From the NCBI RefSeq assembly GCF_947623445.1, contig NC_135243.1, positions 9,364,501 to 9,428,500 on the forward strand: a stretch of 64,000 bases of DNA, read 5' to 3'. The notes under the pieces were generated by a model. The model was not told where the DNA came from and made no database searches. It saw only the letters and a program-made list of their open reading frames with translations. Of this stretch, positions 1 to 64,000 are shown in pieces. A program made the translations under genes and the position numbers. Every line of letters begins with the position of its first letter. Position 1 is the stretch's first letter. Source of the stretch: Clavelina lepadiformis. Lineage: Eukaryota; Chordata; Ascidiacea; Aplousobranchia; Clavelinidae.

Positions 1-105
1 CTTTAGAGTCCACTGTGCTACGCATTAATACAATATTCATGATGACAAAAAAGCAATAAACAATGTTAATTCAACCCAGGTTTAAAAATGTTTGGAGCTC
101 TCTGA

Positions 106-471
106 TCAGTATCCTTCGTTAGACCAAGTTATACTGTAATCCGGATAAGCTTTCTCAAGCTTCTTAACAGTGATTCTATGATCAGCTCTTCCGAATCCCA
201 TAGAATAACCATAAACATCCAAGCGCTTCTTGGCAGGGTCGTGTTTTATTCTTCCTCCTCCAATTGCCTCTGCTTGGAATCCTAGAGAACGAATCTGCGG
301 AGCGCAAGAGTCCAAAATGTCAGCGTGATACTCAGCGCTCTCCAGTCCTCGAACTACAATTTTTTCCTTGCCTCCAGCACTTACTTTTATTTGGATATAT
401 TTAAAAGTGCCAAAATCAATAACGACCTCAGGAATTGCCCCGAGTTTTTGTTCTAAACTCATGCTAAACAT
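106..471 (-). CDS. PHPT1: 14-kDa phosphohistidine phosphatase
   Basis: A 121-residue protein of the PHPT1/janus family, which removes phosphate from phosphohistidine in cytosolic proteins. Seen: FKYIQIKV strand, the catalytic signature AEYHAD with His49 (equivalent to human His53), the glycine turn GGGRI, the YGYSMGFG segment, and the family-typical C-terminus ending in ITWSNEGY. The length is close to the 125-residue human protein, so the frame looks complete in one exon. The chosen ATG is preceded in frame by a TAA nine bases upstream; a second ATG lies three codons in. No intron is seen, but a non-coding upstream exon cannot be excluded. Family assignment is from conserved motifs recognised by eye; I am confident of it. 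Confidence 0.93.
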   Translation of the reverse strand: MFSMSLEQKLGAIPEVVIDFGTFKYIQIKVSAGGKEKIVVRGLESAEYHADILDSCAPQIRSLGFQAEAIGGGRIKHDPAKKRLDVYGYSMGFGRADHRITVKKLEKAYPDYSITWSNEGY

Positions 472-1389
472 ATGAAGTTAAATTAATAACCTTATCTTCA
501 TTACATTTTCAAATGTATTTTTATAAAGTATACACACACTTATCATACCAAATACCACAGCTTATTATTCGCAAACACAGCAAACATACCACAGCAAACA
601 TTTTTATGCACACTTTGGTTTCAGCTTCACTGAATATCAATGAATCAACCATACCATAAAACGAACACCTATCAGCTTGATGTGATCTAAGAATTATGTC
701 ATATTTTGTTTACGGGGGGGAGAGAAATTCCTTCCATCGCTTATACTAAACGATGGAATTATGGAAATTATGAAGTCTTTACTAATACTAATAGTTTTTC
801 TTTAAAATCACAAGCATTTGGGGCATTGTTATGCAACTTTATAAGTGAAAATTTTGAACACTAAGGTGAATAAAACAGAAATTTCTTTGAGTTTAAAAAA
901 AATGGTAACACTAAAAAACAAAAATGGCATAGCTCAGAAAGTATCTGGACATACCCGATATACATAGGGCCGATGATAGAAAATGTGAGGCCCAATTAGG
1001 TAACTCCCCATAGTGGAAAGTGTGGCAGATGCACACAGGAGATTCATGAATGTGCATGCTAAATTTTTTAACTCCACGCATCAAACCTTTTTGATAAATT
1101 ATCATCAAAATTATTACTAAAATTACTACTGGGGGAACAAGTTTAAAAATCACATTGATAGTTTATCATTTAACATAGGTTTATTATTCGATCCAAAACA
1201 TTATTTTCGATTTAGAGGCAAGATAGGCCTATATGGCCTAGTTTTAGAGATTCATAGTAAAAATAACTATAATATAAGCATGGGTAAAACTAGACGATAA
1301 AATAATGGGTTAGTATGGACATGCACAACCCCTGAAAGCTGAGCCCCAGAAAATGTATCAGGCACTGGTAACACCAGTGATGCCACTGG
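472..1389. other. Intergenic, nothing recognised
   Basis: AT-rich sequence upstream of PHPT1. It would hold the PHPT1 promoter. I see no coding stretch, RNA gene or transposon end that I can defend. Confidence 0.5.
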
Positions 1390-2554
1390 GTAACCAGGCA
1401 CAGGCATAAAAGTGTTTCCACTGACAATGTTAGGGCATCGATTCCGCTTTTGACTGTGTTGCATACGGTTTGATGTCAAAGCAACCCGGCCTTCCAGAAG
1501 ACTATTGGATAAGCTTGCCCCAGTAGGAGACCTTTTTGAGACACTTGTTGAAAATTGTTTGAGGAGCTATTCACCATCAGAGTTATTAACAATCGATGAG
1601 ATGATTGTGGAGTACAGGGGCAGATGTCCTTTTAGACAATATATTTCAAACAAACCAGTGAAGTATGGAATAAAGATACAAGCAATGGCGGATGCTAAAA
1701 CTTATCATATTTGCAAAATCTAAGTTTATGCAGGAAACAAGCCTGATGTAGTCACAAGACTAATCTCAGAAATTTCAAGATCAGGCAGAAATGTTACATT
1801 TCATAATTGGTATACCACTTATCCACTAGTCGTAAGTCTACTTCAGGACCATTAATTGTCTGCTGTGGGAGCACTGGAGGATTTTTATCAGTAAAGAACA
1901 GGGTTGCATGTGACAGTATGTTTGGATTTGGAGATAACGTGACACTAGTCTCCTGCGTGCCTCAAAGTAAGAAAAATGTTGTACCCTTCAGCATCATGAT
2001 AACAAAATTGATCCTGGTGACATGGAAGAAGCCTGAAATTACCACTTTTTACAAGGAGTTGATTTGGTTGACCAAATGTCAGGAGAGTACGACACTGCAA
2101 GAGATAGCTGGCGTTGGCCCTTGACTGTTTTCTACTCCCTGTATACTTTTACTGTCATAACCCTGTAAACAAGCTGAAGCGCCGTATGTTTGTCAAGAGC
2201 ATATGTATGAAGCTCATAGAAGATGCTCTAAAGAGTAAATTACAGAACATTCATCTACAGAGGGATCTCAGAAGTGGAATCAGAAGAATGTTGCCAGAGA
2301 CAGTAGAATCCATAACACCTTCACAGACACCAACATCAGAAGGTGCAAAGTGATGTGTCAGGTCACGCATCAGTAAAGTAAAACCAGTTTGTACCAATTG
2401 TGGCAAACATGTGTGCAGTAACCACAGCAAGTTGTTTGCGTGTGCTTTGCATTGCCTGCCAAGATTCTGTATCAAATGTTGATGATGAATCAGAGTATTG
2501 ACCCACTAACGATATGATTGGAACAGGACTTTTTGGCTTTGAGTTACCTTTCAT
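1390..2554 (+). pseudogene. piggyBac transposase remnant (PGBD4-like)
   Basis: Coding-like blocks in different plus frames follow the order of a piggyBac transposase. From about 1461 there is RFDVKATRP then DKLAPVGDLFE; then TIDEMIVEYRGRCPFRQYI and KYGIKIQAM, the hallmark region with the first catalytic aspartate. NVTFHNWYTTYPL follows near 1790, then a GVDLVDQMSGEYDT block near 2055 in another frame. The tail near 2380 is cysteine-rich (CTNCGKHVC...), as in the piggyBac C-terminal zinc finger. Several in-frame stops (such as after HICKI at about 1721) and frame changes show that it is dead. I did not find its terminal repeats. Confidence 0.85.
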
Positions 2555-2703
2555 GGTGTCTTACTGTATACCGTTATTCTTTAAGTAAGTGTTGGAGACT
2601 AATATTCTTTTTGTTCGTATTTGACACTAATTTTTGTAATGGGGTGTTGAAACACACCAAAGTACTAACATAAGGTTAAGAAAGCTGTATCATTGATGAC
2701 GAT

Positions 2704-3010
2704 ATGGCAGCGAAAATCGAGTTTTTTGGACTGGCTGAAGATACAATTCTCAAAATTGACTTTGGATGGAAAGATATTGAAAACTTTTGGGTTGGCCTAC
2801 AAAGTGAATATACAATCCTTTCCAGGAAGGCATTAAGTTGTTTCATTAGACTTCCTTCAACTAATTGCTGTGAAGTGCCTTTTTCTGAAATGACATCTAT
2901 AAAAATAAAATATCGAAACAAGCTTAGGATTGACAATGACATAAGATGCTGCCTATCTTTCAGTTTGCCTAGATTTGACCGCTTGATAGCAAAAAACACT
3001 ATCAGCCTTC
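2704..3010 (+). pseudogene. hAT transposase C-terminal fragment
   Basis: The translated stretch has the layout of the C-terminal dimerisation region of ZBED5/SCAND3-like hAT transposases: FWVGLQSEY, LSRKAL, a LPSTNCCEVPFSEMT segment, then KYRNKLRIDNDIRCCLS and PRFDRL. It is about 100 residues of a protein normally 500-700 long. There is no sign of the BED finger or the catalytic core upstream, where piggyBac debris lies instead. It is an isolated fragment and not expected to function. Assignment by motif pattern. Confidence 0.72.
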
Positions 3011-3840
3011 CCTTTAATTGTATCTTTAATGGGCATTTCACTGTAAATTGTGACGTCCTTTTTGTGTTGTTTTATTAATGATTACCGGTAATTGATTCAA
3101 GCTGTAATTTGTTATTTTTTGAAAAGATTTAACCTATATTGTAATTTACTAAATTCTCTGTTCCTACTGACATATGGCAGAATTATTAGATGCTCAAAAA
3201 ACTTCATGAAAATGAAAGAAGAACAGAAAACCCAAAAAGCGCCTAAGGCAAAATTTGCAGAGGGCCATAAGTTACTACCGACTGCATTCGTCACATGTCC
3301 ATTGTGTTATAGTATTCATTCGATACCGCCATAGTGACTGCCCTGGTTTGCATTCTTTCATCACTATTTTCTGATCATTACCGATTAAGTCGGCAGTTAG
3401 CACTTCAGTTTCCTTTTGTTCTGCGCATTGTACATAGAAGCTTGGCTGCGTGCTGTTTAGGTAAGACAAATTTTGTTTACCACCGTCATTCTGGCAGAAT
3501 CCTAGCAGAATCATAGCTTCCAAAATGACAGCAGGGTTTCCGTTTATTTTTTTATAAACTATGTACAGTAGACTAAATAATTATTCTTAAGCGCTAATGG
3601 TAAACTGTCTAATGGTTTTAATGTGGTATGCCTAGTCGTGACTTGTCTGTTTTTAACATCGCATGTAAGTATTTTTGGTTACGGTATTTTGATGTCAGCA
3701 GTCAAACGTTATTATTAATATTAATGAGAAAATTCTTTGATTTAGCATTATGAATTGCATGGCCTAGGTAAAAGGTAAAATTGCTGAATGCTGATGGGAG
3801 GCGGGGTAGTAACCGAAAGAGCAGGTGCTGTAACCTGCTA
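3011..3840. other. Non-coding stretch with transposon debris
   Basis: No gene is supported. The part at 3478-3515 is a 38-bp sequence that recurs in inverted orientation at 24716-24753 (separate entry). The rest is AT-rich and unremarkable. Confidence 0.4.
3478..3515 (-). repeat. 38-bp dispersed repeat, copy 1
   Basis: Read on the minus strand, this is identical over 38 bases to 24716-24753 on the plus strand. It contains an internal near-duplication (GATTCTGC..G twice). The flanks do not match. It may be a conserved tip of a transposon family; no partner end was found nearby. Confidence 0.6.
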
Positions 3841-3855
3841 TTGGTTTCTGCTCAA

Positions 3856-3925
3856 TGATTGACAGGCTGCTGTTCGTGACGTAACACCAAGGCTGCTCAC
3901 CGTGACGTAACCAACAGCAGCCCTC
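3856..3925 (+). repeat. CRE-like TGACGTAA cluster in inverted setting
   Basis: Two TGACGTAAC motifs lie 35 bases apart, each preceded by GGCTGCT. The block is bounded by GGCTGCTGTT near 3865 and its reverse complement AACAGCAGCC near 3912. The string CTGCTGTTCGTGACGT occurs here and, reverse-complemented, in the cluster at 8747-8880. Either CREB/ATF-type binding sites or subterminal repeats of a transposon; the inverted relation favours the latter (inference). Confidence 0.4.
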
Positions 3926-3960
3926 CCATTGCTGGAGTACTGTAGTAGTACTCTGCTACT

Positions 3961-6900
3961 CTTATTAGAAAAAGAGTGCACAAAAGAATTTATTATATTC
4001 ATTTAAGTACCCAAAGTGTTATTTACATTAACAAAGTAGCCTACTGATATTGTAGCACATATTGATTTGCTGATAGTATCTTTATTTTGTAGTATTGTTT
4101 ATTTTTGCCCCTTGACCGTAGGACATGTGCAGGTACGGACGGTAGGCCAACTTTGAAAGTAGGCTATGACAGTTGTTGACAACAAATCGTGCGTTCACTG
4201 AAGCTTTAATTCTTTGTTTGTTTATTATAACTTGCACCAGCTTTTGTTCTTTATTTATTGTAAATCGGGGTTCCCTTTCATGAACCTCTTGGGTGCGTAT
4301 CTTTTCTTGGAATGATTTGGAATAAAGTTCTTAAAGGTTTAGCATCAACTATGGAACATTTTATTTTTGCTGCGAAAACCGGCAATTTAAGCGCTCACCC
4401 CTCAGTGGCTGATAAACGCAGCAAAATTAAATGGAAGCAATTCATTGGGCAAGAGTTTAAAGGTACTGGATTGTTTAGTGCTTTTGTCGCACTGTGTTGT
4501 ATTGAAATGTACCAAGTTTGTTTGCGGTATTCCATTGGAACAACTATTTGTCAACTATGCAATTTCATTTTAATGGATTTTTCTGTTCAGTACGAGCACT
4601 TTACAAGCACAAACGGTATTTATACAGTTTTTTCTCCGATGCATGTAAAATATTTCAACTTTATTTCCTGTTTGCCTCGTATATAAACTGCTTATCTTAG
4701 GTTTCTGTGGATGATGTTTATTAAAAGCGATTTCGAAAAAGAAAAAGAATACAATCAATGAAATGTGCATATGAATCAACTTTTCTGTTAGTGATGCTGA
4801 CATGTAAATGTGTTCTTTAAACAGCAACCTTTCAGACAAATCTCAGGGCACCACCTTCTACATTCTTCACAGGACACCTTAGAAAACAACACACAGGATT
4901 ACTTTTTTGCAATCACATCTCTCAATGTATTTATCCTCAAAAACCTGGAAATGCAAGAACTGTAACCTTTGCAGTAATTAATGTTCATAGCAAAATTGAT
5001 CGCTCTTATAATTTACATGATATGATTAAGTAATTAATTGAATTTCACACTTTCATTAGCTTAGTGGATTCTTATCACTGTCACATTACACAACTTGTTC
5101 AAAAACAAATGCGCCAATGGCACATTTCTGTCATACTTCATAGGAATTCTACCCAATTTATTGTCTCCATGAAATGATTTTGGTGGTTTTGCATCATGAC
5201 ACATGAGACAGTAATTTTCCAAACAACTTTCATCTAATAATGTAATTGAAACATGTCACATTAAGCAACAACCATGCTTTCCATATTATTGTTGTAATTC
5301 AGCACAGGTGTATCTAATTATCTACATTACAAGAATGTTCCATTATTGCGTTAGCATTTTGTCAAAATGGTCGACACTATGTACAATGATTTCTAATTCT
5401 ATGTAAAATAGGAGAAAAGCACTGCAATAGCACCATTAAACCCTAGCTGTTTGAACTTGAAATAATGCTTACCTGTCATATTGAGCAATAAGTTGCCAAA
5501 ATTCTCTCTGTACAAAGTACACGATGTTGAATCCGCTTTGAAATCTGCGTCTTCAAACAAATTTTGGCACAAATAACGTTCTGCTTCCTACAACAACTTA
5601 ATGGTTTAAAAATATTCTGGATCCAAAGTGGATTATAGAAAACTAAAACAGTGTTTTGAAACTTTACCATTAATGCAAGAGGGCCACAATTCATAAAGTC
5701 CTTTTGTTCGTTGCGCTTTCTGCAGCAGTATCCCCACTCAGATGTTGTTTTTCGATAGTGTCGAAAAAATGATCTATTGTTTTACAAATAGAATTACTTT
5801 TTGGATAAATTTATATTGATGAAACAGGTGCTAACATGACAACTACAGTGATACCCAAAGTGTTTTTTTATTCGAAGAATATATTCCATTGGTTCTTTTC
5901 CAAACAAGTCATAAACGTAAATAGTTTTAGTGTCATTGCTTTTAACCTGAAAAGTAAAATTGTAATTGGTTAGCAGTCAGCCAGTAAGTTTCCTCATTTC
6001 AATATTTATCAAATTTTACTGACCATCAACAACCAGTGGTTTTCATGGACATTTACCACAGTGATAAATGACTGATCAATCATAGCATTGGCCTACAAAA
6101 TTTTGGTCATGATAGTTAAACTGTTAATGTGCAGTTTACAACAACTATTAACTACCCTTATGATACCTGTCATTGAGGGTATGACCCTTCCATGTTGGTC
6201 ATAATATATGTCAGAAAAAGATGTCTTAATTTTTTTTAATGCAATTTGCATTAATTTCTTCATTGTCCAAATGAATGGATAATTGGCTAATAAACATGAA
6301 ATTAACCATATCCATGCCACAGAATGAATACCTTAAAAGAAATGATCACAGCTATTGCACCCCACCATTACAAACGTAATTATGGACATGACTAATTTTT
6401 GCCATGTTACTCCAAAAGTATTTTTTTACTTTATGTCACAATATTTATGTATCGAAAACAAATGTCAATAGCATTTACACTGTGTATTTAACAGCTATAT
6501 ATTAAAGATACATGGTAGTGATTAATAACTTTAATACAGTATAATTTGGTTATTGAGACAAGTCTGGGGATCACCAAAAATTGCAGTCCTAGGCGAATTG
6601 CATACGAGTATTAACACAAGGATGTCAGACATGCACAATACACACAACTAAAATGCAATCATAACTAAAGTTGCATTACGTCATGTTCATGTACATTGGG
6701 TATGCAGTATGTTCACATATTCACATTATGCACAGAATGAGCCATTTCCATATAGAAGTGGACTCTGTAATAGTTTGTAAGTATAAACCTAATAGAACCC
6801 TGTACAGTGTACATACTGCATATTCTGTAAGGAACATTTATAGTTGTGTAGCGATAACAAATAAAATGGTTATCAACAGCAGACATACTTTTCAAAAGTT

Positions 6901-8740
6901 TTGTACTTCTTGCATCATCTGATACCTTATCATCCCCTGAAAACAATCGTTTTCCAGCCGTTGAGCATAATTCTGAAAAACGTTCAACATATATAAAATA
7001 CACAAACAAATAGTTACAAAGCTATAAAATATACTACTTATAATTAAGTTAACACATTACTAGTGCTAGTAAAAAGTGTAATTATGTATGTTGTAATAAA
7101 TAGAGTTAGCCTGAAAGAAGTCAAAAACATTTAAATTTTTTCCAACCACTTTTGCATCCGATTCGTGCTTTTAAATAGTGAAAACAGAATTAGTATTTAC
7201 GAATAACAGTGAAACAGAAAGATGCAAATGACACAGTAAAACCTACCTAGATGACGTTTAAAATTGAAACGTCATGTTATGACAGCTGGACACATGCAGC
7301 AGTGAAAATGGCTTCGTTTCTCTGTGTTCGTGCAGTTCATGTAACAAGGAAGACAACTAACTAAAAAACTGTTAACAGCAATGGAAAAACATGTACATTG
7401 AAAATTCTTATATTATACACAACAATTACAGTCTGCAACTTAACACATTGGATTGAACAATGACTATGATGTTCAAAAAATGGAAGTGCTTTCATTAGTA
7501 TGAAAAATAGCTACTAAAATGGTTGAGGCTTGGGAGCTTATTAACTCAATTCTTCGATAACTTGTAGTTTTTTTTTGCTCCTCACGATGTTACACTTAGT
7601 TACACAAAATTACTGTTTAATCAGAAAACTTCTCAGCCAATACATACCGGTATGTTTGACAAGTTAGCATAATTTTTTCCAAGGATATGAAATTAGTAGT
7701 ATTTTGATTTTTCATCGCAATGTGTGAATGCTAACTTACTTGGGAACAGTGACAGAGCCAGGTTGTTAAAGTAGGGAAAGCAAATTGTAAACGTCAAAAA
7801 GCTACCAATTCCGGGGATATTTTGGGTACAAAATGCCTAAATATTTGCTTCCTGAAATATACAAACACACATCGTACATCATTAAATCTCAATCACACCA
7901 CAAATAACATAATTAAGCAATCACAAAGTTTGGAATATTTCGGCATTATGGTGAAGTTATATACATAAAGAATTATATACCTGCTTTTACGGAAACATTC
8001 ATGTCTACTGCCCGATGAAAATGAGTGGAAAGAAAGTGTTTCTGCAAGATTTGCTTTATCAGAAAGGTCGGAGGACAAAGTGGACAGGATTGAAATTGCG
8101 ATATAAACTGTAACACATTGTCCTTGGAGGTTTCAATACAGCTTTCCGACAAATTAAATTTCACCATTTCTCTTAAATATTAAAGCATTTCACAAAGCAG
8201 AAAACCTATGTAACAAAAATTTTAATGTACAGCAATTGAAAGCAAAAATATTCGGTAACAGGCGTACAAGATTATGTCACTATGACAATACCGATGTTAG
8301 CAAAGACGACAATCACCTAGCCATGCTTGACAATTTACGCAAACTAATAAGGTCAATTTATTTGAAATGACTTGGCAAAGCTGAAATGTAGGTGCGGCCT
8401 ACATCTTACCTGAAATTTGAAATGCGATCCTACATTTCAATTTGACACCCTTGATCTAAACAAACATATCACATACAGTCATACAGACATACCGGTATAG
8501 TTATGGTTGTTTGCACGACTGCTTCAATTGACTTGAGTTGTCAATGTACAACATCACAACTAAATGTGTCTCTGCATCACAGCTACATACCGGATTTTCC
8601 GAATCTTGCAGCCTCAGCAACAGCATAGCTGTATAGGCAGCTTCTAACAACATCCTCATTTCAGCCTAGGCCTAGCCTATATACATTTTTCGCTCCCAAC
8701 AGTCAAGGGCGAAAAACAAACAATATAAAAAATAAAGGCT
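3961..8740. other. Gene-poor AT-rich region
   Basis: Apart from short chance frames (for instance 4312-4686 plus and 5476-5694 minus) I see no conserved domain, no plausible splice chain and no RNA gene. It lies between two clusters of CRE-like motifs in opposite orientation, so it could be the body of a decayed non-autonomous element of about 5 kb, but no terminal inverted repeat or target duplication was found. Confidence 0.4.
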
Positions 8741-8746
8741 ACCGAC

Positions 8747-8880
8747 GTCACGAACAGCAGGGTGGTATACCGATAGGCAACCACGTGACGTCACGGATAG
8801 CAGGGTGCTGGCAACCATGTGACGTCACGGATAGCAGGTTGCTCATGAAAACCAGCAGGTTGCCATTGGTGACGTCACAA
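8747..8880. repeat. Cluster of TGACGTCA/GACGTCAC motifs
   Basis: Four GACGTCAC motifs lie within about 130 bases, three of them in full TGACGTCAC form, alternating with GATAGCAGG or GAACAGCAGG and GGCAACCA. The unit is an imperfect tandem repeat of roughly 35-50 bases. TGACGTCA is the palindromic cAMP-response element bound by CREB/ATF bZIP dimers. No gene start is recognised beside it. The reverse complement resembles 3856-3925. Confidence 0.5.
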
Positions 8881-8926
8881 AGACATTTCAGCATGTGCTC
8901 AGTTAGCACTCCTATTGGCTGATGGG

Positions 8927-8956
8927 CTAAAATGTCAGGTTCTTCTGACATTTTAG
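8927..8956. other. Perfect 12-bp hairpin
   Basis: CTAAAATGTCAG and its exact reverse complement flank a 6-base loop. It sits just outside the CRE-like cluster. Possibly a transposon end or a transcript hairpin; function unknown. Confidence 0.5.
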
Positions 8957-8989
8957 GCTTATTAGGTTGATGCAATGCAGAAGTCTGGA

Positions 8990-10031
8990 AGTGAAGCTTC
9001 TTTGTAGTCCATAGCCCATTAGCTATAGCTTAATAACAGGTTGCATGTAGTTGAAAAAACAAAATCGCAATAGGTTGCACTTGCACTGTCTCAATAATCA
9101 AGTCAGCAACTGTATGGATAACAGTCTACAAACCTAATTAAAAGCATAGATGTAGTAATTTGACTGATTTCCAAAATAAATGTGCATGTAATTGTATTAT
9201 ATGTACTCAGTAAATGCATTTACCTGCCCAAGATGTTGAAATAGCCTACTTATCAAGTGTTTTTGGCTCTGAATTCTTAACATGTTATATAGGCCTATTT
9301 AGTGTAAATAGTAAGCATTTGTCAAATTGCATATATGTTTTAGGGTTGACAAAATACTGAGTTTATGACAGAGAAATGGGAAGTTTTGTTTAAGTACTTC
9401 TTGGTGTAAACATCCTTTTCTCTAGATAAGTTAAAATTGTTTGAAAGTTAATCAATACGGTAAGTATTGCAATTACTGTTTTAAAAGTCAACTCAGCCCT
9501 TTAAAACATACAAAAAGAGGATTTATCATTTTAATGTGGTTAAGCTCCAATATGTCGGTATTGAAGGCATGTTCTATTGTTGTTCAAGTCTCATATGTTT
9601 TGTGATTTCATTTGTGCTTTTACCATATTTAAGTTTTCTCACATTAATTATTATCACTGAAATTGAACATACCAATATATCTATTTGTGTAAATCATAAT
9701 TTGCTGTTGATGGATTTTCCAACCATGCCCCTGAGGCAGCCCTTTCATGGTCGTTTGGTTTTTTCATCAGGACATTCCCCAATAGGCATATTATACCTCG
9801 ATAATAGGTAATGCTCGTTGAACGAAACCAATGGTTACACTAAGAAGTAGTATTTATAGTGAAGCATAAATACTAAACAGGCACAACAATTATGATACTG
9901 TGCACTTTAAATACAAACAGACAAAGTGAACATAAAAGAATGTGGAGCCAACCAGATACATCATCATTAGAATAATATCTAAGAATGCACAAACATGGGA
10001 CTGGCAGAGGCTACACATGCCATGGAAAAAT
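8990..10031. other. Intergenic, nothing recognised
   Basis: AT-rich sequence with one open frame at 9536-9811 (plus) that shows no family signature and no convincing splice sites. I see nothing else. Confidence 0.4.
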
Positions 10032-10717
10032 CTAGTGAACTGACGCTGTGCTACATCGCTGTGCTACATGAAGAATATAAATTTCTTTATATACAAAGAC
10101 GTCCCAGTGCTCGTATGCACTTATACTATCGTACATTTTGTGAACTGTATGTGATTGTGAACAGCTCTTAATTTCATCAACAGACGTTTTGATTGGGAAA
10201 TTCAACTTCTTGGAAGCACTATTGTAGTCCAAGTGATAGAGGTGCAGAGTGAGGTAAATTATGGCTTCTATTTCTAACACTCATACAAGGTAAACGTTAC
10301 AGCTACACTGATACTTTTCAAAATACTTTATTTAAAGGTTGCCCACAGTGATATGGGAAATAAAAGAGTTGTCTACCCATCGCTTCCTCACTTGTTGTAC
10401 ACACAGTCTGCTGCGAACAAACTCCAGGAGATTTGATGCAAGGTTGCTACTGAGATATTTCTCCGTGTACTTAACTTCGTAAAGTCGTACTCGTAAATCT
10501 TTAATTTTGTCATTGAACACTGTAAAAAGAGATAGTGGCGATAAGCAAACATCTTTGACTTTGCATTTTCTACAGAAAACTGTATAAGGTCAATAAGTGA
10601 TTGAGCAATATTGTCCAGAACGGCCGTCGACAAATCCTTCCAGTGTTTATCAGCCTCACCTTCCAAGTTGTACTGTGGCTGAAATTCCTCCAGCTCATTT
10701 GTTGTGATTATCTCCAT
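10032..10717 (-). CDS. Unrecognised multi-exon gene candidate
   Basis: I do not recognise the family. A minus-strand ATG at 10717 opens a charged, helix-rich frame (MEIITTNELEEFQPQY..., DKHWKDLSTAVLDNIAQSL). A good acceptor (pyrimidine tract then CAG) lies near 10526; after it the reading FNDKIKDLRVRLYEVKY...VRKRWVDNSF looks more protein-like than the continuing frame, which suggests an exon of about 190 bases. A further charged stretch, EAIIYLTLHLYHLDYN, lies near 10250-10200. The likely structure is three short exons of a small helical or coiled-coil protein. Exon borders are uncertain. It lies about 100 bases downstream of the USP-like frame on the same strand, so it may be a separate gene or the 3' end of one. 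Confidence 0.35.
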
Positions 10718-10814
10718 GTCAAGGATACATTTCGGTAGTTTTCGCCATTTAATGATTTATGTATTATGCTGAGACTTGTTTTCTTTCGTGAAAGCAGTTT
10801 TCTTATTGACGTCT

Positions 10815-11282
10815 TTATGATGTTTTGGAATATTGGCTGATTTTTTTCGTAAAAAATATATAGTTACAGCGATCGATCTTGGAAGGAACACCATCATATT
10901 CTACTATCCCCACTTCCCCACCATCACACTGGACTACTCTTTCCTCACGCACGATGTAGGTAATATAGTGCCGTTTTTCCTCACCAAACTCAAGGTAACA
11001 AATCCCTGCCTGAAGTTTATATCTTATTTTTCCTTCTCCACAGGGTATAATTAACTCACGATTGGCAACCACAATCTTTTCTGACAGTGACTTTGAATCA
11101 CGTCTTCTCAATCCGATCACAAGCAGTTGTGACGTGGAAATGAACCTTCCTTGAACATTTACGCTCATTATAGGATTCCCAGGACATGAGGAACATTCTT
11201 TGGAAGTTAAGCATGTGAAGTGTTCGGCGATATAGAGAATTAATATCGAGCCGTGTCTTACCTCATTATACGAAGGCAGCAA
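10815..11282 (-). CDS. Possible ubiquitin-specific protease C-terminal part
   Basis: A 155-residue frame resembles the C-terminal half of a C19 (USP) deubiquitinase: a cysteine pair in CLTSKECSSC like the fingers zinc site, then QLLVIGLRRRD like the USP LLVIxLKRF strand. A YKLQAGICY strand and RHYITYIV follow, matching the GHYxAYV box that bears the catalytic histidine, and then a terminal NYIFFTKK like the USP AYILFY strand. The Cys box and the rest of the N-terminal half are missing. The probable 5' LTR of the Gypsy element begins 18 bases upstream, so the gene may have been cut by that insertion, or upstream exons may lie beyond it. The family call rests on a few short motifs and is tentative. 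Confidence 0.35.
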   Translation of the reverse strand: MLPSYNEVRHGSILILYIAEHFTCLTSKECSSCPGNPIMSVNVQGRFISTSQLLVIGLRRRDSKSLSEKIVVANRELIIPCGEGKIRYKLQAGICYLEFGEEKRHYITYIVREERVVQCDGGEVGIVEYDGVPSKIDRCNYIFFTKKISQYSKTS

Positions 11283-11299
11283 ACAATTTCTGTTGTTTC

Positions 11300-11536
11300 T
11301 GTTACACTTGTTTTTGCCCCGTATCTGTTGCGTTTCTCCCTTGCGGCCGATTGCGCGTTTCCGTGGTTAATTAAGCACATGTGTCTTTTTATCGATGTGT
11401 GTCTGACAAGTAGTTGCACTGACAGTTTTGTATTGGAGCACCTGAAATGAGCTGTGTGAACAAAAACTTGACCTAACTGCTTTTAAAATAAAACATGTGC
11501 CTGTAATTCTAAGAGTGAGAACAACAAAACGTAACA
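11300..11536 (+). repeat. Putative 5' LTR of Gypsy-type element
   Basis: The segment starts TGTTAC and ends GTAACA (an LTR-like inverted terminus) and has an AATAAA-like stretch near 11488. It is followed by CTGGCGAGCACGG, where a tRNA primer-binding site would be. The gag frame begins about 50 bases later. No matching 3' copy was found in the window, so this is inferred from position and termini. Confidence 0.4.
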
Positions 11537-11586
11537 CTGGCGAGCACGGCACGACCTCTTAGAGGCACAGAAGAGTTTATCAAGTT

Positions 11587-12357
11587 TTGCTGAAGTTGAA
11601 TTTTTTTCACTCTCCGCCTCGTTACCAGCGTGGCAATAGTTTTTCGTCTTTTCTCAAACAATTCGAATCCTTCTGCGACAGCGTTAAAGCATCGGATGCG
11701 GTGAAGAAACATGCATTTCTACAAAGCTTGCCGGAAGACATGAGATTCTCAATGACCGATGGTCGTAAAGAACTCTACGAGCTTAGTTATGACGAACTCA
11801 TTCAAAAAGCAAAAGACACGGTTTCAGGACTATCTTCACAAAAGCATGCCATGCAACAACCCGTTCAGCGAACTCAAGGTTTTGAAGAATCTGTAAGAAA
11901 CTTTCTTGAATCTGTAGCTCAATTGGGAAAAATGGCTTATACAAACGACGAACAGCATGAAATGCGCAGCAGTGTGCTGTACAACCTACTTGTTCGAGGA
12001 CTGAGAGATCGTCAACAAGCCTCTCAAATCTTACGCGATAACTTTAAAAATGCACAACCGGATTTTTACGCCACAGCAAAGAACATTATTGAAAACGCAG
12101 AACGGACGCATCATGAACCACGTATAATGACGTCAGAAGTAGCAGCGGTTACAGGAGATCACCAGGACGTATCCCAATTAAAAAGAACTGTCGAAAAACT
12201 TTACGACGAAATTTTCCAACTGCGAAAAGAAATGAAGACAGCAAGAAAACCTCGGGAAGAGAGAAGAAGACTTCAGTGTTTTAACTGTGGGGAATATGGT
12301 CACATTGCTCGACGTTGTCACAGGCAACGTGCAAGAAACTTTCGACGTGCTTCTGAC
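11587..12357 (+). pseudogene. Gypsy gag protein, interrupted
   Basis: The frame encodes about 257 gag residues up to the hAT insertion. Seen: RGNSFSSFLKQFESF and KKHAFLQSLPEDM near the N-terminus, a capsid-like helical middle, a coiled-coil segment near QLKRTVEKLYDEIFQL, and a basic stretch followed by one zinc knuckle CFNCGEYGHIARRC (CX2CX4HX4C). In an intact element this protein forms the particle and binds the RNA. The original frame continues past the hAT element at 14717 for about 30 codons to a stop at 14807-14809. The start is uncertain; the first ATG is shown. Confidence 0.8.
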
Positions 12358-12473
12358 CAATGTTCCCTCTAATTTTTCACGAGTCTGAGCAAACACACTA
12401 ACTCCCTGAGCGGTCCCTTGGACCACTGTGAGCAACATCAGACGTGGGCACTGTGGCCATTTTTATGCGTTTA

Positions 12474-14592
12474 CCGTATTTTCTTGAATAGAAACCGCCC
12501 TTGAATAGAAGCCGCCCTCGAATAGAAACCGCACGATTTGATTAAAAATAAACAATAAAAGCCGCCCTCGTATAGAAGCCGCAGAAGACAATGATGATAT
12601 CGCTTCTTTACTGATTAAAGAAAACAAAGCAAACATATCTAACGACATGCAATAAAAACAACTGAAGCATTGTACATATGTTTTATTTCAACTACGGTAT
12701 TGTATCAATGGTCATTTTCATCATCATCAATAATACTGATATCGTTCAAGTCATTATTATCACTGGAACTTCAATTTCCAAGGCAGAAAATTTTTGTGAC
12801 ATTATTAGTTGTAATCCCGCTAACCTCAAAAGAGTTTATTACAATCTCATTTGGAACTTTTTCCCATGCCTTAACAACCCATTCAATTTGCAGTAGCCTG
12901 AATGACTGGTTGCTTTTATTTTTCCACCCTTTGTGTATTCAAATTGACCTTTTCTAAACAAGTCGTCATAAAACTCACGAAAAATTGATTTAAACGGTTT
13001 GTTGATGCACACATCAAGTGGCTGCAAGTACTTCGTGCAGCCCCCAGGAATGACTGACATTAGAGTGTTATATCGTTTCAGTTGTTCTTCTCTTTCATCA
13101 GAAATGTGACATTTAAAAGAGTCCCACACAAGCATGCGTTTTGTAAAGGAAAAGTTTGTCCACACCTTTTCAACCCAATCCGAAGTAAGCTTTTCGTTCA
13201 TCCAGCCATTTTGCGTTGCTGCCACCACAACCCCAGGGATAGATGCAAGCTCTCTCTTGACTTTTGCAGCTGGAATTACCACATACAGTTTCATTTTTGT
13301 CTCTCCTGTTTTTACAGCGAGACAAACAGTGAGTCGTTTTTTTTTCATGCCCTGTGGTTTTAATGGGAACAGTATGGACGCCTTTGCTATCAACTGTGGT
13401 GGCACTGGACATGTCTGCCCATATTGGTGTTTCATCCATGTTAGCAATCATGGCCGGTTGAAGACTGTTGATATTTATTTGCTTCTTGTTAAAAGCGACA
13501 AAGTTACGAATCTTATCCTCAAGGTCACGTGGCAATGACTGTCCTGTAGTCGTTCGCCGTCTGATTGACAAATTAAATCTGTTCATAAAGTTGAACGACC
13601 AACCACGAGAAGCCATAAATTCAGTCAAGCCAATTTCTTCGGCGATTTTCGTGTCCCAGACCATGATTAGGTTTGTGGAGACATGATGGTGTTCAGCTCG
13701 TTCTTTGGCAATTTTCTCCATTAACTCGTCTTCCACTGTGGAGAGGCATGGCTTTCGCCCAGCTCCTTCAAGCCTGAATCTCTTCTTCGATGGTCCTGGT
13801 TTCTCGTAAGCTTCATTTATTTCTTCCTTCTTTTGCAACCATCTCCGTACCATTGACTCGTCGATTTTAAACTTTCTTCCGGTCTCTCGATTTGAATGTT
13901 TTTCTGCAAACTTAATTACTTCGGTTTTGAATTCTATAGAATAAGCACGTCTTTTGCTCATGCTTACAAGTGACTTTCTACAAAAGTTCTCTAAAACACT
14001 GGAGCTTGCTAATAGTTACGACTATTTCAACCAATTAAGTTGTCAATCACTTAGAGGTTAGGTATTTCGAATTCGGCAAGTTCATTATGCAATGTAAATA
14101 ACATGTTTACAAAATAGGATGACAAGTATGGGGTTATCCAGCTTAGTACAATAAGTTCAAAAGTGCAAGGTAGATAGCATGTTTACGGAACTGATTGTCA
14201 AACAACTATTCTTCGATAAGTCTGCAATTATACCGTGAACTCAGATTGAACTTATGGCAAGTATGACGTTATGTAATAGCGCGATAAATGCCGTAGCAGA
14301 AATATAATTATAACGACACAACTTGGAAGACAATGGAAACAGCGTCTTCCAATAGAGTGTTGAGTCCGGTGTAATATAAAGGCTGTCATTGAGAGCTTGC
14401 ACATGCAGCAGTTGTCACATTACAGTAGTGGTCGGATAGTAATTGAATAAAAACCATTTTTTCAAAAGAGAGCGCAGAATTTTATTGTCACCTAATCAAC
14501 ACTACCGGTACTTCATGTAATAAAAATAGAAGCCGCACAAAACGTTCAAAAATAAAAAATAGTAGCCGCGGTTTCTATTCAATAAAAATAGT
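12474..14592 (-). mobile_element. pogo/Tigger-type DNA transposon nested in the hAT
   Basis: The subterminal sequences share TTGAATAGAAACCGC in inverted orientation, with repeated GAATAGAAGCCGCC motifs inside both ends. TA dinucleotides at 12472-12473 and 14593-14594 fit the TA target site of the Tc1/mariner/pogo superfamily. The transposase is on the minus strand. The outermost bases of the two TIRs have diverged, so the exact ends are good to a few bases. Confidence 0.8.
12839..13961 (-). pseudogene. pogo/Tigger transposase, frameshifted
   Basis: The N-terminal frame (from 13961) starts MSKRRAYSIEFKTEVIKFAE, a CENP-B-like helix-turn-helix, followed by GRKFKIDESMVRRWLQ. The catalytic core has the first aspartate in ANMDETPIW. 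The frame then shifts at a run of nine A (13337-13345 as T on the plus strand), where eight would keep frame. The second frame continues with MLVWDSFKCHI (second aspartate) and YLQPLDVCINKPF (third acidic position). In this family the enzyme cuts and joins at TA sites in the nucleus. One extra base is the main visible lesion, so it died fairly recently. The true 3' end may lie a little further along. Confidence 0.85.
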
Positions 14593-14708
14593 TATTTATT
14601 TTCAATTCAGGTTGGATGTTTTTCTTGTGCGCAGCACAGATTTTCTGTGCGCGGAGACCGTGTCAGCAGTGCGCATTTGCGCACGCGCGCAGCTTAGAGG
14701 GAACATTG

Positions 14709-15873
14709 CTTCTGACATACATGGAACTCACAGCAATCCACCATGGGAAATCTACCAGGTTCAAACTATGGATCAGGACTTGCATAGAGAACAAGTTTTC
14801 GAACGATGAGTTGTCGGCACTGCACGATGAGTTATGTTTGGACAAATTGGAACTGTCAGAAGTTGAACGCCAAAAGCTGTTTTCCGTAATCTCTTCCTAT
14901 CGTGATGTATTTTCGCTGCACCCGTACGATATTGCACAAACAGAACTGGTCGAACACTCAATCGAAACTGGAGACTCGCTCCCTATACGCCAGCACCCAA
15001 GACGCTTGCCTGAACCCCAAAAGCAAAAGAAGCATCTGGATGGTCAACCGAAAACACCATTAAGGCGCAGCAAAAAGATCCAGTGTTGAAAAGACTGTTT
15101 CAGTGGATGAGCCAGGAACGCCGAACATCATTCAAAAAAAAAATCGAGAATTCTCTGGAAGAAGTTTATGCTCAGTTGCTGGTGCCCTCAACAATGAAGA
15201 ATGATGTGTTGAAGTCTGTTCACGATTTAATTCACGTAGGTGGACATATGGGCGTTAAAAGGACATTTGCCAGGTTAAAGGAGCGTTTTTTCTGGCCATT
15301 TTGTCACAAAGATGTCGAAACATACTGCAAAGAGTGTTGCTTGCGCGATTTAAGAAAAGTACCAAGGCGGATTGTTCTTGCCCCATTAGTTCCATCAGAG
15401 GAAAATCTACCTATGCAGAAAGTTGAAATCGACGTATTAAGCGGTCTACCCGAAACAGGAAACGACAACCGTGATATTCTCGTCGTATGTGACACCTACA
15501 CAAAATACATGCAGTGTTGGCCAATGAAATTCCAAAATGCCAAAGATACTGCTTATTTGCTTTACCACCGTTGGGTGACGATACATTGCGTCCCAGAAAC
15601 AATTCACTCCGACCAGGGCCGGAATTTTGAAAGTATTCTTTTTCAAGAGCTCTCACGGTTAATGGGCTGCAAAAAGACAAGAACCAGCCCGTATCACGCA
15701 ATGGGAAACGGTGCTGTGGAAAGAAAAAATCAGACCATAATTGCGATTTTAAAAAATTATGTTCAGGTTGACCCAACCTCTTGGGATGACGCGCTCTTCT
15801 TGGTTAACGCTACTTACAATTCAAGTGTTCACGAGCAAACTGGAGTTTCTCCTCATTACTTGCTCATACAGCA
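14709..15873 (+). pseudogene. Gypsy pol remnant with integrase
   Basis: After the hAT element the gag frame stops at 14809. In another frame comes a pol linker typical of the start of Ty3-type reverse transcriptase: NDELSALHDEL, YRDVFSLHPYDIAQTELVEH, PIRQHPRRLP. The RT and RNase H domains are then deleted near 15030-15060. From about 15053 the frame holds KAQQKDPVL and the integrase: zinc-binding HDLIHVGGHMG...YCKECC, then the catalytic core with VEIDVL, HSDQGRNF and GAVERKNQ giving D, D and E. The frame continues NATYNSSVHEQTGVSPHYLL and then enters the first satellite monomer. Dead by deletion and frameshift. Confidence 0.88.
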
Positions 15874-18800
15874 TTTTGTACGTTTTGGGGGTCTTATCGC
15901 ATTTCTTAGTACCTGTCGCGTTTTTGTGAATTTCGGAACTTTCCGGCCAGGGGGGATCGATTTCAAGGTCACCATCGTGAAGAGGAGGAAATCTTCTTTA
16001 AGAATCTGCAATAAAAAAGTGACACATCTTCCGACAACACTCAGCAGAATTTACGTGAAACATTTAATAAATACGGTATTCTGTACGTTTTGGGGGTACT
16101 ATCGCATTTCTTAGTACCTGTCGCGTTTTTGTGAATTTCGGAACTTTTCGGTCAGGGGGGATCGATTTCAAGGTCACCATCGTGAAGAGGAGGAAATCTT
16201 CTTTAAGAATCTGCAATAAAAAAGTGACACATCTTCCGACAACACTCAGCAGAATTTACGTGAAACATTTAATAAATACGGTATTCTGTACGTTTTGGGG
16301 GTACTATCGCATTTCTTAGTACCTGTCGCGTTTTTGTGAATTTCGGAACTTTCCGGTCAGGGGGGATCGATTTCAAGGTCACCATCGTGAAGAGGAGGAA
16401 ATCTTCTTTAAGAATCTGCAATAAAAAAGTGACACATCTTCCGACAACACTCAGCAGAATTTACGTGAAACATTTAATAAATACGGTATTCTGTACGTTT
16501 TGGGGGTACTATCGCATTTCTTAGTACCTGTCGCGTTTTTGTGAATTTCGGAACTTTTCGGTCAGGGGGGATCGATTTCAAGGTCACCATCGTGAAGAGG
16601 AGGAAATCTTCTTTAAGAATCTGCAATAAAAAAGTGACACATCTTCCGACAACACTCAGCAGAATTTACGTGAAACATTTAATAAATACGGTATTCTGTA
16701 CGTTTTGGGGGTACTATCGCATTTCTTAGTACCTGTCGCGTTTTTGTGAATTTCGGAACTTTCCGGTCAGGGGGGATCGATTTCAAGGTCACCATCGTGA
16801 AGAGGAGGAAATCTTCTTTAAGAATCTGCAATAAAAAAGTGACACATCTTCCGACAACACTCAGCAGAATTTACGTGAAACATTTAATAAATACGGTATT
16901 CTGTACGTTTTGGGGGTACTATCGCATTTCTTAGTACCTGTCGCGTTTTTGTGAATTTCGGAACTTTCCGGTCAGGGGGGATCGATTTCAAGGTCACCAT
17001 CGTGAAGAGGAGGAAATCTTCTTTAAGAATCTGCAATAAAAAAGTGACACATCTTCCGACAACACTCAGCAGAATTTACGTGAAACATTTAATAAATACG
17101 GTATTCTGTACGTTTTGGGGGTACTATCGCATTTCTTAGTACCTGTCGCGTTTTTGTGAATTTCGGAACTTTTCGGTCAGGGGGGATCGATTTCAAGGTC
17201 ACCATCGTGAAGAGGAGGAAATCTTCTTTAAGAATCTGCAATAAAAAAGTGACACATCTTCCGACAACACTCAGCAGAATTTACGTGAAACATTTAATAA
17301 ATACGGTATTCTGTACGTTTTGGGGGTACTATCGCATTTCTTAGTACCTGTCGCGTTTTTGTGAATTTCGGAACTTTCCGGTCAGGGGGGATCGATTTCA
17401 AGGTCACCATCGTGAAGAGGAGGAAATCTTCTTTAAGAATCTGCAATAAAAAAGTGACACATCTTCCGACAACACTCAGCAGAATTTACGTGAAACATTT
17501 AATAAATACGGTATTCTGTACGTTTTGGGGGTACTATCGCATTTCTTAGTACCTGTCGCGTTTTTGTGAATTTCGGAACTTTCCGGTCAGGGGGGATCGA
17601 TTTCAAGGTCACCATCGTGAAGAGGAGGAAATCTTCTTTAAGAATCTGCAATAAAAAAGTGACACATCTTCCGACAACACTCAGCAGAATTTACGTGAAA
17701 CATTTAATAAATACGGTATTCTGTACGTTTTGGGGGTACTATCGCATTTCTTAGTACCTGTCGCGTTTTTGTGAATTTCGGAACTTTTCGGTCAGGGGGG
17801 ATCGATTTCAAGGTCACCATCGTGAAGAGGAGGAAATCTTCTTTAAGAATCTGCAATAAAAAAGTGACACATCTTCCGACAACACTCAGCAGAATTTACG
17901 TGAGACATTTAATAAATACGGTATTCTGTACGTTTTGGGGGTACTATCGCATTTCTTAGTACCTGTCGCGTTTTTGTGAATTTCGGAACTTTTCGGTCAG
18001 GGGGGATCGATTTCAAGGTCACCATCGTGAAGAGGAGGAAATCTTCTTTAAGAATCTGCAATAAAAAAGTGACACATCTTCCGACAACACTCAGCAGAAT
18101 TTACGTGAAACATTTAATAAATACGGTATTCTGTACGTTTTGGGGGTACTATCGCATTTCTTAGTACCTGTCGCGTTTTTGTGAATTTCGGAACTTTCCG
18201 GTCAGGGGGGATCGATTTCAAGGTCACCATCGTGAAGAGGAGGAAATCTTCTTTAAGAATCTGCAATAAAAAAGTGACACATCTTCCGACAACACTCAGC
18301 AGAATTTACGTGAAACATTTAATAAATACGGTATTCTGTACGTTTTGGGGGTACTATCGCATTTCTTAGTACCTGTCGCGTTTTTGTGAATTTCGGAACT
18401 TTCCGGTCAGGGGGGATCGATTTCAAGGTCACCATCGTGAAGAGGAGGAAATCTTCTTTAAGAATCTGCAATAAAAAAGTGACACATCTTCCGACAACAC
18501 TCAGCAGAATTTACGTGAAACATTTAATAAATACGGTATTCTGTACGTTTTGGGGGTACTATCGCATTTCTTAGTACCTGTCGCGTTTTTGTGAATTTCG
18601 GAACTTTTCGGTCAGGGGGGATCGATTTCAAGGTCACCATCGTGAAGAGGAGGAAATCTTCTTTAAGAATCTGCAATAAAAAAGTGACACATCTTCCGAC
18701 AACACTCAGCAGAATTTACGTGAAACATTTAATAAATACGGTATTCTGTACGTTTTGGGGGTACTATCGCATTTCTTAGTACCTGTCGCGTTTTTGTGAA

Positions 18801-21800
18801 TTTCGGAACTTTCCGGTCAGGGGGGATCGATTTCAAGGTCACCATCGTGAAGAGGAGGAAATCTTCTTTAAGAATCTGCAATAAAAAAGTGACACATCTT
18901 CCGACAACACTCAGCAGAATTTACGTGAAACATTTAATAAATACGGTATTCTGTACGTTTTGGGGGTACTATCGCATTTCTTAGTACCTGTCGCGTTTTT
19001 GTGAATTTCGGAACTTTCCGGTCAGGGGGGATCGATTTCAAGGTCACCATCGTGAAGAGGAGGAAATCTTCTTTAAGAATCTGCAATAAAAAAGTGACAC
19101 ATCTTCCGACAACACTCAGCAGAATTTACGTGAAACATTTAATAAATACGGTATTCTGTACGTTTTGGGGGTACTATCGCATTTCTTAGTACCTGTCGCG
19201 TTTTTGTGAATTTCGGAACTTTTCGGTCAGGGGGGATCGATTTCAAGGTCACCATCGTGAAGAGGAGGAAATCTTCTTTAAGAATCTGCAATAAAAAAGT
19301 GACACATCTTCCGACAACACTCAGCAGAATTTACGTGAGACATTTAATAAATACGGTATTCTGTACGTTTTGGGGGTACTATCGCATTTCTTAGTACCTG
19401 TCGCGTTTTTGTGAATTTCGGAACTTTTCGGTCAGGGGGGATCGATTTCAAGGTCACCATCGTGAAGAGGAGGAAATCTTCTTTAAGAATCTGCAATAAA
19501 AAAGTGACACATCTTCCGACAACACTCAGCAGAATTTACGTGAAACATTTAATAAATACGGTATTCTGTACGTTTTGGGGGTACTATCGCATTTCTTAGT
19601 ACCTGTCGCGTTTTTGTGAATTTCGGAACTTTCCGGTCAGGGGGGATCGATTTCAAGGTCACCATCGTGAAGAGGAGGAAATCTTCTTTAAGAATCTGCA
19701 ATAAAAAAGTGACACATCTTCCGACAACACTCAGCAGAATTTACGTGAAACATTTAATAAATACGGTATTCTGTACGTTTTGGGGGTACTATCGCATTTC
19801 TTAGTACCTGTCGCGTTTTTGTGAATTTCGGAACTTTCCGGTCAGGGGGGATCGATTTCAAGGTCACCATCGTGAAGAGGAGGAAATCTTCTTTAAGAAT
19901 CTGCAATAAAAAAGTGACACATCTTCCGACAACACTCAGCAGAATTTACGTGAAACATTTAATAAATACGGTATTCTGTACGTTTTGGGGGTACTATCGC
20001 ATTTCTTAGTACCTGTCGCGTTTTTGTGAATTTCGGAACTTTTCGGTCAGGGGGGATCGATTTCAAGGTCACCATCGTGAAGAGGAGGAAATCTTCTTTA
20101 AGAATCTGCAATAAAAAAGTGACACATCTTCCGACAACACTCAGCAGAATTTACGTGAAACATTTAATAAATACGGTATTCTGTACGTTTTGGGGGTACT
20201 ATCGCATTTCTTAGTACCTGTCGCGTTTTTGTGAATTTCGGAACTTTCCGGTCAGGGGGGATCGATTTCAAGGTCACCATCGTGAAGAGGAGGAAATCTT
20301 CTTTAAGAATCTGCAATAAAAAAGTGACACATCTTCCGACAACACTCAGCAGAATTTACGTGAAACATTTAATAAATACGGTATTCTGTACGTTTTGGGG
20401 GTACTATCGCATTTCTTAGTACCTGTCGCGTTTTTGTGAATTTCGGAACTTTCCGGTCAGGGGGGATCGATTTCAAGGTCACCATCGTGAAGAGGAGGAA
20501 ATCTTCTTTAAGAATCTGCAATAAAAAAGTGACACATCTTCCGACAACACTCAGCAGAATTTACGTGAAACATTTAATAAATACGGTATTCTGTACGTTT
20601 TGGGGGTACTATCGCATTTCTTAGTACCTGTCGCGTTTTTGTGAATTTCGGAACTTTTCGGTCAGGGGGGATCGATTTCAAGGTCACCATCGTGAAGAGG
20701 AGGAAATCTTCTTTAAGAATCTGCAATAAAAAAGTGACACATCTTCCGACAACACTCAGCAGAATTTACGTGAGACATTTAATAAATACGGTATTCTGTA
20801 CGTTTTGGGGGTACTATCGCATTTCTTAGTACCTGTCGCGTTTTTGTGAATTTCGGAACTTTTCGGTCAGGGGGGATCGATTTCAAGGTCACCATCGTGA
20901 AGAGGAGGAAATCTTCTTTAAGAATCTGCAATAAAAAAGTGACACATCTTCCGACAACACTCAGCAGAATTTACGTGAAACATTTAATAAATACGGTATT
21001 CTGTACGTTTTGGGGGTACTATCGCATTTCTTAGTACCTGTCGCGTTTTTGTGAATTTCGGAACTTTCCGGTCAGGGGGGATCGATTTCAAGGTCACCAT
21101 CGTGAAGAGGAGGAAATCTTCTTTAAGAATCTGCAATAAAAAAGTGACACATCTTCCGACAACACTCAGCAGAATTTACGTGAAACATTTAATAAATACG
21201 GTATTCTGTACGTTTTGGGGGTACTATCGCATTTCTTAGTACCTGTCGCGTTTTTGTGAATTTCGGAACTTTCCGGTCAGGGGGGATCGATTTCAAGGTC
21301 ACCATCGTGAAGAGGAGGAAATCTTCTTTAAGAATCTGCAATAAAAAAGTGACACATCTTCCGACAACACTCAGCAGAATTTACGTGAAACATTTAATAA
21401 ATACGGTATTCTGTACGTTTTGGGGGTACTATCGCATTTCTTAGTACCTGTCGCGTTTTTGTGAATTTCGGAACTTTTCGGTCAGGGGAGATCGATTTCA
21501 AGGTCACCATCGTGAAGAGGAGGAAATCTTCTTTAAGAATCTGCAATAAAAAAGTGACACATCTTCCGACAACACTCAGCAGAATTTACGTGAAACATTT
21601 AATAAATACGGTATTCTGTACGTTTTGGGGGTACTATCGCATTTCTTAGTACCTGTCGCGTTTTTGTGAATTTCGGAACTTTCCGGTCAGGGGGGATCGA
21701 TTTCAAGGTCACCATCGTGAAGAGGAGGAAATCTTCTTTAAGAATCTGCAATAAAAAAGTGACACATCTTCCGACAACACTCAGCAGAATTTACGTGAAA

Positions 21801-24415
21801 CATTTAATAAATACGGTATTCTGTACGTTTTGGGGGTACTATCGCATTTCTTAGTACCTGTCGCGTTTTTGTGAATTTCGGAACTTTCCGGTCAGGGGGG
21901 ATCGATTTCAAGGTCACCATCGTGAAGAGGAGGAAATCTTCTTTAAGAATCTGCAATAAAAAAGTGACACATCTTCCGACAACACTCAGCAGAATTTACG
22001 TGAAACATTTAATAAATACGGTATTCTGTACGTTTTGGGGGTACTATCGCATTTCTTAGTACCTGTCGCGTTTTTGTGAATTTCGGAACTTTTCGGTCAG
22101 GGGGGATCGATTTCAAGGTCACCATCGTGAAGAGGAGGAAATCTTCTTTAAGAATCTGCAATAAAAAAGTGACACATCTTCCGACAACACTCAGCAGAAT
22201 TTACGTGAGACATTTAATAAATACGGTATTCTGTACGTTTTGGGGGTACTATCGCATTTCTTAGTACCTGTCGCGTTTTTGTGAATTTCGGAACTTTTCG
22301 GTCAGGGGGGATCGATTTCAAGGTCACCATCGTGAAGAGGAGGAAATCTTCTTTAAGAATCTGCAATAAAAAAGTGACACATCTTCCGACAACACTCAGC
22401 AGAATTTACGTGAAACATTTAATAAATACGGTATTCTGTACGTTTTGGGGGTACTATCGCATTTCTTAGTACCTGTCGCGTTTTTGTGAATTTCGGAACT
22501 TTCCGGTCAGGGGGGATCGATTTCAAGGTCACCATCGTGAAGAGGAGGAAATCTTCTTTAAGAATCTGCAATAAAAAAGTGACACATCTTCCGACAACAC
22601 TCAGCAGAATTTACGTGAAACATTTAATAAATACGGTATTCTGTACGTTTTGGGGGTACTATCGCATTTCTTAGTACCTGTCGCGTTTTTGTGAATTTCG
22701 GAACTTTCCGGTCAGGGGGGATCGATTTCAAGGTCACCATCGTGAAGAGGAGGAAATCTTCTTTAAGAATCTGCAATAAAAAAGTGACACATCTTCCGAC
22801 AACACTCAGCAGAATTTACGTGAAACATTTAATAAATACGGTATTCTGTACGTTTTGGGGGTACTATCGCATTTCTTAGTACCTGTCGCGTTTTTGTGAA
22901 TTTCGGAACTTTTCGGTCAGGGGGGATCGATTTCAAGGTCACCATCGTGAAGAGGAGGAAATCTTCTTTAAGAATCTGCAATAAAAAAGTGACACATCTT
23001 CCGACAACACTCAGCAGAATTTACGTGAAACATTTAATAAATACGGTATTCTGTACGTTTTGGGGGTACTATCGCATTTCTTAGTACCTGTCGCGTTTTT
23101 GTGAATTTCGGAACTTTCCGGTCAGGGGGGATCGATTTCAAGGTCACCATCGTGAAGAGGAGGAAATCTTCTTTAAGAATCTGCAATAAAAAAGTGACAC
23201 ATCTTCCGACAACACTCAGCAGAATTTACGTGAAACATTTAATAAATACGGTATTCTGTACGTTTTGGGGGTACTATCGCATTTCTTAGTACCTGTCGCG
23301 TTTTTGTGAATTTCGGAACTTTCCGGTCAGGGGGGATCGATTTCAAGGTCACCATCGTGAAGAGGAGGAAATCTTCTTTAAGAATCTGCAATAAAAAAGT
23401 GACACATCTTCCGACAACACTCAGCAGAATTTACGTGAAACATTTAATAAATACGGTATTCTGTACGTTTTGGGGGTACTATCGCATTTCTTAGTACCTG
23501 TCGCGTTTTTGTGAATTTCGGAACTTTTCGGTCAGGGGGGATCGATTTCAAGGTCACCATCGTGAAGAGGAGGAAATCTTCTTTAAGAATCTGCAATAAA
23601 AAAGTGACACATCTTCCGACAACACTCAGCAGAATTTACGTGAGACATTTAATAAATACGGTATTCTGTACGTTTTGGGGGTACTATCGCATTTCTTAGT
23701 ACCTGTCGCGTTTTTGTGAATTTCGGAACTTTTCGGTCAGGGGGGATCGATTTCAAGGTCACCATCGTGAAGAGGAGGAAATCTTCTTTAAGAATCTGCA
23801 ATAAAAAAGTGACACATCTTCCGACAACACTCAGCAGAATTTACGTGAAACATTTAATAAATACGGTATTCTGTACGTTTTGGGGGTACTATCGCATTTC
23901 TTAGTACCTGTCGCGTTTTTGTGAATTTCGGAACTTTCCGGTCAGGGGGGATCGATTTCAAGGTCACCATCGTGAAGAGGAGGAAATCTTCTTTAAGAAT
24001 CTGCAATAAAAAAGTGACACATCTTCCGACAACACTCAGCAGAATTTACGTGAAACATTTAATAAATACGGTATTCTGTACGTTTTGGGGGTACTATCGC
24101 ATTTCTTAGTACCTGTCGCGTTTTTGTGAATTTCGGAACTTTCCGGTCAGGGGGGATCGATTTCAAGGTCACCATCGTGAAGAGGAGGAAATCTTCTTTA
24201 AGAATCTGCAATAAAAAAGTGACACATCTTCCGACAACACTCAGCAGAATTTACGTGAAACATTTAATAAATACGGTATTCTGTACGTTTTGGGGGTACT
24301 ATCGCATTTCTTAGTACCTGTCGCGTTTTTGTGAATTTCGGAACTTTTCGGTCAGGGGGGATCGATTTCAAGGTCACCATCGTGAAGAGGAGGAAATCTT
24401 CTTTAAGAATCTGCA
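15874..24415. repeat. 205-bp satellite array, about 41.7 copies
   Basis: An exact 205-bp period runs for about 8.5 kb. Copies are almost identical. Only three variable bases stand out after the first copy: a T/C in GGAACTTT(T/C)CGG, an A/G in ACGTGA(A/G)ACA, and one A in the G-run of the copy at 21461. The first copy is more diverged (GGTCTTATCGC, CCGGCCAGG), as expected at an array edge. The array ends inside a monomer at about 24415. The 62-residue frame in every copy comes from periodicity; 205 is not a multiple of three, so no long protein results. Confidence 0.98.
17771..24415. repeat. Seven-monomer higher-order repeat (1,435 bp)
   Basis: Monomers with the G variant (ACGTGAGACA) start at 17771, 19206, 20641, 22076 and 23511, exactly 1,435 bp (7 x 205) apart. 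Within each block the T/C site reads T T C C T C C in monomer order. Four full blocks and one partial block are present. Before 17771 the T/C pattern is consistent back to about 16541 but the G variant is absent. Confidence 0.95.
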
Positions 24416-25439
24416 ACAAGGCCTTTTTCCTTATGTCCATCATTACGTCATGTATTCAAATTGTTTTTTAATTGTGACGGAGGTGTACAACATTCATATC
24501 TCTTGAAACTCGTTTTGTGTGTATACTTTGTTGTTTTTTTCCTTCTTGTTGGTTTGTATTACCATCATTTTTAATTTTAACATATGTGTCTAAAATTTTT
24601 TTTTTTTAACTTGGATGATTGGAAGCGTTAAACTTTGTCTGCTTTCTTATCAAATGCTGTTTCATTCTGTTTTTGAAAATTTTGGAGTCGGAAACACTGT
24701 TGTTCGTTTGGATAGTATGATTCTGCTAGGATTCTGCCAGAATGACGGTGGTATTTTGTTTTCACTTCTTCATGATAACGCCAGACAAGCATTTCAGGAA
24801 ACTGTTTTATAGGATATCTATGATCAGGACTCAATGTAATTGAAAGTGTAATTAAGCAAAAATTTTAGCAAATTACAATTACACAAAATAAAAATGTTTC
24901 AATTGCAATTATATGAAAAACGTAATTAATTACATTCAGCTCAATTACAAATGATTCAACTCTGGTTGGAGGGCAGTTGATATCTGAAGGTACTCGCCAT
25001 ATTAACATACGCTTGTCCGTTAAGCAGTAATTATTACAAGAATTGATTTTCACCGAGTCCGACAGAGATTCGATCAGCGATCTCTGTCTCTCTTCGTCTA
25101 TCTCATCACTGACAAGAGCGCGATTGTAGTTAAAATCTGCAACGTGGTAAACAACAAGTGTCAGGTGCATGGGGAGTTGAAACAAGCTTTTTCCAAAAAA
25201 ACCATATTCATAAATGTCAATCAGTTGAAAAACGCATTGCAAGATTTGATGTTATGTTATCAGAAAAAGCCCCCAAGTTGTTGCAGATCAATTTCTAAGG
25301 TTAAAGAAACATTACCATTTCTCCATTATTTGCAATGAGTTTGGTGAAAGCATGAGTATTCCCGCCAGCACTGAATAAACAGAACATTTCACTTTTGGCA
25401 GCTTGCCCATACCAAGGTAAGCTTCTGTTTCGCTCTCAA
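24416..25439. other. Non-coding flank of the satellite
   Basis: AT-rich sequence after the array, including a run of AATTAC/GTAATT-rich bases near 24840-24950. It carries the second copy of the 38-bp repeat. No 3' LTR of the Gypsy element is visible. A minus frame at 24865-25242 has no recognisable domain. Confidence 0.4.
24716..24753 (+). repeat. 38-bp dispersed repeat, copy 2
   Basis: Exact reverse complement of 3478-3515 over 38 bases, about 21 kb away. The flanking sequences are unrelated. Confidence 0.6.
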
Positions 25440-25440
25440 A

Positions 25441-27400
25441 CTATTTCAGTTGATTGATTGTGGCAGATTTCCTAGTAGTAACAATGTGGGTCTGTGCTTC
25501 AGCCGGTGTCGAGGAAAATGTGGTCCCCCATTGTGAAGTGAAACGCAAAGAGTGATTTAGTGGAATGCTTTCATACAAATCCTTTTGGTGAACGCCATCG
25601 GATCTGTAATGGAAAGTGGGTACATGGCACCTGAACTTGAGAGGTTGACCCACTCTACTACAATATGTAATTGTTGAAATGTTTATTGCGGGTGATAATA
25701 TATGAGTCTCATAAGGTCGTTGTCTGCTTTTCTCATCCTCAAATTTAATTGTTCACCTTGACGGCTCATTGTCTGAGGACTAGCTTGTGAAGAAGATGAT
25801 AAAGCTGTCTATCTTAACACTAAACTTCTTCAAATTGAATTCAACAATGGTTACACAGGAATGACAACTGTATATACTGATTATATTGAAGTTTCTTTGA
25901 ACAAATGCATTTAGACAAATCTTTAGCACAGCATTAAAGACGTCCATGTTACAGCGAATATCTTAGTAGGTTTAATGCATTGAACAACTGTGAATAATAA
26001 TAATGCTAATGCACGTAAGTTAGGTAGGCACGGTATTTATATCACGACTTAAAACGGAAAACAGTAAGTCATTGGCATGCAATGCAATGCTTCGGAAAGC
26101 AGATTTCCGAAAACAGGAATTCTACACTGTATTCGATCTGTATACTATAATATGCCCTTATTACCACAGGGTATAAAAAGCAGTCTAAAATCAAATGCTG
26201 TGATGGTGGTATACAGCTGTGGTGAAATTTAGACTATACAATTCGCTTACCGCCCTAGCCGTCGCTATTGATAGAGAGATGTTACATGATTTGGAAACAG
26301 CTAGCTTTTGATTCTCACTTTGTGTAGTTGTGAAGGCAATTGACAAGAGTTAAGTAGGCAATACTTTGGGTTTGCAAAGGATTAATAACTGGATTATAAA
26401 AGCGAACGCATTGAAACCTTTTTTTTTTAAATGAATAGAACAAGGACAAGTAGCCCAAATACACAAAAGTAAGTAAAATGTCTTCACTTACCGTGAATAA
26501 TGAAATAACGTTAAATAATGTTTGAAAAAAAACGACGGGCTTCTTGGATAGAATCCAATACTCAATACAGGATATACTTTCACGGAAAAATGGTGTCAAA
26601 GAATGCAAATAGACCTAACAAATACGAGTGACTTCCTTCAACTGCACATTGAACACATCTGCCTTTCTAATGTGTAGCTGATGCTCTACTTCAGCTGGCC
26701 GTTTTGCAGCAGCATCGCCATTCACCTCAACCTGCTCCTCAGATTGGTCATATGTAGGCTATCGCTTCTGGGATAACCAAAGTTGATATTAAAATTGTGA
26801 TAAAACGTATTGTAATGGAATGGGTGGTGTACGGTTGTTGAACTTGATAGTTTGACCCACTTCACTACAATGTTTGCTTGTTGAATTGTTTTTTGCGGGT
26901 GATAATATATGAGTCTCATAAGGTCGTTGTCTGCTTTTCTCAACCTCGGACTTAATAGTTCACTTAACGGCTTATTGTCTTGTGAAGATGACAACAAAAT
27001 TTAACTTGATACTGAACTTCTTCAAATTGAATTCAACAATGGTTACACCGAATTGAAAACTGTATAAACTGATTATATTCTTTGAACGATTATATTTTCA
27101 CAGAACATTGACACAGCTACAGCATAAAAACCTCCATGTTACAACGTTGATTGTAATAATAAAAATGAATGAACAGCGGTGTATAACTCACGCAATATAG
27201 GCAGGCACAACATTTATGTCACGACTTTAAAACAGAAAACAGGATGTCATTGCCATAACATGCGCAAATCATCACAGTATCACGATAAAAGGAATATTTA
27301 CAGACAGTTGTCAAGTATTGATTTTGTTGGATGAATATTCTATAAATCCCGTCAATGGTAAGGGAGGAGTCTAAAAATTTGCTGTGCTCATTTTGCTTCA
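25441..27400 (-). repeat. Diverged 1.2-kb tandem duplication
   Basis: Blocks around 25620-26240 recur at about 26820-27380 in the same orientation, offset by 1,207 bp at the start and 1,177 bp at the end because of indels. The best conserved parts are the GGTGATAATATATGAGTC region (25691 and 26898) and the CTTCTTCAAATTGAATTC region (25825 and 27017). On the minus strand both encode a related peptide (RKADNDLMRLIYYHPQ), with a stop in the first copy, so this may be a duplicated and decayed exon or an unknown repeat family. Confidence 0.6.
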
Positions 27401-27803
27401 GCTATAATGGCATACTCGGGCTGGAAACTTTTCAATGTGATTCTAGGTTCTTTGCTTGATGCTTTCATCCATTGTGGTGGTTTGAATAGAACAAGTTAAA
27501 ATAGATAAGACAAGATAAGCTCTGCATCTGCATTAATAAACTTTGCACACTGACAAAGATATTTGTGCTTTTGGGCGACACAATATCATATAAATCATTG
27601 TCGCTTAAATCATATGATTTGAATAAACAACCATGCTAATTTGGATGTAACACCACCAAGCAGCTTCTTCCAGCGAGCGGAATTAGCCGAGTGAACCACC
27701 AAAATAAACAAATGAATTGTGTAAGCCAGCCATGGTGATAGCAACTCAATAGACATCTTATAAGCGGTAGTATTGCTTATGTTCTTGGTTACTTGTATAA
27801 TAG

Positions 27804-28324
27804 TACGGTAGCCTGTAAAGGCCACAACAATTATAATTTGGGTTCCGCAAAATATTTATGATCACCACAAAAATATTTCACGTTAGCGCAAAATATTTAT
27901 GATCACCACAAAATATATATTTTTCTCAGCAAAATATTTTAGAAATTCACAATATATATTTTGTCTCCCTCTAAAATTATTTTGTGTTTTCAAATTATTT
28001 TGTGCCTTGAAAAAATATTGCGACTTCGAAATATTTTGCGAAGTCGAAATATATTTCGCTGTGAAACTTCCACTACCACCACAAATATAAATTCGCCGCA
28101 CAATATTTTAGAATCGCCGCACAATATTTTAGAATCTCATCGCAACATTTCAAAATCTGTGCTTACCGTATGGTAGGCGTAGTTGATGAGGTCTTCGGGA
28201 AAGGAATAAGGTTACCGGTCACAGCCACAAATAGTGAGAGATAGTAAGCTTTTGCAAGCCTTAACAAGCTTAGGTCTAGGCTACATTGTAAGGTCTTTTG
28301 CAAGTTCAGTATGCTAACAAACTT
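27804..28324 (+). repeat. Left terminal inverted repeat, 521 bp
   Basis: Starts TACGGTAGCCTGTAAAGGCC. The outer 300 bases are crowded with AATATTTT-type motifs, including a doubled block AAATATTTATGATCACCACA and a palindrome CGACTTCG...CGAAGTCG around 28021-28046. It carries two copies of a 21-bp unit (28094-28114, 28115-28135). Such subterminal repeats usually bind the transposase (family knowledge; inference here). Confidence 0.93.
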
Positions 28325-29230
28325 GTAAAGAAAATGTTGAAGGCTTTTGTCTTGATTACTATTAGGTATATAGGCCAAAGCTGGGTGGAACATTATAAAA
28401 AGTTACCTGGAACAGGACCAAACGCTATAGACACGTTTCAACCAAAAGTTAAAAATATTGTAGCCTTCCCAAATTAATAAGGATGTAGTATACAACCTTG
28501 CAGTTGAAGACATAGTTTGAGTAGTTGGGTTTCATTTTACAAAGGCATCATGTGGCTGTGCACATATATACTAAACCCACATAATATATGATTGTCACTT
28601 TTTTTAAGTGCAGTTGTGTAATTTCTGTCACCAATTCTCCAAAATAGCTGTGTGCTCAGCTTCCCTTTCCCAGCTTCTTCTTATAACTCTTCGACACGAT
28701 TGAGTATTTTTATCAAGTTTTTTGAACATGTTTTGTTAAATATTCTTGCAAATGTGACATCAGCAAACATCCTTAAAATAGCAGTGGGCTATACTGGGGT
28801 GATTTTGACTTTTTTCAAGTAACACAACAGAACTGGAGTTTAAAAGGTGCCTATGAACATACCTAGGAACGTGCAAAAAAATTTTTTTGATTTTGTTCAA
28901 ATTCCGGATGGAGCCCGGACTTTATATGAAAAATTCAAGATGGCCGCCATACAAATTGACGAATCTGCAATAAATTTACTTCCAGTCAAGCTTTTGGGCT
29001 GATTTTGGTGTCAAAAGAAGAAGAAAATTGAGCCTGTTACTTTAAAACAGCAACAAAAAGCCCAGTATGCTTGAAAGTTCCCTAAAACATTGAAACTATT
29101 ATATTTTGGTCATTATTTTTCATAGTTTTTTCATTTTTGTTGGTGCAACTTGAGATTACTGGTCGCATCCAAGAATAATGATGACAATTTCAACACTATA
29201 TACAAATAACTTGTTACCGGTATATGAAAT
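28325..29230. other. Transposon interior, non-coding
   Basis: AT-rich sequence between the left TIR and the third reading frame. I see no coding signal. It would be the 3' flank of the minus-strand third frame. Confidence 0.4.
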
Positions 29231-29930
29231 TCACATAAAAGTGTCATGAAATACACCAGAGATTTGAGAAACATTTATACACTTTAGTAACGACACAATG
29301 GTCGTCACACCTTGGAACACCCATTCAGTCTCTACTGTGACAGGGGCGATTTGAACAGGAATAACATCCTGAATGTCATCTCTTTTTGGTCTCCTCCACA
29401 TGGTATTGTTGTTATCGTTAACCCGCTGGTATTGGTCACATTGTACAGTGCCATCATTGTTTAAATGGCAGACCCTTGCCAAAAACTACTGACGTTGATT
29501 GTTTTCTCCGTCCCACACCACAGCCACATTCGTTCCTATAGGGTATTCTTCATGGAGTTCAGGAATTGCTGCCGCAATACACATTTTCACTGGTTGATCT
29601 GTGTCACCAGAGGAAGCTGCAGCAGCAGAGGTTAAGATGGCATATACCTCATCTTCTGTTGGGAAGATGGTCCCAACATCCTCATCCTCAGTTCCAAGAA
29701 TCACAGCTAGGTTCACCAGCATGGTATCTACATTCAAGCTGTTTACTTTGTAGAGGCTAGGATTTGCCTGGCTGTCGTGTGGATGAATCATCCCTTGGTA
29801 CTGGATCTCCATGCGGACGATTTTTCAGCGTGGATGATGATGCTGTTGGCAGAGCTCGGAGCTCTTCTACTTTTGTAATTGGGCCCCCATGTCCCTTACA
29901 TTGATCCACCAGGTGGTTATATCCTTAGTT
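29231..29930 (-). pseudogene. Third reading frame of the transposon, broken
   Basis: Coding-like minus-strand sequence in pieces. The first piece (about 29930-29770) reads LVDQCKGHGGPITKVEELRA and follows a possible acceptor. The next (29812-29486, another frame) includes LGTEDEDVGTIFPTEDEV and YPIGTNVAVVWDGENNQ. After a single in-frame TAG at 29486-29488 the same frame continues FLARVCHLNNDGTV, MWRRPKRDDIQDVIPVQI to 29231. The VAVVWDG...FLARV part looks like a small barrel of the SH3/Tudor/chromo type. I do not know the family. One frame change plus one stop suggest decay, although the TIRs are young, so it may be an older passenger or a fragment of another element. Confidence 0.45.
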
Positions 29931-30742
29931 ATAAAACAGGATTGTACTTGCGTATAATTTGTAGCCAGTATAAGCTATTTAGTCCAGTGGTTATGAAATT
30001 GGAGTGCACGTAAGGTTCTTAAGGTGGCACGAAAAATTCTCTTTGAGCTATGACGACGACAGCTGGATTTTTTTCACTGGATGGTTTCGCTACTGGGTTG
30101 ATTATTTCACAACCAAGTTCAATTGCTGTCGGTTGGCAATGGTTTGTTTTCCAAATTGCAGTCCAATGATGAAAGTTACACGCACATAACTTGTTGTTTT
30201 GTTTTATTTTGCAATGGGATAGAGACACAAGTTTTTTGGCACCATTTCTAAGAGTTTAAGAACCCCTAATTTCGTATTTTTGACTTGAACTATTTAAAGA
30301 TGACCTAAATATGAAGAACTATGTTAACTTTCCACGTTATTTCACAAATACTATTATTGCTATCATGCATGTTTTAAGCTCTCAAAGTTTGACACTTTTT
30401 CCTGCTCATTAAATGTTAGTGACCATTGTGTTTTATTGTGCTATAACTGTAATAGTTAGCATCATAACTATGGCACAGCACAACTATTGGCGAAAAATAA
30501 ACAATGCAATTGTAGCGATAAGTCCAGCTGCTACACAGCAGTAATTACAATGATACATCACAATAATTATGATGAAGTAGATGTTTGTTTGTGTATTTAG
30601 TGACGTTACCCGTTTGTTCATTATTTAACTATAGTTACACTATAATCGTCAGTTTACTTATATAAAAAAGTGCTCATAGTCAGTTTCACTTGTTGACAAA
30701 TTGTCAGATTCCAGTACATTAGAATATTTAATGATCTGCACA
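29931..30742. other. Transposon interior, upstream of the HECT gene
   Basis: Non-coding sequence that should hold the HECT-gene promoter and any first exon of the third frame. No distinct motif was recognised. Confidence 0.4.
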
Positions 30743-33700
30743 ATGTATTGCACAAACTGTGGAATAGTACTCTCTTCAACACATTTATTTTGCGGCTTTT
30801 GTGGGCAAGGTAAGTTCAGTTTAATCTTAGATACATTATACCATGTGACAGGTCTATGCAATACATGGAATAAGTATAAAGTTTTTTGTAACATATTACT
30901 TATGATAAACAGAATTATTGATTGATTGGATAATTCAATTAAACTGTAAGCTGTGAATCATATTACCATAAAAAGGTTTCTGAACGCATGTTTGATTGTC
31001 ACTATTAAAGTAAAAGATGCCAGTCAAATTGGCTCGTTCAGATAATTGGAAACTAAGGGTATAATTGTAACCAAAATTTTCCTTAGCCAGGAATCTTCCC
31101 GCCTTAACGGCTAGTCACTCAGCCGGTTTTGCCTTGTTAACTTTTAATGGCATTTTCTTTCATAAAAACATCCACCTTACTCTAAAACCAAAACGTAACT
31201 ACCGACAACCGTCGCCCAGCCGAGCACAGCACTACACCAAACAAATTCCACGCGATAAAGGAATCAATGTGGAATGTAAAACACGATACTAATTAGGCCT
31301 TTGGGGTAACTACGTCAGACGTCACAAGAAATTTGATAAAAACAGGTGTACAAGAACAAGTAATAGAACATAAACAAGTAAAATATGGCAGACAGTGAAC
31401 ATGCATAAAAACAACACAATGCAAAGAAAAGACGGTGTATAATGTGGTGTCTACAAAACAGGTGCATAAAAATAATCCCGTGACATAATGCTTTATTTTA
31501 ACATCAGTCATCTGGTAATGATTCAAAGTTAATAAATTAGTGACATTTTTGTATATCAATTAATTTAATACATATGTAATTATACATTTTTGACAGGTAA
31601 GGTTTTTGGCAGGTTTGAACAAATGCTGGGGAAATTTACTTAATTTAATTTACATTTTGTTAATTTGAGAAACGCTAAAGATAAACACCTTACCAATTTT
31701 TGAAGAATGTGGGATTTACTTGCGCAGAACATTTGCAATCTACCAGTTTAAGATACGGTATTGATTAGCCCTGTTGCAAAGTTTAGAACTAAAAAATGTT
31801 GCTGTGCATGTTTCTGGTTTTGTTTCAGTTATGGCTTTTTTTAGAGAAACCTCATTCCAGTATTGAGACACAGAACTTCTGTGATGAGACTAGTTCAAAG
31901 GAAAACAGAAGTAACTGCCATGACAACTTGATGGACAACAAATCAAATGGTTTGAAAGTTTAAAGTTATTTAATTGTGTGTAATTATTTTACATTAGATT
32001 TCTAATTGGGTATAAGTTGATAGCGAAATCGGGTGGAAGTTACAGACAGTCTAAAGTGCAGTGGTTCCCAAACTTCATCTACTCGCGTACCATTTTTTTG
32101 GTTTATGCAGCGTTCTTGTACCACCTACATTGCAGGACTATAAAAACTAACTTCAAGGATTTATTACCTAGTAATAAATGACGTTCTATTTCGTCACAAA
32201 GAAACGCTTGTTTCATGATCCAATGTGTCAATACCTTAAGGAATTAGTATTCAGTAGGGAATAAAGCATGAAATTTGCTCATACTCTACCTAATTTATGT
32301 GAATTAAAATATTGCCGACCATAATAAAAGATCATTTGCGATCCGTTTGGTGTAAACTTGATAAGTTGCTGGCGTACCACAAGTGGTACGTGTACCATAG
32401 TTTGGGAACCACTGCTATAGTGGTATTGTAACGATTTGTTAGAGGTTAAAAGCACTTCATCTTCAAGAAAATGTAGCCCTTTACATATGTTTTGTTACAG
32501 TGCTTACCAGTGCAAGTTTTTTTCTTTTTTGCAGTTTTGTCTATTTCTATTTGAAATAACTTACATATGCAGCATCTTTTTGGGACAATGAGAAATTGTT
32601 TATCTGGTCATAATGCTAATTGATGCAACATATAACTGAAGAGTTTATTAAAAAAAAACTTTGAACAGCAAAATATACAAAATTGTTAAGCAAGTGTTTT
32701 AAGGCGCCATTTATGCTTGCAAAAAGGCCGAATTTCTTTGTTTATTTTTTTATAAAGCCAAATTACTAAAATGCAACAAATCAAAGTTCCGTATGATAGC
32801 ATGATAGTAATAAATACTAATTTATATTGACAGATACACATTCTTTGAAGCGAAAAAGTGATGTCATGTCATTCGGACAATACAAAGCTGTGAAGGGATC
32901 TCAATGGAAAGAAAGGGTAACAAAAAAGTCAAAACCAAATGAAGTAGGAGTTCAAATAGGAATGCTGGAAAGAGGTGGAAAAGATTTTGAATTAAAGCCT
33001 ATTAGAAACCAAACAATTTTACTAAACATTGGCAAAACAGAATCTGTTGACTCAATTTTGGAAAAAGCAGTTAAAAAATACTTACAATTTTATCCAAAAA
33101 GTCATGATGATGGGGCAAGTTATTATCTTGCATTCAGAGATGGTCGTATTATTGATCTATTGCCGGGAACTGATGAACCATTTACCATAATTAAGTACAA
33201 AGAAAACATTGGAAAAGATTACAGTAGAATTTTCCTGTATCTTGTTAAAGAAGAAAAAGAAGATGCAGCAGAACATCAGGAAGATGACTTGCTTCCCGAT
33301 TTTCCCTTGACCACACTTTTTAGTGACCCACATAATTTTATTGATTGCTTTAGCATCGATGAACTTCAAAAGACTGCTAATAAAGAATGTGACAGTTCAC
33401 AAAAGAATGAGTCTCAAATTAAAAAATATGAAAACATAAGTGAAGTCCTGTCTGATTTGAACAAAAACATTGATGATGCAGAACAACTGTACATTATTGT
33501 GAGAAGAAGTGCACCTGTTGCGAGATACCTTGCCCTTTGGCAAAGGGAGGTGAACACTAAAGGTTCGGCAAATAAAAGAGTGGTTGTTAAATTTCAAGGT
33601 GAAAATGGTATCGATTCAGGTGCAATGGCAAAAGAATTCTTCGCCATTGTAGTTCGCTTAATTCGTGAACATTTTTGTCCTGATGGTAGTCCAGTTGATT

Positions 33701-34599
33701 CCATGCTTTATGTGCAGAATGGTTATTTTAAAGCATGCGGTGAAATAATTGCTGCAAGTTTAGTGCAAGGTGGGCCCGCTCCATTTTGTTTTCACTCCAA
33801 TGTGTTCAAAATGTTAACAGCAATAAACTCTATTGACATTAGAAAGCTTGATCTTCACATTCACTTCACAGAATCCGAAAAGCAACTTATACAACGTATT
33901 TCAGATGATCCGTCAAATCCATCTTATAGTGACACTATTCTAGAACATGGGTACACTGGTTTAGTGTCTGCTGATCATACTACTGACATAACTCGCACAC
34001 TCATGGTCAGCATCACTAACAGGCGGTTGTGTTATCTTAAAGAATTTTTATCTGGATTGGAATTGTTTGGAATATTTGAAGCATTACAAAGGAATCCATT
34101 GCTTTTTGAACCTCTTTTTATCACTTCGTCTGAGCGTGCTGTTGATGCAAATTATGTTGCAAGTCTGTTAATTCCCAATCACTCTGATGAAAATTCCTCG
34201 AAAAGAATTGTGGAAGAAAAAATAATGGATAACTTTGTGGATTTTTTAATGCATTTAGAGGACAATAAGGTAAATGTAACTGGACATGAAATCTTGGCTA
34301 ACGACGAGAATGATTGTCATTTAATTTCATGTACTCCTCCTGACTTGACACCTGCAGGTGTGTTGGGTTGGCTAACAGGCCAGAAACACAGGCCTATATT
34401 TGGGAACGACCTTCAAATTTCGGTGCAGTTCGATCACTACTGTTTGGAAAATAATCCAAAACACAGTATTTGCTACCCTGTAGTTGGAGCATGCGGCAGG
34501 GTTGTTACACTACCAGCAAAGCACATGGAGAAAGAAAACGATTTTAGGTCTATCTTTTTAACGGCAATATGTAATGCTCAAGCATTTGGACTGCATTAA
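30743..34599 (+). CDS. Transposon-encoded HECT E3 ligase-like protein
   Basis: Three exons, 30743-30809, 31845-31949 and 32834-34599, all joined in phase 1, give 645 residues. Exon 1 encodes a 22-residue zinc ribbon (C3, C6, C17, C20) with a strong donor GGTAAGT. Exon 2 is a polar linker; its acceptor TTTTTTTAG is good but its donor GTTTGA is weak. Exon 3 has a ubiquitin-like-looking block (residues about 120-195, with LLPGTDEPFTI and YSRIFLYLV). The HECT domain (about 285-645) starts at VVVKFQGENGIDSGAMAKEFF and ends in QAFGLH. The presumed thioester cysteine is C611 in VVGACGRVVTLPA. HECT ligases pass ubiquitin from E2 to a substrate through this cysteine. It resembles G2E3-like HECT proteins. 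Intact and probably functional; substrate unknown. Confidence 0.85.
32059..32414. mobile_element. hAT-type MITE in HECT-gene intron 2
   Basis: A 356-bp element with ends CAGTGGTTCCCAAACT and AGTTTGGGAACCACTG, the common hAT terminus. It is flanked by CTAAAGTG (32051-32058) and CTATAGTG (32415-32422), an 8-bp duplication with one mismatch. It lacks coding capacity. It landed within the larger transposon, in an intron, so it does not break the gene. Confidence 0.88.
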
Positions 34600-34968
34600 A
34601 ATTTTATATTTTACATTAGTTTAGTTGTTGAACCTATTTCACTTGCCTTCAATGTGTAATGACCACTGTTTAATGTTTATAAACAAAGCTTGCCAAACTG
34701 AGTTTTTCCTGTAATTAGTAATTTTTTTGTGTGTTTAGCAGTATTTATGTTGCATGCTTGTTGTGGTACAGTAGATATATTTCTGTGAGATTTTCAGTAT
34801 TCTTTTCAAGTGTAATGTTTCTGTGAGCTACAGTTGTATTTCTTCAAGTGAATCTGCTAAAATTTCGATACATAGTTTTTCAGTGTAATAGAATCGTGCT
34901 TATGATGAATGCAATACAAAAGTAATACAAAACACGACATTTATGTTGATAGACTTAAAATGATAGGC

Positions 34969-34974
34969 AATAAA
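34969..34974 (+). terminator. Candidate poly(A) signal of the HECT gene
   Basis: AATAAA lies about 370 bases after the HECT stop codon and 40 bases before the end of the convergent integrase frame. It is the first canonical signal I noticed in that interval. Confidence 0.45.
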
Positions 34975-35013
34975 CTTTACATTACTTGCTCACACAGAAA
35001 TAAATAGTTCCGT

Positions 35014-36456
35014 TTATCGGTCTCTGGCTACATTCATAAGCATTTTATACAGATCTAAGGCTTCAGTGCAACAAGATGGCACTCCTTGTCCAAGTTCAGA
35101 TGTAGCATAATCAAAATATTCTTGATAGTCTTCAGTTTCAGTTGGTTGTGATATTTCAGCCAATACCAAACTAATGTTGTGTGGTGCAACGTTTTTTAAT
35201 ACGCCAGAAATTCCTCCATATCTTTCTGGCATGGAATATAGTAAATCTGGCCGTCCTGCAATTACATTATGTCGAGATTTTCTTATTCGGTGAGTATTCC
35301 AGTGGTCCTTGAAAAAATCTAAGTCATTTTGAATTAAACATGAAAAGCAATACCACAAGCATTCTTTGCTGAGTGTTTGGGAGAAATCCACAATACCTCG
35401 AAACTCAAGGTCACTAAAAAAGTTGCGCCACCAACAGGCACGAAACCTGGAGAATATTGACCACCAGCTTTCTATCCGCTGATTTCGGGGTGATGGTACA
35501 TAACGATGCGAGTTAATGTTATCTCGAAAAAAGCACTGCGCTGCTGCCAACAATCCATTTTCTGTACCCAAATCTGATACTACTTCAATCGGACAGCCTT
35601 GGAAGTGAGTGACAGCTTTAATATACATATTAGCGACAACATGTGGACATTTGTTTGATCGTGTAACATTAAGCCACAGCACTTTTCGACTAAATCCATC
35701 AATTGCACCATGTATAGAAAATCCGAATGGTTTCAGCTTGTCGTAACCATCTGTGTGCCATGCATAATTTGGCCCAGGGTTGTGATACTCTCTTCGCCTT
35801 AAACGGTGAGCTCTTCGAGCCTCACACCCTTTCGGATCAATATTACGTAGTACATCAGCTACATACAACCTTGGTACTCTTAAACCTTCCATTTGTAATG
35901 TGTGCCAAACTGACCGATATCCACCAAAAGAAGAGGGTCCATCTAACAACTCCTCGATACGTTTTTCTGCCTGAAATAAAACGGTGATGTCTTTTTTCCA
36001 GCCACATTTTCTTCGCAGTCCAATTTTGTGCAATCGTCTCTTTAAAGTTCTCATACTGATTGCGTAGTTATGACGACTGTGTAGCAATTGTAAAATTTCT
36101 CCATACTCATATCCTGAATGGAAATATTCAGATATTATTTGATCTTGATCCAAAGTAGTAGCTGCAAAACATAAAAACAACATGTGGACTTTTGAGACAT
36201 GACTTGGCACGTTGTATGATATATTTTTTACTAAATAATAATTCGTTATTAATAATAATACACAGACACACAGTCGATTTAGGTAAAACATTTCTTGTTG
36301 GTGTAAAAAAGAAAACAAAAAATATGTTAGTCTACAGCCAAATTTTCATTAAAATATTTATATCTTCACTTGAAAGGTACGCTACTCACCGTGACCACAG
36401 TGTGAACATATCACAAAAATGTCAGGTATTTCATTATGGCACTCAACACAATTCAT
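35014..36456 (-). CDS. Integrase-core (DDE) transposase of the transposon
   Basis: Two exons on minus: 36456-36390 (67 nt) and 36161-35014, phase 1, giving 404 residues. Exon 1 encodes a 22-residue zinc ribbon with cysteines at 3, 6, 17 and 20. Exon 2 starts with an HTH-like region (YFHSGYEYGEILQLL, ISMRTLKRRLHKIGL). An rve/RNase H-fold core follows with D160 in WHTDGYDKL, D219 in VVSDLGTENG and E253 in RNQRIESWW. The rest (WRNFFSDLEF, HNVIAGRPDLLY, ERYGG) is the family's conserved tail. Such enzymes cut at the TIRs and join the element to target DNA. An alternative ATG at 36318 lies inside the intron and gives no zinc ribbon, so I prefer the spliced start. The gene is convergent with the HECT gene. 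Intact. Confidence 0.9.
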
Positions 36457-36640
36457 TGCAATGAAGATCAGTTTTCACACTAAGAAGGTACACTTCATTT
36501 TATAAAACAAATTTCTGAAAAAGTCAGTTAAAATTTATGCTGTTATGAACAGCTTTGGTCTTCGAGACAAAAAAAACAACATAGCCTATAGCCCTACACC
36601 TTACATTCGGTAGGCCTAACCTATACAGCCAAGCCCTAGA

Positions 36641-37212
36641 AAGTTTGTTAGCATACTGAACTTGCAAAAGACCTTACAATGTTTAACGTGTAGCCTACAC
36701 CTAAGCTTGTTAAGGCTTGCAAAAGCTTACTATCTCTCACTATTTGTGGCTGTGACCGGTAACCTTATTCCTTTCCCGAAGACCTCATCAACTACGCCTA
36801 CCATGCGGTAAGCACACATTTTGAAATGTTGCGATGAGATTCTAAAATATTGTGCGGCGATTCTAAAATATTGTGCGGCGATTCTAAAATATTGTGCGGC
36901 GATTCTAAAATATTGTGCGGCGAATTTATATTTGTGGTGGTAGTGGAAGTTTCACAGCGAAATATATTTCGACTTCGCAAAATATTTCGAAGTCGCAATA
37001 TTTTTTCAAGGCACAAAATAATTTGAAAACACAAAATAATTTTAGAGGGAGACAAAATATATATTGTGAATTTCTAAAATATTTTGCTGAGAAAAATATA
37101 TATTTTGTGGTGATCATAAATATTTTGCGCTAACGTGAAATATTTTTGTGGTGATCATAAATATTTTGCGGAACCCAAATTATAATTGTTGTGGCCTTTA
37201 CAGGCTACCGTA
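36641..37212 (-). repeat. Right terminal inverted repeat, 572 bp
   Basis: Reverse complement of the left TIR. The 51-bp length difference is fully explained by four instead of two copies of the 21-bp unit (36839-36922) and one 9-bp insertion near 36685-36693. Three substitutions were counted over the aligned bases. Any frame inside it mirrors one in the left TIR and is not a gene. Confidence 0.93.
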
Positions 37213-37218
37213 TAATAG

Positions 37219-37980
37219 AGAGTATGTACAACACCCATAATTAAGTAAAACCTTTTTTTGTAAACTATTTCTGTTATAATATCAAAAGCTTTCCGTCGAC
37301 AAAATGAGCATTCTAGCCGTACGCAACAATAGAGTCAGATAATTTAACAGGTAAATTAAGCAAAGATATCCTCAAATGGTAAAAGGGTCTTTTCAAAGTC
37401 AAGATCCAGTTCAGTGTAGAAAACATACAAGAACTTACCGGTATTGTTTCGTTCAATCTTGAATTATTCAGGTCTACTAAGGCTTTTTCGCATGATGACT
37501 GATGAAACCATGCTGTTACTTTAATAAAAACGTGTTTTCTTGAAAACTAAGCATGCACGCCTCACAAAGTTGTTTACAGAATGAGTCGACCGAAATTTTG
37601 TCATCTCACCGTGACATGGTACATAGCCCAGACTGTTATATAATCTGAGAAATTTGCGCATGCCAAGCCGAAGCTGCAATTTGTTTTAGAATGAATTGGA
37701 GCGGCTCGTAACGCCCTGCTGCTTTGACATATATGGCGCTGATATCAACTCAACGATATGTATCTTCCTGATGTGTCAATTTGTGCAGAAGTAAATTAGT
37801 CGAAAAGGAAGAGATTGAAATACGGTAGAGTTAGGGTACCCCACCAATACGCTGTGCCAACTTCATCTGGGTTGTGGAAGCATTGTGTCATAATTTTTGG
37901 AGACAGCCTGTTTAAGAGTTAATATCAGAACTATAGCCTGCTGTTTCATTCAGTTACACACAGAGATCTATACCTTGAAA
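37219..37980. other. Intergenic between transposon and GST gene
   Basis: Nothing recognised; it should hold the promoter of the xi-class GST gene. No coding frame of note. Confidence 0.4.
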
Positions 37981-40900
37981 ATGTATTTCTATAAGATAAG
38001 CAAGCACTATAATGTGAAATTTTTAAAAACATTTTCCAAATTATCTGAAAATGGACGATTCTTAGAACCTACAGCAACATTTATTGGTGTAAATGTTAAA
38101 CGAAATAAAACAATGAAAAAACATCAAGATGTAAGTAGCTCTATTAACAAAGCTGGAGAATTTGTTCGCAAAGAATCGTCTTTTCGAAACCAAGTTGAAG
38201 GTAAGCACTACAACTTGTTTAGCACAAACTTATGGCAGAATGGGCAATGAGAGTTTGACTTCAATGCAATGGAGAAACACGCCCATAATACTAACGTTGA
38301 AGTCTGTGATACGTCCACTTAGTACATGCAAAACTACCTGTTACACCTGTACGTATAACCCATTACAAAGTATGAGTGCCCTATGGAAGTTTTTTCCTTG
38401 CGAACTGGCATGTAAACTTACATTTAATTTGACCTGTCGACTTTCTTAGCTGTGCTTCATACAAAAATTTCAAGAGGGTTTGGCAAAGGCTTCTTTGCTC
38501 TTTACAAAAAATTCTTAACTACGCCCAACAAGCAGTCTTTGTTCCATCATTGCACATTTACATGCTTTAAGTTGAGTTACATTTAAGTTGAAAATTTTTT
38601 CTTTGTAGGAAGCTTTAGCGTTAGATAAATATGCTAATAAACTAGATCTAACACTAACTGTTTACATCTATAACAAAAAATATTTACGCATCTCAGCAAT
38701 TTCAATTCAAAATTTTATAAAAAGCTGTTCCTATGACATCATGAACCTGTTTAATGACTGTAATTTCATTATCAAAAATAAAGCCGAAGGACAACTCTAT
38801 TTTGTTTTGGTTACTTTGTGTAAGCATTGGTGTGTTTTATCGCAGCTAATGGAGAGTTTCCACCAGAAAGTGGGCGCTATCATCTGTATGTATCTTATGC
38901 TTGTCCTTGGGCACATCGGACACTGATTTCACGCAAGTATGTTACTTAAATGTTATGTTCATTATTTTGGTTATGCTTTGAATTTCTGCATTTTTTACTT
39001 CATCAATTCTTTTTTTGAAGTAGCAGAAGTTGATGTAACTATTCTTTTTATCTCCAGGTTGAAAGGCTTAGAAGATGTTATTTCTTACACTACTGTGGAT
39101 TATTTGATGGGGGAGAATGGATGGCGATTTAATGATCAGGTCTGTGCCTTCGACTTTCATTAAAACGTTGTTAAAGTGTTTAGTAGTTCAATGAAACTTT
39201 GTGGTAACATCAAAGATAGCCCCTGAGCTGCACTATACTTGGTTTGTAAGTACTGAAAGAAAAGATTAAACTGGTTTAAAAGGTAGTTATTATGAAGATA
39301 TGAAAAACCCCTAGTTGATATCTTGTGTGCTGGTTTGGGGTGCAAACAAAAATACCACAAATAAGGCTCCATCAACGATTAGATTTTACAAGCGATGTAA
39401 TTTTTGGCAAAACCTGTATACATGTCAAAACATAGGTTAATTAATATAATAAATACGCATTATTGCTACTTGACTAATAGGCTTTTGTTAGAGGCCAGTT
39501 TTGTATCATGACCAGAACAGAGGTTACCAACCCCTTTTTTTCCTTGCAACCCTCGAAAAATTTCTCTTGTTGCTGCACTCCCTGCTTACTTGAAATTCAG
39601 ATTTTGACTTACAATAAATTAAATACTTTGGAATATAAAGAATCACTTTCCATAGGTTTCACACTTCTTAAAAGGTGCGAGCTATCTTTGTTGGGAATCC
39701 CTGTACTACAATGTATGTTTTCTTAGTTAGGAACAAGGTTAATAGAAGATTTTAATTATTGTAAAGTCTAAATTTTGAGTTTCACAATTTCAAAAAGATG
39801 ATAAACACTGTGGGTAGGTTTTCCATTTACATGCGCAATGAGCATATATGTTAACCTTTCATTTAAAAGCTACCTTTAGGTACATGACGACTTAATTTTT
39901 GTATTTATGTTTGTGGAACCCAATGCAACCAATTTTAATTATCAAAGCCTTTATTATTTCTTGCACTTAAGTTGCCATTGACCACATGTGTTACGTTTTT
40001 TCTTTATATCTTTGAAGTATGTTAAAAGGAAATGAATTTACCACAATAGTACTTATCAAATTCTCATTGATTGCTTTTAAAAACCTGTGCTTTTATGTGG
40101 TAGAAACATTTAGTTTTCTTTGTACATGTTTTATTTAGATCCCAGGTTGCACAAAAGATCCTATATTTGGTGTGGAATATATGCGAGAAATTTATCATAA
40201 AGTTTCACCAGGTAACACCATATAACTTATTTGGCAATGTATTTAGTTTAATGGAATTCATTCACCTTGTACATTAGTTGGGCAAATTTTGTCTGGTTTT
40301 GCCAAACCTACTAAATTGGCTTGTCGAATTTTTTTGCATGCCTAATCATACTTTTTTTAGAATATCACAATGGATTGCTAGTTTTTGCCTTTATCTTTAG
40401 TGTTGACTAGATAACCTTAAAACAAAACATACCTTTTAGTAAGATTTTAACTTGTATAGTTTTTAATAGTAGCCTATAGCCTACTGGATAAAGAGTTTCA
40501 ATAAGAATTCGTGGTTGAACAATTAATTATTGTTGGAGCGATTAATGTGTCGAAAAAATTACAGATTATTGGGTGGCAATGGCAAGTGTGATGTCACAAT
40601 GTGAAATCCATGTGCATGGTACAGTGCTTCATCGGTTATCCGGTCCAGTTGGGACAATGTTTTTAAAAATTTGAATGAATAAGCAAAAATATGTGTAATT
40701 GAATTCTTGTATTTAAGAGATAAAACCAGTCTTTTACGTTTCACGTTGCCTTTCGAATATGAAACCATCTCAAAACTTTTAAATACAGGATAAGATTTAG
40801 CTTTTAAAGATGACTTGCAAGTACAATAACATTAATGAGGATATGCTATATCAGACACATTGCATGGTTAAAGCTGCAGGGGGATTCACAGTTTGTTTGT

Positions 40901-43900
40901 TTTGTTTTATTGTTACTTCATGAAGAAGTTTCATCAGGCAACCAGATAATTGAATGCCAGTTAAATGAGGTACGGATAATCGAGGAAGCACCTTACTAGC
41001 GTGTAGGTGACAAAGAGTTATACTTTAGTGCGTAACAGGTCTATCTTGCGTTAAGTAGGCTTAATCTAATGCTGTTGTAATAATACAGATAAAGGTAAAT
41101 GCTAAGTTGGATTTTGCTGTTTTTAGTCCTGACTGTTGTGAGTTGGTAGTCAAATTTATGATACGTTTTCTGCAATAACTGTCTAAGCTAAACTAACCAT
41201 TACTGAAACATTTTATATGCTAAACTGATTGATTTTTATTTGATTTAAGTTTGACTTGTTTCAGCACTTAACCCTCACTTTAAATATTGATGGCGAGTTT
41301 GATGTGTAAGAGACAAAAATTTGTGGTACAGTATATTGAAGATGATATTTTCTTCTAAAATGAAATTATACCATTGTCAACAATTCTTTTTGAACACCAT
41401 GTCATGTACTAATCAGGAGTGCATTACATTTTTTAAAAATCATCTTTGCATCCTTTAATCAAATAAATACTGTATTCTATAAATATACTGCATATGAACG
41501 TATATCATGTCGTAACATTTACCACAAGTTACCAATGCTCTGTCAGCTGATCATTGCAAAACCATATCGAATCACTTTTGGTTAGAGTAAGCAATTTTGG
41601 ACATATTTAATTATAGGCTATGATGGTCGCATAACTGTTCCGGTTCTGTTTGATAAGAAAGCAAAGAAAATAGTTAACAATGAATCAAGTGAGATCATAC
41701 GGATGTTTAATCATGGATTTGATGAATTCTGTGCAACTGAACAACAACGTCAACTAGATCTTTACCCATTAGAGAAGAGAAATGAAATTGATGAAGTCAA
41801 TGCTTGGGTTTACCCGTAAGTAATGACAATATTTGATTTTCGATTTATTTCAAGCGATTAGAAATAGGCTATTTGGAATGAGCTGTTGCTATTTTGATCA
41901 GAAAGTTGTGCACCTTTCAGTTTTGTGATATCCTCAACAATGTCCTTTTGGAAATAACACATTTTCTTAATTCCAACACTGTAACATCTCAACATGAATG
42001 CATGGCTTGGCACTAAGAAAAAATATAATCAATCGGATGTAACCTGCTTGTATTTTAAATATCCATTCACAGCCATTTACGTTGCATATACAGGTTTATT
42101 TCTTAGCTGCTTCCAAGAACTTGCTATTTTTTAGAAACATTAACAATGGTGTATATCGATCTGGATTTGCTACTAGTCAAGAAGCATATGACAAAGCAGT
42201 GCAAGATCTTTTTGCTCATTTGGATAAAGTACGGTGAAGTACACTTAAGTTTTTTCAAATTTTAAATGAATTTTATGAAGCCTGTTTTCTGCACGTGTTG
42301 CCATGGCCACGAAAATCAATCAAATGGAAAATAATAATTTGGTGACCAATGTAAATTGTAATCACATGTATTGCTGTCACAAATATGTAACCTATGCAGG
42401 GCCTAATGATATGTTTACCCTGCTTTGAAATTTTTGGCCGCAGTGCCAGAAAATAGGGTTGTATACAGTCCCTGGCTAAATTATTAGACGCACCCCGCTT
42501 ATAAGCACTTTTTATTGGTTTTCGAGCAAAAAAGCAAGTATTTAGAACTTTGTTAACTTGAACTCACATATATTTTGGCAAGAAAGTACATGAAATACTA
42601 AACAAAAACAGTAATTTATAGTTTTATACGAACACACATACTTTTGACCAGTTTAACGCGAATTACCAAAATTCTTGGAAAATCTCCAATTTTTTCAATA
42701 TTTAGTTACGTCTCCTTTCACGTCAATTAATGCCTTGATTTGCTTCGGCATGCTACTAATACATTTTTGCACTGTCTCCTGCATTTGTGGATGATGATTC
42801 CAGACTTCAATAATCTTCTCAATGAGTTGAACTTTTGTTGTGATTTTGGTTTTTGCCACCTCTCATTTTACCAGATCTCATACGTTTTCAACAGGGTTCA
42901 TGTCTGGTGAATTCCCTTGGCCAGGGCTATAGAACATACACACTTCCAAGAGGAACATGCTTTTCCTTCAAGAATGCTTTTACCGATCGTGCAGTATGGC
43001 ATGGAACGCCATCTTGCATAAAAACATACAATTCTCCATCTAGAAACCAATCTTTTAGTTGAGGAAACAACCTGTTTTGCAGATCATCTTTGTATTACCC
43101 TTGCCTGATAATTCCCTTTACTATGTACAGTCACCCTGTACTCTTTGCACTGATAACAGACCAAACCATCACTTTTTTAGGATGCTTTACCATGTGTATA
43201 GCAAAGTCAGGATGGTATTTTTCATCATGCCGTCTCCGTACAAAATGAGATTTGTTTCCTAAAATTTCAAATGTGGACTCACCACTAAAGCAAACCTGAA
43301 AGAGAAAAGACACAGATGGATGAACACTAGTCTCAAAATAAAATATAAACCTACAGTAAACAAAGCTTTACTTACTGATTTCCAAAAGTCTACATCTTTA
43401 TGTTGAAAGGATGTGGCCCACTGAAAACGCTTACGTTTCATTGAGACGTCTTGGCTTTCGAGCTAGTCTGTAAGCCCTAAAAATCGATATGTGAAAGCTT
43501 GCGCCTGACAGTCCTTTCTGATGACTGCCTGACAGTCCTAATGACTGTCATCAAGAATTGATTTGATTTGTTTTGTTGTAGCAAAACGATTTTTGGGACA
43601 AATTTTCTTCAAACAACATTCTTCCCTAGGTAAAAATATGGGTTTTCAACCACATGTTTTTTTTCTTTGAGGGCACATCCCTTCACTTAAATGCACTGTC
43701 TTCATAATTCGCCGTACAGATACTTCAAATATAAATAACTGGCAAACGATTTCGCAATTAGAAGACTTTTTTGTATGGAGTAATGCTTTGACTTGTGACC
43801 ATTTTCAAGGTGTCCAGTCATTTTTTTATCGATACCCTTTGAAATTAGAGGAAAAGCTTAACCTGCTGGTGCTACTGTATTTCTAGCGTAATAAAGCCAG

Positions 43901-45508
43901 TTATTGTCTTGTTTTATTGTGAAAACATTACAGTATTGTTTCATCACAAGTAAGTGGAATTATAATCACACGTTACCGCTTGATTTCTTAGTTATGCTGA
44001 GGATGTTACCATCAACAACTTGATGTTCTATCACAGGCTCATTAATAGGTCATGTTTGATGTCAAGTTTCTTAAAATATGCTATATAATGCTAAAAATCA
44101 ATGTACTAAAAATGGACCGTAACAAAGGAGAATGAAAGAAGTGAGCGTTAAATACTGTTGCTTTGTAACTTCCGATCAACAGGATTAGCAGCACAGTAAT
44201 TTTAGTGCATATGGCGCAGGTCAAATAGATTTATTACAGCACAAAAAAGTAGAAGATGTCTCTGATTAGAGCCACCACAAAATATTTCACAAAAGGATAG
44301 AACCACAGCTTCTTTTCAAGTAATTACTGTACTCAACTTGAAAAAGAATTCAATTTTTGGTCAACTAAACATACTTTAACCCAAAAAATATTCAGTTATG
44401 GTTACATCATTTTTATATGATAAAATTCCATACCCTTTTGTATGGCGCAAGACATAAATGGTTATGTTTAAATATCCATCATCAAACAATTGTATAAATT
44501 TTCTGCAGCTGGAAGATCTGTTGTCAAAGCAGCGGTATGTGACTGGAAACACACTCACTGAAGCAGATGTGAGGCTCTACACTACACTTGTTCGTTTCGA
44601 TCCTGTCTACCATGGGCATTTTAAGGTATAGAAAGTCTCGCATCTTGACAATTTTTGCCTGTTTTTTGGGTGATTGTTTTCGATTTAGACCAAAGTTATT
44701 GATGAAATTATCCGGCTAGTTATTACATACAATGCAGGTATACTTTGGACAAAACCCCTAAACGTAATCAGTGATTACTAATCACGTTTTATAATTTGTT
44801 TGTTGTTTAGTGCAATAAGAAGCGCATTATTGACTACCCCAACATTTGGTCTTATCTACGTGAGTTGTATCAAATGCCTGGGTTCGGTGATACAACTGAT
44901 ATGGAACACATCACCAAGCATTACCAGGTAAGCTTTTACTTGTTTTGACAAAATATTTATTTTTTGAAACGAACTAACCCTATCATGAAGTTAAATGGTT
45001 CTTGGCTCAATCCACGCTTCATTTATCTTGTAATAATTAGAATCTGATGCAAAAGATTAAAATCAAGTAACACTTAGGTCTTAGGACAATCCTACAACCA
45101 TGAACAAGCGTTATTATTTTCTCTGTTCACCCGATTTGTGATTATTGTTTTTTTTTGGTAAAATATATTATTTTTGTAAAGTAGAAATTTATATAGATTA
45201 TTTTATCAATTTCGGGCATGATTGAAAATTAAGTTTATCGTATTAGTATTCAGTATTCAGTAATGTGGTAAACAGACAACAGTATTATTAAACAGCCGTT
45301 TCCAACTAAATCCGCATTGGTTTAAACCAGTCATATTACTGCACAGGCCTACAGTAGTATAGTTTAAATGTTTTAAACCTTTAATTGAATAGTAACCTTC
45401 TTATTTTAGATGAGTCATGTCAAAATTAATCCGTATGGAATCGTCTACATCGGACCCGACTTGGATTTCATGGCTCCTCATGACAGGAATGAGAAATTTC
45501 CAGTTTAA
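37981..45508 (+). CDS. Glutathionyl-hydroquinone reductase (xi-class GST)
   Basis: Nine exons: 37981-38200, 38846-38936, 39058-39139, 40139-40211, 41617-41815, 42135-42228, 44509-44625, 44811-44927, 45410-45508. All have GT-AG borders and the phases join to 363 residues. The family reduces glutathionyl-hydroquinones through a cysteine; here C93 in YACPWAHR, the xi-class CPWA box. Also seen: [24 protein letters not shown], an [11 protein letters not shown] segment, the C-terminal helical domain with [25 protein letters not shown], and [19 protein letters not shown] near the end. The basic N-terminus (KFLKTFSKL) may be a mitochondrial presequence (inference). An ATG at 37981 is the first in frame. 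The family occurs in bacteria, fungi, plants and some invertebrates. Intron 6 carries a Tc1 remnant. Confidence 0.94.
42466..43906 (-). mobile_element. Tc1/mariner element, degenerate
   Basis: The left end reads TA then CAGTCCCTGGCTAAATTATT; the right end keeps only a poor match (AATAAAGCCAG near 43891). The minus strand has transposase pieces in several frames: [14 protein letters not shown] near 43250 (after a WSDE-like ESTF), [35 protein letters not shown] with the second aspartate, and a [10 protein letters not shown] block with the glutamate. Frameshifts and stops separate them. It lies in intron 6 of the GST gene, antisense to it, and is removed by splicing. Confidence 0.85.
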
Positions 45509-48500
45509 GTGAAAGGACTATTCTATTTGACTTTACAGTTTTGCATAAACCATTGAATGTGTTAACAATTATATTTGCATTGATATATGCCCTTGAACTA
45601 ATATATCTTCGCGTCCAACTTTTATCCAACGCTTTTTTAGTGAAAACTTGCCGACCGAGCAATACATAAGCATTGCTTTCTTACTGCATATAGCTCGACA
45701 CACCAATCTTTTTCGGAGTCGTTTAAATATTTTGAACCGGCGAAAACTAAGTGTAAACGAGGCGATCGTAGACGCGTAATAACAACAAGTCATGGTATGT
45801 GCGCCATGACGGTTTTGATTGAGATAGCAAAGAACTTTTTTTCGGTTCAACATTTTTCGACGATCAACTCTTGGAAGAAAGCAATTGCTTAAAACGGAAG
45901 TAACTTCATTCACGAAATTATCCTGCTTAAACTATCGTGACGCGATTCGACGTACTTTCCTGTTTTCGAGACTTCAAATATTTCCCGAAAACATTTTTAG
46001 ATTCTAGTCTAGTCAAATTACAACTCGTTTTCGGCTTTGTTGAATTTCCTACGGATTGGTAACACCAACATTCTCAAGACAAATTAATACTGTTGGTTAA
46101 TCATTGTTCCTTTTTGCAAATATCGACACTGCGGACCAGTCGACAGACTTCAATTTTTAATATATACTTCAACCGGTAGTTTCGTATATTTGTATATACT
46201 GTATTACAATACAATAATAATGCGCTTGCACAATAATCTTTTATGCTCACTATCTATACGTACTATATATAGGCTATATAATATATGTAATATACTTTAT
46301 ATAGTTATCTCTGCGCAATACAATAATTACCGAGTTTTCGTACTTGCGCTGCATTGTAGATTTAATGATAAAATAATTCCACTTAAAAACGTTTAAATTT
46401 TTAAGTGGTTTAATTAATAAATAGTTTAAATCAATTTTCATCATTTTTAATTGCTTAATGTTTTTCTAATCGTTATACATTCAGTAGGTACTTCAGTCCT
46501 ATTATGTTTTTTTGTTGCTTGAATATTACATTGCATTGAATTCGATACACAAGATATGTATGTATTGCACAGAAAGAATACATAAACTGATAACACAATG
46601 TGCAAACTCGTTTTGCTGCAGAATGTAGATGACAGCATTTTGCTTTATGGCCCGAACAATGTATTTCAACCCTAGAATATTGTGATTTCCATAATTTTGA
46701 TAAACATTCTGCAACATATGTAATGCTTTTAAATCTGTAGTACGGCCGATGTTGTTGTTCAGTCCGGGAAGTACCTTGTAACAGACGGCGCGTTCAAACC
46801 TTTCGAATGCATAAGTTAAACTAACATTTGCTTGGAAATTGATGGAATTTGACTTTTAAGCTCAAAATTCTAGTTAAGAGTTTAGCGAGCTGTTGTAACA
46901 GCTGGAGATACGTTAACTTATCGAAATTTTATGAAATAATTGCCAATGGCATAGCTTACTTAATGGAAACTTTTGGTTTTTTCAAGTAATTGTACTTTTT
47001 ATGATTTTACTTTTCGTCAAATGCCAGAGTTTCTTAGAACTTCAATTCTACTTCTTACCACAAATCGCTCAATGGTATACATGTTTGCAACCAAGACGAA
47101 GTGACGAAACAAAGATAAAGCAGAATGACGACACAAGAGCAAAATGAGAAAAGATCGAAATTTCTAAAAAAGAAATAACAACAAAACAAACAGCTTAACA
47201 AAAATTTCCATTTCATTTGTGATCATACTTGACAAAATTAAAAATGTATTTAACTTAAAATATCTACTTTGACTCATGCACTTCAGGTCACATTCTTCAA
47301 TTCGCTAACACGATTAGTTTGATGTTGAACCCTGTACAGTGGTATCCGCACACTAATAAAAATTCATTAAGATAAACAAGGTGTGTCGCTTAACACTAAC
47401 CTTACCTACATTGCAGTAAAATGAAATAAGTTTTGATAAGTTGCTCTTGGGAGTTGTCTAAGAAATACGCCTATGAGTTTAACAACGTCAGAAAAGAGTG
47501 AGCAAGACATATGTCAGTGCTTTCATCAAAAGCAAGGGAAAACATTGAAATTCATCTGTTTTCGAAGATAATTAATTGCCCTGACAAATCTTCAACATTT
47601 TTTCTATTCTTCTTGCAATAGTGTTTCTACAAAGACTGATGTCTTCAAACAGGCAATTTAAACACTTGTTCAAAACTCTTTGGGCAATGCAAGAGTGTGC
47701 ATCCTGTAGAAACCCAGGTTCTTTTTAGAATCAGCGTGTACGAAAAGCGCGCATACCGCACCCACGACAGTGATTAACTGATTACATCTGTTTCGTAATT
47801 ATCACTCAAAAAAAGTGGCACTGTACGCCACAATATTGGAAAACTACCCAAGTTGTTACCAAATGGATTCATGATGCACAGTCGGAGAATAAAGCAATAT
47901 TTTAAGAAAAGTTTTGAATGATACGTTGTGTATATACTGGATACAAACACTAACCTTTGAACCTTTTTTCTTGGGAAAAATTTAGCGGGTATTTGAAGCT
48001 TATTCCAGAATCCAGAACTTGTCTGGCTAGGGCCAAACCCAAAACTCACCTATATGGTTACCACGCTGAAGAAAAATTCCAGTCTGTGCCGTGTGCTTGT
48101 CGTGCATGAGGTTCATCAACGTAAACGCCGGAACTTCATTCATTTTATTTCTTGCTTTAAACATGTGCTGGGGAACGAAAAATTGTTCTGGCAGGGGCGC
48201 CGGAAACTATGGAAAAGGGCGAGGGCAAATGTTCGCAAAGCGCATTGCTTGGTGCTGGACGTAGTTCAAAAGGTTATGTATCTACAAATTATAGTTACGT
48301 TCCAATTTTTATTGTTACGTAATTACGTAGGTATATAGGCCTAGGCCTATTGATCATCAAAGTCTTAAAAGCGATAGCTTGCTAGATTTTGCAGGAAAGC
48401 ATAACCACCATGAAATTGTCATAAGACAAAGTAAGAAACAGCACAAAATTTCATTTTAATCTTTGGGCAAGTAACTGCCCCCATTGCAATGTGCACAAAA

Positions 48501-48849
48501 GAGAAAAAGTAACATAAAAAAGTTCAAGTTAACAAAATTATGATAATATGAAGGTAAATAAGTGTTTTAAAGATTGTTGAATGACTTGTTTGCTGAAAAA
48601 GGTAAAGTGTAAGATTAAGAGCTATTTCTAATATTTATGTTTAGTTTTTCATTAAAAGAATCGTTATAACGAGAATATAAAATTTGTTGCCTAAATTTAT
48701 GGATCAACACACATGTGTTTTGGTTAAACTATCTCTTGATTGACTGCAATATATTGTTCTTTTTCCTTCAAGTTATCATTTCTTAAAATTCATTGTGGAT
48801 TTTTTGTAATCTGTTCATTAAAAATTTCCGATCATGCTTCCAAACAGGT
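45509..48849. other. Intergenic, no firm gene
   Basis: AT-rich region between the GST gene and the LINE fragment. The one thing of note is a possible first exon on minus at 48143-48050 (ATG then 31 codons, donor GGTGAGT) with no partner found. Minus frames at 45569-45913 and 47774-48049 show no domain. Confidence 0.35.
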
Positions 48850-49529
48850 AGGCTATGCAATATCGAGTAAAACTCTTTGTTGAAGAGTGGTAAAGGGTAA
48901 TTAGGTCGTCCTTGTTTAAATAGGATTTTCTTTTTCTCACTATGCTTAGATTTTGGAGCAGGTTGTTTTGTGGATTTTCCAAGAAAGTTATTCTTGGAAA
49001 TAAAGACCTAAAATTTAGTGCTTTTTATGCGCTCAATGGGTTTTCTTTCCAAGTGGAATTTAGTAGTGTCAGATTAATAGCTAATTCAGAGTTGGCCTAT
49101 TGCTAATAAACTATTTTTGAGCAGTAACCAATTCAGCTTCAACTTCTTATGCTAACTTATTGATATTATTACCTTGTTTAACTAGATTAGTGTATTCAAT
49201 AAACATAATTGCATCCATTTTTGTCAGACAATTTTTAAAGTCGTTTACATAATGAGGAAAAGTAGAGGTCCAAGGATCGATCCTTGTGGAACTCTGTTTT
49301 GCATTTGGAAAGTTAAGCTAGATAAGGTTCCATTAAAATCTACTACTTGGTTACGATAAAAAGGATAGCTTTTGAACCAATTATTTGCGATTACTCCAAT
49401 GCCGCAGTAATGTAATTTTGCCAGTAGAATATCATGGTTAGTTGTGTCAAATGCTTTGGAAAGGTCCAAGAACACTCCCACCGCTGAGTTCCCCTGTTCA
49501 AAAGCATGTGTGATTTTTGTAGACTGCAT
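48850..49529 (-). pseudogene. Non-LTR retrotransposon reverse transcriptase fragment
   Basis: The minus strand encodes GVFLDLSKAFDTTNHDILL (RT motif A, first catalytic aspartate), then SYPFYRNQVV and RVPQGSILGPLLFL (RT motif B). Beyond a stop it continues with decayed matches to the YINDL region and a ruined FADD box. It resembles Jockey/CR1/RTE-like LINEs. There is no endonuclease domain. It is a truncated, dead copy. Confidence 0.82.
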
Positions 49530-50040
49530 GGCAAGTGGTATGACCTTTGCGAAACCCGAATTGGTTTTGAAAGAAAAAATTGCTCCTATTCAGAAAGCTT
49601 GTATTCATTCAGTTCCTTAGAATTTTCGAGAATGGAGGTAAGAGACTTATTGGTGTTACTGTTAGTTACTGCACTGGAGAATGCACTGAATGACAACTAA
49701 CATATTCAGGCTTCGTTATCGAATAGTATTCCATTTTTTTGCAAAGGTGTTAACGGCCAATGAACACCGTACTCAATGAAATGTTTGCGTTTAGTCTAAT
49801 GCTTCTGGTAATTTAACAGGGAAAGCGAACGATATAGTGAGCTTGGCTAAAATCAGTTTAGTTGGCTCATATAGTAAAGTGCAGATTTTTTTAGCTTGCT
49901 CACAAATTCACTATTAATGGGAAGATGAAAGCGAGTAAACTAGTCTTTAGCAGAATTCCCATTTCTTGAGGAATCTCCATTTTTCTAAACTTAAAATGAG
50001 CTAAATGTCCTCAAAAATTTTTACATTCCCTCTGTTGAAC
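49530..50040. other. Intergenic, nothing recognised
   Basis: Short AT-rich spacer between the LINE fragment and the hAT element; it may be further LINE sequence that I cannot align. Confidence 0.35.
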
Positions 50041-50048
50041 GCCTAACC

Positions 50049-52890
50049 CAGAGGTCGGCAACCTTTAGCATTAAAAGAGCCAATGTTCCCAAGTTTATTT
50101 AAATTAAGACCTATTCGGAGCCATAACATGTAACTGTCGAGTTGGCCACTAAAACAAAAGGTAATTATAGCCTACACTTCATGCAGAATTTCTTAAAATT
50201 TTTACTTTGTACATGCGAATATTCTGTAATTTCAACAAACAAAACCCGACTATTAAACACAACACTTTCAAATAATCATTTATTCCACCCAGCTAATGCG
50301 ATATTTGCTTCTGAATTTCACTGCACAGCACATCTACATTAGCTTGATAAGATGACACTTTGAGTTTCATCTGGGACTGCAAGCTCTCATCTGTTAGGCG
50401 TGAGCGTTGTTCATTTTTTAAGTAATTCATGACCGAAAAGCTTTGTTCGCATAAATATGTTGATCCAAATATCGACAGAACTCCAAATGCATATTTTTTC
50501 ATGTTCATGTAAGAGTCAGGTATGGCATTCCACGTATCGAACACGAGCTTGTCTGGTTTTTGAAGCTTTTCAAGGTCACTCCATTTGTGGTTTTGACGAA
50601 GCGTGGCCTTCTGGCGAGCAAGATCTTCAAGGTCAGCTCTCAAGCTTCGGAACTTAGATACCCACACATCCTTGTCAGCTATGTCGGCCAGTTCAAGCTC
50701 AAGAGTAGCTTGACTTACAGCTGTGAATGCAGTCATATTCAGCAGTAATGGATCGATTTCCAGAGGTGTAATAGGGAAGGATAACGTATCTTTTTCCTTC
50801 CTGAAATCACAGAATCGTTGTTGAAACACAGTTTGCATATCGATGATAGCTTGCTGAAAGTAAACAAAATTTAACTGGTTGTGTGCTTCTTTGAACTCTT
50901 TTAGAAAGGGAAAGTGAAGTAGTGTACCTCTCTGTACGTCTCTGGCAAACACTGTCATCTTGCGCTCAAAAGCCAAAACCTCCTCCAGCATCTGCAGGGT
51001 TGTGCTACCTTTTCCTTGCAGGCTTTTGTTCAACGTGTTGAGGTGCGATGTCATATCCACCATGAAATGCAACTTTTCTACCCAATCTGGCTGATCCAAT
51101 TCAGGAAAAGAGAGCCCTTTGATTTTTAAAAATGTTTTTACGTGTTCCAAACTCACAGCAAATCTTTTCAGTACCTCCCCTCGGGACAGCCATCGAACTT
51201 TGTTGTGTAGCCGCAGATCTGGATATGTGCTATCAAGTTCATCTAATAATGAACGAAACTGTCGGTGGTTTAATCCTTGTGCAATTATTTTATTTACTAC
51301 TCGAATGACGAGATTCATCATTTCATTGCACTCCCGGGGAAATGTTTGAGCGCACAATGCCTCCTGATGTAACATACAGTGAAACGTCAACAGATTTCTA
51401 TCCAATGACTTCTGAAGTAAACTCACAAACCCCTGCTGCGTTCCTACCATATTTGGTGCGCCATCAGTAGCGACCGAAACCAAGTGAGTTGTGTTTATTT
51501 CTTTTGTTTTGAGACAGTCTAAAACTGCCCCACAGATGTCTTCACCTCGCGTCTGGCCTTTTAGTGGTATTATTTCAATCAATTCTTCCTTTAATCCAGT
51601 AGAATTTAGGTATCTGCAAAACAGCGATATTTGCTCAACATCACTGATATCTTTTGAACCATCACAAGCAATAGAGTATCCTGGGGCTGAATTGATATCC
51701 GAAATTTGTTGAGAACTGATGTTGGATGCCATTCTAATAGTTCTGTCTTTGACAGTTTTTGCTGAGAGGGGCATGTCTTTGATTTTCTGAATGATTTTAT
51801 TCTTGTTTTTGAAGTCTGAGAATAGATGTTCTGATATTTTGATATATGTCTCTTTTAAATATTCTCCATCTGTAAATGGCTTTCCATGACAGGCTATCTC
51901 TCGAGCCGCTATAAAACTAGCAGAAGTGCTTGATGTGGATGAGTTCATCCACTTACTGAAAAAAGTTTTGCTTTAATTGGCTCTCCGCCGCAGTTCTAAA
52001 ACTGCTTTTTTTCGCTGATCTCCAGCAGGATATTTTTCTGCAAAGACATTGTGCTTATTCAGAAAATGTCTTTCAACGTTTGATTTTTTGTTGTTTGCTA
52101 ATTCCTCATCACATAACAAACATACCGGCAAGCCAGTTTTGCTAGCAATGAAAGCAAATGAATCTGTCCATGAGGGGTTGAACATTCTTTTTTCGTCCGC
52201 AACTTTTCTCTTCTTACACTTTTCCATTGCTAATTATTAATCGATACAAGACTATACTGTTTTGTTGTAATATCGTTTCTAAACTCTTTATTACCTAAAA
52301 GATTTTCAATTAGATGCTGCTCTAGACTACGGAAACTAGGCTTACTATTAAAGATAACTCTGGTATAGCCTACTGGCAATAATTTGGCAAATTTGCAAAA
52401 GTTACTGATAAATAACTAATGGCGATTTACATATTTAACAAAGAGTATCTGATACTTTTAAACTGTTTACAAAATGCTACAGGCCACTACACACTGCATC
52501 GTGACACTGCCAGGTATAAGATAATGCTAACATTAATTGTGCGGTAAACACGTAACAATATGCTCTTTATCGTTTCACAGAGGGGGGCGGGCAAATCAGA
52601 ATCTGTCCGCATACATGCATTGTAAGCCGTGATGAGCCGCCATTATTCCAAACAGTCCTGAAGGGTTTTCTCCTTAGCAAGATAAAAGCATTAAATCTTA
52701 ATGAAAAATTTACTAAACGGATTTGTAAGTCATAATTTTCAACAAAACTAGTTTAAACTATAGAGTCGTTATTAATTTACAACAATTTTTTTTGTATTGC
52801 CCAAGCTCGCAGTGTTTAAAGTCACGGGAGCCAGAGCAGAGGGCTGAAAGAGCCGCATGCGGCTCCGGAGCCGCAGGTTGCCGACCTCTG
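50049..52890 (-). mobile_element. Complete hAT transposon, 2,842 bp
   Basis: Perfect 15-bp ends CAGAGGTCGGCAACC and GGTTGCCGACCTCTG, flanked by the exact 8-bp duplication GCCTAACC (50041-50048, 52891-52898). A 16-bp perfect palindrome GAGCCGCATGCGGCTC lies just inside the right end (52850-52865). It carries one transposase gene on minus. Exact duplication and intact ends show a recent insertion. Confidence 0.96.
50293..52227 (-). pseudogene. hAT transposase (GTF2IRD2/ZBED-like), one stop
   Basis: One continuous frame of about 643 codons, broken only by a TAA at 51973-51975, which would be CAA by a single change. The part before the stop has a BED-type finger, CLLC...ERHFLNKH. After it come SIACDGSKDISDVEQ (first catalytic aspartate), SVATDGAPNMVG (second), TFHCMLHQEALCAQ, RWLSRGEVLKRF, and the C-terminal hAT dimerisation block with GVLSIFGSTYLCEQSFSVMNYLKN. 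The class cuts at CAG-type TIRs and makes 8-bp duplications. An internal ATG at 51948 could still make a protein lacking the finger, or the stop may lie in an unrecognised intron. The domesticated vertebrate gene GTF2IRD2 carries a related domain. Confidence 0.9.
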
Positions 52891-52898
52891 GCCTAACC

Positions 52899-53460
52899 TA
52901 TTTCCAAGATAATGCATAGTATAGATACAGTACAACTTGCCTACATCAACTTTGTTTAATTCATCAGTTTGCCTGATTTGTACCAAATATACCAATGATA
53001 CCAAATTCAAGGTACTACCTTACCTGATATTATTATAATACGCAAAGTTATTACTGTTCAACTCGGGTAAAAATTCTATCAATCCAGAAAAAACAACTTT
53101 CATTCCCTGCTTCCACAAATCTTTTCCAGAAAACGAAGCAGCCAAAACTTTGTTCTACAACATAACTATGTAACACAGTTACGTAATTCCGCAATGTTAC
53201 ACTGTCATGCACTGCTGCTGCAACTTCCAGCTGCGCTAAAGCCAGAAGTTCTACATCTCTTATCCACAACCGAGTAGTGATCTAGTTTTCACAGAAATGC
53301 TAACAAGTTCTCTAGTTTTTAGAGTAAGGATTAGAGCAAGAGAAAACAACTATTTGACTTATTCTTCTAAGGTTTGACTTTCTTCTCATGCAAAAGTAGG
53401 ATAACTTCACTGTTTATAGATGTGTTACAATGAAAAAAAGGTAACAGAAGCAAATTCCAC
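52899..53460. other. Intergenic, nothing recognised
   Basis: AT-rich spacer following the hAT target duplication. No coding or RNA feature supported. Confidence 0.35.
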
Positions 53461-53483
53461 GGCAAGAAAGTACAAAATGCAAC

Positions 53484-53503
53484 AGCGGTCAAAAATGACC
53501 GCT
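53484..53503. repeat. Hairpin AGCGGTCA-AAAA-TGACCGCT
   Basis: Perfect 8-bp arms around AAAA. It precedes the decayed frame at 54000-54365 and may mark the end of a transposon; the partner end was not found. Confidence 0.4.
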
Positions 53504-53999
53504 TGGTATTTATACGTATTAACCTAAATACTGCACTAACTACAAATGTTACGGAAAAATTTGTCCCATCAACGTAAACTTCAATAATAATGATTAAAAG
53601 CCGTGGAAGCTTAAAGTCCAGATTTTAAAACAGACAAAACACCAATTACTTTGTTAAAGACCTAAATAAAGCCGTAACTGCAGTGGTAGCCAGTGTCCTC
53701 TCCACAAAAATAAAAGGCCCAAGAAAACAATAGAAAAAGAAGTGAAAGAGTCCAGGCAAAAGCAGGAGAAGTTTTAACATCCCCAGAGCGTATTGAAAGG
53801 CTGAAGAAGGAAAAACACAGTCAAACATAGTAGTCTAAAAAGCAGAAGCAAGCGATCAGAAAAAAAACAAATAAACAAGAAGTCCTATTATAGCACTAGT
53901 AGCAGCTCAAGTTCAGATGACATTTCCTTAGTTTTGAATAATAGCACAGATTTAGATGAAAGTTTTGAGCACAAAATGCAGAAGCAGTAAGTTTATTTA

Positions 54000-54365
54000 C
54001 AAGAACGTCTAAAGAATTGCAAGAAAAAATGATTGGAATCACACCAGTTTTGAGTGGGGAGTTTCAAAAATTAGATTGGGTGGTTATGCAGTATGGAGAA
54101 AGGAAGTTTCTTGGCTAAGTAGAAGAAATCTTTGTCTTTCGTCTTACAAGTGCACTTTGTTAGCTTTAAAGCTATCCGTCAACAAGGCAGCATCTGTACC
54201 TTTTCTGTTCGTGAAGATATGGAAGATATTGCACAGCAGAAGGTATTTGGAAGAGTTACTTCACCCACTCCACTTTTTTTTGTTGTGTACTCAAATCATC
54301 CAGAAACCCCCGGGGGTAATTTGGGTATAGCGAAGTCATCTGAAAAAAGGTTGTTTTTTACTTAG
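54000..54365 (+). pseudogene. Fragment of an unknown transposon-type protein
   Basis: In alternating frames the plus strand reads SGEFQKLDWVVMQYGERKFLG, then after a stop a TFSVREDMEDIAQQKVFGRV block. This is a barrel-like motif (WVVxQY...KFLG) seen in many invertebrate transposon ORFs and loosely like the third frame of the 9.4-kb transposon. I do not know the family. Broken by a stop after FLG and by frame changes. Confidence 0.35.
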
Positions 54366-54927
54366 AAGAAAGAAATTATGTTTTTACAACTACATTGTTG
54401 GAAAGTAGATGCATGTATTGTCATGTTCAATCACAAACAGTAAATTTATATGAACCCATACAAATTTTATTAAATGCTAAAGGTGGAAAATTACTCAAAT
54501 CACATCCCATTTCATTGTCTTGGCATCAATTCGCAATTGGCAATTATGTCAAGACTATTTACTAGTGCCATATTTAAAGTTTGCATTCGGTTAAACTTTT
54601 TCAGGCAGTTGCAGTACAAGTGGCTATTATTGGTACACTGTAATTATACCACTTCTAAAACCAGTTTTTAACAAAATACCCACCAGTTAAGTGTAACAGC
54701 ATCAAAGTTTCCAGACATGACATTTTCTTTTAGTGTAATTCTGTATTCATAATTTAATAATTTTGATCTCGTAGATACTTCTAGGTATAGGATGGATAAG
54801 GAAGGACGCTTTATGAAGTCAAAACATTTGAGAAGTCTTGTTTCATTTTCTAACTAAGCATTTTTTCTGTTTCATTTCAGATTTTTGATTTTGTAAAATC
54901 AGTGTAGTCTATTGTAACAGATAAAGA

Positions 54928-55566
54928 ATGGCAACTGACCAGAGAATTTCCGATATTAAAGAAATGGAAGTAAAGGCAATTGATAAAAGAAAATCTGGGG
55001 AAGCATTTGAGGTCATCATCAAACTCCCAGGTCAGAGTGTAGATGCTAATCCTAGTCCGTTGAAGTCACCACCCCCCAAAAAAGAGCTTTCGTTTGATGA
55101 GATTCAGTCGAAAATGCGAGCTGCTGAAGATCGTAGAAAGGCGATGCAGGAGGCTGTTTTGAACCAATTGAAGGCAGAAGAGGAAAAAGTGCTCAAAGTT
55201 AAACAGAAAAAAGCAGAGGTCAACGACTCATTTTCAACTTGGGCCAAGAAACATCTGAAGGAGAAGATGTCACAATACGAGGAGAATTATGGTTTGCAGT
55301 TGCAGGCCAAAATTGATAAGTTTCGAGCTCTGAATGTGAAGCCTGAAGAGCTGAAAGAAAAGGTGCGGAGAGAGATTGATAACATGTGCACTCAACGAGA
55401 TGCACAACTCCAGCAGAGACTCTCGAAGAGCGAGCAATTGAGGAAACAACAACTTCAACAGGTCCGTGATCGTCAACAGGAAAAAGAAAATCATGCGCAG
55501 CAAGTTCGCCAGAAAAAGTTGTTGGAAACAGAGAACAACAATAAAGAAAATTCGATTTCTACATAA
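54928..55566 (+). CDS. STMN: Stathmin, single coding exon
   Basis: A 212-residue stathmin/Op18-family protein; these bind two alpha-beta tubulin dimers in the cytosol and promote microtubule catastrophe. Seen: the N-terminal cap with RKSGEAFEVIIKLPG (Ser23 in RKS aligns with the PKA site Ser16 of human stathmin), SPLKSPPPKKELSFDEIQ (like the proline-directed Ser38 region), and then a long charged helix AAEDRRKAMQEAVLNQL...HLKEKMSQYEENY...VRREIDNM. The C-terminal tail, Gln- and Lys-rich, is longer than in human stathmin 1 (149 residues). The whole frame is uninterrupted, while vertebrate genes have several coding introns. A pyrimidine tract and CAG at 54871-54881 suggest an intron in the 5' UTR. 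Confidence 0.93.
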   Translation: MATDQRISDIKEMEVKAIDKRKSGEAFEVIIKLPGQSVDANPSPLKSPPPKKELSFDEIQSKMRAAEDRRKAMQEAVLNQLKAEEEKVLKVKQKKAEVNDSFSTWAKKHLKEKMSQYEENYGLQLQAKIDKFRALNVKPEELKEKVRREIDNMCTQRDAQLQQRLSKSEQLRKQQLQQVRDRQQEKENHAQQVRQKKLLETENNNKENSIST

Positions 55567-56427
55567 AAACATCACTGGTAAACATGTTCTTTATAATGGT
55601 AGCAATTTGTGTTGTTAAGACTTGAGCATGATGAACAAATATGGAAAAGCTGGTGCTTTTTGTCATTTGCTTTCGGCATCGATATTTTAAAAAGTTTGTG
55701 CTTCACTATATCTTGGTAATTGTTTTCATTCCAATAAAAATGCTTCTTTCATAACGCCAACACGTACTTTGTTGGCTTGGCTTCTCAGTGGTTCTTGGCA
55801 TTTATTGATTGATATTTCTTGTCAATTATTACACTAGTTTTTCATTTTTTTCAACACATACATTTTATGTTACAAAAATTACTGCATCCTGCCATCATGG
55901 CTTCATACTTACAGGATTGTACATTTTCATTTTCATTTTGCTGTTGATGTTTTTTCTCCAAGCAAATCACGTAACTGTGAGAATTTTAGTGTTGGAACTG
56001 TGTAATATGTATGGAGTAAAAGTAAGTGGTCACAAATCTTCAAGACTTCTGCTGCTGTTTACTTAAGTTTGTTTGTAGCTATCTGGAAATTCCTTTTAAT
56101 ATTTCATGCTTAGTACTTGCCCCCTAGATTTTCGTTGTCATTGTGATTTCTTAATGTGAGTTCAGGTTTGCCATCGTCAATTTAATAATTCTTTTTTGTT
56201 GTTTGGATTTTGTGTAGAATGTAGCTTTCGCTACAATGTGCTAACCATTTCATATTGCTTATTTTTTTCCGAATACCTGTAAAGTCACGCTCGCAGTGAA
56301 ATACACAAGTTAAATTCGTAGTTCAGTCACATTGTTCATCATATTCATGTTTGTTTAATGTTTTGTGCAGTTACGTCTTTATTTGTTAAGTTTAGTTTAT
56401 TCTGTCTTCTCTTGTTAATCTGCCATT
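55567..56427. other. Stathmin 3' UTR and intergenic
   Basis: Contains an AATAAA-type signal near 55734 (CCAATAAAAATG), about 170 bases after the stathmin stop and likely its poly(A) signal. The rest has no recognised feature; the promoter of PDCD2L should be near 56300-56420. Confidence 0.5.
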
Positions 56428-59400
56428 ATGGAAAAGGAGCATGTCTTGTTTGGAGTCGCAGATGCCAGAATAGAGTCAAGGAAGGTGTCATGGGAAACCA
56501 ATAAAATAGGAGGTGAAGCAGTAAGTGTGTCATTGTCACGTGATTGTCTTGTAATAAACTGAGTAAGTTGTAATATACTTCTCAGTATTTTTGAATATGT
56601 TTTGAAGTATATTGTATTAAATTCATCATAAAAAAACATAGTTATCTTGTTGAAATTATAACATTTACATTTGAACATTTACTGTATATCCTATCATATT
56701 TTAAAATTGCAGCACAATATCTTAATATGTATTGGCTGAGTCTTCAAATAAAGCATCTCTGGCTTAAATTTTATTCACATATTTGCAGCATGGAAAAGAT
56801 TTTATTTAATTGCATCGCTGTTTGGTTGAAAGTCAAAAACTGGTATCACAAATCTATTTTTGCTTTTTCATCACAGGATTTGATGAGTAGTGATATAGAA
56901 CACCCAGTCTGCAAAAAATGTGGGAAATATTCGCAACTTGTTGTGCAAGTTTACTGCCCAGTTGATTCATCAGATTATCACAGGACGATGTATGTTTTCT
57001 GTTGTTCTGACAAACTTTGTTGGACCACAAATGAAGGGTAAAAGCTAGCTTTGTATTAATTTGATTAAATCAGGATTTTTCCCCTAGTGTTTACTTACCT
57101 GCAACATATGGATTGTGCCTACTTTCCTGACATGATATACAACTTTGAATAATTAATGAGTGAAATGACATTAACTCTGTGACTCACTGGTACTTTTCTG
57201 AGACTAATTTTCCATAGTTAATCGATTTGAAGTAAAATTGTTGCTGACATCCTACATCTTCTACATATGCAATATGTTTCATATTAATTTTTCAGTATTA
57301 TTGTTGATATGTAGATGGACCGTATACAGAATGCAGTGTTTACCACAAGGTCCCAAGACAAGTGCAATATTAGTTTCAAAACCAAATGTGAGTTGTACAT
57401 ACAAAGTCCTCATTACATATATATATATACTGTATATATATATGTCAAAAGGCTCACCCAATGCTTAATAAAACCTATTTTCCTTGATTTTGAAGAGTTC
57501 TTGCCAATGGAATGATGATGATGATGATGAATGGAATGATGATTTTAAAGAAGAAAGTGTGATTGAAGACTTAGAGGTAAAAGTCATCCTGTAAATTAGA
57601 AGTTACTTTATCTTGCAGCATTAAATAATTTAACAACAACAAAGATGTAAGTCTGTAAGGAGTACATCTAAGGTTTTTGAAGATTTATTAATTTTACCAG
57701 CTGTTTGTGATGCTGGTACCTTGGTGTTTATTTTCACTTACATTTACTGAAGGTGAATAAATGAACTGCAAGATGGTTATATTTGTTTTGAAACAAAAAT
57801 GGCTTAACTTATTAAAATTAATCATTCACATTGTTCTTCATGATCAATGCAGACAACTTCTTCAAAGCCTTCAGACTTAGCAATCGGCCTTGAGTCATTA
57901 TCCCTTAGTGGTAATATGCCCTATACCACGCGATTCCCTCAGCTTTCCAAATGTTCCACATTGCCTTGCTTTCCTTCCAATTATATCAATGTATTTGAAT
58001 GTGAGGCGGCTGAAAATAGGGCTGTGGACGATACTTACGTTAATGAATTGATAAAAAAATACAATGATGAAGCAGAGGTGAGGAGCATGAACGTTTTTGA
58101 TTTCGATTTTAATACTACATTCCTTTGAGGAAGACATAAAACCAACTACTTTATGTTGTAGTTTACTTCATTATTTTTAACTAATTTCATTTAACCACTC
58201 TAAGCCCATAACAATGTTGATATGTAGTCGTTTGTTTGTCAATTCATGATTTGATATAATAACTTGGAAAATAAAAATATAAAGTGTAAAAATATCAAGT
58301 CTTGCTATTTTCTCTAAAATTGTCTGTTAGTTTAATTTTAATCACTAAACATTATGTGTAGCTGTAAATTGTCAACAATGATCTTTTCAAAAACGTCATG
58401 CCAAATATCATGTGCTTTGTGCATGGCAATGCATTTTGTATATTTTCAAATTCCGTCAATTATGAATAATATATACAGTATATGTATATATGCGTTACAG
58501 TATATAGTATCTATTTAAGCTATTAGGTGTGTTATCATGAAACAATTCCTCGACAGGAAGACCATACTGAATCATGCAGAATAACACTGCACACTGAAGC
58601 ATATGAGAAGACCGAACGGAAAGACAATTGCTTGCATAAATTCAAAAAAGTCATTGACATATGTCCAGGACAAGTAATTAGGTATGTCATTTATTATATA
58701 TTTATTTTATATATTCCTTATGCTTGCTATGCTTTTCTTATGCTAATTCTTATTATATGCTTACTTAATTGTCATAAAAGAAGTTGTGCAATTTTCTCCG
58801 TTTTCAGTATTGCATCATCGACGTGTGTGGTCTCTATTTCAGGTATTCATGGATGGGGTCTCCTGTTCATATCAAAGAAAGTGGTAATCAATCAATTGTA
58901 CCAATCTGCCCATCTTGTGGCTGTAAAAGAGGTTTCGAGTTTCAATTGATGCCGGCGTTAATCCCATACTTAAAAAATCTAGATTTGGGTGAGGACTCCT
59001 TCAGGTCAACTTTGTCTTTGCTTAACGCTTTTGTTAAGAAATTTAAGCACCATAGACTTATTTATTCCATTAACACTTGATCTTGGCTGTTTCAATCTAT
59101 TACGCAATCAAAATGTTTGCCATATGAGTCATGCTTGAATTTGGGCTAACTGTTGTTCAAGATTTTGTGGATAGCTTGAAATTATTGATTCTAACACAAC
59201 GACACTAAGTTCTTAATACTTTTGACTAACTATGCAAACTGAACGTTGCACAATGAAAAATGAATCACTTTGCTCTTGAATAAGTAATATGTCACTGCTG
59301 TATTTAATTTGCATAGTATATGAGCTTTGCTAAAAAATTGTTGGTCACTTCTGAACAATAGTGCGTTGCGTTAATCCAGGTAGTTTTTCTTCTAAAACAG

Positions 59401-59664
59401 TTTTTCAATTGATATTATTTACTGGTGTCATTCACAAATTCTAATTTTCTAATCTAATTCAATGTATATTATTAAATTTTAATTCTCTGTTTTGCAGTAA
59501 ATAGAAATGTTTAATCTGTTGCAGATTCTGCAGAAGTTGAGTTTGGCACCATCCTTATTTATTCATGTTCAAAGAACTGCTGGAAAGGCGCCGCAAAAGA
59601 AGAAGAACACATTGTTTACTGTCCTGATCCTGATTTAAAATATTTTAAATCGCAGAAAACTTGA
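56428..59664 (+). CDS. PDCD2L: Programmed cell death protein 2-like
   Basis: Eight exons: 56428-56520, 56877-57037, 57315-57387, 57496-57576, 57853-58077, 58557-58681, 58843-58988, 59525-59664. All have GT-AG borders and the phases join to 347 residues (human about 358). N-terminal VLFGVADARI, then the cysteine-rich half with VCKKCGKY, LVVQVYCPV, HRTMYVFCC and CW. An acidic linker is encoded by a GATGAT run in exon 4. The C-terminal PDCD2_C region has a basic Cys/His segment, then VIRYSWMGSPVHI, ICPSCGCKRGFEFQLMPAL and ILIYSCSKNCW. PDCD2/PDCD2L proteins act as chaperones or export adaptors for the small ribosomal protein uS5 (RPS2) and the pre-40S particle (family knowledge). No defects seen. 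Confidence 0.93.
57417..57442. repeat. TA-rich microsatellite
   Basis: Alternating TA runs in PDCD2L intron 3, split by CTG. No function implied. Confidence 0.7.
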
Positions 59665-62399
59665 ATGTAAATGCAAAGCTGAAACGATTTTTTAAATATA
59701 ATAGAGTTAACATGACGAAACATGTTTCATTACCAAGCTCTCGAAATTACTCAAACTAAATTATTAAAATATGAGGTTTTGAACCCATTATCCTACCTTG
59801 TCCTACTTCACGATCTGCTGAAGTGACAAGAGCAAGGTTACCAACAGGGTTTTGGAGCAGGCATAAGTGTTAAATTGCTCCAGCTCCGGAGCTCATTGAT
59901 ACCACTGCTCCGGTTCCATTACGTCAAAAACTGAGGTTTAAGTATAAACGCTCAATTTGGAATATCTAGCGTTTCAAAATTATCACAAACAACACAATCA
60001 ATTCAAAACTTATTTAAAAAAGTTGTTGTAAAACTAGTTGTATTCTTAATAAGGTCACGGAACAATTTCCTGTAAAGTTGCGAATAAAAAATCAACTAAA
60101 AAACATATAACTAATGTCCCATAATTTCAATAATTGTTAGAAAAACTCACCTCGGCTATCACAAAAATATGATTAAGAGAATGGAAAGTTTCACACAGCT
60201 ACGTATTTCATATAGCCTAATACCTAATGCAAAAGTTGATAGAAATAATTTAAAGTTAACCTTTGAAGTGCTGCCTTATTTTACTATTACTTTTATACTG
60301 CATAAATCTATTGTAAATTTCGTGTTTGTCTGCACTTGAATTTTGCCATACAGGACTTGCCTGACAGTATGTCAATCAAGTTAAAACTGGACAAACAAAC
60401 CACGTACCTACAGTCTTTTGTGGTAAACAGGCTTATATTTTGTAAAGACGTTCGTATTCAGGTGGGCCTATTTTTTCCAGTGAACATGGGGCTGCAGCTT
60501 CGTCAGCCTCCGCCTTAGTTCATTACTGATTGCACGTCTTAAGCCCTTCCTTGAGCTTTGCTGCTTTTTCCTGCTCGTTAATTGTTTGTAAGCGTCTTTC
60601 ATTTTAGTTAATGTTTAAACTGTTCAAGTTAAATCGACTAATCTTGTTATATATCAACTAAAACTAAATTTGCAAAGAAAAATTTTGAAAATTTTACTTT
60701 TCTAACTCCGCTCATGAGCCCCAAAGTTTTCACTTAAATTGCTAAATGTGGGGATTCCCCAAACGACGAAAGTGTTGAACAATTTTCGAGCTTCGAGAAA
60801 TTTAAAATATTTTTTGTTTAGTGTTCTATATATATAAAGTATTCAGTCATTTAGTTACATACCCAAGTGAAAAGTACGACAGTTTTTGAAGAGAATTTGT
60901 GCGTGCGAAGCCCAATTTTGGCGTGCGCTGAAACCTCAGTTAGAACTTTGGGGTCTAATGTGCAAACAAATGACGTGCCAATTCGAGTAGTTATGACCTA
61001 GTATACAAATCTATTCTGTGGTTGTGCTCTTCCATGCTAGACCAGAACTTCGTTTATTTGTTATGAATCGACGTTCAAGCAAGCAGTTTTACTTTGTTTA
61101 AGTAATAATATTTATTAATTTATAATAAAATAATAATCGCCGTGAGAATAGAAAAGTTCAACTTGCATGTTGATTAACCTCTTGCGTACAGGTGCCACAC
61201 TATCCACTAGCCAATGGGTAATAAAAATGTTAATTGTAATTTTAATGTTTTTCTATATATATTGCAGGCAAAATTTCTCCAATTTTTTTAACTGCCTAGT
61301 TGCGTTTCTGTTACTTCCGGTTGTCTTAAGCCTATTTTATCTGTCATTTCTTGGATAGCTTGCATTTCTGAATTGATAATATTTTCACTTTTGGAAGTGA
61401 ACATTCTTGCTAATTATCACGCTGGCATATTTCAGGCATGCGGTTTAACTGAAGTTAACGATGCTTTAGATTTGGTTGCATTAATTGGAAATGCTCAAAC
61501 AATTAGTGAGGTAGTGTATAGTATTTTTGTTCATGCGTTTCCTTTAGAATTGTTAATATAGGCTATGCTCCAGGCCTATAGCAAGCTCGGTTTATAGCCA
61601 TAAGTAAATGATAACCTTTTGTTGTTGGTACTTTATTTGAGATATTCTCTGTTGTGCTAGTAATTGCTTTAAAATCGTTTTTCGTGTTAAAATTGCATAG
61701 AATTGGTCATAGACTATTGGCCACCAAATGATGCAGACTTATTTTTCTATTGGACATCCAAATGTTATGAATTCATGATGAAAGTGGCCAGTAGAATGTA
61801 TCTAATAGTAAAATGTCTCTGTTTATTTTTCAAATAATTTGTAGTTCCAGACACTTTACTACTAAGCATGGCAAAATCATTTATTGATTGCTAATTGGAA
61901 ACAACTACGGTTTTTTGAACAGAAGGTTATATTATGTATAAAATTTAACTTTGGTTTATATCCTTAACACTTGTAATGACAGGCTATGCTTCCTTTTATT
62001 TAAAGTTGCTTTTGCTTTGGATAAAAATAAACCCTTAGGGCAGTGGAAAATAGTTTCATATTTTGCTGTGAGTCATTTGATTTGTTTGCTGTAACTTTTT
62101 TAGTTGTTTACATAGTTTTTACATTAAGAGTGTGTTTTGTTCACACCGGTATATTTTTAAAGTAAAATAAAACGTTGATAAATTACAAGCAAATATACTC
62201 CAGATTACAATGTTTGCAGAGAGCTGTCGAAACAGATATATAACACACACTGCATGTATTTGTAAATTTGTTATCATATAGAAAAATGGCAGAATCATTT
62301 ATACATGGCAGTATCATTTAAATGTTCATGAATATGACATGATGTGTTTTATGCTTCTGATTACTTTAGCGATAGGATGTTGCTCTTCATGGAAGCAGA
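59665..62399. other. Intergenic between PDCD2L and MPPE1
   Basis: Mostly non-coding. A segment near 59880-59930 with GCTCCAGCTCCGGAGCTC looks like a transposon end. Two isolated exon-like pieces with acceptor and donor (60354-60422 and 61436-61510) are discussed as a finding; neither shows a known domain. Confidence 0.35.
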
Positions 62400-63413
62400 A
62401 TGCGTGGCCGTATGAAATCGATTTTGCTTCCATTGTTGGTTTACATGATATCAGTATTCGTTTTTAATGAGTTTTTGATTTATTATGTCATCATTTCGAG
62501 CTGTGATTGGCCGCATCTGAAAACAACCAAAGAAAATGACACTCCTCTTCGGTATGTATATACTTTATCTTTTTATAGGTTTATATTTAATGCATTTACC
62601 TGGGAAAACATTTTATTGATGTTAATTTGATTTTATATGGTTTGTTTGAAAGATTTTTATTGATGCTGATTTTATATGCAGAACAATGGTGCTTGCTGAC
62701 CCACATTTATTGGGGGAACAATATGGCCACTGGTTTGACAAACTAAGAAGGTATATAGTAAACTAAGATATTCTTAAAAAATTTTTATTTATTACTTCAG
62801 CGTACAAGTTACTTTTTATCAAATTTTTATATTCAGGGAATGGCAGATGTACCGGTCATACCAAACTGCATTACAATTGCTTAACCCAGATGTCGTATTT
62901 ATTTTGGGAGATCTTACAGATGAAGGAAAATGGGCGAGCTCTGAGCAATGGAACCGATATGTCCACAGAGTTGGAGAAGTTTTTTTTACTCCCAAAAAAA
63001 TCAGACTTCATGTGGTCGTGGGAAATCATGATGTTGGCTTTCATTATGACATCACACAGAGTAAACTCAATAGGTATTTTAATGTAGAAGATCTTTCTCA
63101 TGTGAATAGGTACCCGTATTACTTCAGTTTTCAAGTATGTACTGGAACCACTAGTGTGGGTATAACAATTACTGATGTTTGAATTTATTAAGTTTCATAT
63201 GTGTTCTGCAAACAACATTTTTAGTATTAAAAGATTACATACCTTTGCAGATTTCTTATATCCTTTCAATCGAAAAATGTTCAAGTATTAAACATACAAG
63301 ACAATGTGTTTGTTCTTGTAAATTCAATGGGTTTAGAAGAAGATGATTGCAACATGTGTGCAGATGTGGAGTCACGTTTGCAATATGTTTCCAGATCACT
63401 GAAATGTTCACAG
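62400..63413 (+). CDS. MPPE1: Metallophosphoesterase 1 (PGAP5-like), 5' part
   Basis: Exons 62400-62551, 62682-62750, 62837-63109 and 63251-63413, then a donor GTTAAA; the gene leaves the window. The first exon has a basic start and a hydrophobic helix (LLPLLVYMISVFVFNEFLIYY), a signal anchor for the ER/Golgi membrane. The metal-binding motifs of the calcineurin-like fold follow: LADPHLLG, GDLTDEGKW and GNHDVGF. Exon 4 encodes VFVLVNSMGL and a CNMC pair, as in MPPE1. MPPE1/PGAP5 removes ethanolamine phosphate from the second mannose of GPI anchors so that GPI proteins leave the ER. The obvious donor after TTTCAA (63135) would put exon 4 out of frame; the donor AG|GTACCC at 63110 keeps frame. 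Confidence 0.88.
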
Positions 63414-63582
63414 GTTAAATTTTTTATAATTAGCAGCAGCAGTTATTTTTATGAATGGTGAAGTGAATTTATATGATTAATTTGCATGCGTTATGTAATT
63501 CGAGGCAGTTTGTTGAGAATCGTCATCACTTGAGCTGGTTTTACAATTTCTGTACAAAATTGTTGGAATTAATACACTAGTC

Positions 63583-64000
63583 CAGGGCTTCCCAAACTGG
63601 GGGTCGCGACCCCGCAAGGGGTCGCGTAACGAACTTCAGGGGTCGCAGAGCGTATACCAATTTTACACGAAGTACAAAATACAATCGAAACAAAATATCG
63701 TTCCAGCCTAATCAACATTGAAACCGCCTTGAGACCAGCATTAACAGATATTGAGCCACGGCTGGACTTGCTTTGTAGCAGAAAGCAGTCGCATCAATCA
63801 CACTGAATAAATGTGTGTGCTTTTTTGTTTCCAGTAGCCTATATATGTGTAAAGTAGTAAGTAGACTTTGAGTACTGGTTGCTTGAATTCAGTCTTTACT
63901 CTTTGCATCTCAATAAATGTCACTAATGACTAATGTATGTTTTGCACTGCTAATTTAATCAATTTAAACGTGAAGGGTCGCGGAAAACTTCAGAAGTTTG
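63583..64000. mobile_element. hAT-type element cut by the window edge
   Basis: Starts CAGGGCTTCCCAAACTGG followed by GGGTCGCGACCCC, the classic hAT terminus with a subterminal palindrome. The last bases of the window (AAGGGTCGCGG...AACTTCAGAAGTTTG) look like the inner part of the opposite end, so the element probably ends just beyond 64000. It lies in an MPPE1 intron. No coding capacity is seen. Confidence 0.75.

Follow-up and report, generated by a model that had tools for sequence, protein, structure and literature searches.

A predicted HECT ubiquitin ligase gene facing the transposase gene of an IS3EU-like transposon in Clavelina lepadiformis

The element in the window and its two genes

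The window, a 64,000-nucleotide stretch of the Clavelina lepadiformis genome (contig NC_135243.1), contains a 9,409-bp element at positions 27804-37212 that is bounded by long terminal inverted repeats (TIRs) and carries two convergent genes, one for an integrase-type transposase and the other for a protein with a predicted HECT ubiquitin ligase fold (Table 1). The inverted ends put forward in the original prediction are real, as their outer stretch (27804-28157 and 36859-37212) spans 354 nt at 98% identity, and the exact 6-bp TAATAG target-site duplication (TSD) reported on either side of them was borne out. A previous count of three TIR substitutions is correct when gaps are allowed (3 mismatches and 51 gapped positions over 521 aligned positions in the full TIR alignment); an ungapped comparison of the first 354 nt gives 7 mismatches. 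The difference in size between the left and right TIRs is due in part to the unequal copy numbers of their 21-bp units. When the flanks of the element were joined, they aligned through the junction with another copy of the interspersed repeat that hosts the element, revealing an empty site with a single, diverged target.

TABLE 1 Features of the window element and its insertion site
Feature	Positions	Strand	Basis or remark
Interspersed repeat hosting the element, left part; resumes from 37219	27664..27803	.	
TSD, left copy (TAATAG)	27798..27803	.	Exact match
Left TIR, 521 bp, starts TACGG	27804..28324	+	Inverted-repeat alignment
Subterminal ~20-bp repeats, left TIR; candidate transposase-binding sites	27848..27920	+	
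21-bp units, 2.1 copies, left TIR	28093..28136	+	
Passenger stretch with interrupted ORF (29231-29818, -)	29280..29918	.	Separate repeat
HECT gene exon 1: start codon, zinc ribbon, phase-1 end	30731..30809	+	Pfam Zn_Ribbon_1 below cut-off
HECT gene exon 2	31845..31949	+	Spliced model
HECT gene exon 3: conserved domain, HECT N- and C-lobes, Cys615, stop codon	32834..34599	+	
Integrase gene exon 2: helix-turn-helix-like region (Pfam below cut-off), DDE core (PF24764), stop codon	35014..36161	-	
Integrase gene exon 1: start codon, zinc ribbon, phase-1 end	36390..36456	-	Pfam Zn_Ribbon_1 below cut-off
Right TIR, 572 bp, ends CCGTA	36641..37212	-	Inverted-repeat alignment
21-bp units, 4.1 copies, right TIR	36838..36923	-	
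Subterminal ~20-bp repeats matching those of the left TIR, right TIR	37096..37168	-	
TSD, right copy (TAATAG)	37213..37218	.	Exact match

Both genes have open frames and GT/AG introns, in line with the original description of them as open, intron-containing, and convergent, and their translations agree or nearly agree with NCBI models. The spliced HECT translation is identical to isoform X1 of C. lepadiformis LOC143451854 (P0001, 649 aa), and the 404-aa integrase differs at 2 residues from LOC143446142 (P0061). The integrase scores 106 bits against PF24764 (cut-off 26), and its predicted catalytic residues D160, D219, and E253 were found at exactly these positions and are invariant in 19 of 19 alignment rows. 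Its N terminus, read by eye, is a CxxC..CxxC ribbon. The structure model of this protein is poor (mean pLDDT 61), with IstA as its best PDB match (E 4.7e-3); searches against the PDB gave no sequence-profile match at E 0.01 and no Foldseek match at E 0.001.

A complete HECT fold is predicted for the second protein, and the cysteine is in position. A two-lobed fold is predicted over about residues 256-649 (residues 256-645 in the structural alignment rows), and the structural alignments listed, of HUWE1, NEDD4, and E6AP type, have 12-18% sequence identity. Cys615 lies 34 residues before the end of the protein and is kept in all 20 rows that reach its position in a 22-row alignment; this position suggests that it is the catalytic cysteine. 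The original prediction had singled out the same cysteine as C611, a number counted from the second Met (residue 5), so that the residue stands and its numbering in the 649-aa model does not. Predicted fold and cysteine position together support the HECT identity, though the Pfam HECT score alone (17.1 bits) is below the 23.9 cut-off. A HECT Pfam match at E 0.01 occurs in only 3 of the 22 aligned proteins, and sequence searches of solved structures cover the HECT N-lobe only (E6AP, E 0.0035 and 1.1e-4).

In each gene, the first exon encodes little besides a zinc ribbon of CxxC..CxxC type and ends in phase 1. Inspection by eye of the N termini of gene-model proteins among those listed (ncbi or eukprot) showed a ribbon at the start of 7 of 10 HECT relatives (P0001, P0031, P0036, P0040, P0184, P0186, and P0196; not P0060, P0187, or P0189) and of 3 of 5 integrases (P0061, P0154, and P0157; not P0104 or P0146). 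Pfam placed P0184 above its cut-off and eight of these ten ribbons below it, with P0196 unscored. In Dendronephthya gigantea, ribbons are present on HECT relatives (P0036, P0186) as well as on one integrase (P0157). Given that both proteins begin with the same kind of exon, it is probable that the ligase encounters the DNA ends, or else the partner, with which the transposase interacts.

We also considered the minus-strand ORF at 29231-29818 as a third transposon gene. This candidate was rejected because the frame is interrupted and neither of its two pieces matches a Pfam family, because the passenger stretch with this ORF is absent from copies L012, L013, L016, and L017, and because the DNA also occurs outside the window family (13 matches, 5 of them inside copies of the element and the others at other loci).

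Copies, deletion derivatives, and conservation

A 397-bp end query gave at least 43 matches in the genome, many of them as facing pairs, and the inverted ends are therefore not a matter of chance; the count is a lower bound, with 40 of 63 first-look candidates scored. The proposed search for copies with other 6-bp duplications yielded, besides the empty site, ten different exact sequences, found in 10 of the 17 copies examined with both ends (the window copy, hereafter W, and L010, L011, L012, L013/14, L016, L018, L019, L029, and L030). The remaining seven lack an exact TSD (L009, L015, L017, and L020-L023, these being four C1 copies with a common left flank). L010 is nested in the right TIR of L009.

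Nine copies were checked exon by exon, and both genes are intact in W, L015, and L017; L013 retains about 506 residues of the HECT main exon. A single deletion junction, by which most of the HECT main exon was lost and the integrase left intact, is common to L010, L011, and L018, which nevertheless sit in different targets (CTTACA, AAAAAC, and TATATG, respectively). L012 and L016 have another deletion in common, together with a 49-nt integrase gap, and likewise occupy different targets. Copies without HECT have multiplied. As derivatives with shared deletions lie in different targets, a copy does not seem to require either gene in cis. Full copies may provide each of them, or HECT may not be required at all. 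The original prediction had named copies with the same TIRs but no HECT or integrase genes as a result that would speak against it. Copies that lack a full HECT or integrase gene were found, but the ones examined derive from the two-gene element by internal deletion.

We compared rates of change among copies, leaving out positions near gaps and badly aligned stretches. Between W and L017, 11 of 1,764 positions differ in the HECT main exon and 4 of 1,149 in the integrase main exon, against 68 of 4,119 in noncoding element DNA (Fisher's test, p 0.0012 for HECT and 0.00025 for the integrase). The HECT exon also differs from noncoding DNA in the W-L013 (p 0.026) and W-L015 (p 0.038) comparisons; the integrase rate in W-L015 is not different from that of noncoding DNA (p 0.56). 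In the two small exons at the start of the HECT gene, change is not slowed between W and L017 (1 of 78 and 2 of 103 positions), and the TIRs diverge more than other noncoding element DNA. Nei-Gojobori ratios for HECT range from 0 to 0.61 among four full or nearly full copies and reflect a handful of changes: the W-L017 dN/dS is 0.31 (5 synonymous and 6 nonsynonymous changes), and that of L017-L013 is 0.61 (1,509 of 1,761 nt). Together, these comparisons provide modest evidence for constraint. The view of the element as a young DNA transposon gains support from the TSDs, the empty site, the three TIR substitutions, and the near-identical copy L015, which differs from W at 1 of 1,764 positions of the HECT main exon.

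HECT and integrase pairing beyond the window family

Five contig sizes given in the protein database (6344, 14204, 31883, 35566, and 192101) are shared exactly between the relatives of the HECT protein (82 distinct sizes) and those of the integrase (120). In 400 offset controls, the mean number of shared sizes was 0.57 (maximum 4) when all sizes were used and 0.125 (maximum 2) for sizes of at least 5 kb. If equal sizes are read as the same contigs, HECT and integrase are likely paired on five other contigs. Over six pairs, namely these five and the Clavelina pair, HECT distances correlate with integrase distances (Mantel r 0.89, 4 of 720 permutations as high), with one close pair weighing heavily. 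No confirmed relatives were found in viral contigs (queries P0001, A1, and A2) or in prokaryotic genome contigs (A1).

Other PF24764 loci are present in the Clavelina genome, and a second family of elements carries the same pairing. Its element at C5:9564623-9574916 (10,294 bp) has TATGG and CCATA at its ends, TIRs of about 1.3 kb (93%), and the duplication AATGTG. The family is known from HECT and integrase stretches: a HECT C-lobe stretch scores 35.7 bits, above the Pfam cut-off, and the integrase stretches lie on the opposite strand in convergent orientation. An N-lobe-like stretch (L034:1656-1949) has no Pfam match. The element is nested in an identical copy of itself, the outer flanks of which are unmatched (TCTATC and CACTAA). 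Each of the three genome matches to the HECT stretch, two of which are the element and its identical copy, adjoins such an integrase. An hhalign comparison between the C-lobes of both families gave E 0.07, and their HECT genes may stem from one capture or from two. A HECT sequence facing that of the integrase recurs in this second family, and the pairing of the two is likely found in relatives from other organisms as well. The original remark that ubiquitin-transfer enzymes are rare in DNA transposons needs narrowing, given that HECT pairing recurs around this integrase type, as the five contigs and the second family indicate.

Possible roles of the ligase and comparison with known systems

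Ubiquitin is a main cellular control of DNA repair, of silencing, and of the dismantling of stable protein-DNA complexes. The explanation that we prefer, tentatively and with somewhat less than even confidence, is that the element is an IS3EU-like transposon with two convergent genes, of which the DDE integrase likely cuts and pastes while the predicted HECT ligase acts in trans on the transposase-DNA complex. The shared zinc ribbon would bring the ligase to the DNA ends or partner used by the transposase, where its simplest use would be to ubiquitinate the transposase or end-bound proteins. Either the strand-transfer complex would then be dismantled after strand transfer, or the dosage of transposase would be limited. 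Full copies would provide the ligase for those without HECT, just as copies without an intact integrase would draw on a transposase made elsewhere. Most zinc-ribbon matches fall short of the Pfam cut-offs and the models of some relatives lack the ribbon, which weighs against this explanation, as does the spread of HECT-less copies, which fits a dispensable passenger too. The low Pfam HECT scores, the few changes behind the dN/dS ratios, the unslowed first HECT exons, the W-L015 integrase comparison, and the poor integrase model count against it as well.

Alternatively, the ligase could work against the host by ubiquitinating a silencing, chromatin, or repair factor, such that the transposon is expressed or is mended after excision. 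A trans-acting ligase serving all copies fits the pattern of copies and derivatives under this reading too, and fungal TET-bearing IS3EU elements carry a TET/JBP dioxygenase for which an escape from methylation-based silencing has been proposed (available text of PMC12730594). Because these relatives carry an enzyme with a proposed anti-silencing role, we regard a host-directed ligase as nearly as good an explanation as the one we prefer, though on the whole unlikely; the ribbon-bearing first exon common to both proteins points to a shared partner rather than to a host pathway. Less probable again is that HECT was captured long ago and has been carried along, unused by the transposon. The spread of copies without a full HECT gene would suit such a history, but the HECT main exon has changed less than noncoding element DNA, the integrase pairing likely extends to five other contigs, HECT and integrase divergence are correlated over the six pairs (subject to the weight of the one close pair), and a second family has the same layout.

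That HECT is a host gene merely surrounded by a transposon at this locus, an outcome that had been raised as a possible refutation, is highly improbable. The NCBI annotation of the gene as an ordinary uncharacterized locus (P0001) would agree with it. However, of the 25 HECT matches found genome-wide, 19 fall within TIR-bounded copies, 2 are next to a decayed integrase on C1, and the 4 found elsewhere each contain stop codons, leaving no host HECT gene of this type among the 25. We rejected host-gene capture because of this distribution.

Returning to a ligase that acts on the transposition complex, a broader proposal, which we hold a shade more tentatively still, is that the HECT gene opposite the transposase gene belongs to the ancestral core of IS3EU transposons in animals. 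These elements would accordingly depend, for their movement, on a turnover of their transposition complex that is controlled by ubiquitin, and many HECT genes annotated as "host genes" in corals and sea squirts would belong to transposons. Animal transposons with their own HECT ligase would make the use of ubiquitin by transposons directly testable, and useful materials are at hand in the young intact copies, in the HECT-less copies as natural controls, and in the distant second family. They would also be a warning that part of the HECT genes annotated in animals could be mobile.

Like the HECT E3 ligases HUWE1, NEDD4, and E6AP, the window protein has a two-lobed predicted fold and a C-terminal cysteine 34 residues from its end; unlike them, it has an N-terminal zinc ribbon, is encoded by a transposon, and aligns with them at the low identity given above. 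RAG1 is a transposon-derived recombinase with a RING ubiquitin-ligase domain, and it resembles the window system in tying such a recombinase to ubiquitin ligase activity. In RAG1 the ligase activity resides in a RING domain of the recombinase itself, whereas here it would be a separate HECT protein.

The element also resembles IS3EU (IS3EU/GingerRoot) transposons, the kinship originally suggested, which is supported by the termini, the 6-bp TSD, and the integrase. As far as the available text of PMC10045372 goes, IS3EU families have TA..TA termini and TSDs usually of 6 bp, and the window element has in common with them 6-bp TSDs, TA..TA ends, long TIRs, and an integrase-type DDE transposase. 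According to the available text of PMC12730594, fungal TET-bearing IS3EU families end in TAYGG..CCRTA, a pattern that fits both TACGG..CCGTA of the window element and TATGG..CCATA of the second family, and their TET/JBP dioxygenase gene lies between transposase and alpha-kinase genes that are in opposite orientations. The word HECT is absent from the main text of both papers, no paper in the searched open-licence PMC literature (Repbase Reports lying outside the search) brings IS3EU and HECT together, and no HECT gene in a transposon is described in the titles or abstract starts among the matches listed there. In the fungal elements (PMC12730594), as in the window element, a gene for a protein-modifying enzyme runs opposite to the transposase gene, but the fungal enzymes are an alpha-kinase and a dioxygenase, whereas that of the window element is a predicted ubiquitin ligase. 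Overall, the window element has the appearance of an IS3EU element in which the opposite gene encodes a predicted HECT ligase.

Probably rearranged copies of the element in the window

The full copy L017 carries no target duplication, and its left flank consists of the first 115 bp of another terminal inverted repeat, suggesting rearrangement between copies. The short deletion copies L020-L023 and L028 on C1 have one left flank in common, and in two of them (L020 and L022) the right flank is the inverse of that shared sequence; these copies probably represent a duplicated, partly inverted locus.

Coordinates of features in the C. lepadiformis genome (G000) and the window
Feature	Loci	Position
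Full copy	L017	C2:7237012-7246799
Short deletion copies	L020-L023, L028	C1:3.24-3.65 Mb and 1.46 Mb
Integrase fragment	L033	C5:15690578-15694254
Second HECT-plus-integrase family	L034, L035, L036, L038	C5:9561605-9582198
Separate repeat with interrupted ORF		window 29280-29918

Related integrase families on C5

In the second family, a 10,294-bp element is nested within an identical copy of itself. The inner element is flanked by a 6-bp duplication, and the flanks of the outer copy do not match. The integrase fragment L033 is enclosed by inverted repeats of a related family, and searches with the protein panel and the second family's HECT stretch found no HECT match within it.

Internal repeat and HECT protein domain

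The separate repeat occurs within some element copies and also at other loci; a Pfam search returned no match. In the element's 649-aa HECT protein, P0001, residues 95-200 form a conserved domain between a zinc ribbon and the HECT domain, with a succession of strands and helices that, judged by eye, resembles a ubiquitin-type fold.
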